In this document: piece by piece, positions 1-41,607 of the stretch
How the letters are laid out: each line of letters begins with the position of its first letter
Numbering within the stretch: position 1 is the stretch's first letter
NCBI GenBank assembly: GCA_016218065.1
Contig: JACRFA010000011.1
Coordinates: 1-41,607, forward strand
Reading direction: 5' to 3'
Length of the DNA stretch: 41,607 nt
Source of the DNA: Ignavibacteriota bacterium
Lineage (GTDB): Bacteria > Bacteroidota > Ignavibacteria > UBA10030 > UBA6906
The notes under the pieces: generated by a model
Seen by the model: the letters and a program-made list of their open reading frames with translations, nothing else
The model's database searches: none
Told to the model about the DNA's origin: nothing
Translations under genes and position numbers: made by a program

Positions 1-1799
1 GCAGAACTAGGTCCGAGAATGGCATAGTGGAATGCGCCATCATCCTCGATGTCCTTCGGTCTCGTAGGAAGCGTGTGAACCTTTACACCCAAAGCCGATG
101 CGTTGGCAGAAAGGGCTTTCACCCTTGCGATCTCATCCAGCAACCGGGCTTTGACGATTTCATCCGTGATGTTGCGCTGCGCAACGGCGTGCATCTGCGT
201 GAGATTAGGCCGGTTGCCCAAACGCCACGTTGAAGGGACCTGGTTCTGAGCAATCCCAGTGTAAAGATCATCCAGCCAATAACTTTTCTGTGCCCAGTTC
301 GATAGACCTTTGTCAAGCTCAATCTTGTCAGGACGGGTCGAGCCCAACATCACGAGAAGATCCCGCGTCTTGGCAGTTTGTCCGATTGGTTGTGAATGCA
401 AGAACGTCGCAATCACTGCTTGCTCGATCTCCCTGAACTTCAGACCGACTGAGTCATTTTGAATCTGTCGTGCACGTGCAAGCTCGCCAACAAGGATTCC
501 GGTCCAGTTTTGCCTGCTGCCTTCCCATTCCTCCGTATCCGCCACCGTTACAAGTTCTCTCAAGGCTTCGGAAATCGATTCGTCAGCAGGAGCTGCCAGG
601 AACACTGAGGGATTGACCAAAGGGTTCGTATCCCATTTCTGAGACTCCCGCAAAGCGAGGGCGAATGTTCTCAATACTCCTCGTGTCCTCTGGAAACGGT
701 CGAGCTGCGTCCACTTTCCATAGAGTACTTCTGTGAGATCCGGGTGGAATGGATAGCTTTTGAGGAATCGCTCCTCTGCATCGGCACCCTGCTTGCTCGC
801 TTGCTCGTCAACTGCTGCTACTCCTTTCAGCGCGGCCACGACATGCTGGCGAAAGACATCGGTGTTCTTGATTGACTCCGGCGTGAAGAACCGGCGGCGT
901 AGAACCTCAGCCACGTCTTCCTTAACAACAGGCTCAATCGCCTCTTCCCTCTGGCGCTGGAAGATGTCATAGAGTTGCCCTTGAATTCGCCTGCCCAGTT
1001 GATCTTGATTGGTTGGCTCACTCGTCAAGAGAGACGCAACGATGCAGCATCGATCAACCTTGGTTGCTGCCTGGGTTAGGTACTGGAAGAAGTTCACCAG
1101 ACTGTTGAGTCTTGTCTGATCGTTGCCGACTTTCTCACGGGCATACATCAATACCTCGTCAATCAGCACGAGAATACCAAGGCCCTGCTTGGTTGGGCGC
1201 TCAAGGAGTTCGATGAGAAGATTTTCTGCTGGTGCTGTCTCACGCTCTTCTGCTTTCCCTTCAGCATGGAGGAGCTTCAATCCGTCGTCACCGGCAATTT
1301 GATACGCCAGCACACTCCATGGTTGCTTGAGTGTCCTGACTTTGCCTGTGGGGTCTGTGACTTCTGATCCCTTTTCGACATCGAGTTTGTCAAAGCAGAG
1401 GCCTGCAACGAGACACTTTGGTGGCCTTTGTCCGATGTCCTGAATGAACTCAGCAACTGCACTGAGATCGGGAAGTTTATCGGGGTCATAAACAAGATGG
1501 CGGAGTGTGATGAGCGTATGAGTCTTGCCTCCACCGTATGTCAACTCAAGCTGTCGAACCGCTTTGTCGTTCTTCCCGGCAAGCCGAAGTACAACCTCGC
1601 GCACGAGACGGCGCAGGTTGTAGGTTGGATAGGTGAGGGCGAAGAAGTTCTCGGCTTTCTCGTACACGGGGCGTTTCCCCCGTTGCATAAGGACGTCGTA
1701 GAGATCGGCTGCGAACATGCTGAGCGTGAGCTCGCCTTTGAGCAGATCCTCCCGTAGCTTCACAACTTCGTGCCAGGGTTTCCAGGGTAGTTTTGCCAT
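1..1799 (-). CDS. DUF499 family ATPase of an Hma-like defence system (partial)
   Basis: This is the N-terminal 599 residues of a large P-loop ATPase that runs off the left edge. I translated it by hand: a Walker A variant YGGGKTHTL lies at about residues 88-96, the form typical of DUF499 (COG1483) proteins. A Walker B-like strand LVLIDEVLMY is near residue 190, and LTSEP follows it. Near the visible end is NQVPSTWRLGNRPNLTQ. Family members are usually around 1000 residues, so the C-terminal part is missing only because of the window. It starts 2 bp after the methyltransferase stop codon, so translation is probably coupled. Known context: DUF499 ATPases sit beside DUF1156 methylases and SNF2 helicases in anti-phage loci. 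Its biochemical role is not established; ATP-driven control of methylation or restriction is inference. Confidence 0.88.
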   Translation of the reverse strand, partial: MAKLPWKPWHEVVKLREDLLKGELTLSMFAADLYDVLMQRGKRPVYEKAENFFALTYPTYNLRRLVREVVLRLAGKNDKAVRQLELTYGGGKTHTLITLRHLVYDPDKLPDLSAVAEFIQDIGQRPPKCLVAGLCFDKLDVEKGSEVTDPTGKVRTLKQPWSVLAYQIAGDDGLKLLHAEGKAEERETAPAENLLIELLERPTKQGLGILVLIDEVLMYAREKVGNDQTRLNSLVNFFQYLTQAATKVDRCCIVASLLTSEPTNQDQLGRRIQGQLYDIFQRQREEAIEPVVKEDVAEVLRRRFFTPESIKNTDVFRQHVVAALKGVAAVDEQASKQGADAEERFLKSYPFHPDLTEVLYGKWTQLDRFQRTRGVLRTFALALRESQKWDTNPLVNPSVFLAAPADESISEALRELVTVADTEEWEGSRQNWTGILVGELARARQIQNDSVGLKFREIEQAVIATFLHSQPIGQTAKTRDLLVMLGSTRPDKIELDKGLSNWAQKSYWLDDLYTGIAQNQVPSTWRLGNRPNLTQMHAVAQRNITDEIVKARLLDEIARVKALSANASALGVKVHTLPTRPKDIEDDGAFHYAILGPSS

Positions 1800-1801
1800 T
1801 G

Positions 1802-4800
1802 TCATGCTTCCTTCTTTTCTACAGGATCGATGGGGAGATAGATTTGAATATCTTCTTTGACGATCCCTTTTGCCTGAATATGGTTACTCAGACTCTCCAT
1901 CAGTGAGCGTTCTTCGCTTCCGTGAGGGGAGAGCTCGATGAGCGATTGCAGGAAGCGTTTGAACAATTCCTGCCTCCGTAAAGCGTTTGAATCGAGATAC
2001 TCATCCACTTTATGGAGATCGCCTGATTTCCAGAGGTGCATGAGCCGATGGACACGATCGATGAGAGGAATGGGTTTTCCTCCCGGCGCATCGTACCCCA
2101 TGGAGTTTCCTTTGCGCTGTGCCCATGTCTTGAGTTTTACCTTGCTGCCAGAAGTTTCTTCTTCGTCCGGGTCTGACTCCGCATCGGCATCTGCTACCCT
2201 CTCTTCATCATCTACAGAAGCATCGCCTTTGGTAAATGAGATCAGATCCCACGTGTCAGCCAATTCCTTATCTGAGAGGCCACATGAAACGGCATAGAGG
2301 ATGCATGAACCTGCTGGTGCTTCCTCGAGACCGAAGTCATGGCGATGCAGCAGGTAGTACGCGGTTGTATCATCGAGGCGATCAGCAGCGACAAATTCTG
2401 GATCTCCCTCCTTGTTTCCAGAGAGCACGCGACCAACAACAAACTCAACGACAATGCGACGAACGTGAGTGAGGAACTCAGTCACAGTCATTGGGCCGGG
2501 TTCGTTGGCTTTCTTCACAACAGGGTGCTTGCTGTAAGCTTGCAATGCTGGGCCCGTTGCTGCCCAGACAAAGTCTGGACCACGGATTCCGGCATCCCAG
2601 AACTCACGTAACATCGTGCGGATGTTATGTTGCATTTCCTCAATGACCTTGTTGTCCCAGCCAGCTCGTGCGTCTTCTGATCGCTTCTTGCATACCAACC
2701 ATATTGATGAAGCAAGAGATGAGAAACCATACCCACGCTGGCGTGAAGGCATTTCCGTTTGAATGGGCCAACTCGCCGTCACAACGAAACCAGCTTTGAT
2801 AATTGCCTCAACGAGGGTTCCCCACGCCGCGGGGTCCTTGTGGGCAAAAACAGCAACGAACCGCCCTCCGTCTTTGAGTGATTTCCGTGCTTGTTTGAAG
2901 GCCCTCGACATGCCATTCTCATATTTCTGTTTTTCTTCAGCATTGTCCTTGTCTTCATGTACATGCTGAACCATTTCCTTCTTTTTTTCTGTAAGGTCAT
3001 CCACGAATTCAGGATTCGGGTGGAGCAATCTCTTCAACCAAATGTAGAAGATATCAGAAATGTCAGAATAGGAGATTGCTTGATAGTAAGGGGGGTCAGT
3101 CGCAACAACATCATTCACTTTCTCTGCATCAAGTTCATCAGATGATGCCCGGATAACTTCAGGGCGAGAAGAAGTAACGAGAGACTCTTCAATGTATCGA
3201 ACTGCGGATGCCACGACTTTGAGTCCGCCGCGGAAGAACCTATCAAGGTTAACCATCGGATTGCACTCTACGAAATCCCACGGCATTGAAAAGGAATATC
3301 GGGCAAAAGTGTGCTTGACTTCCAGAGCTCGTGGTTCCCAAATGCAAAACTCCGTGCAGTAGTCGACCAACTTCCCAAAGGCAATGCATAAATAGTGGTT
3401 GACTTCTTGGTTGAATGATCCGGCATGGTTGCCAGAAAATTGAAGATGGGTACGGATGGTCTTTGCAAACACGCCCAATGCAAGTAATTGCCGAGACGTG
3501 AAGGCCTTTTGAAAGTTGTCCATTCCGTAGAGTTGGCAAGAAATCGAGCGTGTGCTTGCGGGATCCAAAGGTTCATGAATCATACCATGCGGTATCTCTC
3601 CAAAAGTCCTTTCCAAAGAGTCTCTGGCCACTTGAGCGGCATCCACTTCAAAGGTATTGGGTGACCGAATCTCTTTTCCTGAAGGGCCCTCTATAGCTAC
3701 AGCGGTGTTTACCACACCTAATCGGCCCGCACGCCCCTCGAATCTGATATCCTCCATCGTCATGATTATCGGGCAACACGGACATTTTGCACCAGACCCG
3801 GACATCGTTCCAGCCCCAATCCGTTTGTCATGTTCACGTTTCTGGGCGGTATTTCCTCCCTTCTTAGCTGCGTTTGTTTGTATTCCAAACACGATCTTGG
3901 TTTTGTCGACGCTTGGCTCCATAGTGAGGAGCACACGCATATTCTCCCGCTTGGACAACCACCGAGTTTTCAAGAGCGGGATTGTCACACCGCAGTTTTT
4001 GCACTTCACTGTGCGAGCCCAGAGGTACGCAACCGTCGGTTTGGCGACCCATCGGGGATTGCGTTTGTCTCTTCTGTACTCCTCGCTGAATTCTTTGTTA
4101 AGGGAGTCGATGTCCGGCGTTCCATCCTCGTTGATTGGAACGAGCTTCATCTCTTGTTTCTCGTAGGGTTTGCTATTGCGCTTATCAAGAGGCTCAAAAT
4201 CCGCATACGTAGGATAGAATTTTGCAAGCTCCCGCCGAGCATTAGCGAGCACCCATTGCCCCCATGCTCGAACATGCCAAGCAAGATCGGCCTTGGGCAC
4301 GCGAGTGTTGTCCTCGCTGTGTTTCACAAACAAATGTTGTTGCGGTTCGGCAACCTGGCTCTTGGTAGGCCTCGTCCTGCCGACGAGATGCGGGTGCGCC
4401 TTGTAAAACGCAGCCATGAACTCCTCATTGTCGAGAACAAACTCTGGCAGTGGGAGCGTTTTGCTAGCGAGCTTCTGTGGGTATTCAAGTGTGCATTTGA
4501 GAATGAACCACGCGACGGGATTGATATCAACAGCAGTTGCCTCGCACCCGAGGCGCATGGCTTCGAGAGGAATAGCTCCGCCACCTGCAAATGGATCGAG
4601 TACTTTCGGTGCCCGGCCCCCATAGGCCTTTCGGATCTCTTCGCGGAACCAATCAAGATCAGCCTTGTTCTCTATTTCACGTCCCCAATGGAGAATGCCT
4701 CCTTCGGTAACTTCTTTCTCACGCTCAACCGTCTGGCCGTTGGGCATTTTCTTTTTCTCAATCTTCTTCACCACTTTGCCGCCGATCTTCTCACAAAGTT

Positions 4801-4999
4801 CTTTGCGTTTCTCCGGCGTACCGGGATCAGGCAAGAGGGTTGCAATCAGAGCAGCACGGCAAGCGGCAAGCGGCCGTCGCGCCGGCCAAATGTGAAGTGT
4901 GGAAATGTGTCCGTGGCGAACGTTCTTCTCGTGCACAGAATCGAGAGACGCTTGCTTCAGTGGGAAGGCGTGTTCAATGAGGCGGTCGTGGTCGGGCAT
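1802..4999 (-). CDS. DUF1156 adenine-specific DNA methyltransferase
   Basis: This 1065-residue protein is probably an N6-adenine DNA methyltransferase that marks host DNA in the defence system. The N-terminus (residues 1-75, with HISTLHIWPARRPL) is the DUF1156 domain. The SAM-binding motif DPFAGGGAIPLEAM starts at residue 135 and is followed by AVDINPVA. The catalytic motif DPPYYQAISYSD lies near residue 620. Between them are two cysteine pairs, CKNCG and CPCC, that look like a zinc ribbon. The C-terminal third contains an acidic low-complexity stretch (SDPDEEETSG). Length and architecture match the long methylases paired with DUF499 ATPases. The start is 9 bp downstream of the Cap3 stop codon. 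A plus-strand open frame covers part of this gene but has no family features. Confidence 0.92.
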   Translation of the reverse strand: MPDHDRLIEHAFPLKQASLDSVHEKNVRHGHISTLHIWPARRPLAACRAALIATLLPDPGTPEKRKELCEKIGGKVVKKIEKKKMPNGQTVEREKEVTEGGILHWGREIENKADLDWFREEIRKAYGGRAPKVLDPFAGGGAIPLEAMRLGCEATAVDINPVAWFILKCTLEYPQKLASKTLPLPEFVLDNEEFMAAFYKAHPHLVGRTRPTKSQVAEPQQHLFVKHSEDNTRVPKADLAWHVRAWGQWVLANARRELAKFYPTYADFEPLDKRNSKPYEKQEMKLVPINEDGTPDIDSLNKEFSEEYRRDKRNPRWVAKPTVAYLWARTVKCKNCGVTIPLLKTRWLSKRENMRVLLTMEPSVDKTKIVFGIQTNAAKKGGNTAQKREHDKRIGAGTMSGSGAKCPCCPIIMTMEDIRFEGRAGRLGVVNTAVAIEGPSGKEIRSPNTFEVDAAQVARDSLERTFGEIPHGMIHEPLDPASTRSISCQLYGMDNFQKAFTSRQLLALGVFAKTIRTHLQFSGNHAGSFNQEVNHYLCIAFGKLVDYCTEFCIWEPRALEVKHTFARYSFSMPWDFVECNPMVNLDRFFRGGLKVVASAVRYIEESLVTSSRPEVIRASSDELDAEKVNDVVATDPPYYQAISYSDISDIFYIWLKRLLHPNPEFVDDLTEKKKEMVQHVHEDKDNAEEKQKYENGMSRAFKQARKSLKDGGRFVAVFAHKDPAAWGTLVEAIIKAGFVVTASWPIQTEMPSRQRGYGFSSLASSIWLVCKKRSEDARAGWDNKVIEEMQHNIRTMLREFWDAGIRGPDFVWAATGPALQAYSKHPVVKKANEPGPMTVTEFLTHVRRIVVEFVVGRVLSGNKEGDPEFVAADRLDDTTAYYLLHRHDFGLEEAPAGSCILYAVSCGLSDKELADTWDLISFTKGDASVDDEERVADADAESDPDEEETSGSKVKLKTWAQRKGNSMGYDAPGGKPIPLIDRVHRLMHLWKSGDLHKVDEYLDSNALRRQELFKRFLQSLIELSPHGSEERSLMESLSNHIQAKGIVKEDIQIYLPIDPVEKKEA

Positions 5000-5008
5000 T
5001 AAAGGCCT

Positions 5009-5536
5009 TTACGTTTTCTGGTCTACTTGGATGATGTTTGTTGAAGCATTCATTTCGAGAACTTGAGATCCCTTTGGCGCAACGAATGCTCTTGCGGTCC
5101 ATTTGCCTTTCGGATCACCACCAATGATGAGCATGACAGGCTCAGGACATCGCAAGGGTGGTGTTTCGGAGTTTTTCCGCAGTTGATCAATGTCTGTCGT
5201 ACTTGGCTCGGGACTGTTGAAAGGATGAAAGTGCCATTCGCCCAAGTAGTATCTTTTTTGCTGCGTCCATAATTTTTGCAGCCAAGGCTGAAGGCCCTTG
5301 ATGCCACGGACGAATGTGGTGTGCCCACGTTTAGAATCTGGGGGAGGCGAAGAAACATCGGTGACGATTGCGTTGTCATGTCTTGAGTTGTAATGCCCAA
5401 TAAGAATGCCTCCCGTTTCGACTGCATCTGACTCTTTACAAAGAAGGAGCAGTTTGTCCATCAAGAGCCCATCAATTGTCAGGCTGTACTCCATATTGTC
5501 TGCTGCAAAGATTTGTTGATCAGCACCCATTGTCAA
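5009..5536 (-). CDS. cap3: CBASS Cap3, JAB/JAMM isopeptidase
   Basis: This is a 175-residue zinc metalloprotease of the JAB (M67) family. The JAMM signature is complete: the glutamate in ETGGILIGHY (about residue 41) and the metal site EWHFHPFNSPEPSTTD with HxH, Ser and Asp. In type II CBASS, Cap3 removes the CD-NTase from the targets to which Cap2 has conjugated it and so limits signalling. The ATG overlaps the Cap2 stop codon in an ATGA arrangement, which implies translational coupling and fixes the start. Size and position after Cap2 are as expected for a type II-A operon. Confidence 0.93.
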   Translation of the reverse strand: MTMGADQQIFAADNMEYSLTIDGLLMDKLLLLCKESDAVETGGILIGHYNSRHDNAIVTDVSSPPPDSKRGHTTFVRGIKGLQPWLQKLWTQQKRYYLGEWHFHPFNSPEPSTTDIDQLRKNSETPPLRCPEPVMLIIGGDPKGKWTARAFVAPKGSQVLEMNASTNIIQVDQKT

Positions 5537-7326
5537 GCGACCTTCTTAATTCCCTGAAACAGACCTCCGCTGAACTCCTGCTCGAAGACTTCTAAAGTTG
5601 GAGCGACGTTTGAAGCAGATGCGATACTTGCGATTCTCTTTCCAGCAACTGAGACTGCCATCCAAAGATCATCGGGGCTGGCTGGAAAAATTGGGTGCCA
5701 ACAACCAATTCCTTCTCTTGGAAGCTCTGCATCAGAATATTCCCTCGTTTCATTCTCAATCCAAGGTTGCGTTTTCTCAATGAAGAAGGAGTGGGGAAAA
5801 TAGCGGCCAAATGAGGAAAAGAGAAATATTCTCTTGGCAAACAACCCCACCGACACACTTAAGAACTGCTTGTCACTCTTCCAATCAAAAATGGACATGG
5901 CATATAGCACAGTGTCATCTGCTGTGCAATCGATAACACAGTCGCAGGACTGAACTAGTTTACGGTCCGATTCGCCTAAAGGGGGAAATGACTTTGGTAT
6001 TGCAGTGGCATGGGCGTGCGGGTTTAGTGATACGAGCCTCAAGGCCAATGCGTCGGCTTTACGATCCCCAACGGTGTGAAGGTCAAGCGTATGTCTAGTG
6101 AGATTGCCGACTTGAAGTCTTTCATTATCAACGATAACAAAATCATGACACCCTTCACGAGCGAGCAATTCAGCGATCATGGATCCGATAGCACCTGCCC
6201 CAATGATAAGGATCTTCTTTGATGTAATGCAGGCTGGCAGCTTTCCCCGCGTGCGGAGCTCACTTTCCTCCCAGTTGACCGATCCAAGCCACTCAAGCTT
6301 CATGTGGGAAGTAAGGACGAGCGATCCGTCGCGAAGCAAGTATCCTTTCTCACTTGAGCTGAATCCCTTAGCGTTGCCATTGGACAACACTGGCAACAAC
6401 AGAGCCTGCCAATGGTATCTTTGGAGAGGACTTCCGATTGTTGAAGGGATGGGAAAACCAATCAACAAAGGATGACGCACTCCATCACGGATTGTCTTCG
6501 CAAGGTCTCGAAGAAGTTGTTGGACATCTATTCCGACACTTGAAAGTGCACGAACAAGTTCCGCAAGTGTGGTCGGCGCTTGCCAAGGAGGAATGTGAGG
6601 TACCTCTTGCGTTCTAATCCATAAGCCAGTGAGAGCGACCTTTGATTGTACAGCATCTCCGTACTTAACCCCTAAGAGTTCCTGGCCGTTTCTTTTTTTG
6701 AATTGAGTGACAGCGAGGACAGACGGGTTCATCACTAGATTTGAGAAATCCACAATGCCATATGGATGATCGTCTAGTTGCCAGAAATCAAAGGACGCCT
6801 GATCCTCGACAAACGCGATCTGCGGATCAAGTTTCGCCAGAGGGAAATGTGGAAGTTCAAATGGATCTCCGTCCTCGTTGAGGCAGCCCTGACTGGCTGC
6901 AACTATCCAATCATGAAGCCTAGACATGTACCAGCCAATGCGATGCGAGGCAGTTAATGGTTCAATATCGTACATTCTCCGCCCAATAGACCTTAGACTT
7001 GTTTGTTCGCAGACCTTTCCTGTTCTCCAGGGAATATGCGGATCACCAAGGTTGTTGAGCAATTGATGAGGGAAAGTACACTCGATGCCTCCATCCTTCG
7101 CCGGATATGACCCGATGGTACCCCATGGGTAGCTACTTTCGCAAAGCAAGTACCACGTTGTCCACTCTGGTATTGCACCTTGTGGATCAACCTTTATGCG
7201 GAACCTCAACGCCCACTTTCTTTCCGAAGCAAACCACTCCCAATCCGTCATCATCTGACAGAACGGAAGGTGTTCGAGAGCCCGCCGGCCCTGCAAAAGT
7301 GCATCGGGTGGTCTGAGTGCAGCCAT
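5533..7326 (-). CDS. cap2: CBASS Cap2, E2-E1 ubiquitin-transfer-like fusion
   Basis: This 597-residue protein activates the C-terminus of the CD-NTase and conjugates it to target proteins, priming cyclic-nucleotide synthesis. The N-terminal part looks like an E2 domain, with a candidate catalytic Cys at residue 106 in GKVCEQTS. The C-terminal ThiF/E1 adenylation domain carries the nucleotide-binding loop ILIIGAGAIGSM near residue 373, then VIVDNERLQVGNLTRH. A candidate E1 thioester Cys is at residue 542 in GIGCWHP. Both positions are close to those I recall for characterised Cap2, but that comparison is from memory. The ATG directly follows the TAG stop of the CD-NTase, and the stop overlaps cap3. 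All active-site elements are intact, so the enzyme should be functional. Confidence 0.92.
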   Translation of the reverse strand: MAALRPPDALLQGRRALEHLPFCQMMTDWEWFASERKWALRFRIKVDPQGAIPEWTTWYLLCESSYPWGTIGSYPAKDGGIECTFPHQLLNNLGDPHIPWRTGKVCEQTSLRSIGRRMYDIEPLTASHRIGWYMSRLHDWIVAASQGCLNEDGDPFELPHFPLAKLDPQIAFVEDQASFDFWQLDDHPYGIVDFSNLVMNPSVLAVTQFKKRNGQELLGVKYGDAVQSKVALTGLWIRTQEVPHIPPWQAPTTLAELVRALSSVGIDVQQLLRDLAKTIRDGVRHPLLIGFPIPSTIGSPLQRYHWQALLLPVLSNGNAKGFSSSEKGYLLRDGSLVLTSHMKLEWLGSVNWEESELRTRGKLPACITSKKILIIGAGAIGSMIAELLAREGCHDFVIVDNERLQVGNLTRHTLDLHTVGDRKADALALRLVSLNPHAHATAIPKSFPPLGESDRKLVQSCDCVIDCTADDTVLYAMSIFDWKSDKQFLSVSVGLFAKRIFLFSSFGRYFPHSFFIEKTQPWIENETREYSDAELPREGIGCWHPIFPASPDDLWMAVSVAGKRIASIASASNVAPTLEVFEQEFSGGLFQGIKKVA

Positions 7327-8475
7327 CTAAGCGAATCGTCCTCCACCAATTATTGAGACACCAGTTCTTGGAGTGTATCCACCTGGCTTCGGTTCATTTC
7401 CACCATCACCTTCATTTGACTGATCGAAAGGGGGCTCTGGAAACTTCTCACCAAACAGATCTCGCCAAAGCCGGGCACTCTTCCGCGTATCCTGTTCATC
7501 GAATGCTGTTCTTGCTTGTTTTGCAGCAGCCGTTACTAGTTCATGGAATGCTGCAAAATCACTCCCTTCCACACGACCAAGCACATTGTGACTTGGTACT
7601 CCATGGTCTGGAACAAATGGTGTTTGCTTCAAGATTGCGTAACCCTGGTATTGATCCCGGATAGACTCAAGTGCTCGAACCACACCCATGGCAACAGAAT
7701 CAATCCCATCCGGGCAATTCAAGCCGAGTAAATGCTCTAGCGGATAGCTCTTTGGATACTTTGGTTTTGGCTGCTGCGTTGTCCTCCACCACTTCAGGCA
7801 TTTCACGACGTTCACATAGTGTGAATTGCATGCTTTATTCTTCCGTTGGGTAGCCTCGATCTGAGCGAGGGGGTGTGTTTCATCCCATATCTTGGCGTCA
7901 CGATCGGGAATCCAAAGCGGTTCAGTTTGCCATTGCTTCTTTTCCGCCTCTGTAATGAGAGTGCTCTTTAGTAACCTGTTGCCCTTTAGTCCCCAATCAA
8001 GTCCTAATTGCCAGTCCTTGGCTTCCTCAATGCTCTCGTTCGTCAGCACGCTGGCGGACTTCACCAACGTCTTAACAGCTTCACTCGGGGCGCTGGTTGG
8101 GACAAGATCTAGCTCCACATACGATAACTTGATGCCCCATGACCGTCCTTGTGGTTCATACTTGCCCTTATAGTGTTTGTCAAGAAACGGTACAAACCTG
8201 TTCAAGGCCTCAACTGGTGTCACTGTGGACCTATCCATAGTCGTCACGACAATGATATCAACATCTGATTTCTTGGTGTCGGAACTCGGGCGGATTGCCG
8301 TTGCTCGTCGATAGCTCCCTTGAAGAAAGGAATCCACAATGATTGGGGAGAGGTCTTCATCCGCATGAATACGTTCTCGGAGAGTTGTGTGTCCGGATTT
8401 GCACTCGTCGATCTGAGTGTCTGTCAATCGGATATTCGACACGAAATCAGAAAAGTAAGATGGTATAATAGCCAT
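7327..8475 (-). CDS. cdn: CBASS CD-NTase (cGAS/DncV-like nucleotidyltransferase)
   Basis: This 382-residue enzyme synthesises the cyclic oligonucleotide alarm signal on phage infection. The nucleotidyltransferase signature is present: GSYRRATAIRPSS (Gly53-Ser54), then SDVDIIVV with Asp71 and Asp73. A third acidic strand, YVELDLVP, lies near residue 125. The C-terminus ends in IIGGGRFA; a terminal Gly or Ala is what Cap2 conjugates in type II CBASS, so this CD-NTase is a plausible Cap2 substrate. An excellent ribosome site (AGGAGGAG) lies just upstream of the ATG. It is 12 bp from the effector stop and abuts cap2. The clade and exact nucleotide product cannot be told by eye. Confidence 0.93.
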   Translation of the reverse strand: MAIIPSYFSDFVSNIRLTDTQIDECKSGHTTLRERIHADEDLSPIIVDSFLQGSYRRATAIRPSSDTKKSDVDIIVVTTMDRSTVTPVEALNRFVPFLDKHYKGKYEPQGRSWGIKLSYVELDLVPTSAPSEAVKTLVKSASVLTNESIEEAKDWQLGLDWGLKGNRLLKSTLITEAEKKQWQTEPLWIPDRDAKIWDETHPLAQIEATQRKNKACNSHYVNVVKCLKWWRTTQQPKPKYPKSYPLEHLLGLNCPDGIDSVAMGVVRALESIRDQYQGYAILKQTPFVPDHGVPSHNVLGRVEGSDFAAFHELVTAAAKQARTAFDEQDTRKSARLWRDLFGEKFPEPPFDQSNEGDGGNEPKPGGYTPRTGVSIIGGGRFA

Positions 8476-8487
8476 GAATCTCTCCTC

Positions 8488-10041
8488 CTATGTTCTCGGA
8501 TTTGCAATTGGTGCAGACGTGATTTTTGATGGGGGCAAACTAATTGAAGGTGAATATGCCCCTTTTTGGTTTTTGTCAAAATCGTATTCGTAGAGAGTAA
8601 GCGCGCCGAAGCCGGCCGATACTTGTCCAAAGAAGAATGCGAATGAGTTAGGCGCGGCAAAGAACAAATGGAGCCTGCTGGACCCTTCCGCGTCGGTACG
8701 TTGATCCTTCAGTATCCCAGCAATTCGACGAGCAAGGAAGGAGGCGTGGACACTGTCAGAAATTGATACATTATTGGGAGATGGCAATCGAAAACAAATG
8801 ACCCTCGAAACGTTGGGGAGGCAACTTTTCACGAAGTGAATAGTGTCGGTGTCGATGTCATGAGTTGCACTTATCGCGAGAGCGAGATCGCTCCCGGCTC
8901 CTTCAATTGATACCGAGTGAACTTGCCAATCGGGGCCTGTGGAAACATAAGCACTTGGGCGCCAGATTTCTCTACCGTTGACACCAGTCTGCATCAGCGC
9001 AACATCTGCACCGGATTTTGTGTTTAGATACCATCCAGCAAAAAAGGCGATCGATCCGTGGACGGGCATGTTCAGCAGATAGCGTCCACCCGGTTTGACA
9101 TTGCTGCGAAGGAAGCTTGCCACTTCCGCAACGATCTCTCGATTCCACCTGGATGGTGGTTGAATGTATCTTCCATCGAAGTGCTTGAGCAGGCACAATA
9201 TTCTGTCGGTTTCATCTTCGAGGTTCTCTGCAAAACGCAGGAAGCTTCGGATGCCAAGCCGTCGTGCATCTGGTTCGAGTATAGGCCTTCCATCCCAAAG
9301 GTCCTCACGCTTGCATATCGTCTCGATTTCGTCTCGGGTGAGCCTTCTCTTGCCCATTTGAATGAACTTCTTTGCCAGATCCTCGTACGGGTGAGTCATA
9401 CGATCATCTGCAACAGGTTTCAGCCCAGCCAACCGAAGTTTGTCGTTGAGCCTGTCCCCCAGCTCAACCAAAGTAGGGCCCTTGAACAACCGGAGCGGAG
9501 CAAGCACAACTCGTAGATCTTCATCAGTTGATAAGCCCAAGTGTTTTCGCCAAGCGCTTCTGACTTTCCCCATGGCTGATCGATCTCCACCTTTGGCCAG
9601 GTCTTCCCATCTGATATGCCCATCTGTCGTACTTATCAATTTTGAAAGGGGGTCATCAGGATGAGGGCTCCAAGGAGAATAGACGTGCAACCGACAGCCC
9701 TGCCCACTTGGTGCGTGTTGAGTTTGTGCTTTGTAGATCCTCGTGAGCAGAGAGACAGACGATGCATTTATGAATGAAGGGTCCATCATGCCCTTATAAG
9801 TAAACGCCCCATGTGCCGTCACATGAAACTTGACTTGGTAGTAGTCTGCCTTGAGAGGTTTGCCGAAGTCCAGCATTCCGTCATAGTGGACAGCAACGTC
9901 ATCAAGAGATTTGATGTTGTCAGCCTCAATTTCGACAGCGATGACCTTTGGACGATCATCGAAGAGGCGACACGCCTGCAACCAGAAGAAACGGTATTGG
10001 TAGTCGTTTCCGAAGCTGATAGACGAAACGGATTTTGCCAT
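8488..10041 (-). CDS. cap4: CBASS effector with SAVED domain (Cap4-like nuclease)
   Basis: This 517-residue protein is the probable killer component. The C-terminal part (about residues 290-517) has SAVED features: a sheet ending in RLHLFFAAPNSFAFFFGQ followed by ALTLYEYD. SAVED domains bind cyclic oligonucleotides. The N-terminal 80 residues resemble the DUF4297-type endonuclease of Cap4, with GNDYQYRFFWL, acidic residues in EIEADNIKSLDD and the YYQVKFH strand that would supply the Gln and Lys of a PD-(D/E)xK-like site. Predicted action: ligand-induced degradation of double-stranded DNA. A strong ribosome site (AGGGGGAG) precedes the start, 48 bp after the helicase stop. The SAVED call is firm; the nuclease call is good but rests on a short motif. 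Confidence 0.87.
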   Translation of the reverse strand: MAKSVSSISFGNDYQYRFFWLQACRLFDDRPKVIAVEIEADNIKSLDDVAVHYDGMLDFGKPLKADYYQVKFHVTAHGAFTYKGMMDPSFINASSVSLLTRIYKAQTQHAPSGQGCRLHVYSPWSPHPDDPLSKLISTTDGHIRWEDLAKGGDRSAMGKVRSAWRKHLGLSTDEDLRVVLAPLRLFKGPTLVELGDRLNDKLRLAGLKPVADDRMTHPYEDLAKKFIQMGKRRLTRDEIETICKREDLWDGRPILEPDARRLGIRSFLRFAENLEDETDRILCLLKHFDGRYIQPPSRWNREIVAEVASFLRSNVKPGGRYLLNMPVHGSIAFFAGWYLNTKSGADVALMQTGVNGREIWRPSAYVSTGPDWQVHSVSIEGAGSDLALAISATHDIDTDTIHFVKSCLPNVSRVICFRLPSPNNVSISDSVHASFLARRIAGILKDQRTDAEGSSRLHLFFAAPNSFAFFFGQVSAGFGALTLYEYDFDKNQKGAYSPSISLPPSKITSAPIANPRT

Positions 10042-10089
10042 ACTATCTCCCCCTACCTTTCACGATTTCCCCTTCATGCCATAGAATTA

Positions 10090-13000
10090 TCATACCATCT
10101 CCTCTGCAGCTTCCATGATTTGTTTTGGAACGATCCTTACTCCGCTTACTGTTTGCGTGCGCTCTTGAGTCCGCACTGATGAGAACTGTCGAGCAAGCAG
10201 TTTGCCAAACGGATCCTGTACACGAACCAATCGGGGGCTGGGTGTAGCGCAATCGTAAGCAACGAAGAGCCAGTACTGGTTTCGCAAGTTGCAAGCCTTT
10301 GCCCATTCGTTATCATACATCTGCACCTCAGCCGTGCCAGACCGTCCCTTGACCTCGATGCATCGCTTCGTTCCATCCAGATGGAGTGACAACAAATCAA
10401 AGCCAGGATGCTCGGAGAGATTTGCTTTCAAGGCCAATTCGGGTGTGTGAACATCAAGTACTTTTGCGCCAGCAGCTTCCTCGAACACAGTGGCAAGCTT
10501 CATGGCAAACATTTCGACATTTGTTTCAAGTTGTTCGATGTCTGCCGGATCGGAAGATGGCACGACGAGAGCGTGTGCGATAAACTCGATTGGTCCGACT
10601 GCGACAAGCTCAGGCTCGCGACGAATCACGGCGATGGCATTCTCCCGCCGAGCAGCCAATTCCTTCTGATTTCTCTTGACCTCATCGAGCGCATCACTTG
10701 CTTTCTTGTTGCCTGAGCGGGCCTTCTCACCCTGCTTTGCCCGCGCAGCTGCGAGTTCTGCCTCCTGGAAATCAAATCCGCGTTGCAGGAAGCCTTCGCG
10801 TTCTGGTGCGGTCTGGAGCAGATTCTTTTTCCGTTCGAGCGCCATCACGCGGGCAACCCGTTCAGCAAGAAATGCCCGGGCCTGTTCCTTTTCCTCATTT
10901 GCGGCAACTGCCATCCGCTGAGCCGACGACGGAAGACCTTGGCCACCTTTCAGAAGCAGGAGGTGTTCGATGGGACAGAGTGCAAGCTCGGAACCTTCGT
11001 ATTGTTTGACACCAACAAGGCGAGTTTCGAGAATTTCGTCCGTTGAAAGATCAGCGAGCTCATGATCGGCCTTGCGGACAATGGTCAGCGAGGCAAGATG
11101 GAATAGATACGGCTTCTCGGTGGTTGGGTCAACAAAGATTGCTCCCCGGCGTCCCTCATTGCTCAACCGATCCGACACATGTTGCCGGAAACGTTCAAAC
11201 ACCGGCTCACCTGGATGAAGCCAGATTGCTGAGTCCCGTTCCTTTGGTCGAGTAAAAGTGAGTTGGCTGCGCACTTTCTCCGGATACATTTCAAACGTGG
11301 AGAGGAGTGGATCAATAGCACCGAGTCTTGCTGAGTCCAATGAGAACCAACCCTCCTCATTGTTTTCGAGCACCAGGTTGACTAAAGGAGCAGCTTGGTC
11401 AACGTACCTCTGCACATATCCTGGCAGTAATCTGAAATAGACCTCTTGATCGAGGTCCGCGCGGAGACGTGGCAGTTCTTCTGCGACATCGCCGCCCGAG
11501 CCAAAGAGTAATTTCTCTCTTGCTGCAAGAGCCACGATCTGCTCTTTCGTTAGCTTGCCGTCCAATTCACGAACCACTTCGCTGGCATCTTCAGTAACAG
11601 CCATCTCCATGTACTCACGGATGGAAACCTCAGCGAAGATACGCCCGATGCAATCGAATACTTTGTCGGATTGGAGTTCCCTCTTGATTTTCTCAAGCTT
11701 GTCCAGAAGAGTCTTGAGTACCTTCCCTTCCCGTGTTGATGGCGCTACGAGATTCATAATGATAACAGGATCGTGCTTCTGACCATATCGATGAATACGA
11801 CCCATGCGCTGTTCGAGGCGGGCGGGGTTCCACGGCACGTCATAATTGATCATGATCCAGCAGAGCTGGAGATTGATACCTTCCCCCGCAGCATCCGTGC
11901 AAATCAGGAATCGAGCGCCACCCTCGTCAATCGGTTTGCGGAAGCGTTCAACTTGTTCCTCTCGTTCGACATAGGAAAGTCCGCCGTGAATCTGAGCAAC
12001 CTGATCGGTATAACCCATGCCGCCAAGTTTGTTCGCAATGAACTTCATCGTGTCACGGTGTTCGGAGAAGACGATGAACTTTTCATTATGATACTTCGGA
12101 TCGAGCAGGAGTTCTCGCAGCCTCTCGAACTTCGATTCAAAACCAGCATCGAACACTTGCCTGGCAAGATTCAACAGTTTTTTGACCTGCTCTCGTTCTG
12201 CGAGAAGATCCGATAGAGAAGCTGCGACGACACCCTGGAGGAGAGTATCCTCCGCACGTTCGTTCTCTTCCATACCGTCTTCGGAAGACTCATCGTCAGC
12301 AGTTTTTGTATCAAGAACATCATCATCGGAATGGATGCGCTGCTGGAAAATGACGAGTTGTTCTTGAGTGATCTTCCCATCTTGTACATCTGAGATTAGT
12401 CTGTCTAGTTTGGCAATGCGACGTTCAAACGAACAGAGCAAAGCAAATGTGGAACTGGCGAGACGTCTCTGGAACACGCTCATCGCAAGTCGGGCGGCCT
12501 CCCGGTTCAGAAGCTTGGCCTTATTATAGACATACCGAAGGTAGTCTGTGGTTTCGTCATACAGCTTCTGTTCGCTGATGTCCCCCTGAGTTAAATCATA
12601 ACCGAGCGTATCGGAAATGCGTTTGGGATAGAGAGGTCGACCGTCGAGGTATACCATCTCCTCTTTCGTGCGGCGAATGAAGCGAGAGCTTCGCTGTTCG
12701 ACCGGATACTCTTCGAATGCTTCCGGAGTTGAAAGCACTTCAGGTTCGAGTAGCCGCCAGAGGGCATAATAGGGATAGTCCTTTCCCTGGTGAGGCGTTG
12801 CGGTTAGGAGAAGTAGATGATGAGCGCTCCATCGCAGCTTCCACCGATCACCCGTGTTCCTAATACCAGCAAGTGCTTCGGCGAGACAATATCGATCGGT
12901 CTTTCGCACGCGAAGATCAGCGCTCCGATCTGCGGTCAACTTGTGCGCTTCATCGAAGATGACCAGATCGTATGGAATAACTTTTGGGTCATCAATCCTT

Positions 13001-13710
13001 CCAAATGCCCGTTGAGTTGCAAGAGTGTCCATGCTGATGATGACACGGTCACTGTTCTCCCCAATGAATGGGTTGTCTAAACGAAAGTCTGTGCCGGTTA
13101 GAATGCGGAACTGGAGGTTAAACAGCGTCGATAGCTCACGACGCCAGTTGCCCAAGAGACCAGCGGGAGTCACAATAAGCACCCGGCGAAGGAGCCGTCG
13201 TGAGAACATCTCACGAATGTAAAGCCCCGACATAATGGTCTTTCCCGCTCCAGCGTCATCGGCCAAGAGGAACCGGAGACGGGATTGCCCGAGCATGTGG
13301 TCATAGACTGCGATTCTTTGGTGCGGCAGCGGGTCGATGCTCGAAATCTCGGTGGCGAATGTTGGGTTCATCAAGTGGCCATAGGATAGGCGCTTGCCCT
13401 CAGCCAGAATCTTCACGATCTCGGGCTGGGTTGTGAAGTCGAGTTTCTGTGGCCCCTCTTCCTTTGGGATGCCATACGGGGTTTTTTCCTCAGCGACTGC
13501 CATTTCTAGTTGCCGGAGTTGGGTCCAGGAAAGTTGGGAAGGCTTTGTTTGGGCGTTTTCCCACCTGTTCACAGTGGCGAAGGAAGTCCCTAACCGTTCG
13601 GCCAAGGCTTGCTGCGTAAGACCCAATTTTGCACGTAGATGTTTGATGCGATCCGAATAGTCGGCTGTTGGGGCCTGAGTTAGGACGTTTTGTTCAGATT
13701 TTTGTGGCAT
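10090..13710 (-). CDS. HTH-XRE / SNF2 helicase / DUF3883 fusion protein
   Basis: This 1206-residue first gene of the defence operon combines three parts. Residues 21-70 are an XRE-type helix-turn-helix (LTQQALAERLGTSFATVNRW). Residues about 120-700 are an SNF2/superfamily 2 helicase with Walker A DDAGAGKT (151-158), DEAH (253-256), LTATPH, and motifs V-VI DAAGEGINLQ and RMGRIHRYGQ. The last 150 residues resemble DUF3883, with FDLLSLHLDGTKRCIEVKGR, a PD-(D/E)xK-like fold. Helicases with DUF3883 are typical of DISARM- and Hma-type defence. The added DNA-binding domain at the N-terminus suggests that it also regulates its own promoter, which contains a perfect palindrome. The start codon lies only about 14 bases from the predicted transcription start, with no clear Shine-Dalgarno site. 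Confidence 0.9.
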   Translation of the reverse strand: MPQKSEQNVLTQAPTADYSDRIKHLRAKLGLTQQALAERLGTSFATVNRWENAQTKPSQLSWTQLRQLEMAVAEEKTPYGIPKEEGPQKLDFTTQPEIVKILAEGKRLSYGHLMNPTFATEISSIDPLPHQRIAVYDHMLGQSRLRFLLADDAGAGKTIMSGLYIREMFSRRLLRRVLIVTPAGLLGNWRRELSTLFNLQFRILTGTDFRLDNPFIGENSDRVIISMDTLATQRAFGRIDDPKVIPYDLVIFDEAHKLTADRSADLRVRKTDRYCLAEALAGIRNTGDRWKLRWSAHHLLLLTATPHQGKDYPYYALWRLLEPEVLSTPEAFEEYPVEQRSSRFIRRTKEEMVYLDGRPLYPKRISDTLGYDLTQGDISEQKLYDETTDYLRYVYNKAKLLNREAARLAMSVFQRRLASSTFALLCSFERRIAKLDRLISDVQDGKITQEQLVIFQQRIHSDDDVLDTKTADDESSEDGMEENERAEDTLLQGVVAASLSDLLAEREQVKKLLNLARQVFDAGFESKFERLRELLLDPKYHNEKFIVFSEHRDTMKFIANKLGGMGYTDQVAQIHGGLSYVEREEQVERFRKPIDEGGARFLICTDAAGEGINLQLCWIMINYDVPWNPARLEQRMGRIHRYGQKHDPVIIMNLVAPSTREGKVLKTLLDKLEKIKRELQSDKVFDCIGRIFAEVSIREYMEMAVTEDASEVVRELDGKLTKEQIVALAAREKLLFGSGGDVAEELPRLRADLDQEVYFRLLPGYVQRYVDQAAPLVNLVLENNEEGWFSLDSARLGAIDPLLSTFEMYPEKVRSQLTFTRPKERDSAIWLHPGEPVFERFRQHVSDRLSNEGRRGAIFVDPTTEKPYLFHLASLTIVRKADHELADLSTDEILETRLVGVKQYEGSELALCPIEHLLLLKGGQGLPSSAQRMAVAANEEKEQARAFLAERVARVMALERKKNLLQTAPEREGFLQRGFDFQEAELAAARAKQGEKARSGNKKASDALDEVKRNQKELAARRENAIAVIRREPELVAVGPIEFIAHALVVPSSDPADIEQLETNVEMFAMKLATVFEEAAGAKVLDVHTPELALKANLSEHPGFDLLSLHLDGTKRCIEVKGRSGTAEVQMYDNEWAKACNLRNQYWLFVAYDCATPSPRLVRVQDPFGKLLARQFSSVRTQERTQTVSGVRIVPKQIMEAAEEMV

Positions 13711-13730
13711 CGTGTGAAGTCATTTTTTAC

Positions 13731-13759
13731 AATATAACATTTGTTATATGGGTTGTCAA
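13731..13759 (-). promoter_or_regulatory. Sigma-70-type promoter of the defence operon with palindromic operator
   Basis: Read on the minus strand, a perfect -35 (TTGACA, bases 13759-13754) is separated by exactly 17 bp from the -10 TATATT (13736-13731). The spacer contains most of an 18-bp palindrome, ATATAACATTTGTTATAT (13732-13749), with perfect 8-bp arms. Such placement is characteristic of a repressor site that blocks RNA polymerase. The XRE domain of the helicase, the first gene made from this promoter, is the obvious candidate binder (inference). Transcription would begin near 13724. No second promoter was seen between the seven genes. Confidence 0.75.
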
Positions 13760-13838
13760 GAGCCAGGATTGCTGCTACTTTCAGACAAAATAGCATTGGA
13801 ACAGTGAATCCGAATGGTCTTGAAGAGAATTCGAAAAG

Positions 13839-13886
13839 TTGACTTGCGTGTGTTCATTATTTTGTTATGTTCACTAGTAGTGAACA
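13839..13886 (+). promoter_or_regulatory. Promoter and palindromic operator of the AbiE-like pair
   Basis: A -35-like TTGACT (13839-13844) and a weak -10-like TGTTAT (13863-13868), 18 bp apart, precede a 19-bp palindrome TGTTCACTAGTAGTGAACA (13868-13886; perfect 8-bp arms around AGT). A further TGTTCA half-site lies at 13851 and a GTGAACA half-site near 13897. The palindrome would cover the transcription start. AbiEi proteins of known type IV systems repress their own promoters through inverted repeats, so the downstream AbiEi-like protein is the likely ligand (inference). Confidence 0.6.
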
Positions 13887-13917
13887 CGCAGACAACGTGA
13901 ACAGATTGGAGCAGGCT

Positions 13918-14940
13918 ATGAACCTGAACACTGAACAGGAAATACTGCACGAGGCACTTGAAGTCTTTCACCAAGCAACGGGGGTCATGGTTGCCATGGA
14001 GCCACGCCGAATTAATCTGGAAGTGGACGCAGAGGTCATGATGAGAAAAGGAAAAGAGGAATGGCATTTCAAAGCAGAGATAAAGCCATGGCTCACAAAA
14101 GAAAATGCCGGACCAATCGTCCGAAGAATTGGTGACAATCGAAGGGGCTGGCTTCTCGTGACCAGGCACATCACACCGGCACTTGCAACACAGCTGCGCG
14201 AACTTGGCCTTGCCTTCATCGACACCGCCGGGAATGCCTTCATTGATGAACCAGGTTTGTACATCTATGTAACCGGGAATCGACCAAGGGTCAAGAATGT
14301 CGGTGAAGGTGTGAAGCGCTTGTTTCGACCTGCAGGATTACGCGTACTCTTTGCCCTCCTCTGCAATCCCAGACTTGAGAGGCAAACCTATCGTGAGATA
14401 GCTGCAATTGCAGACACCGCACTCGGTACAATCAACTGGACAATGAGAGATCTGATGACGATGGGTTTCATGATCAACATGGGGCCCAAAGGAAGGCGTC
14501 TCATTAACAAAGAGAAAATCGTTGAGCAATGGGTAGTGGCATATCCCCAGCAGCTCAAACCAAAACAGTTCATCGGCACATACAAAGCGGATCGCTATAA
14601 CTGGTGGCGTGATACGGATCTTACACCATTCGACGCACAGTGGGGTGGAGAGCCGGCAGCGGCAAAGCTCACTCAATATCTCAAGCCTGAGAAGGTTACG
14701 ATTTATGCTGGTGAGCGAATCCAAGAACTTATACTTCAGAACAAGCTCCGCAAGGATCCCCGGGGAGATGTTGAGATTGTGAGACGGTTCTGGACATTGA
14801 ATCCACACGAGGCCCGGAAAGAAACGGTGCATCCGTTGCTGGTCTATGCTGACCTCATAGCAACGGCAAATGACAGGAATATCGAAACTGCGAGAATGAT
14901 CTATGACAAAGAACTTGCTGGACTTATCAGGGAAGATTGA
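13918..14940 (+). CDS. AbiEi-like antitoxin / transcriptional regulator
   Basis: This 340-residue protein resembles the AbiEi antitoxin family of type IV toxin-antitoxin systems. An N-terminal nuclease-like region contains EWHFKAEIKPWLT, and GWLLVTRHITPAL follows. A winged-helix segment near residue 150 reads TYREIAAIADTALGTINWTM. The C-terminal region contains PVLL-type replacements such as VHPLLVYADLIAT. I chose the ATG at 13918 because GGAG sits 6 bases upstream. The earlier ATG at 13867 would fall inside the predicted -10 and operator. The gene overlaps the downstream nucleotidyltransferase gene by 38 bp. Expected role: DNA-binding repressor and neutraliser of the partner protein. Here it may also serve as an accessory of the adjacent helicase-methylase system. 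Confidence 0.82.
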   Translation: MNLNTEQEILHEALEVFHQATGVMVAMEPRRINLEVDAEVMMRKGKEEWHFKAEIKPWLTKENAGPIVRRIGDNRRGWLLVTRHITPALATQLRELGLAFIDTAGNAFIDEPGLYIYVTGNRPRVKNVGEGVKRLFRPAGLRVLFALLCNPRLERQTYREIAAIADTALGTINWTMRDLMTMGFMINMGPKGRRLINKEKIVEQWVVAYPQQLKPKQFIGTYKADRYNWWRDTDLTPFDAQWGGEPAAAKLTQYLKPEKVTIYAGERIQELILQNKLRKDPRGDVEIVRRFWTLNPHEARKETVHPLLVYADLIATANDRNIETARMIYDKELAGLIRED

Positions 14941-15775
14941 CCTTCTCACAGTGAACGTCCTCCAGTCCATTCATGATGCAGCGAGCGAACTTCAGATTCC
15001 ATTTTTTGTTATTGGCGCCACAGCACGCGATCTCATTCTAGAACATGGATTCGGAGTGAGGCCATCCCGGGCAACAAAGGATGTTGATTTTGGCGTTCAG
15101 GTTCCTGACTGGAAAACGTACGAACAGCTTATGACCGAGTTAGCATCCTCAGGGAGATTCACAGTGACCAAACAACAACACAGGCTCACGTTCGAGGGAA
15201 CCCTCCCGGTTGATATCATTCCCTTTGGACCAATCGCAAAGCCGGATGCAGAGATCACGTGGCCCAAGGACCCAGACTTCACCATGAACATGTTGGGATT
15301 TGATGAGGCGTATGAGTTTTCGTTGAATGTGAGGCTAAGGAATGACCCAGTCCTTGAGGTTCGAGTGTCTGTCCCGCAGAGCCTAGCCATCTTGAAACTG
15401 ATTTCGTGGGATGAGCGAGCTGCAGGGGCAAGCAAAGACGCCGAAGATTTCTTTCTGATCATAGGCACGTATCTTGATCTCGGTAATGCCGACAGATTAG
15501 CCGGCGAATCATCTGACCTGCTTAACTCGCTTGACTTCGATTATGAGAGCGCAGGAGCGAGACTCCTCGGACGCGACATGGCAACAAGTTGCAACTCTGA
15601 AACGGCAAGCCATCTGCTTGAAATACTGGAGAGAGAGACCGGAGAAAAGGATCGGTACAGATTAGTCGAAGCCATGAGTGGGCCCGATCACTTTGGTGAT
15701 GGAGGCAAGCTCGAAAGAGTATTGGAGCTACTCGATAGTGTGAAGATGGGGTTTGAGGAGAGAATGAAGAGGTGA
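14903..15775 (+). CDS. AbiEii/AbiGii-like nucleotidyltransferase (putative toxin)
   Basis: This 290-residue member of the nucleotidyltransferase superfamily has FFVIGATARDLIL (the G-x-x-A-R-D-L form typical of AbiEii), then RATKDVDFGVQV supplying two metal-binding aspartates, and LPVDIIPFGPI supplying a third acidic residue. AbiEii enzymes are toxins that transfer nucleotides to RNA; the partner encoded immediately upstream is the matching AbiEi-like protein. The ATG at 14903 overlaps the upstream gene by 38 bp. An in-frame GTG at 14951 is an alternative start that would remove the overlap. Active-site residues look intact. Confidence 0.82.
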   Translation: MTKNLLDLSGKIDLLTVNVLQSIHDAASELQIPFFVIGATARDLILEHGFGVRPSRATKDVDFGVQVPDWKTYEQLMTELASSGRFTVTKQQHRLTFEGTLPVDIIPFGPIAKPDAEITWPKDPDFTMNMLGFDEAYEFSLNVRLRNDPVLEVRVSVPQSLAILKLISWDERAAGASKDAEDFFLIIGTYLDLGNADRLAGESSDLLNSLDFDYESAGARLLGRDMATSCNSETASHLLEILERETGEKDRYRLVEAMSGPDHFGDGGKLERVLELLDSVKMGFEERMKR

Positions 15776-16938
15776 GATCAGGGTTAATGAGAAACCTACG
15801 TTTGCAGAGGGGGTCGAGAGTATCGTTGTCCGTTTTCTCTCGCTCGTCCAAAAGTCCCACTCTTAGTTAAGGAGTTCGCTGGCCGGGATTCGAAGAACGG
15901 AAAAATCGGTGAAAGCCCCGCGGAGCGGGACAACTGTACTGTTATGTTGTCGATATCGCGGAACCGAGGCTCTTCACATCTCTTCACGTAATCAAGGAAA
16001 TGATGAGCGCCGACCTTGCCAGGCTTTCACCCATTAAACAGTGGGCTGCATAAACGGTGCTCTGACAGGAAAATGATTCACGCCACTCCCAACCGTAACG
16101 GCAAAGCGCATCATCAATGAATGGATGAAAACGTGCAGGCAAGTTGCAGCAAAGAACGACACGACTCCGTTCATGTCGTTCAGTCGGTGCGATGTGCAGT
16201 ATCTGGTAGCGCTATAGGAGATGATTGCCAAAGAAATCGAGCGCATACAGGAGGAGGCGAGTTTCATTCCATGACCTTCGGCCAACCTTGTACCATCAAC
16301 GAACAACGATTGTCCCGACACCGGATGTAATACCTCGGCAAGTGCAGGCGTGCGCGACAGAAAACCAGATCTGTGCCTTCGAAATAGTCGCTAGACGGCT
16401 TCGTTTCTTTTTAGGAAAGTTGTTGCTGCAACCTCTTTGCGATTTTTTGTGCGATGGACTCCGAAATCCGGTCAAAGACTCCGATGTTGTTTGGTGCGCG
16501 GTGCGGGAAGCGAAACAGTCTTTGCTTTGAAGATTCCGACTTTGAACTACGGTGCGGTCGAAACTCCATCCTAACTCGGACAGAATCATCCAGACGCTTT
16601 TGCGGGTTCCCCTCAAATATGGCAGGCGGGGATTTCTCACACTCCCTTCCCGCATCTATTCAACATACAATTGTGCGGGATCTTCTTCTCGCGCAAGCAG
16701 CGCCGAACGGTCTCGATAACTCCGAGTTGCCATTCGAGTGAACTGCTTGCGTTAGTCATGATGAGCACAGAATCGGCCGTGAAGGTCACGGGGATTGGAC
16801 CTGACCGACATTCCGTTCGGTGAGACAATCAAAGTTTGCCGGTGCGAGAAATCGCTGATTTTTTATCTGAACGGCATAGCGATATGATTGTGGCGACGAA
16901 TTCAAGAACGCGCCGAGCTTCTTTTCGAACATTGAACT
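15776..16938. other. Non-coding or decayed region
   Basis: No convincing gene is present in this 1.16 kb. Only short frames broken by stops are found on both strands. One plus-strand fragment (about 16075-16270) has coding-like composition (KRIINEWMKTC, then a stop, then MIAKEIERIQEEASFIP) and may be the remnant of a gene. A small perfect hairpin CCCGC-GGA-GCGGG lies at 15917-15929 and resembles hairpins in the repeat copies further right. The region separates the defence island from the next intact gene and looks like degraded accessory DNA. Confidence 0.5.
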
Positions 16939-17387
16939 TCACAGTCGCTCAGTTGGTGCAACGGGCGGGATTGAGAAGACAACATACCGAGCCGTGACGA
17001 TTTGGTTATGCAGGACGGCTAAGATAGGTTCTTTCAGCAGGGTACGGGAATCAAGAAAGGCTGAATTCACAATACCGCGTTTTGCGATGTCGGGGTAGTT
17101 GTATGGAAACCTGAAGTACATTGCCTCACTGGTGGCCTTCAGGTTAAGCAATGGCAGATTCTCCTCAGCCCGCCAATCGACGGAAAGTGAGCAGCATGCT
17201 GTGGGGAAGACATGGCCGATTTCCTTGGTCCAGGGTCTGCTCGATTCCAGCTCGAAGTAGATGTTGTGGCGCTTCCAAGAGTGAAGGTAAGGAATGAGTT
17301 CTTCTTCCAAATCGGATGATTCATTGCAGGGATGAATGTTTGAGGTACGACAACAACGGTTTTGTCATAGACAGTATGTGTTGTCAA
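16939..17387 (-). pseudogene. Frameshifted small hypothetical gene
   Basis: Two overlapping minus-strand frames read as one interrupted protein. The first begins at a TTG (17387) with TTHTVYDKTVVVVPQTF and runs to NHPIW near 17305. The second continues in another frame from EEELIPYLHSWKRHNIYF to the stop at 16939. Joined, they give about 150 residues with ordinary globular composition. I do not recognise the family. The switch lies in an A/G-rich stretch (GAAGAAGAAC on the minus strand), so a real frameshift or a sequencing error are both possible. The TTG overlaps the stop of a small upstream gene, suggesting a coupled pair. Confidence 0.35.
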
Positions 17388-17515
17388 ATCTCGTCCGCGA
17401 GCTCTTTCAATTTCTCGTCAAGGCTCGTTGCATCGCGTCTAGTTTTGCAGTACTTGGCTAATAGGACAAACAGTAGAAAGGTATTTGTGGAAGTGGTGAG
17501 CCTTCTGTTTGGCAT
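17384..17515 (-). CDS. Possible small membrane protein (43 aa)
   Basis: A short minus-strand frame begins with MPNRRLTTSTNTFLLFVLLA, so it has a basic N-terminus and a short hydrophobic segment, and ends in the charged, helix-prone tail SLDEKLKELADEI. An AAAAGGA sequence lies about 9 bases upstream of the ATG. Its stop codon overlaps the TTG start of the frameshifted gene that follows. No family is recognised. It could be a chance frame, but the ribosome site and coupling argue for a real small gene. Confidence 0.35.
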   Translation of the reverse strand: MPNRRLTTSTNTFLLFVLLAKYCKTRRDATSLDEKLKELADEI

Positions 17516-17776
17516 GATCCATTCCTTTTGCTAGTTGTTCCGTTCTGGTCAGAATGAGTGTGCAGCATAGAGGCACGGCTGATCGCGGGCAAATGGCGAC
17601 CCTGATATAGACGACCAAATGTCAAATGTGAAGCGTCTAAGATAGGAAGCGGCGCTTTCGATATTCGTAGGTGAAAAGCGTCAAGGCGTCACAAAACCGT
17701 GACCCCGCGAAGCGGGGCGCACACAACGCGCAACCGCTGCGCCCTTTGGCGGCTGGCACGTCCAAGTAACTGCGGT

Positions 17777-17843
17777 GGGAGTTTATGCGATTTCGTGTCT
17801 AACTGTTCTTGAGTTGGCGCGAAATTTTGTTCGCACCAAACCC
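17777..17843 (-). repeat. Diverged dispersed repeat, copy A
   Basis: This copy contains the core TTGGCGCG (17814-17821) followed by an ATTTTGTTCGCAC-like arm and preceded by a GGGAGTTT block. It aligns by eye with copies B, C and D further right. Orientation is given as minus because the copies translate to related short strings on that strand. No transposase or integrase accompanies it. Confidence 0.5.
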
Positions 17844-17946
17844 CGCCAACCATAGAGTTCTTCGAGGCGGGCAGGGCGTGCCAGCCGTAATGTTCTTGCG
17901 GCTTTGGGTTTGACTGCGCAGGTTGGCGCATCGGGAGGATTTCGAT

Positions 17947-18023
17947 AGGAGTTTTTGTGAATGGCGTGCGAACCTGTTCCATCAGGATTGGCGCGACATT
18001 CGTCAATACAAAACATGTGACCC
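17947..18023 (-). repeat. Diverged dispersed repeat, copy B
   Basis: Blocks in order: AGGAGTTTTTGTGAA, GGCGTGCGAAC, then TTGGCGCG (17988-17995), then an arm ending ACATGTGACCC. The first block is nearly identical to copy C (AGGAGTTTTTGTAAA). A CCCGCGAAGC hairpin follows directly, as a similar hairpin occurs within copy C. Confidence 0.55.
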
Positions 18024-18099
18024 GCGAAGCAGGGCGTATAACACGCGCAACCGCGTGAATTATCTTATGGTGGTATAGCAATACTGAACTACATCCATC

Positions 18100-18420
18100 C
18101 TACTTCCTTTGTCTGTCACTTGGAGTTGGGTTGGACACCTTGAATGTGATGATTCCGACCTCATCACTTATATCATAACCTGTCACCCGAATCGTGAATG
18201 TGCGCTCACCCAGCCTTTTGATCGAGAACTTGTAGATCAGAATTCCATTCTCCCATCGTTCGATATGTTTGAACTTCCGTTCCTTCGGCATCTCGTACTT
18301 GAGTGCTTCAGCGAGACCTTGCTGCGCGTTGGCAATGGCGCGAGGAACGCTGGCGAATGAGCTCGATGCAAATAGAATGAGAAGCGCAAGGATGGTGATT
18401 GTTCGGCATGATCTGATCAT
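18100..18420 (-). CDS. Small secreted hypothetical protein
   Basis: This is a 106-residue protein with a clear signal peptide (MIRSCRTITILALLILFASS, then SFASVPRA). The mature part has alternating charged and beta-prone segments (KFKHIERWENGILIYKFSIK, then ERTFTIRVTGYDISDEVGI) and is probably a small periplasmic or exported domain. I do not recognise the family. The open frame continues upstream to 19056, but only because that DNA lacks A on this strand and so cannot form stop codons. The signal peptide supports the ATG at 18420. No ribosome site is evident. Confidence 0.6.
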   Translation of the reverse strand: MIRSCRTITILALLILFASSSFASVPRAIANAQQGLAEALKYEMPKERKFKHIERWENGILIYKFSIKRLGERTFTIRVTGYDISDEVGIITFKVSNPTPSDRQRK

Positions 18421-18505
18421 TGCGTTGAAAAGCGCTTGTTGATTCCGTTTCGTCGGCGGAACTTTCTTCGCCGGCACCCACTGCGCCGCGATTTGGCCGG
18501 CGCTT

Positions 18506-19034
18506 GAAACAGGCACCCACGAGCCGCGACCAAGACGAGGCAGGCGCGCAGGCGAGAAGCCAACACAGAAGACAAAGACACGAACGCCGAGACGGGCAGC
18601 AACGCGGCACGCGAGAAGCGAACCGCGGGAACGGGGCGAAGCGAGGAAACACACGAGCGCAGACGACGGAGAAGCGGCGAGGAAACGCACAAGCGCAACA
18701 GAGCGTGCGGCAAGACGAACGCGAAGCGGAACACGAAGACCGCCACCGGCACACCAACGAACGGAAGCGCCGGCGCGAGCGGCAGAGAGAACGCCGGAGA
18801 CAGACGACACGGGACAAGCGCCAGCGCCACCGCGCCCGAACGCAGCGAAGATAGAGACACGACGCAGAACGCCGAGCGGAACGGAGGATAACACGAGAGC
18901 ATCGGCGCCGACAGAGCAGCCGACAGCGAGCGACGCGGACGACGCAAGCACGGAAGAAACAACAGAGGAAACGAGCGGCAACGCGGACACAGGGAGCGAC
19001 CGCGAACCACAGAAGCCAACACGAGAGAACGAAG
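18506..19034. other. Extreme T-depleted tract (4 T in 529 bp)
   Basis: On the plus strand this tract is built almost only of A, C and G. T occurs only at 18706, 18852, 18889 and 18902, with a 200-base stretch (18506-18705) completely free of T. It is not a tandem repeat: the order of A, C and G looks irregular. All stop codons need T on the plus strand and A on the minus strand, so every frame is open and the long frames here (up to 318 codons) mean nothing. Plus-strand translations are runs of R, Q, E, H and T; minus-strand translations are runs of S, V, L, R and C. No known element explains it. Confidence 0.8.
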
Positions 19035-19135
19035 TAAACATAGCGCACCTGAACAAAAAAAAGAAAACAACAACAGCGACAGCTAACAGTCTTCAGAGCT
19101 GCGAACGCAAGGGATTTTACCCTGATGGCGCGCAG

Positions 19136-19310
19136 CCCTTCGACCGTGCTTCGGCAGGCTCACGAAAGCTCAGGGCGCGCCCTTCGACAATGTGGTTCGA
19201 CTGTGCTCACCACAAGGGTTCGACCGTGCCTTCGGCAGTGCTTCGACAGGCTCACGAAAGCTCAGGGCGAGCCCTTCGACTTTGCTCAGGGCGAGCACGG
19301 AAGGGCGACA
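19136..19310. repeat. TTCGACAGGCTCA-type intergenic repeat cluster
   Basis: A 23-base sequence beginning CAGGCTCACGAAAGCTC occurs identically at 19155-19177 and 19247-19269. It is surrounded by variants of CCCTTCGAC and GCTCAGGGCGAGC in both orientations. Short intergenic repeats of this kind (TTCGACAAGCTCAG and relatives) recur in many unrelated bacteria. No coding role is likely. Confidence 0.7.
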
Positions 19311-19485
19311 GCCCCGCTCCGACGAGCCTAAGACTGCAAGCGGGGTAAACCCTTGCGGAGCATCTCGTGCAAATTTGGTTTTGGGCTGTTGTTGTTTTGA
19401 GTCAGAGTAGCAAAAGCGTCTTTCAATCATTTTCAACTCTTGGTTTGTTCTTTGATGGCGGTCGGCGCATCCAGAGGATATCGAG

Positions 19486-19595
19486 AGGAGTTTTTGTAAA
19501 CGACATGTTCCCGCGAAGCGGATTCTGGGAAGCGAACAATCTCTGTTCCCTCGGGATTAGCGCGCCATTTCGTTGTCACAAAAACTGTGACGACC
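19486..19595 (-). repeat. Diverged dispersed repeat, copy C
   Basis: Blocks: AGGAGTTTTTGTAAA, a CCCGCGAAGCGG hairpin (19510-19521), CTGTTCCCTCGGGATTAGCG, then an arm TTGTCACAAAAACTGTGAC. It matches copy B in block order but has the hairpin moved inside the unit. Confidence 0.5.
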
Positions 19596-19660
19596 GCGGC
19601 ATCGCGCTGGAAAATGCGGTGGCGAAGTTGTTGACTTTGTTTTTGATTGCGGCGGTTGGC

Positions 19661-19739
19661 GTGAGCTTTTGAAATGGCGTGACAACTTTGCCTTTCAGAG
19701 TTGGCGCGGCATTGATCAGCTTCAAAAGGCATGACAACC
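19661..19739 (-). repeat. Diverged dispersed repeat, copy D
   Basis: Blocks: GTGAGCTTTTGAAATGGCGT, then TTGGCGCG (19701-19708), then an arm ending AAAAGGCATGAC. This is the most diverged copy, but block order and spacing follow copies A and B. Confidence 0.45.
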
Positions 19740-19827
19740 GCCGCGCGATTTTTCTTAAACCCCTACGCGCGCAGAAGCAGGCCCAGACGAATTCACCCGG
19801 GCTGCATGACATCTATGTTTAAAAAGC

Positions 19828-20448
19828 TCAGAACGGTAAGTCGTCGTCCTTCTTCTCGGCTGCGGCGACCGGCTCCTTGTCGGGTTCGCTGGCTGGTTTC
19901 GCGGGTTTGCGCGGTGCTCGGCGCGAATGGTTCGTCGGTTCTTTCTTCGTCGTGATTGTCGTTCTAATCGTTCGCGCAAGAAAGAGTCCGACGGCAAGTG
20001 TCACTTCAGGAATGACGGATGGATCATCCAGATTCTTGCAGATCGATCGTGCATCTGAGAGCGCATTGCTAAGCAGATGCATTTCGTCGGCGGACTCGGT
20101 GAGTACGGTCAGTTGTTCATTCTGTTGTTCGGCCAACAAAGAGTTTGCTGGCGGTTGCGCCTTCCCTTCCTCGACAACAAGGTTGATGATGCTGTACGGC
20201 TCTCCGTTTTCCGGCGTAACGGATGTCTTGCCGAGCCGAATCTCCTGTCCGCCTTGAACGTTCTGTTTGCGGAACTGCTTTTCGAGTCGTTCGGTAACCT
20301 TGAGAAGCTTTTCTTTTCCTTCGTGCATGACCGTGTAGATAAAGTACTTTCCAAATTGTCCGTTGCGGAGGAGTCCGGTATTGTACTTCAGCGTGATGGT
20401 GACGGCTTCGCCGTCGGGGATTTGCAGGAAGTCGCGTTGAGTGTTCAT
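19828..20448 (-). CDS. SSB-like single-stranded DNA-binding protein
   Basis: This 206-residue protein begins MNTQRDFLQIPDGEAVTITL and has a beta-rich N-terminal half that could be an OB fold (GKYFIYTVMHEGKEKLLKV, later PYSIINLVVEEGK). A basic Pro/Lys/Ala-rich linker follows, and the protein ends in EKKDDDLPF. That acidic tip is the hallmark of bacterial SSB proteins (DDDIPF in E. coli) and recruits repair and replication proteins. The N-terminal domain is not obviously canonical SSB, so a phage- or plasmid-type SSB is likely. AAAAGGAG lies about 7 bases before the ATG, which fixes the start although the frame extends further upstream. The neighbouring recombination ATPase remnant supports a DNA recombination role. 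Confidence 0.65.
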   Translation of the reverse strand: MNTQRDFLQIPDGEAVTITLKYNTGLLRNGQFGKYFIYTVMHEGKEKLLKVTERLEKQFRKQNVQGGQEIRLGKTSVTPENGEPYSIINLVVEEGKAQPPANSLLAEQQNEQLTVLTESADEMHLLSNALSDARSICKNLDDPSVIPEVTLAVGLFLARTIRTTITTKKEPTNHSRRAPRKPAKPASEPDKEPVAAAEKKDDDLPF

Positions 20449-20485
20449 GGTGATTCTCCTTTGATAAGTCATTGATAGTCTGTGT

Positions 20486-20680
20486 GCCGATTTCTTTTGC
20501 GGAAAAGAAATCGGCGAAAGAAACCGTGCGAAATCAGAATGCGCCGACGGCTTTCTTCGCTCATGCCACCAATTTTCAGTAACAAAGCAAAGCGACTGAA
20601 AATCGAAACGCACGCCGTCGTTTGCCAACACACCCGCCGCTGATTTCGCAGACCCAGTGAAAAGGTTTGTCGCCGATTTC
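20486..20680. promoter_or_regulatory. Strongly self-complementary leader upstream of the SSB-like gene
   Basis: Four perfect pairings nest inside one another: 20507-20517 with 20670-20680 (11 bp), 20527-20537 with 20640-20650 (11 bp), 20545-20551 with 20614-20620 (7 bp) and 20572-20580 with 20595-20603 (9 bp). An alternative local hairpin, 20486-20498 with 20503-20515 (13 bp, 4-base loop), uses the same bases as the outermost pairing, so the two folds exclude each other. It lies between the ATPase remnant and the SSB-like gene, in the 5' leader of the latter when read on the minus strand. It could be a regulatory RNA, a single-stranded DNA fold or a decayed inverted-repeat element. Confidence 0.6.
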
Positions 20681-20707
20681 GCAGGGCAATGATCTTGATA
20701 AACATGA

Positions 20708-20728
20708 GGCGGGAGGGATACTCCCGCC
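20708..20728 (-). terminator. Hairpin downstream of the ATPase remnant
   Basis: GGCGGGAG and CTCCCGCC form a perfect 8-bp GC-rich stem around a 5-base loop, 20 bases past the stop codon at 20749. There is no strong run of U after it on the minus strand, so it may be an imperfect terminator or an mRNA-stabilising hairpin. Confidence 0.45.
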
Positions 20729-20748
20729 GTGTTGTGAGTGGAGCGTTG

Positions 20749-21606
20749 TCATGCTGCTTTCGTCTGGTTGAGCTGCGTACTGCGTTCCTGAATTGCCTTC
20801 TTGACCTGCTCGGCTTGTTCTGCGGTGATCTTCTTCGCATTCAAGCCTTTGCTCATGCTCTGCTCAATCGAGAAGAGTCTCTCGACTGTCTGCGCATGCT
20901 TCACGGCGAACAATATCGCCTCGGTTTCTTTCTCTCCGAGCTTATGGCCGTTGTCGTTGAAGAGCAGAGCCTGAGGTTGAGAAGATGACGGGTGACCGGA
21001 GACAGTCGATGATGCCATCGTTGATGGTTGTTTGTTGATTGTCGATGGTGCGCTTCCGTTGCGGTTCAGCCAGGAAGTGATCTGCGAACCGAGTTCTTCG
21101 TTTGGCTTGATGAGGACCTTTCCGTCGAACATGCTTGACCGATCCTTCGATGAAATGGCGTTGTGCCCAAGGTCCAGATCAAACACGATGTCGAATTCGT
21201 AATCCATCCCCTCACGCTGGATCGGCGCAAGCCCGACTTTCTTCGGGACGGCCTTCCCCTTGTCAGTTTGCTCTATTATATAGTCCATCTTCGAGCGCAT
21301 CGTCGCGATGATGTGAAGTTTTGAGCGGATCATCGCTTCGACAAATGCGTTGTGCTGGGGCGTGAGTTTCCGCCATGCGGTGAAGCTGTTCATGCCGCCA
21401 TCGGAAAGCCTTCCCTGCACATCAAGCAAACCGCCTTCACCTGCCCATGCATGCGTTATGCTGTCGAGTATCAGCACGTGATAGCCGGCCTGCTCTGCGG
21501 TCTTGATCGCCTCGATGTACTTCTCGATCTGAAACGGCGGTTCGATGTTGAGCATGTCGAAGTCGATGCGATCGGAATACAACACGCTGGAGTTGTTCTC
21601 GGTGTC
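20749..21606 (-). pseudogene. Sak4-like RecA-fold ATPase, 5'-truncated
   Basis: About 285 residues of a RecA-fold phage-type recombination ATPase remain. The surviving sequence starts at LDTENNSSVLYSDRIDF, which in this family follows directly after the Walker A loop. Walker B is HVLILDSITHAW, with later conserved KLHIIATMRSKMDY and GMDYEFDIVFDLD. The C-terminal part is a Ser/Thr/Pro-rich linker plus a charged helix. The reading frame meets a TGA just upstream (near 21607), and no P-loop is found before it. The protein therefore lacks its nucleotide-binding loop and should be inactive. The break coincides with the switch to an unrelated plus-strand operon, pointing to a recombination junction. 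Such ATPases pair with SSB in annealing modules, fitting the neighbouring gene. Confidence 0.65.
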
Positions 21607-21723
21607 TAATCACCTAATTGATTGCAATACGATTTTCGGTTACTTTGAGGTTAACATCATCTGCACACCGGCGGCACATACCACACATTGAAGTTGTCTG
21701 AATGGACTCCCTCGGAGAAAGGA

Positions 21724-23265
21724 ATGTTTGAGATGACGAACGTTGCCTTCTTAAAGTTTCGGAGACTCGGCAGCAAGGTAGCGCTGATTGTTGCCCTTGT
21801 CTCGGTGATCTTTGGTGGAGCTTTTATTTTTGTGGCATACAAGACCGGCAGCCAAATGTTGGAAGAAGTGGGGCACGCGAAGGCGTATGCCGTTGCCGGT
21901 CTCGGGAAAGCTCTTCTAGAACATCTTATGGTTGCAGAGAAGAGAAACAAGATTCCGAATGTTCTGAAAAGCGCAATGTCCTTTTCTCAAGTGAGCGACG
22001 CCTTTGTTCTCAAGCCTGATGGAACAGTTGCGTGGGGTGCAAGCGCGCGCGGCAACTCCCCCAATGTTCGTATCGATCAATTTGTGGACCGAACCGATGA
22101 GTTTGGCAACCGCTATTTTTCTGTGAAAGAAGACTATAAGGTGTTCACCTATGTTCTCAGCCCCATCAGCAACAAAAGAGAATGCAACAGATGTCACGGC
22201 GCCTCGAATCAATTTTTAGGATACTTTACAACAAAGATCAGCACCGACGATTTGCAAGCTATAGCAACCGAGCACCGCACCACCAATATGCTAATGGCCG
22301 GACTAACGTTCGGAGGTGTCAGCCTCAGCATTTTTTTGGTGCTCACACTGTTGGTGGTACGGCCGATCCGCTCACTGCACTCTCACATCAGCGAGGCTGA
22401 ACGAGGTCTTGACAATCTCGAGAGCGGCAAGAGTATAACATTAACTTCCTTGCCCGAGCCCAGAGGAACGGATGAAGTTGCTGATCTCCAGCGGACGTTT
22501 AACAACCTCGTGGCACGACTGAATGTAGCAAATGCGCAGCTTCACGTATATCATCAAGAGCAGCTCGAGCATGCAGACAGAGTTGCGTCGGCGGGTGAAA
22601 TGGCTGCGAGCCTTGCGCACGAGATCAAGAACCCCGTGGCAGGCGTGTTAGGTGCGCTACAGGTGCTTGACTCTGAGATTATGCTGGACGATCAACAAAA
22701 AGAGCTTCTTGCCGAGATGATGGCGCAGATGGAGCGCATCAACAATGCCGTGAATGATCTCTTGAGCTACGCCCGCCCTTCACCTCCTCTACTGACGAGA
22801 TTAGACGTGAACGAGGTGGTGAGGAAAACCATCCTGTTGTTATCGCAACAGATCAAGGAAAAGGAGATACAGTTAACATTGAATCTCACGAGCGAGAGCG
22901 CAACTATTACTGCCGACAAGAAACTGTTACAACAGCTTTTGTGGAACATCGCGCTGAACGGAGTACAGGCAATGAAGGGTTCAGGAACACTATTGTTGCA
23001 CACACGCAAACAAGGTTCATCCGTCAGGATCGATATTCAGGATACCGGGGCGGGCATTCCGCCGGAGAATCTCGAAAGAATTTTCACGCCGTTCTTCACA
23101 ACAAAACACAAAGGAACAGGACTCGGTCTGGCGATCTGCAGGCGAATTGTTGAACAGCATCAGGGGACAATGAGCATCGCCAGCGAGCCCGGAAGAGGGA
23201 CGACCGTCACCGTTATCATGCCGACAAACAACATTTCTCTTCCCAAAGGGATGGATACCCACTAA
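21724..23265 (+). CDS. Haem-binding membrane sensor histidine kinase
   Basis: This 513-residue kinase probably senses redox state or a ligand in the periplasm. Residues about 18-37 are a first membrane helix ([20 protein letters not shown]). A periplasmic domain follows with CNRCHG near residue 158, a c-type haem attachment motif in a Tll0287/DUF3365-like sensor. A second membrane helix lies near residue 200, then a HAMP region. The DHp motif [12 protein letters not shown] carries the phosphorylated His. The ATPase boxes include [15 protein letters not shown] and [12 protein letters not shown]. The ATG at 21724 has GGAG 6 bases upstream; ATG at 21733 and a TTG at 21688 are alternatives. It is followed 4 bp later by its response regulator, so the pair is surely co-transcribed. 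Confidence 0.9.
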
Positions 23266-23269
23266 CCCT

Positions 23270-24655
23270 ATGCCCAGTGAAACGATTCTCATTGTCGATG
23301 ACGAACAACTCATTCGTTGGTCGCTCGGAAGGGCGCTGCAGAAAGAGGGATACAACGTAATTGAAGCAGAAGATACGAAGCGGGCGCTTTCGATCATCAT
23401 AACAGCGGAACCCGACTTGATTGTACTAGATCAACGTCTACCCGACGGCTCCGGTATTGAGTTGTTGCAACGACTTCACGATAAGGGAATGACAACGCCG
23501 ACGATTATGCTGACAGCGATCGATCGGTCTGATGTTGCAGTCCAGGCAATGAAGCTCGGCGCACTCGACTACATAACAAAACCAGTCAACATCGAGGAGC
23601 TGAAGATAGTCGTGGACAAGTGTCTCGAGGCAACCCGGCTGCGTCGCCAACTACACCACTTCAAAAAGGAGAACGAGAAACGATTTGGTTCCTACAAACT
23701 CATCGGCGATTCTCCTGCCATGCAGACGGTCTTCGAACAAATATCAAAGATTGCACAAAGCAGCGCAACCACAGTGCTTCTGACGGGTGAAAGCGGAACA
23801 GGAAAGGAACTGGCTGCGCGGGCGGTACACATGCTAAGCGACAGACAAGATATGCCCTTCTTAGCAGTGAACTGTTCGGCATTGATCGAGACGTTGATCG
23901 AAAGCGAACTGTTTGGACACGAAAAGGGCGCCTTCACCGATGCACGCATGTTGCGAAAAGGGATGTTTGAACTCGCACAGGGAGGCGCAGTGTTCCTGGA
24001 TGAAATTGGCGACACCAGTCCGGCCGTGCAAGCAAGACTTTTGCGTGTACTGGAAGAAAGGATAGTCCGACGCGTGGGTGGCTCGGCGGATATCTGCGTT
24101 GATGTCCGCATTATTGCCGCAACGAATCGATCTCTTGAACAACGCATTGCGGAGGAGAAATTCCGGACAGACCTGTTCTACCGTCTGAACGTTGCACACA
24201 TTCACTTACCGCCGGTGCGCGAGCGAGGCGATGATGTTATTCTATTGGCGGAATTTTTTTTGAATGAGTTCAATATAAAATTTCGAAAGCACTTCAAGGG
24301 ACTTTCAGAAAAAACGAAGACGTTGTTTAGACAGTACGCGTGGCCCGGGAACGTTCGGGAGATAAGAAATGTAGTGGAGCGGGCGGCCTTGCTCGACGAT
24401 GGTGAGTACATTTTTTCCCACGATGTACACCTTGGACACCTGCATCAATTACATGACCAAAAGGTCACAACGGTTGAGTTCGGCCCCGATGGCCTGTCGC
24501 TGATGGAGCTTGAAAAGAAGGCATTGCTCGCAGCTCTTAGCAGAACAGATGGTAACCAGTCGCAAGCGGCGAAGTTGCTCAAGATCAGTCGCGATGCGCT
24601 CCGTTACAAAATGAAAAAGTTTGGATTACCGAAACAGCAACACGACGGTGAGTGA
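23270..24655 (+). CDS. NtrC-family sigma-54-dependent response regulator
   Basis: This 461-residue activator has three domains. The receiver (1-120) contains ILIVDDEQLIRWSL, the phospho-acceptor Asp in LIVLDQRLPDG, and the Lys in ITKPVN. The AAA+ domain has Walker A GESGTGKE, the sigma-54 loop as GAFTDA (a variant of GAFTGA seen in some family members), Walker B VFLDEIGD, and WPGNVREIRN. A Fis-type helix-turn-helix near the C-terminus reads GNQSQAAKLLKISRDALRYK. It should activate sigma-54 promoters when phosphorylated by the upstream haem kinase. The strong sigma-54 site at 25383, ahead of the cytochrome genes, is the obvious target. Confidence 0.93.
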   Translation: MPSETILIVDDEQLIRWSLGRALQKEGYNVIEAEDTKRALSIIITAEPDLIVLDQRLPDGSGIELLQRLHDKGMTTPTIMLTAIDRSDVAVQAMKLGALDYITKPVNIEELKIVVDKCLEATRLRRQLHHFKKENEKRFGSYKLIGDSPAMQTVFEQISKIAQSSATTVLLTGESGTGKELAARAVHMLSDRQDMPFLAVNCSALIETLIESELFGHEKGAFTDARMLRKGMFELAQGGAVFLDEIGDTSPAVQARLLRVLEERIVRRVGGSADICVDVRIIAATNRSLEQRIAEEKFRTDLFYRLNVAHIHLPPVRERGDDVILLAEFFLNEFNIKFRKHFKGLSEKTKTLFRQYAWPGNVREIRNVVERAALLDDGEYIFSHDVHLGHLHQLHDQKVTTVEFGPDGLSLMELEKKALLAALSRTDGNQSQAAKLLKISRDALRYKMKKFGLPKQQHDGE

Positions 24656-24778
24656 TTTGACGCAATGCAGGGCTTTGGATGTCGCAGAACCATCCACCGT
24701 CCTGCACAATGTGGAATCATTCTTTGGTACGAAGATTGAGCCGTCCTTCGGAGACGAACGGGAGAAGCACGCTACACG

Positions 24779-25192
24779 ATGAAAACTCCAGAGTTGTCTG
24801 TACCGAAAACAGTGACTGATGGCTTGACGCCCGAACAATATCGTGTTCTCATTGTTGATGACGAAAGATTGGTTCGATGGTCACTCATGAAGGCGCTGCA
24901 AAAGGCGAATTACCTCGGCACGGTTGCAGGCACAGCCGAAGAGGCGCTTGTGCAACTTCGCGCATCGACCTTTGATGTGATGATCACTGATATGCGTTTG
25001 CCGGGCATTGATGGGTTTGCGCTTGCCGCCAAAGCGCAAGAGAGCAATCCCACTTGCCGCGTTGTTATGATGACGGCATTCGGTGATGAAGCCTCGAAAG
25101 AACGAGCGAAACAAATGGGTATCGCGTATTTCATCGACAAGCCAATCAACTTAGCTGATATGGTCTGGATGGTTCAACGGATCTTGAAGTAG
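24779..25192 (+). CDS. Stand-alone receiver-domain response regulator
   Basis: This 137-residue CheY-like protein contains only a receiver domain. VLIVDDERLVRWSLMKAL carries the acidic pocket, MITDMRLPG the phospho-acceptor Asp, VVMMTAFG the Thr, and FIDKPIN the Lys. Its N-terminal half closely resembles the receiver of the upstream NtrC-type protein (shared VDDE, RWSL and ALQK), so it probably arose by duplication. It may compete for phosphate from the haem kinase or act as a phosphate sink. GGGAGAAG lies upstream of the ATG. The 123-bp gap from the NtrC gene holds no gene. Confidence 0.88.
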   Translation: MKTPELSVPKTVTDGLTPEQYRVLIVDDERLVRWSLMKALQKANYLGTVAGTAEEALVQLRASTFDVMITDMRLPGIDGFALAAKAQESNPTCRVVMMTAFGDEASKERAKQMGIAYFIDKPINLADMVWMVQRILK

Positions 25193-25320
25193 CTCCTTCG
25201 CTGCAATCCTTTGCGGAATATGACCCACCCCTGAGTCCTTTCACACACCGCACCTATTCTCTTCTCCGAGTATCCCACCTGGTCACCGTTTCCAAGATAA
25301 AAAGCGATGGGAAGTATGCA

Positions 25321-25338
25321 GGCTTTGCGGGCTTTTCG
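25321..25338 (+). promoter_or_regulatory. Tandem 9-bp repeat, possible activator site
   Basis: GGCTTTGCG and GGCTTTTCG stand head to tail about 45 bp upstream of the sigma-54 -24 element. This is within the range where NtrC-type activators bind, so it is a candidate enhancer for the regulator encoded at 23270. This is inference from position and repetition only. Confidence 0.3.
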
Positions 25339-25382
25339 CATAGCAGAAGGTCGGATGCGTCTGCTCAGAACCTATCTTTCGC

Positions 25383-25397
25383 TGGCACGCCGGTTGC
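25383..25397 (+). promoter_or_regulatory. Sigma-54 (-24/-12) promoter before the cytochrome cluster
   Basis: TGGCACG-CCGG-TTGC matches the invariant parts of the sigma-54 consensus (TGGCACG, four bases, TTGC), with the -24 GG and -12 GC elements at the required spacing. Transcription would start near 25409, ahead of the ATG at 25432. It follows directly after a gene for a sigma-54 activator, which strongly supports function. Confidence 0.8.
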
Positions 25398-25431
25398 GTT
25401 ATAGTCCTGCACACCACTGTAAGACCTTACC

Positions 25432-26691
25432 ATGTACGTGATAAATATCCTCAGCCTTATGCTCGCGGCAGTTGCTTTCTCCGCAACGGCGTCTCCGCCT
25501 CAAGAGCAGTCGTCTGCAAAGTATCTTGTGTATCCAAGCCAGCCCAGAGTGATAGTCGCAGAGAATGTCTTCACACTCGTTCTGGATGTTGATCGTGAAA
25601 ATGTTTCGGCCGTAAAGGTATTTGTTCCGTGGGACTCAACGTATCGTCTTGCTCTCTCATCAAAGGCAGAGAGAGCAAAGCGCGTTCAGGAAATAGCACT
25701 TTCACTACCGCAAGATTTGGTCGCGCAACAATTGCTCTTGCGCGTATTTCCCTACCACCAACCGATTGACTCTGAGGCAACAGGCTTCAACTTCTCAGCA
25801 AGGAAGGTTGCCACGGCGCTTCTCCTTGAAGACACAACACGCGGCATTGCAAAGTCTCTCTTCACTCGCGAAGGAAGTCCGTCAACCCTTCAGATCACAG
25901 GCTGGGCTCCACTCACGGTGCAGACGAAGGGCGAACGGAAACGCTTCTGTCAGGACAAGTACGTGGCTATACCCGTCACCGTGCTGCCAGGTCTGAACAC
26001 CATTCCGTATGAAATATTCTCCCCGTCAAACCAGCATGTTCAAAGTGACACGATATTCGTCTACTACAACATTGAACTCAGCAGCCGCGCTGTGCCAGAC
26101 GGTTTTACGAAACCGACATTTCACACTGCGGCGAACGACGCTCAATGTCTGCCGTGTCACAATGCCTCTTCCGGAAAACAAAAAGAGAAAGCCGCGTTGG
26201 ACTGCAATTCGTGTCACGCAGCGATGACGAAACAGAAGTCCGTACACGGTCTCCTCGCTGCAAATGATTGCACACAATGCCATGATGCGAAGCCCGGCTC
26301 CGGTTACAGAACACTCTATGCCCCGCATCAAGAGAACGCGAAGTGCTTCGAATGTCACGAAACGATCGGCAAAGACATAAAGGGAAAGAAGTTTGTGCAT
26401 GCGCCGCTCGCCGGAGGACAGTGCCATATCTGTCACTCGCCTCACGGCTCGCCAAACGTATTCCAGTTGAGAATGCCGGTCAATGACATCTGCGTATCAT
26501 GTCATGACGGGAAGGACGACAACAACCATCCAGTCGTTTTTCATCCGACAAGAGGCGGCGCCAATCCCCTCTCACCGTCCAGCGAGTTCACCTGTGCGAG
26601 CTGCCACTTTCCTCACGCGTCGGATAACAAAAACATGCTGGCATCAGAGGGCGGGTATTTCGCCTTGTGTCAACGATGTCATCAGAAGTAA
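25432..26691 (+). CDS. Octahaem c-type cytochrome
   Basis: This 419-residue exported cytochrome begins with a signal peptide (MYVINILSLMLAAVAFSATA). The first 220 residues are a haem-free beta-rich domain (PRVIVAENVFTLVLDVDREN). The C-terminal half holds eight CxxCH motifs: CLPCH, CNSCH, CTQCH, CFECH, CHICH, CVSCH, CASCH and CQRCH. Several lie in the pattern CxxCHxPH typical of doubled-CxxCH domains (CHSPHGSP, CHFPHASD). It is the first gene after the sigma-54 promoter and is followed within 15 bp by an NHL lipoprotein. Likely role: periplasmic or outer-membrane electron carrier. Confidence 0.92.
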   Translation: MYVINILSLMLAAVAFSATASPPQEQSSAKYLVYPSQPRVIVAENVFTLVLDVDRENVSAVKVFVPWDSTYRLALSSKAERAKRVQEIALSLPQDLVAQQLLLRVFPYHQPIDSEATGFNFSARKVATALLLEDTTRGIAKSLFTREGSPSTLQITGWAPLTVQTKGERKRFCQDKYVAIPVTVLPGLNTIPYEIFSPSNQHVQSDTIFVYYNIELSSRAVPDGFTKPTFHTAANDAQCLPCHNASSGKQKEKAALDCNSCHAAMTKQKSVHGLLAANDCTQCHDAKPGSGYRTLYAPHQENAKCFECHETIGKDIKGKKFVHAPLAGGQCHICHSPHGSPNVFQLRMPVNDICVSCHDGKDDNNHPVVFHPTRGGANPLSPSSEFTCASCHFPHASDNKNMLASEGGYFALCQRCHQK

Positions 26692-26705
26692 TAGGGACGA
26701 TTACA

Positions 26706-27746
26706 GTGAATGCAAAAGAGTTACTTCGAGATAAGCTATCCTGCAACATTGCATCATTGTTAGTTGCAGCAATTCTTGTTGGATGCGGCAGCTCTGAGCG
26801 AGTGATGAAGACGGATCAATTGGTGTGGCCGCCGCCGCCGGAACAACCCCGGATCAGATTCGTGCGAGAGTTCACCGACCGTAATTCCATTGAAGGCTCG
26901 GGCGCAAGTTGGCTTGCAACGCTTGCCGGCGAAGCGCCAAAAGACCGCATGTCGAAACCGTATGGAGTCGCTGCAGGACGAAACGGCAAGGTCTATGTCA
27001 CAGACACCGGCGAGAAACGCGTGTATGTGTTCGACACAAAGAACGCGAAGCTCTCATTTATTGGAACTACTGCCGCCGGTCCGTTGAGTCTTCCGCTTGG
27101 GATAGCAGCCGATTCTTCCGGATTAGTGTACGTCTCCGATGGCGCACTGAAGTCTGTCATGATGTATTCTGAAGACGGTTCGCTCGTTCGAGCCATAGGA
27201 AGCTCAAAAGACTTTGCAAACCCTGTCGGCATTGCACTCGATCAAGCGAAGCGCAGAATCTATGTCGTCGATTCCCAACTGCATGAGGTCAAGGCATTCA
27301 GCATGGAGGGGACATTTCTGTTTAAGTTTGGCAAGCGGGGAAATGAAGACGGGGAGTTCAACTTTCCGACGAACGTTGCTGTGGGGAAGGATGGGAAGAT
27401 CTATGTTGTTGAGACAATGAATGCGCGTGTTCAGGTGTTTGATTCCGAAGGGAAATTTCTTTTCACGTTCGGCTCGCTCGGCGATTCGTTTGGCCAGTTC
27501 ACGCGTCCGAAGGGCATCGCGCTAGACAGCGAAGGAAATATCTACGTTGTTGACGCCGCGTTCAACAATTTTCAAATATTTGATCCGAAGGGAACACTAC
27601 TGATGTTCGTCGGGACATTAGGGAAAGACCCCGGCATGTTCTGGCTTCCCGCCGGGGCGTGCGCCGACGAACAGGATCAGATCTACGTCGTCGATCAAAT
27701 GAACCAACGTGTGCAAGTATTCCAGTTCATCAAGCGCCCGCACTAA
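26706..27746 (+). CDS. NHL-repeat beta-propeller lipoprotein
   Basis: The protein has about 346 residues. The signal peptide ends in a lipobox (ASLLVAAILVGCGSS), so it is anchored in a membrane by a lipidated Cys. The motif LVWPPPPEQPRIRFVREF is followed by about six NHL blades, for example KPYGVAAGRNGKVYVTDTG and RPKGIALDSEGNIYVVD. Such propellers are found next to multihaem cytochromes and probably hold complexes together. I prefer the GTG at 26706, which has GGGA 8 bases upstream and lies after the cytochrome stop. An ATG at 26667 would overlap that gene by 25 bp. Confidence 0.85.
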   Translation: MNAKELLRDKLSCNIASLLVAAILVGCGSSERVMKTDQLVWPPPPEQPRIRFVREFTDRNSIEGSGASWLATLAGEAPKDRMSKPYGVAAGRNGKVYVTDTGEKRVYVFDTKNAKLSFIGTTAAGPLSLPLGIAADSSGLVYVSDGALKSVMMYSEDGSLVRAIGSSKDFANPVGIALDQAKRRIYVVDSQLHEVKAFSMEGTFLFKFGKRGNEDGEFNFPTNVAVGKDGKIYVVETMNARVQVFDSEGKFLFTFGSLGDSFGQFTRPKGIALDSEGNIYVVDAAFNNFQIFDPKGTLLMFVGTLGKDPGMFWLPAGACADEQDQIYVVDQMNQRVQVFQFIKRPH

Positions 27747-27839
27747 AGCATCAATCTTTGCGGTAGAGTTTTCTGCCTGTTGAGTGCAGAAAGACAGGAA
27801 CAAATCACTCAACTCACAACAACAAAAGGAGAATCAACA

Positions 27840-28514
27840 ATGCTACGCAATATCCTTGCTCTCTTCGTCCTCGTGACGATGGCAGCGACGGTGTCGCTTG
27901 CGCAAACAATTGTTGGCTCGAAGCATGATCTCTCCACAGGCGGCGGGATCACGAACAAGTCAACAAACGAAACGCAAGTCTGCATCTTCTGCCACACGCC
28001 GCACCAGACGACTGTGACAGCCACGCCACTTTGGAACAAGGTGCTGTCGTCACAGGCTAGCTACGGAGTCTATGCCAGTTCGTCAATGAATGCAACGCCT
28101 GCAGACATTGGCGGCGGAACAGGAACATCCAACCTGTGTATGAGTTGTCACGACGGTACCGTTGCAGTGAACAACTTGGGCAACAAATCAACTTTTGGAG
28201 TGCCCACAATGGGAAGCGGCGTCGAATTGGATGCAACCGGCAAGATTGCCGCCGGGCGGGATGCCAATTTGGGAACAAGCCTCACGAATGATCACCCGAT
28301 CAACTTTGACTATGATGCAACGCTTGCCACCAACGACGGTGGGTTGGTGACGCCTGTATCAACAGCCTGGGTGGACGCGGCACATACTATTCCGTTGTAT
28401 GGCGCAAAAGTCCAATGTGCTTCTTGCCATGACGCGCATAAGAGTACTCATGGCTCATTCATGCGCAAGAGCAACGCCGCGAGTGCGCTATGCGTTACTT
28501 GCCATACCAAGTAA
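27840..28514 (+). CDS. Tetrahaem c-type cytochrome (first paralogue)
   Basis: This 224-residue exported protein starts with a signal peptide (MLRNILALFVLVTMAATVSL, cleavage near AQ). It carries four haem motifs: CIFCH, CMSCH, CASCH and CVTCH. The mature N-terminus IVGSKHDLSTGG and the segment ETQVCIFCHTPH are shared with the tetrahaem protein at 33290 and with the 12-haem protein at 31320. AAGGAG lies 8 bases before the ATG. Size, four haems and the His-containing N-terminus recall filament-forming cytochromes of the OmcE type, but that relation is inference. Confidence 0.93.
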   Translation: MLRNILALFVLVTMAATVSLAQTIVGSKHDLSTGGGITNKSTNETQVCIFCHTPHQTTVTATPLWNKVLSSQASYGVYASSSMNATPADIGGGTGTSNLCMSCHDGTVAVNNLGNKSTFGVPTMGSGVELDATGKIAAGRDANLGTSLTNDHPINFDYDATLATNDGGLVTPVSTAWVDAAHTIPLYGAKVQCASCHDAHKSTHGSFMRKSNAASALCVTCHTK

Positions 28515-28547
28515 GCGAAAGCATTCTCTGTGAGAGACTGCAACACT

Positions 28548-28581
28548 CCTCGCCCGTCCCGGCACGTTGGGACAGGCGAGG
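28548..28581 (+). terminator. GC-rich hairpin between tetrahaem cytochrome and barrel gene
   Basis: The 13-base arms at 28548-28560 and 28569-28581 pair with a single C-A mismatch around an 8-base loop, followed by ACAATTTGTT. It lies 33 bases after the cytochrome stop codon. It could attenuate transcription or protect the cytochrome mRNA, giving more cytochrome than barrel. It also argues that the barrel gene starts downstream of it. Confidence 0.5.
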
Positions 28582-28606
28582 ACAATTTGTTGGTTCTCCG
28601 CAAGGG

Positions 28607-30319
28607 GTGTCGACAAGTCGGGCCACCGACCTTCGAACATCCTCGGCAATAGCACTTCTATTGGTTTTCTCGTTCTTGTTGTTTCAGAGCAACATCTTGC
28701 ATGCACAGTTCAAAACGATTCAAGGAAGCCTTGGGGGGCAATATGAAAACCAGAACTACAACTTTATAGGAACGACGAGTAGCTACGACAGATACCGCCA
28801 GCTAGCGAACGTTGGAATTACCGGCTATCTCTACAACCCCAATGTTGCAGAGTTCAATTTGCAGACAAGGTTCATCAACACAAACTCCACTATCTCAAAT
28901 GTGGGCAACACATCGAAGGAACGTAACACGTACCTAAATTATTACGATTTTTCTGCAGACCTTCTGCGTTCGACGCGGTATCCGCTCTCGGTGTCTCTGA
29001 AACGCGATGTGAGCACAATTGACGTGAGTGGTGAATTCGTGCCTTCGTTTTCGAACAAGATTCTGACGAACGGACACGGCTTTCGTTTTTCTCCCTCCTT
29101 GAAAGGCGGTTCTCTCAACCTCTCCTTCAACTACGATGGGACAAAGAGCGAGAGCCTCAATCCGCTCATCCCGTTGAATCAGTTCAATAGAACCATGCAA
29201 TTGGGGATGGATATGTCTGTCTCTAAGAAAACGAATATTGGCATGGAGCTGATTCAACGCGATCGGCAGGACTACATTTCACAAAAGAACTATCGAACAC
29301 GCGAGGTGCAGTTCCGGGGATTCACCCAGCCTGACGATTCCAATCACGTGTCGGTGAGCGCGAACTTCCTCAACGAGAGTCAGATCGACATGCTGAATTC
29401 CAATATGTTGTGGAATTCGCAGATGGCGGGCGACATGAACAATCAGGTCGCGGGTCAGTTCCGGTGGTCAAAGAACTTTGCCTTCACGACGTATGAGGGA
29501 CAAGTGAGAGACCAATTGGATATCGGGTTTTCACCTGAGTGGCGCGGTCTGTTTATCCTTTCCCATTCCGAAGGAAGGATGAAAGGGTTTGGAGTCGTTA
29601 CACCGCTCCGGACGACAACGGCGTCTGCAGGGGTGACGCATCTGAAGGAACTTGAACGGTACCAATTGAATTTTTCGTCGCACGCGACCTATAATAGGTT
29701 TCAATCGCATTCCTCGTATCAAACTCTTGAAGGCATCGCTTCGGGCGCCATCCGTACGAAAGGATTCTCGCTTGGCCAGGTATCACTAGCTGAACAAGTA
29801 ACGGTTCGTCGCTGGCTCTCGGTGTTCCCCCAGACACTACTCCAGAACTCTGTTTCAACGACGATAGAGAGCAATGCAATTCCGTTCGTGTTTCTGCACA
29901 CTGCCACGTCGTATCTTCTCACAAAAGATCTGACCGACCGTCCCTTCCGTTTGAACGAGAAGAATCTCGCGTTCTTGGCTGATGCAACCTATCGCTGGAG
30001 CAATGGCATTGTGGTGATGTTGACCCTACACTATGGAGTCAATCGAACCTGGTCAGAGAACTTCGGACGGAGCGTGCAAAACTATGGTGTGTCACTCCAA
30101 TTACCGAACATCCTCGACAACCTCAACCTGCAAGGTCGTGTGGCGAAAACGTTCGACAGGCTGTTGCGGACACACGAGTTCACGTACGATGCCGATATCA
30201 CATACAGCTGGCGCGCCATTGCTGTAACGGCGCGATGGGTTGGCTACTCCTTCTACTCCATGCGAAGGAACGATGTGTACATAACACTGAGCCGACCATT
30301 TCGATTCGATTTGGAATGA
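28607..30319 (+). CDS. Outer-membrane beta-barrel protein (porin-like)
   Basis: This protein of about 570 residues has a signal peptide (SSAIALLLVFSFLLFQSNIL, then HAQ) and a long series of amphipathic beta-strands alternating with polar turns (GITGYLYNPNVAEFNLQTRF, later DITYSWRAIAVTARWVGYSF). It ends in an aromatic-rich strand (ITLSRPFRFDLE), as outer-membrane barrels do. The open frame extends back to 28490, but a strong hairpin lies in between, so I place the start at GTG 28607. A start at 28490 is possible. Sitting among multihaem cytochromes, it is the best candidate for the sheath of a porin-cytochrome electron conduit (inference). Confidence 0.75.
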   Translation: MSTSRATDLRTSSAIALLLVFSFLLFQSNILHAQFKTIQGSLGGQYENQNYNFIGTTSSYDRYRQLANVGITGYLYNPNVAEFNLQTRFINTNSTISNVGNTSKERNTYLNYYDFSADLLRSTRYPLSVSLKRDVSTIDVSGEFVPSFSNKILTNGHGFRFSPSLKGGSLNLSFNYDGTKSESLNPLIPLNQFNRTMQLGMDMSVSKKTNIGMELIQRDRQDYISQKNYRTREVQFRGFTQPDDSNHVSVSANFLNESQIDMLNSNMLWNSQMAGDMNNQVAGQFRWSKNFAFTTYEGQVRDQLDIGFSPEWRGLFILSHSEGRMKGFGVVTPLRTTTASAGVTHLKELERYQLNFSSHATYNRFQSHSSYQTLEGIASGAIRTKGFSLGQVSLAEQVTVRRWLSVFPQTLLQNSVSTTIESNAIPFVFLHTATSYLLTKDLTDRPFRLNEKNLAFLADATYRWSNGIVVMLTLHYGVNRTWSENFGRSVQNYGVSLQLPNILDNLNLQGRVAKTFDRLLRTHEFTYDADITYSWRAIAVTARWVGYSFYSMRRNDVYITLSRPFRFDLE

Positions 30320-31323
30320 AACCAAGTGCCGCCATAATCATCGCTTGTCTTGTTGTTATCCCCGTTGGTGGGATGGCTCAACAACGATCGGCGGAAAATC
30401 TCTTCTGGCCTAAACCGCCGGACAAGCCTCGCATTCAGTTCCTGTACGCGTTTTGCGGAAAGCAAGATATGGGAATCGAGAAGTCTTTCTGGAGAAAGCT
30501 GGCCGATGTTGTCTTCGGGGAGGAGAGAGAAATAAACAGCATGGCCCGCCCCCAGGGTATTGCCGTGGACTCGAAAGGTTGCATCTACGTAACCGACATT
30601 GCCCTGAAAGGTGTGCATGTGTTTGATTTTGAGGAGAAGGAGCACACCCTTTTTCAAGGTGATGATGACCATCAGTTCGTTTCGCCGGTAGGCATTGCCG
30701 TTTCTCCGGATGGGATGCTCTACGTGTCTGATTCTGAAATCGGGGCTGTGTTGGTGTTCGATCCGGATGGGGATTACAAATTCACCATCTCAAAAGGATT
30801 GAAACGACCGACGGGAATTTGTTTGTCCTCCGGCGCGCTATACGTTGCGGACACAGGGTTGAATCGGGTTGTGGTGTTTGACGAGGCCGGCAATGAACGA
30901 TACCGCATTGGGAAGCGCGGGCTTGACGACACTGAGTTCAACTTTCCAATCGATGTACATGCTGAAGACTCTTCGGACAACAACCTTTACGTTGTGGATG
31001 CGATGAATTTTCGGATTCAGGTTCTTCGGCGCGAGGGAACGCTCGTTTCGAAGTTCGGCAAGTTAGGCGACGGCATCGGCGACTTTGCACGACCCAAGGG
31101 CGTCGCGCTTGACAGTGAGGAACATATCTACGTGACTGATGCCCTTTTTGATGTCATACAGGTTTTCGACAAACAAGGACAGATATTGTTGGCATTCGGC
31201 GGTTCAGGGAGAGGATTCGGGAGTTTTTCATTGCCCACCGGTCTTGCGATAGATGTGAAGGATCGTATCTACGTCGTGGACTCCGGCAATAAACGCGTCC
31301 AAGTGTTCCAGTATTTGCGATGA
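30316..31323 (+). CDS. NHL-repeat beta-propeller protein
   Basis: This 335-residue exported propeller begins MKPSAAIIIACLVVIPVGG with signal cleavage near MAQQ. Like the lipoprotein at 26706 it has the entry motif LFWPKPPDKPRIQFLYAF, then six NHL blades (RPQGIAVDSKGCIYVTD, ARPKGVALDSEEHIYVTD). It lacks a lipobox. The ATG overlaps the barrel gene stop (ATGA), and its own stop overlaps the next cytochrome start, so the three genes are translationally coupled and probably form one complex. Confidence 0.88.
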   Translation: MKPSAAIIIACLVVIPVGGMAQQRSAENLFWPKPPDKPRIQFLYAFCGKQDMGIEKSFWRKLADVVFGEEREINSMARPQGIAVDSKGCIYVTDIALKGVHVFDFEEKEHTLFQGDDDHQFVSPVGIAVSPDGMLYVSDSEIGAVLVFDPDGDYKFTISKGLKRPTGICLSSGALYVADTGLNRVVVFDEAGNERYRIGKRGLDDTEFNFPIDVHAEDSSDNNLYVVDAMNFRIQVLRREGTLVSKFGKLGDGIGDFARPKGVALDSEEHIYVTDALFDVIQVFDKQGQILLAFGGSGRGFGSFSLPTGLAIDVKDRIYVVDSGNKRVQVFQYLR

Positions 31324-33269
31324 GATTACAGCAACACATATTCATCGGGCGAGCATCTGCAATGTCTGTGCTTCTGTGCCTGACATATACACCGATGCCA
31401 CTGCATGCGCAAGTAGCACAGTCCAAGCACAATCTGTCCGTGTCCGGCTCCGGAACGATTAGAGCAACAACGGAGCAGGAGATTTGTAAGTTCTGCCACA
31501 TTCCGCACAAGGCATCGCCATCAGTACCACTGTGGGACCACACGATGTCTTCTGTTTCGTATTCTCGTTACACAAGCAGCACGTTTACATCCACGTACAA
31601 GACTCAGTATCCGAGCAGTTCATCGAAGCTCTGTCTATCGTGCCATGATGGAACGATTGCCATAGGCTCCATCAGTACTGGTCAAATCACGATCAGCGGA
31701 GGAGCGTCGCTTGATCCAGATCAGTCACTTGCCGCAGGCACAACAAGCAACATCGGCGGGGCAACCAGCACAAATCTCACCGATGATCATCCAATCTCTA
31801 TCGGAACACCGCACTTTTCGGCAGCACAATATAATTGCAGCGGGTGTCACTATCCGCGACCGAATAACATTGTACAGGTGGAATGCGTGCGATGTCACGA
31901 CCCACATAGTGAATCGAAGGACGGTGCCACGAAAAAATTTCTCTCGCAAAGCAATCAATCATCGGCGCTTTGCAGAACATGCCACAAGAAAACATATTGG
32001 GCAACAAACCCATCCATCCATCAATCATCAACAAAGACGACGCCCACTGGATGGAGTCATAATGGTTATGCGACCGTAGCGACAAATGGATGCGAAAGCT
32101 GCCACAAACCTCACACTGCCGGTAGTGCAACTCGCTTACTGAAAGCGGTTGAACAAAACACCTGCGATGGTTGCCATAAGGGTACCACCAATGCCGGAGT
32201 CACAGAAAAAAATGTGTCAAGCGAATCTGGAGGACCATTTGCAAAAACCTATCGCCATCCGACATACACCATGGACACCAAGCACAACCCGGTGAACGCT
32301 TCACCGATCACAAGCTCTCCGACGGAGATCTCTACCGATGTAAGCGGGTCAAACAGACACGCCGAATGTCCGGACTGTCACAACCCACATGGAGCAAAAA
32401 GCGGGTTGCACGCTGTCAAATCGAATTCGCTTTCAAACGCTCTGTCCGGTGTGTGGGGACTTGAACCAACTGCCGTTGCGAGTTGGACGCAGCCAAACGG
32501 CTTCACGCGTATCGATCCGGCGACAAAGGAATATCAGGTGTGCATGAAGTGCCATTCATACTACGGTCTTGGCTCTGCCCCGACGGGTGTCACGACAATC
32601 ATTGGTCCCTCTGGTACGAACATCACCGATCAGGCAATGGAGTACAACATCAATAACTATTCTGCTCATCCTGTAAAGGTTGGCGCGAATAGTCAAACAG
32701 GATCGTACGCCCCGAAGGCCTTGGCCTCGGCTCAAATGACCTCCGTCTGGAACACGGTTGGTACACAGACGATGTACTGCAGCGATTGTCATGGAAATGA
32801 TCAGGCAACTTCCACAACGGTAGCGCAGGGCCCTCATGGTTCCAACTACAAATACATGCTTACTGGAACGGCGAAATATTGGCCCACGAATGCTTCGGGG
32901 ACACTGTGGTCACTCAACGATATGCGAAGCAACTTGAACAGTTGGTCAACGAATCTGTTTTGTGTGAATTGCCATCCTTTGCATAGCGGCGGACAGTGGA
33001 AGAATAATGTCCACGAAAGAGACGACCACCAGGGTTCAAATATCTATTGCATTACGTGTCATGTGGTGGTGCCACACGGAACGAAACGCTCGCGGCTCAT
33101 TGGGTACGCGACCGATCCAAGTCCATACAACTACAATGGCGGAGCTACCTACGCGAAACTGGCGGTTAGCGGCTTCAGAAAAGCGAGCGGTCCGTTCGAT
33201 TACTCAGAAAATAACTGCACGTTCAACTCGGTTTGTCACGGCAATCAGAGTAACACATTCGATCCATAG
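31320..33269 (+). CDS. Dodecahaem c-type cytochrome
   Basis: This 649-residue secreted cytochrome has twelve CxxCH motifs: CKFCH, CLSCH, CSGCH, CVRCH, CRTCH, CESCH, CDGCH, CPDCH, CMKCH, CSDCH, CVNCH and CITCH. Near the C-terminus, CTFNSVCHG has five residues between the cysteines and might bind a thirteenth haem. The signal peptide is MRLQQHIFIGRASAMSVLLC onward, cleaved near LHAQ. The mature start AQSKHNLSVSG is related to the two tetrahaem proteins. The ATG overlaps the upstream propeller stop. Long Ser/Thr/Gly-rich loops suggest an extracellular location. Confidence 0.92.
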   Translation: MRLQQHIFIGRASAMSVLLCLTYTPMPLHAQVAQSKHNLSVSGSGTIRATTEQEICKFCHIPHKASPSVPLWDHTMSSVSYSRYTSSTFTSTYKTQYPSSSSKLCLSCHDGTIAIGSISTGQITISGGASLDPDQSLAAGTTSNIGGATSTNLTDDHPISIGTPHFSAAQYNCSGCHYPRPNNIVQVECVRCHDPHSESKDGATKKFLSQSNQSSALCRTCHKKTYWATNPSIHQSSTKTTPTGWSHNGYATVATNGCESCHKPHTAGSATRLLKAVEQNTCDGCHKGTTNAGVTEKNVSSESGGPFAKTYRHPTYTMDTKHNPVNASPITSSPTEISTDVSGSNRHAECPDCHNPHGAKSGLHAVKSNSLSNALSGVWGLEPTAVASWTQPNGFTRIDPATKEYQVCMKCHSYYGLGSAPTGVTTIIGPSGTNITDQAMEYNINNYSAHPVKVGANSQTGSYAPKALASAQMTSVWNTVGTQTMYCSDCHGNDQATSTTVAQGPHGSNYKYMLTGTAKYWPTNASGTLWSLNDMRSNLNSWSTNLFCVNCHPLHSGGQWKNNVHERDDHQGSNIYCITCHVVVPHGTKRSRLIGYATDPSPYNYNGGATYAKLAVSGFRKASGPFDYSENNCTFNSVCHGNQSNTFDP

Positions 33270-33289
33270 GCATAGGAGGAGATACAATT

Positions 33290-34060
33290 GTGAATAGGGC
33301 TTTCGCGTTTACAGCAAATATCAAAACAGCGGCAACGTCTATGCGGCTGCCGACCATTGTTGTTGGAATGATCTTTAGTGTTTGGATGGGAACGGCGCAA
33401 ACCGTCGTGAACTCCAAACACGATCTCTCGACAGGCAACACCGGAACGACGCAGTGGCAAAGTACGAACGAATCGCAAGTATGCATCTTCTGCCATACGC
33501 CCCACAAGTCCATTCCCGGTGTGAAGCCGCTCTGGAATAAATCGCTCCCATCGAACACCACGTTCTCCGTGTACAGTTCCCCGACGCTGGACGCTACTCC
33601 AAACCCCAATCTGGCAGGCAGTTATTCTCTTCTCTGTTTGAGTTGTCATGATGGTGTTACTGCAATGAACGCTCTCGTGAACACCTCAACCGTGGGTCAG
33701 CCCGCCATGGCTGGTAACTATACGAAGTTGGGTCAGGTGTACTATCCGGGAAGCATCTTCGCGGAGTTTCCCGGCGCGAACATCGGCGAAGGGTACGGCG
33801 GCGTTATCTCCAACAATCTTTCCAACGACCATCCGATAAACTTCGTGTATGATCCTGCACACCCGGATGTCACGAAAGGAACGCTGCACAATCCAGACAC
33901 GCAGCCGAGCGGCATCGGCGGAACAGTATCCCAGAAGATGCTCTACGACCATGTTCTGGAGTGCTCGTCGTGCCACAATCCTCACAACCCAACACATGCG
34001 CCGTTCCTCAAGAAATCAAATTCAAATAGTAGCCTTTGCTTGACATGCCACAACAAATAG
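33290..34060 (+). CDS. Tetrahaem c-type cytochrome (second paralogue)
   Basis: This 256-residue protein starts at a GTG, 10 bases after a perfect AGGAGG. The signal peptide runs to about GTAQ, then VVNSKHDLSTGN, the same mature N-terminus as the paralogue at 27840. Haem motifs are CIFCH, CLSCH, CSSCH and CLTCH, with the same spacing style (CHTPHKS, PLWNKSLPS, NDHPINFVYDP). It is clearly a duplication of the 27840 gene with a longer loop between haems 2 and 3. Confidence 0.93.
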   Translation: MNRAFAFTANIKTAATSMRLPTIVVGMIFSVWMGTAQTVVNSKHDLSTGNTGTTQWQSTNESQVCIFCHTPHKSIPGVKPLWNKSLPSNTTFSVYSSPTLDATPNPNLAGSYSLLCLSCHDGVTAMNALVNTSTVGQPAMAGNYTKLGQVYYPGSIFAEFPGANIGEGYGGVISNNLSNDHPINFVYDPAHPDVTKGTLHNPDTQPSGIGGTVSQKMLYDHVLECSSCHNPHNPTHAPFLKKSNSNSSLCLTCHNK

Positions 34061-34071
34061 TAGGAGACTAT

Positions 34072-35280
34072 ATGACACGGATGCTTCGTTGGTGCTGTCC
34101 TCTGATCATAAGCATGTTTGTTGGAACGGCAAGCGATGCCCAACCATCACTCACGTTGAAGACCATACTGCGTAGCGCTCTCCACCGCCCGACCCGGGTC
34201 GCAGCCCGGAGTTCCGGCATGATCGCTGTCGGTGATTACCACCGAAAGCAAATCTGTTTCTTTGACGGAAGCGGTCGACTTCTCTCGCTCATCCCGGTGC
34301 CCACCTCACCGCTGAGCGTTGCATTTGCTGGCGATGGAAACCTGTACGTAGGCATTGCCCATGATGTGCTGAGAATGACAATTCAAGGAGAGATCATCGA
34401 CAGGTTTTCTTTACATGGGGCAGTTCTCGGAATACCTGTCGACATCGCCGTCGGTGCGTCGGGCAACGTCTCTATTCTTGATAAAGAGACTCACCGCGTG
34501 AATGTCTTCTCTTCAGTTGGTGATCTGCAATTCTGGTTTGGGACACCCGGAACAGCGAATGGTCAATTCCGACTCCCGTCGGGTCTGGCGCTTGACAGGG
34601 CCGCGGGCGAAATCATCGTGGCGGATGCGGGTAACTCTCGAATCCAGATCTTCTCACTTCAAGGTCAGTTCCGGCGTGCGTTCGGACAGCACGTACAGCT
34701 CATTGATACGACGTGGAGAATTATTGGAGCATTTGCACAAATGCAGGGAGTTGCGGTCGATGCGGACCATCGCATCTATGTCTCCGATAGCGGATTGAAT
34801 CACGTTCAGATTTTTGATTCTCAAGGAAATTTCCTCCGTTTCCTTGGACGAGAAGGTCATCCTTCGACGAACTTCCGGGTTCCCATGGGTATCGCGACTG
34901 CCGACAGCATTTTGTATGTGGCTTCGATGGCAGGATCTGAGGTACAGGCGTACACGGTGAACGGTCTCATCACCTCCGTGTCGGAACCGACGGCGCCGAT
35001 GACGTACTCACTCGAACAGAATTATCCCAACCCGTTTAACCCGACGACGAGCATTCGGTTCTCACTTCCTTCCGGTGGACTGGTGAACTTGACTATCTAT
35101 GATATTGCTGGTCGTGAGGTGAAAACCTTGGTGAACGAACAACGTCTTGCGGGCATTCACACCGTTGCGTGGGATGGAAGAGGCAAAGCAGGGATGTCGG
35201 TTTCATCGGGTGTCTATTTCTACCGCCTAACGGTCGGCAACGAATTTACTCAGACAAACAAAATGGCGTTCATCAGGTAA
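34072..35280 (+). CDS. NHL propeller with type IX secretion sorting domain
   Basis: The protein has 402 residues. A signal peptide (MLRWCCPLIISMFVGTASDA) is followed by NHL blades (LPSGLALDRAAGEIIVADAG, GVAVDADHRIYVSDSG). The last 85 residues form a C-terminal sorting domain (YSLEQNYPNPFNPTTSIRF, SGVYFYRL, ending NKMAFIR) of the type recognised by the type IX secretion system. The protein should therefore cross the outer membrane and be secreted or attached to the cell surface. AGGAG precedes the ATG at 34072 by 5 bases. It is the third propeller of the cluster and the only one with this domain. Confidence 0.9.
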   Translation: MTRMLRWCCPLIISMFVGTASDAQPSLTLKTILRSALHRPTRVAARSSGMIAVGDYHRKQICFFDGSGRLLSLIPVPTSPLSVAFAGDGNLYVGIAHDVLRMTIQGEIIDRFSLHGAVLGIPVDIAVGASGNVSILDKETHRVNVFSSVGDLQFWFGTPGTANGQFRLPSGLALDRAAGEIIVADAGNSRIQIFSLQGQFRRAFGQHVQLIDTTWRIIGAFAQMQGVAVDADHRIYVSDSGLNHVQIFDSQGNFLRFLGREGHPSTNFRVPMGIATADSILYVASMAGSEVQAYTVNGLITSVSEPTAPMTYSLEQNYPNPFNPTTSIRFSLPSGGLVNLTIYDIAGREVKTLVNEQRLAGIHTVAWDGRGKAGMSVSSGVYFYRLTVGNEFTQTNKMAFIR

Positions 35281-35292
35281 AGGAAACATGCA

Positions 35293-37710
35293 ATGCGTTC
35301 CTCCCAGATTGTTATTGCGGGTGTGTGTATGGTTTTCATCGTTTCGTTTGGCCATGCGCAAAACCAGTCCAAGATTTTGCGGGTTGATCCACCTCATGGA
35401 GATCCTGCCAAACTCCCGAACCTTTGCGCCGATTGCCACTTCGGCTATGGTGCACCCAATCCGACACCGACAATCAACGACAAATGTTTGAGTTGTCACA
35501 ACGGAATAACCGCTCCCGCTGCTGAAACTCATCGCGGAGTAAGTTGCACCCTTTGTCACAACCCGCACCATCAAGAGCAGGAGAGAGAGAATGGAAGCTC
35601 GTTCTCGAAGCTCGTGAAAACAGCTGTCAATGGTAGGCCCGTGAAGTTGCTGCGCTCATCCGGTCCCAACTCATTTGCAGACGGCGACAATGTGTACGAC
35701 GGCGTTTGCGAGGTTTGTCATACGACTACACGATACCACCGGAACAACGGAACGGGACAACCGCACAACAATGCAGCAAACTGCGTTACGTGTCATCCAC
35801 ACTCAGTGGGATTTTCTGCTGCAGGTGGAGGGCCTGCCTGCTTGCAATGCCACCAATCCCAGATGGGTTCTCGACGCGCAGTCGGGCCGGATTTTTCATC
35901 GTCGATGCCACATCATCCGCTGACGTACAACGCAGGAGGAAATCTCAATTCTCCCGCCGACAACAACTGCCTCATCTGCCATAACGACTATCCGAATTTG
36001 CATGCGAATGGAGTTGTTGATCTGAATCCTGACCCGGACAATTCTGGATCGCAGGAGTGGAATGGCATCTATCAAGATCCGTGGTGCATGGATTGCCATG
36101 ATGGTCAGAATCCCGATCCGAACTACCGATTAGGCGGAATCGTTGGGCCAGACAAGCGATCATTCTATACCACACAAAATGTCCACAGGTCTGGTACCGC
36201 ATTCAACGGAAGCTGCCTGGATTGCCACAACGAATCAAACAAGCACACGGCTTCGATCAAGTTCTTCTCAAACTTCTATCTGGATGACACGGAGGAGAAC
36301 ATGTGCTACGGCTGCCACGGAGGAGCTGCGAACGTCAGCAACAGCGGGCGGTACATGGAGAACATCCGCGTTGCCTATGCAACAGGAAACATCAACAGCA
36401 AATCAAAGCACGCCAGCAGTGCGAATCTCGTCACCTCGGATGGTCATGTATTTTGCCGGAACTGTCACGATCTACACCTGTTGAATCATGGCACAAACAT
36501 TTTGATTGACCCGCTAAACAAGACAATACCCTGGACCGGAACGCGCCGGGCATTTTGTTTGCGGTGCCACAATGGTGGCGCGTCACAACTCCATCCACTC
36601 CATACCGGTGTTTCCGATTGCATGAAATGCCATAGCTTTGGCGGCGAAGATCCGTCATGTTCCAATTGCCATCTTCCTCACTCGTCAACGCTCGAATCAC
36701 TTATGCAGCTTTCAACAACCGGGAAGTCGCTGGTAGTGTCTCCACCGAGCGCCACGATTCTCGTCGGTGCTTCGCAACAATTCAACTCTGTTCTCTCGCC
36801 TGCGTTCATCGAGTTTACGCAAGCTGCAGTCGATAAACTGGCGCAATGGAGGTTTCTCACGATCAGTGGCGGCAGCGCGGGAACGCAATACAACAAGGTG
36901 GAGACTCCGTACATCCCACTCGACCGGTCGATTGGTTACGACCCCAATGCCAATGGAGGATGGGGACTTATCACAGTCACAAGTTCGTTGAGCATTGCAA
37001 ACGCCATGACCATTGAGGATCTCAATGTGTATGTCAACATCTCTCACCATTATCGTGGTGACATTGAATTGGATTTGACCCACACGCAGACAGGCAGGAC
37101 GGTCCATGTGCAGGCATTCGACTGGGGGGATTGGCAACACGATCTGATTTTCTGGTACGATTCCGAGTCTCCGAACGATCCCCATGGGAATGTCAGTCCG
37201 CGATCAACTGCCGAAAGTCTCACGGCATTCAACGGCGAATCAAGCAATGGTGAGTGGCTGCTGACAATCAGAGATACCTGGCCCAGCGACAATCCGACGA
37301 ATCCATCCGATCCTGGCTTCTGCAAGGTCAACTCATGGGCGCTGCGCGTGAATGGTGGGGTCGTTGGATCGTTTACTAGCTCGGGCCAATTCCTCTCCTC
37401 CTACGCGGGAACAGGGACTGTTTACTCAACCGTTCACAATGGAAAAATTCTTCCCGCACAAAATGGACTTGACGTCAGCGTCTATGAGGACCCCTTGCCG
37501 TTGCAAGCAACGTCAGCCTTGACAGTGAACTCTCTCATGGGAAATACTGCGGCTGCACCGCCACTGTTGCCAATTTTGGCGCCTCGCATTTCCGAAGCAC
37601 GTGGTCCACGGTCGGTGAAACAACCGACAACTATCGTACGCAACAGGAGCACTCACAAGTCGCTCGCCGGGAGACCTTGTCGTTCCTGTCACCAGGCTCT
37701 TCGTGATTGA
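35293..37710 (+). CDS. 15-haem c-type cytochrome with inserted P domain
   Basis: This 805-residue secreted protein has fourteen CxxCH motifs in its first 460 residues (CADCH, CLSCH, CTLCH, CEVCH, CVTCH, CLQCH, CLICH, CMDCH, CLDCH, CYGCH, CRNCH, CLRCH, CMKCH, CSNCH). A haem-free region follows, containing a proprotein-convertase-like P domain (about residues 560-695: IEDLNVYVNISHHYRGDIEL, NGEWLLTIRDTW, KVNSWALRVNG). A Pro-rich linker leads to a last motif, CRSCH, eleven residues before the end. The signal peptide is MRSSQIVIAGVCMVFIVSFG, then HAQ. P domains are beta-sandwiches found in secreted proteins; joining one to a multihaem array is unusual. Confidence 0.9.
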   Translation: MRSSQIVIAGVCMVFIVSFGHAQNQSKILRVDPPHGDPAKLPNLCADCHFGYGAPNPTPTINDKCLSCHNGITAPAAETHRGVSCTLCHNPHHQEQERENGSSFSKLVKTAVNGRPVKLLRSSGPNSFADGDNVYDGVCEVCHTTTRYHRNNGTGQPHNNAANCVTCHPHSVGFSAAGGGPACLQCHQSQMGSRRAVGPDFSSSMPHHPLTYNAGGNLNSPADNNCLICHNDYPNLHANGVVDLNPDPDNSGSQEWNGIYQDPWCMDCHDGQNPDPNYRLGGIVGPDKRSFYTTQNVHRSGTAFNGSCLDCHNESNKHTASIKFFSNFYLDDTEENMCYGCHGGAANVSNSGRYMENIRVAYATGNINSKSKHASSANLVTSDGHVFCRNCHDLHLLNHGTNILIDPLNKTIPWTGTRRAFCLRCHNGGASQLHPLHTGVSDCMKCHSFGGEDPSCSNCHLPHSSTLESLMQLSTTGKSLVVSPPSATILVGASQQFNSVLSPAFIEFTQAAVDKLAQWRFLTISGGSAGTQYNKVETPYIPLDRSIGYDPNANGGWGLITVTSSLSIANAMTIEDLNVYVNISHHYRGDIELDLTHTQTGRTVHVQAFDWGDWQHDLIFWYDSESPNDPHGNVSPRSTAESLTAFNGESSNGEWLLTIRDTWPSDNPTNPSDPGFCKVNSWALRVNGGVVGSFTSSGQFLSSYAGTGTVYSTVHNGKILPAQNGLDVSVYEDPLPLQATSALTVNSLMGNTAAAPPLLPILAPRISEARGPRSVKQPTTIVRNRSTHKSLAGRPCRSCHQALRD

Positions 37711-37734
37711 TCGAAACGTCGCAATGCGACAAGT

Positions 37735-38511
37735 ATGAAAAAGGACATCATTCTCTTGATAACGCTCTACGTTCTCTGCTTACCTTCAGCACGGGCGGGC
37801 GGAACACGAGTAATCCTTTTTGATAAGGCCCACGGTGAACTGTTTTCACCGTCCGGTTCCCATCCCCTTGATTACTCAATCTTTGCATCACTATTCAAGA
37901 GCGCCGGCTACATGGTAAGAACGCAGAACGAAGCCATCACGGCCAAATCACTCGACGGTGTTTCGGTGCTCGTGATGAGCGGCGCATTTAAGGAACTTAC
38001 CCGTTTTGAAATCGGTGTGATCGTGAACTACATTCGTACTGGAGGGAATGTTCTTCTCCTGCTGCACGTGTCTGCGCCTGTTGCTCGCCTGACAGAGCAG
38101 TTCGGAATCATTGTTTCGAATGCAACTGTGTACGAAACCGAACAAGGGTCTCAGTTCGATGGAAAGCCGTACAACTTCCTCATCAGCAGATTTCATCCGC
38201 ATCCGATATTCTCTGGCGTGAAAGCGATGGCGGTATTTGGAAGTTGGGCGCTACTGTGCGAGGGGAATGTCGCTCATATCCTGGCAACGACTTCTTCGAA
38301 AGCCTTTGCCGACGTTACACAGAACAACCGCTTCGATCCCCAAGATCCGATACAAGCGTTTGGTGTTGTCGCTTCCGCAGAGAAGCATGCTGGAAAACTG
38401 TTGGTCATTGCCGATGACGCGGCATTCAGTAATGCGTTTATCGAGGAAGCAGACAACATCCGGGTTGGACGGAACATTGTTGAATGGTTGACGGTGGCGA
38501 GTAAGCGCTGA
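37735..38511 (+). CDS. Exported DUF4350/GATase-like protein
   Basis: This 258-residue protein has a signal peptide (MKKDIILLITLYVLCLPSAR). The fold looks like a class I glutamine-amidotransferase or DUF4350 domain: LFDKAHGELFSPSGSHPLDY, ITAKSLDGVSVLVMSG, IVNYIRTGGNVLLLLH and a C-terminal LLVIADDAAFSN, GRNIVEWLTV. No catalytic Cys is visible, so it is more likely a binding or scaffold domain than an enzyme. It lies 24 bp after the 15-haem cytochrome and closes the co-directional cluster. Confidence 0.65.
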   Translation: MKKDIILLITLYVLCLPSARAGGTRVILFDKAHGELFSPSGSHPLDYSIFASLFKSAGYMVRTQNEAITAKSLDGVSVLVMSGAFKELTRFEIGVIVNYIRTGGNVLLLLHVSAPVARLTEQFGIIVSNATVYETEQGSQFDGKPYNFLISRFHPHPIFSGVKAMAVFGSWALLCEGNVAHILATTSSKAFADVTQNNRFDPQDPIQAFGVVASAEKHAGKLLVIADDAAFSNAFIEEADNIRVGRNIVEWLTVASKR

Positions 38512-38537
38512 CGTTCATTGAGGGAAATTCTGCATCG

Positions 38538-39044
38538 TCACTTAATGTGACACTTCAGACAATTGGGTCCACGAAAGACTTTCTGCAAAGCATCGTTATC
38601 ATTTGAGCATTGCATGTCAGATACTGGAACGTAAGAAGTTGCTTGTACGATCAACTCTTCTCGCTTGATGTGGCAACTCAGGCAACCGACTTTCCCTTCG
38701 ACAAGCCGGATATTCCTGTCTAAAGCTGCTGGTGCGACATATTCTTGCGGGTTGGCTTCGTAGGCAATCTGGTATTCCATACCGATTGCGTGGTTCCTCG
38801 TCCGAACGGTGCGACCGTATTCAAATTCAAGCGGTGCACCTGCGGGGCGAAGCTCGATATGCTGACCGAAGGCGCCACTGTGGCAAGCCATACAACGCTG
38901 GGATTCAGCGTCGAGTTGAGCGACACTCAAGCGACTCGAAGGCGGCTGGCTGTATGCCGTATTCGTGGCTGGTTGTGCTGCTGCCCTCGTTGCACCACAG
39001 TTGAGAGTTAGTACGAGTGCAACATGAAGTATGGTCAGTTTCAA
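38538..39044 (-). CDS. Trihaem c-type cytochrome
   Basis: This 168-residue exported protein on the opposite strand has haem motifs CMACH, CLSCH and CLKCH, the last at the very C-terminus (NCLKCHIK). The signal peptide is MKLTILHVALVLTLNCGATR, cleaved near AAAQ. The start appears to be TTG, since no in-frame ATG precedes the signal sequence, and AGGAAG lies just upstream. It is divergent from the 13-haem gene and convergent with the 37735 gene. Confidence 0.85.
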   Translation of the reverse strand: MKLTILHVALVLTLNCGATRAAAQPATNTAYSQPPSSRLSVAQLDAESQRCMACHSGAFGQHIELRPAGAPLEFEYGRTVRTRNHAIGMEYQIAYEANPQEYVAPAALDRNIRLVEGKVGCLSCHIKREELIVQATSYVPVSDMQCSNDNDALQKVFRGPNCLKCHIK

Positions 39045-39248
39045 GTCTTCCTGTTCTTCTGTTTGTGATTACAGCACAAGAAAATCTGTGCCATATTTAT
39101 CAGCAGAAGTGACAGATAATGATTTGGAAATCAGAATGCTCTGCATATCAGGAGGGAACAAAGCGGACTGAACAAGAGATCACTGTAAGAATTGTTTGTC
39201 GTGTGTTGTAAATTCTACATCCTTACATCTTCATAAATGGGGTTTGGT
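39045..39248. promoter_or_regulatory. Divergent intergenic region between two cytochrome genes
   Basis: These 204 AT-rich bases must contain promoters for the trihaem (minus) and 13-haem (plus) genes. I see no sigma-54 consensus like that at 25383 and no clear -35/-10 pair, so regulation may differ from the main cluster. Confidence 0.4.
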
Positions 39249-40571
39249 ATGAATGCAAGAATATTGGTTACTCTTCCCGTGCTTACAATGTTGGCGCTTG
39301 CACAAGCAACCGGACAACAGAATCCAAACGAGTCTTGTGTTACGGCGAAATGCCATGCAACATTTGGCAAAGCAGAATTTGTTCATGGCCCGGTTGCAGC
39401 AAATGATTGCACGCCCTGCCATCAACTGCTGCCGAAAGAGACGCACAAGTTCGCGCCACTGAAGAAAGCGGTGGAGCTTTGTATTCAATGTCATGAGCCG
39501 ATGAAGAAACAGGCGGTTCTTCACAAGCCCGTCGCTGAAGGCAAATGTACGGGCTGCCATAATCCTCATCAGGCATCGCAGCAATATATGTTGCGAGGTG
39601 GAACAACAGCTGAGATGTGTTTCGGTTGCCACAACAAGGAAATGGTAAAAAAGAAATCTGCACACATGCCCGTAGCAGAAGGCGAGTGCTTAACTTGTCA
39701 CACGCCGCATACCGGCGACAAGCCAAAGCTGCTCGTTCAATCGGGAAACGATTTGTGTTTCGAATGTCATGCGAATATGAAGGAGGACATCGCGAGCGCC
39801 AAGAGAGTACACAAGCCCGTCGCTGAAGGTTGCGTGAAGTGTCACAACCCCCACGGCGGCGACGGTCAGTCTCTGTTGGGGCAAGATGTACCAGATCAAT
39901 GTCTTACCTGTCATAAGGAGATGCGCGAGCAGCTTGCCAAAGTCATCATTAAACACGAAGCTCTCGACATTGACAAGAAGTGCATGAATTGTCATTCGCC
40001 TCATACCGCGAACCTCGACAAGCAACTCAAAGAAGATCCGATGACGCTCTGCCTCAGTTGCCACAACCAACCGATGGCGTCACCATCCGGTACGTTGGCC
40101 AACATGAAGGGCGTCTTCGAGAAGAGCAAGGATTGGCATGGACCAATTCGCGAAAAGGACTGCTCGGGCTGTCACGATGTGCATGGCGCCGCGAACTTTC
40201 GCATCCTGAGGTTCAACTATCCCAGGGAATTCTACACATCATTTTCACAAGACCAGTACGAGCTGTGCTTTGCATGCCATCAACCGACACTGGTGCAGGA
40301 TGCCTCGACGACAACGCTGACGAACTTCCGCGACGGCGACCGAAACTTGCATTATCTCCACGTAAACAAAAGAGTCAAGGGAAGAACCTGCCGCTCATGC
40401 CATGAAACGCACGCGAGTCAGAAGGAAAAACACATTCGTGAGTCGGTACCATTCGGACAATGGAGTCTCCCCATTCGGTTCGAGAAGAAGCTGGATGGCG
40501 GAAAGTGTTCGCCCGGATGTCATGCGCCCAAAGACTACACAAATGCGTCTGCGGCCAACAAGAAGAAGTGA
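39249..40571 (+). CDS. 13-haem (up to 15) c-type cytochrome
   Basis: This 440-residue exported cytochrome has thirteen CxxCH motifs arranged as repeated doubled units, with recurring VHKPVAEGKCTGCHNPH-like segments. Two extra non-canonical sites are CVTAKCH near the N-terminus (four residues between the cysteines) and CSPGCH near the C-terminus (three residues). If both bind haem the total is 15. The signal peptide is MNARILVTLPVLTMLALAQA. I use the ATG at 39249; an in-frame ATG at 39237 would add four residues. The architecture is an internally duplicated, probably elongated, electron wire. Confidence 0.9.
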   Translation: MNARILVTLPVLTMLALAQATGQQNPNESCVTAKCHATFGKAEFVHGPVAANDCTPCHQLLPKETHKFAPLKKAVELCIQCHEPMKKQAVLHKPVAEGKCTGCHNPHQASQQYMLRGGTTAEMCFGCHNKEMVKKKSAHMPVAEGECLTCHTPHTGDKPKLLVQSGNDLCFECHANMKEDIASAKRVHKPVAEGCVKCHNPHGGDGQSLLGQDVPDQCLTCHKEMREQLAKVIIKHEALDIDKKCMNCHSPHTANLDKQLKEDPMTLCLSCHNQPMASPSGTLANMKGVFEKSKDWHGPIREKDCSGCHDVHGAANFRILRFNYPREFYTSFSQDQYELCFACHQPTLVQDASTTTLTNFRDGDRNLHYLHVNKRVKGRTCRSCHETHASQKEKHIRESVPFGQWSLPIRFEKKLDGGKCSPGCHAPKDYTNASAANKKK

Positions 40572-40576
40572 ATACT

Positions 40577-41607
40577 ATGCGCGGCACCATAACTCTCAGC
40601 CATACGCATAAGGCGAAGCTGCGGTTTGCAAGAATGTTGTTTGTCACACTCAGCGCCGCGTTGACGCTTGCCGCACACGTTGCTTCTCAAGAACAATCGG
40701 CCATGCAGGCAACGCCGTTTACATTGAAGGCCCTTGACGGGAATGAATACTCGCTTCAACACCTCCTCGACAATAAAACTACGGTCATTGTCTTCTGGGC
40801 AACGTGGGGAAAAGATTCCGGTCGGGTGTTGGGCGATATGGAGGAGCTGTTTCAGAAGTACGGCGGCAAGGGTTTGGCAGTCGTCGGCGTTTGTGTTGAA
40901 CAACGGACTATTGACGACTCTGCACGAAAAAGGATCAATGACTCGATTCGGCAACAGCAGATTACCTATCCCATTCTGTTGGATAACAATCTCGAAACAT
41001 TTTGGAGCTATCGTATCGTTGCCGTTCCCACAATATGTATCATCGATAAAAACAACCGAATTACATATCAACTCGCCGGCTACCCGATTGTGGGACGGGG
41101 GGAACTTCTCCGCATTATCACGGAGGCGTTCGAAGGACCGGCGTTCGTTGTTTCGAGAAAGACGACTGCGCATGAACCCAATCGCGGGGCTCTTGTTACC
41201 TATACCATGGCCCGCAGGGAATTCGCGCGGAGGAAAACCGCAATAGCACAGAGCCACGCCATCAAAGCTGTGAGCCAGGATTCTTTGTTTGCCTTGCCTC
41301 TCGCGCTCTTGTCTGAAATATCACTCGAGGAAGGCCATCTACCTGAGGCCGAACAACTTCTCAAGAAAGCCGGGCAGCTTGATTCGACATCGATTGAAAT
41401 AGTGCGCACGCGTGCATTCCTCCTTGCGCGACAAGGAGTTTTTGAGGATGCAACCCGGATACTCGGTCGTCTTCTTGAAAGTGATTCAAGCCAGGCAAAA
41501 GTGCGCGCATATCTGGCTTACGCCATTGGAATGAAGGGAAATCTGGAGGCGGCGCTTAGACACTTTGGTTTTGCTCAAAGGCAGGACTCACTTTCCTATG
41601 TGATCCC
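40577..41607 (+). CDS. TlpA-like thioredoxin-fold protein with TPR region (partial)
   Basis: This frame is open to the right edge (343 residues visible). The N-terminus has a hydrophobic signal region (ARMLFVTLSAALTLAAHVAS). Next comes a TlpA/AhpC-type fold (TPFTLKALDGNEYSLQHL, TVIVFWATWGKDSG, YRIVAVPTICIIDKNNRI). The usual redox motif WCxxC is replaced by WGKDS, so both catalytic cysteines are absent and the domain should not carry out thiol exchange. The visible C-terminal part has helical TPR-like repeats (EEGHLPEAEQLLKKAGQLD, QGVFEDATRILGRLLESD). It starts 5 bp after the 13-haem cytochrome stop and may assist assembly of the cytochrome. Confidence 0.8.
   Translation, partial: MRGTITLSHTHKAKLRFARMLFVTLSAALTLAAHVASQEQSAMQATPFTLKALDGNEYSLQHLLDNKTTVIVFWATWGKDSGRVLGDMEELFQKYGGKGLAVVGVCVEQRTIDDSARKRINDSIRQQQITYPILLDNNLETFWSYRIVAVPTICIIDKNNRITYQLAGYPIVGRGELLRIITEAFEGPAFVVSRKTTAHEPNRGALVTYTMARREFARRKTAIAQSHAIKAVSQDSLFALPLALLSEISLEEGHLPEAEQLLKKAGQLDSTSIEIVRTRAFLLARQGVFEDATRILGRLLESDSSQAKVRAYLAYAIGMKGNLEAALRHFGFAQRQDSLSYVI

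Follow-up and report, generated by a model that had tools for sequence, protein, structure and literature searches.

The question raised by this locus is how a stretch of several hundred bases can be almost devoid of one base on one strand. The window, i.e., the whole stretch of DNA analyzed, comprises 41,607 nucleotides of a contig from an Ignavibacteriota bacterium. Between positions 18506 and 19034, its plus strand contains 184 G, 182 A, 159 C and 4 T, the latter at 18706, 18852, 18889 and 18902, with T-free runs of 200, 145, 132 and 36 nt; elsewhere, T-free runs in the window reach at most 37 nt. Against a binomial background of 24.5% T, taken from the window outside the tract, the log10 probability of at most four T in 529 bases is about −57, and chance is thus rejected. 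This recount agrees with an earlier, sequence-only reading, which had reported four T and a 200-nt run. Its statements that the tract is not a tandem repeat and that the flanking DNA is of normal composition were also borne out, by a repeat search that detected no tandem repeat and by base counts of the flanks, respectively. No second copy of the tract was found in the 5.17-Mb genome, where the sole other T-free run of at least 101 nt is a tandem repeat on contig 150. These searches of tract and genome reject a tandem or dispersed repeat as the explanation.

The sequence-only reading had also proposed a scan of related genomes for base-poor tracts. In 150 such genomes, long T-free runs are mostly tandem repeats or genes for proteins rich in Lys, Glu or Gln. 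One other genome of the same order, referred to as G022, carries a non-repetitive tract of like style, with 8 A in 680 nt, which can be aligned with that in the window. The G022 tract lies directly upstream of a homolog of a small secreted-type protein, and in the window the same protein follows the tract. The features at the tract itself are as follows.

18506–19034, no strand assigned: tract free of T on the plus strand, that is, free of A on the minus strand, apart from the four exceptions; defined by base counts.
18469–19041, minus strand: A-poor dprA-like coding region; supported by homology to G022, dN/dS of about 0.2, an AlphaFold2 model, Foldseek matches to DprA, and PF02481 matches in 10 of 13 relatives.
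18901–18903, minus strand: codon for Asp47 in the G-A-D motif; no other A-containing codon is retained in all members compared.

Comparison of the window with G022 indicates what the tract encodes. The differences fall on the first, second and third codon positions of the minus-strand frame in the numbers 45, 33 and 104, and the predicted proteins are 72% identical over 192 residues (dN 0.23, dS 1.19). Since the differences thus occur mostly at every third base and the protein is preserved, we assign a minus-strand gene to 19041–18469. Its ATG is at 19041–19039, it encodes 191 residues as far as the homology extends, and it contains 12 A in 573 nt (2.1%). The same clustering at third positions of the minus-strand frame rejects the antisense alternative, in which the T-free plus strand is the coding one. 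The tract is thus the template strand of a minus-strand gene that is conserved and evolves under purifying selection. Assigned by their position in the ORF, the four exceptional T residues belong to the codons of Asp47 (GAT, 18902), Leu51 (TTA, 18889), Ile64 (ATC, 18852) and Ala112 (GCA, 18706). The sequence-only reading was therefore correctly framed in remarking that a transcript of the minus strand would be devoid of A, the minus strand being the sense strand. Its remark that drift, coding and simple sequence are insufficient is also right: the exclusion is real, specific to one strand and no simple sequence, and neither drift nor protein sequence alone accounts for it. The tract is, however, not gene-free. 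Nor is it an assembly artefact, which is ruled out by the A-poor homologs in G022 and on finished plasmids of isolates (Nitrosococcus oceani ATCC 19707, Synechocystis PCC 6803).

To place the protein, a structural model was computed with AlphaFold2 from the family alignment (pLDDT 90.6). The predicted fold is of the Rossmann, DprA type; a Foldseek search of the PDB gave 13 matches at E ≤ 0.001, each of them DprA or ShosA, with TM of about 0.6 (HpDprA: E 2e-5, TMq 0.61) and ShosA (8zva) in second place. A profile search of PDB sequences also ranked DprA first, albeit weakly, including a weak match to SpDprA. PF02481 (DNA_processg_A) weakly matches 10 of 13 family members, with a best E of 2.5e-5, but not the window protein itself, which was also not recognized by models from NCBIfam, PADLOC or PHROG. 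Gly12, Ser13, Arg14 and Asp47 are invariant, so that the G-S/T-R and G-x-D motifs of DprA are present, and the order GSR, GCxxGAD, RLAxRT/S, SRGSLLA parallels GSR, GxxxGID, RNRII, SGSLITA in DprA. It forms a new and divergent branch of DprA-like proteins, unnamed in the family libraries searched. It has the predicted fold and motif order of DprA (PF02481, an SMF-type Rossmann domain of the SLOG superfamily), but consists of the Rossmann domain alone (about 190 residues), has almost no Lys or Asn, is borne by mobile elements, and is encoded nearly without A. ShosA, its second-best structural match, is a DprA-like protein carried in accessory DNA. Unlike in ShosTA, no phosphoribosyltransferase toxin was seen next to the gene in the annotated plasmids; in addition, the gene is A-poor, and the fold of its own partner, ORF1 (see below), is not recognizable.

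Homologous tracts at other loci, which the sequence-only reading had suggested seeking, were found as A-poor relatives in several bacterial phyla: Ignavibacteria, Gammaproteobacteria, Cyanobacteria, Acidobacteria and one Rubrobacter. Plasmid-borne relatives occur in Nitrosococcus, Methylocaldum, Methylobacter and Methylomagnum, and, among cyanobacteria, in Nostoc, Synechococcus, Synechocystis (pSYSX of PCC 6803) and Microcystis. Further relatives are on 14 contigs, including ones from Ignavibacteria, gammaproteobacteria, Acidobacteria and Rubrobacter. Sampling of the family relied on one scan of species genomes and on translated searches with masking, and its actual range is therefore wider; a few of its start codons are uncertain. 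In nearly all relatives the A content of the gene is 0.4–8%, versus 16–32% in the hosts. For example, one Acidobacterium has 2 A in a 709-nt zone whose surroundings contain 26.5% A, Methylomagnum has 6 A in 1134 nt, and Synechocystis PCC 6803 has 16 A in 716 nt. In 12 complete plasmids (about 1.03 Mb), all T-free runs of at least 77 nt lie in this locus with two exceptions, namely one run on W04 and one beside a degenerate second copy on a Microcystis plasmid. A search for a viral origin gave no matches in phage records or viral contigs, a weak negative because low-complexity masking in tblastn covers much of the protein.

In the protein tree, A-poor members lie on either side of the midpoint root, and the two members in which avoidance is relaxed, Methylomonas (21% A) and G206 (12% A), branch from within A-poor groups. 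As read from the tree topology alone, A-poverty is probably ancestral to the family and was lost in these two lineages. The Methylomonas protein is still constrained (dN 0.34 and saturated dS 2.75 against the L095 sequence, i.e., dN/dS of about 0.12), although its gene has 21% A, and avoidance of A and protein function are therefore separable. The G206 copy (contig C35, locus L108) has a normal 20% A at fourfold-degenerate sites, with 85% of its residues of the A-free-codon type, as expected after avoidance is lost.

Is the A-poverty a property of the protein or of the nucleotide sequence? In the non-relaxed members, 89–99% of residues belong to the ten amino acids that have A-free codons. At fourfold-degenerate sites, A makes up 0–8% in the A-poor genes versus 11–33% in neighboring ORFs of the same loci. 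As sequences diverge, third positions exchange C, G and T with little restriction but seldom acquire A: of the differences between the two Acidobacteria sequences, 92 of 94 involve C, G and T only, as do 165 of the 182 between the window and G022. Just one A-containing codon is invariant, namely that of Asp47 (GAT or GAC, in 12 of 12 non-relaxed sequences), an amino acid without an A-free codon. The DprA fold as such does not require A-poverty, since the housekeeping dprA of the window genome has 23.7% A. Depletion also ends with the gene: in the first 100 nt downstream of the stop codon, A is 23–44% at 17 of 18 loci (7% in L088). Substitution rates look ordinary (dS 0.25–1.2, dN/dS 0.1–0.27).

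The same exclusion extends to a second gene and to its ribosome-binding site. In gammaproteobacteria the dprA-like gene has a coupled upstream partner, ORF1, whose stop codon usually overlaps the dprA-like start region, and which is just as A-poor, with no A at all in 387 nt in L088 and none in 342 nt in L097. Its ribosome-binding site reads GGGGGU rather than GGAGGU, so that A is replaced by G while pairing is retained via G-U wobble; in Acidobacteria the Shine-Dalgarno (SD) sequence is GGCGG. In L093, L097 and L113, terminators immediately past the stop codon are almost A-free as well. ORF1 matches no Pfam family, and its AlphaFold2 model (pLDDT 71) has no PDB match at E ≤ 0.001. A polypyrimidine leader (about GGCGTTTTCTCTCTTTTTTCCGGTTTTTCTCTCTTTTGGGG) is conserved ahead of ORF1 in five gammaproteobacterial loci (L085, L087, L088, L095, L098). 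Because A is missing at silent, coding and SD positions alike, the sequence comparisons indicate that selection acts on nucleotides and not on the protein alone, and that it is directed against A in the sense transcript or against T in its template.

The genes around the tract provide a context for this selection. The relevant features of the window are the following.

18103–18420, minus strand: small protein of 106 aa with a signal-like N-terminus (MIRSCRTITILALL...) and normal composition; 43% identity to L080 5904–6299.
19137–19280, plus strand: direct repeats (TTCGAC...GCTCAGGGCG; repeat family D1) between module genes, outside the coding unit.
19831–20448, minus strand: unnamed module gene of normal composition; 41% identity to L080 3278–3994.
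20752–21609, minus strand: AAA_24 (Sak4-like) ATPase without approximately its first 43 residues; PF13479 at 1.4e-13, matching the AAA_24 protein of L095 from residue 44.

The dprA-like frame of the window continues stop-free into the downstream small protein, as an open frame of 313 aa from 19041 to 18100; in G022 the small protein is a separate gene. The gene at 19831–20448, which has no significant Pfam match, is common to the three Ignavibacteria loci (window, G022 and a fen MAG). Recurrent neighbors across the family are Gp157 (in 11 loci), the Sak4-like AAA_24 protein and DUF932, and in cyanobacterial plasmids ArdA, SSB and ERF/Rad52 proteins. The gene order in the window is that of G022, but without Gp157; given this gap and a Sak4-like gene that starts 43 residues short, the window copy is a truncated element in which the dprA-like gene is still open. 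We conclude that the gene belongs to a mobile element. Its neighbors are genes of the kinds that act on or shield single-stranded DNA as it enters a cell, and as a set they are similar to an establishment or leading-region module. ArdA, SSB and recombination genes are likewise found in plasmid leading-region anti-defense islands (PMC11541004), in a paper whose main text makes no mention of DprA or Gp157. Around the module, at 17660–18060 and 19137–19720, lie diverged repeats (TTCGAC...GCTCAGGGCG; GGCGCATC..AGGAGTTTTTGT) in a largely gene-poor stretch.

Taken together, we consider it an even bet that the gene pair has been selected to exclude one base at coding, silent and ribosome-binding positions alike, so that it can be expressed under conditions in which RNA containing A, or a template containing T, would be at a disadvantage. 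Our preferred explanation for this disadvantage, which we put forward tentatively and rate somewhat below an even chance, is selection on the transcript, i.e., escape from A-dependent RNA cleavage. A in the dprA-like mRNA would be harmful when the protein is needed, at a cost borne by the transcript. The agents, which are a guess, could be A-dependent RNA-cleaving toxins or defense RNases of the MazF, RelE/HigB, ToxN or HEPN types; these would destroy ordinary messages, and an A-free mRNA would let the pair that handles single-stranded DNA be made in a hostile cell. This proposal draws on the resemblance of the neighbors (ArdA, SSB, ERF/Rad52 or Sak4 annealase, Gp157) to an establishment or leading-region module. 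Against it, the remaining genes of the module contain A at normal levels, no toxin of a fitting kind accompanies the locus in every host, the plasmids carrying the gene are typed as non-mobilizable, and we know of no single RNase that punishes every A. Several characterized HigB-type toxins do favor A-containing codons, but some toxins of the RelE family also cleave A-free ones, e.g., GCG and CUG (PMC9098466).

The main rival is a cause at the level of DNA, because sequence cannot distinguish an A-free RNA from a T-free template, and the data reported above fit both. In this alternative, which we regard as rather unlikely, it is T that is kept out of the template strand, which would thereby be free of T-directed lesions or modifications, promoter-like sites, palindromic restriction sites containing A/T, and head-to-head type III sites, to the benefit of the first gene that needs to be expressed from incoming single-stranded DNA. 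ArdA and SSB among the neighbors would suit this, as would the mild under-representation of GC-only palindromes (GGCC at 0.61 and GCGC at 0.79 of expectation). Neighboring genes on the same strand, however, are not T-free on their templates, and the replacement of A in the SD sequence and the end of the depletion at the stop codon suit a cause at the level of mRNA at least as well. Removal of restriction sites would take few changes, rather than the loss of nearly every A, and restriction-site avoidance as the sole cause is therefore rejected. A more doubtful idea is self-immunity, in which the products of the A-free pair would attack adenine in RNA or single-stranded DNA, so that the pair's own message must lack the target. 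The SLOG superfamily, to which the fold belongs, includes LOG, an enzyme that strips adenine from nucleotides, and the exclusion is confined to the two ORFs in every host, whatever the composition of that host. The best structural matches, though, are to DprA and not to that kind of enzyme, and the constrained Methylomonas protein can evidently coexist with an A-containing message.

That sense-strand A is steadily removed by A-directed mutagenesis, either DGR-like or associated with transcription, seems to us highly improbable. Diversity-generating retroelements (DGRs) are adenine-specific mutators (PMC3240598), and the other three bases are near equal in the window tract. Nevertheless, no reverse transcriptase was annotated or seen in the flanks of the loci inspected, nor a template repeat, and no repeat of the tract exists in the window genome; substitution rates look normal, and depletion does not go beyond the stop codon. 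Alleles from Nitrosococcus are either near-identical or mosaic, and hypermutation is rejected, since the alignment of N. oceani with N. watsonii reflects mosaic recombination with no targeted change. Two causes offered by the sequence-only reading, namely a strand-specific mutational process and copying by a specialized polymerase, are not supported, on the same grounds. A third, selection for an unstructured or R-loop-forming transcript, found no support either: RNA folding z-scores do not depart consistently from those of shuffled sequences on either strand, the GC skew of −0.07 in the window compares with +0.03 to +0.29 in relatives, and with no match to the tract in Rfam a non-coding RNA, structured or unstructured, is rejected. 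Least credible of all is a constraint on the protein, whereby a need for F, L, S, C, W, P, R, A, V and G yields the A-poverty. The skewed amino-acid usage of the non-relaxed members is as this would predict, but the fourfold-site test contradicts it, synonymous third-position A being nearly absent too; moreover, the SD region is affected, the relaxed relatives L096 and L108 accept K, N, I and T, and the housekeeping DprA is ordinary in composition.

To our knowledge, a conserved message that leaves out one base has no precedent, and the open-licence literature yielded nothing relevant on A-free genes. The nearest idea is that of ACA-less mRNAs, which resist MazF for want of its recognition sequence. 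There too, a message escapes an mRNA interferase through an absent target, but in the present case a whole base is excluded rather than a triplet, and this exclusion occurs in nature and is conserved between phyla. The purine bias attributed to Rho avoidance (PMC13323073) is likewise an example of RNA-level selection that shapes the composition of a gene strand, but in the opposite direction; the A-poor sense strand is pyrimidine-rich and lacks one purine. If the pair has indeed been selected to exclude one base, a previously undescribed base-exclusion strategy of mobile elements would be at hand. In any case, the exclusion points to an unnamed adenine-specific hazard that faces mobile DNA or its messages, and a family predicted to be well folded, in which nearly all A-containing codons except that of the motif Asp have been abandoned, provides a natural experiment in reduced amino-acid alphabets. 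Since Synechocystis PCC 6803 and Synechococcus elongatus carry copies, these ideas can be tested in laboratory strains.

Several individual copies merit separate description. pSYSX (L110) carries two A-poor gene copies, at 23.1–23.8 kb (gene SGL_RS01470) and 77.9–78.5 kb, whose listed 78-nt runs are identical and lie at the same 54.7-kb offset. Between the N. oceani and N. watsonii plasmids (L089 and L090), ORF1 and the 3′ parts of the dprA-like gene are near-identical and the 5′ segments divergent, in a recombination-like mosaic. Truncated or degenerate copies, namely L118 2175–2515 (G039, without the 5′ half) and L115 1715–2070 (the second Microcystis copy), are still T- or A-poor. In a Rubrobacter MAG (L103 3227–4138), a short A-poor dprA-like stretch is in frame with an ArsR-like sequence, as a fusion or a misassembly. 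Plasmid pn2 of Nostoc sp. UHCC 0926 has a second A-poor ORF (L109 11440–11875; 17 T in 436 nt on the plus strand) on the strand opposite to the dprA-like gene, which suggests that A-poverty tracks the sense strand of certain genes and not a strand of the replicon. Finally, such genes are easily overlooked or flipped in annotation: in Nostoc plasmids the ORF annotated is the antisense one, and Methylocaldum and Microcystis have no gene listed (L109, L112, L114, L085, L113), since the tracts are open in nearly all six frames and gene callers miss or invert the genes.
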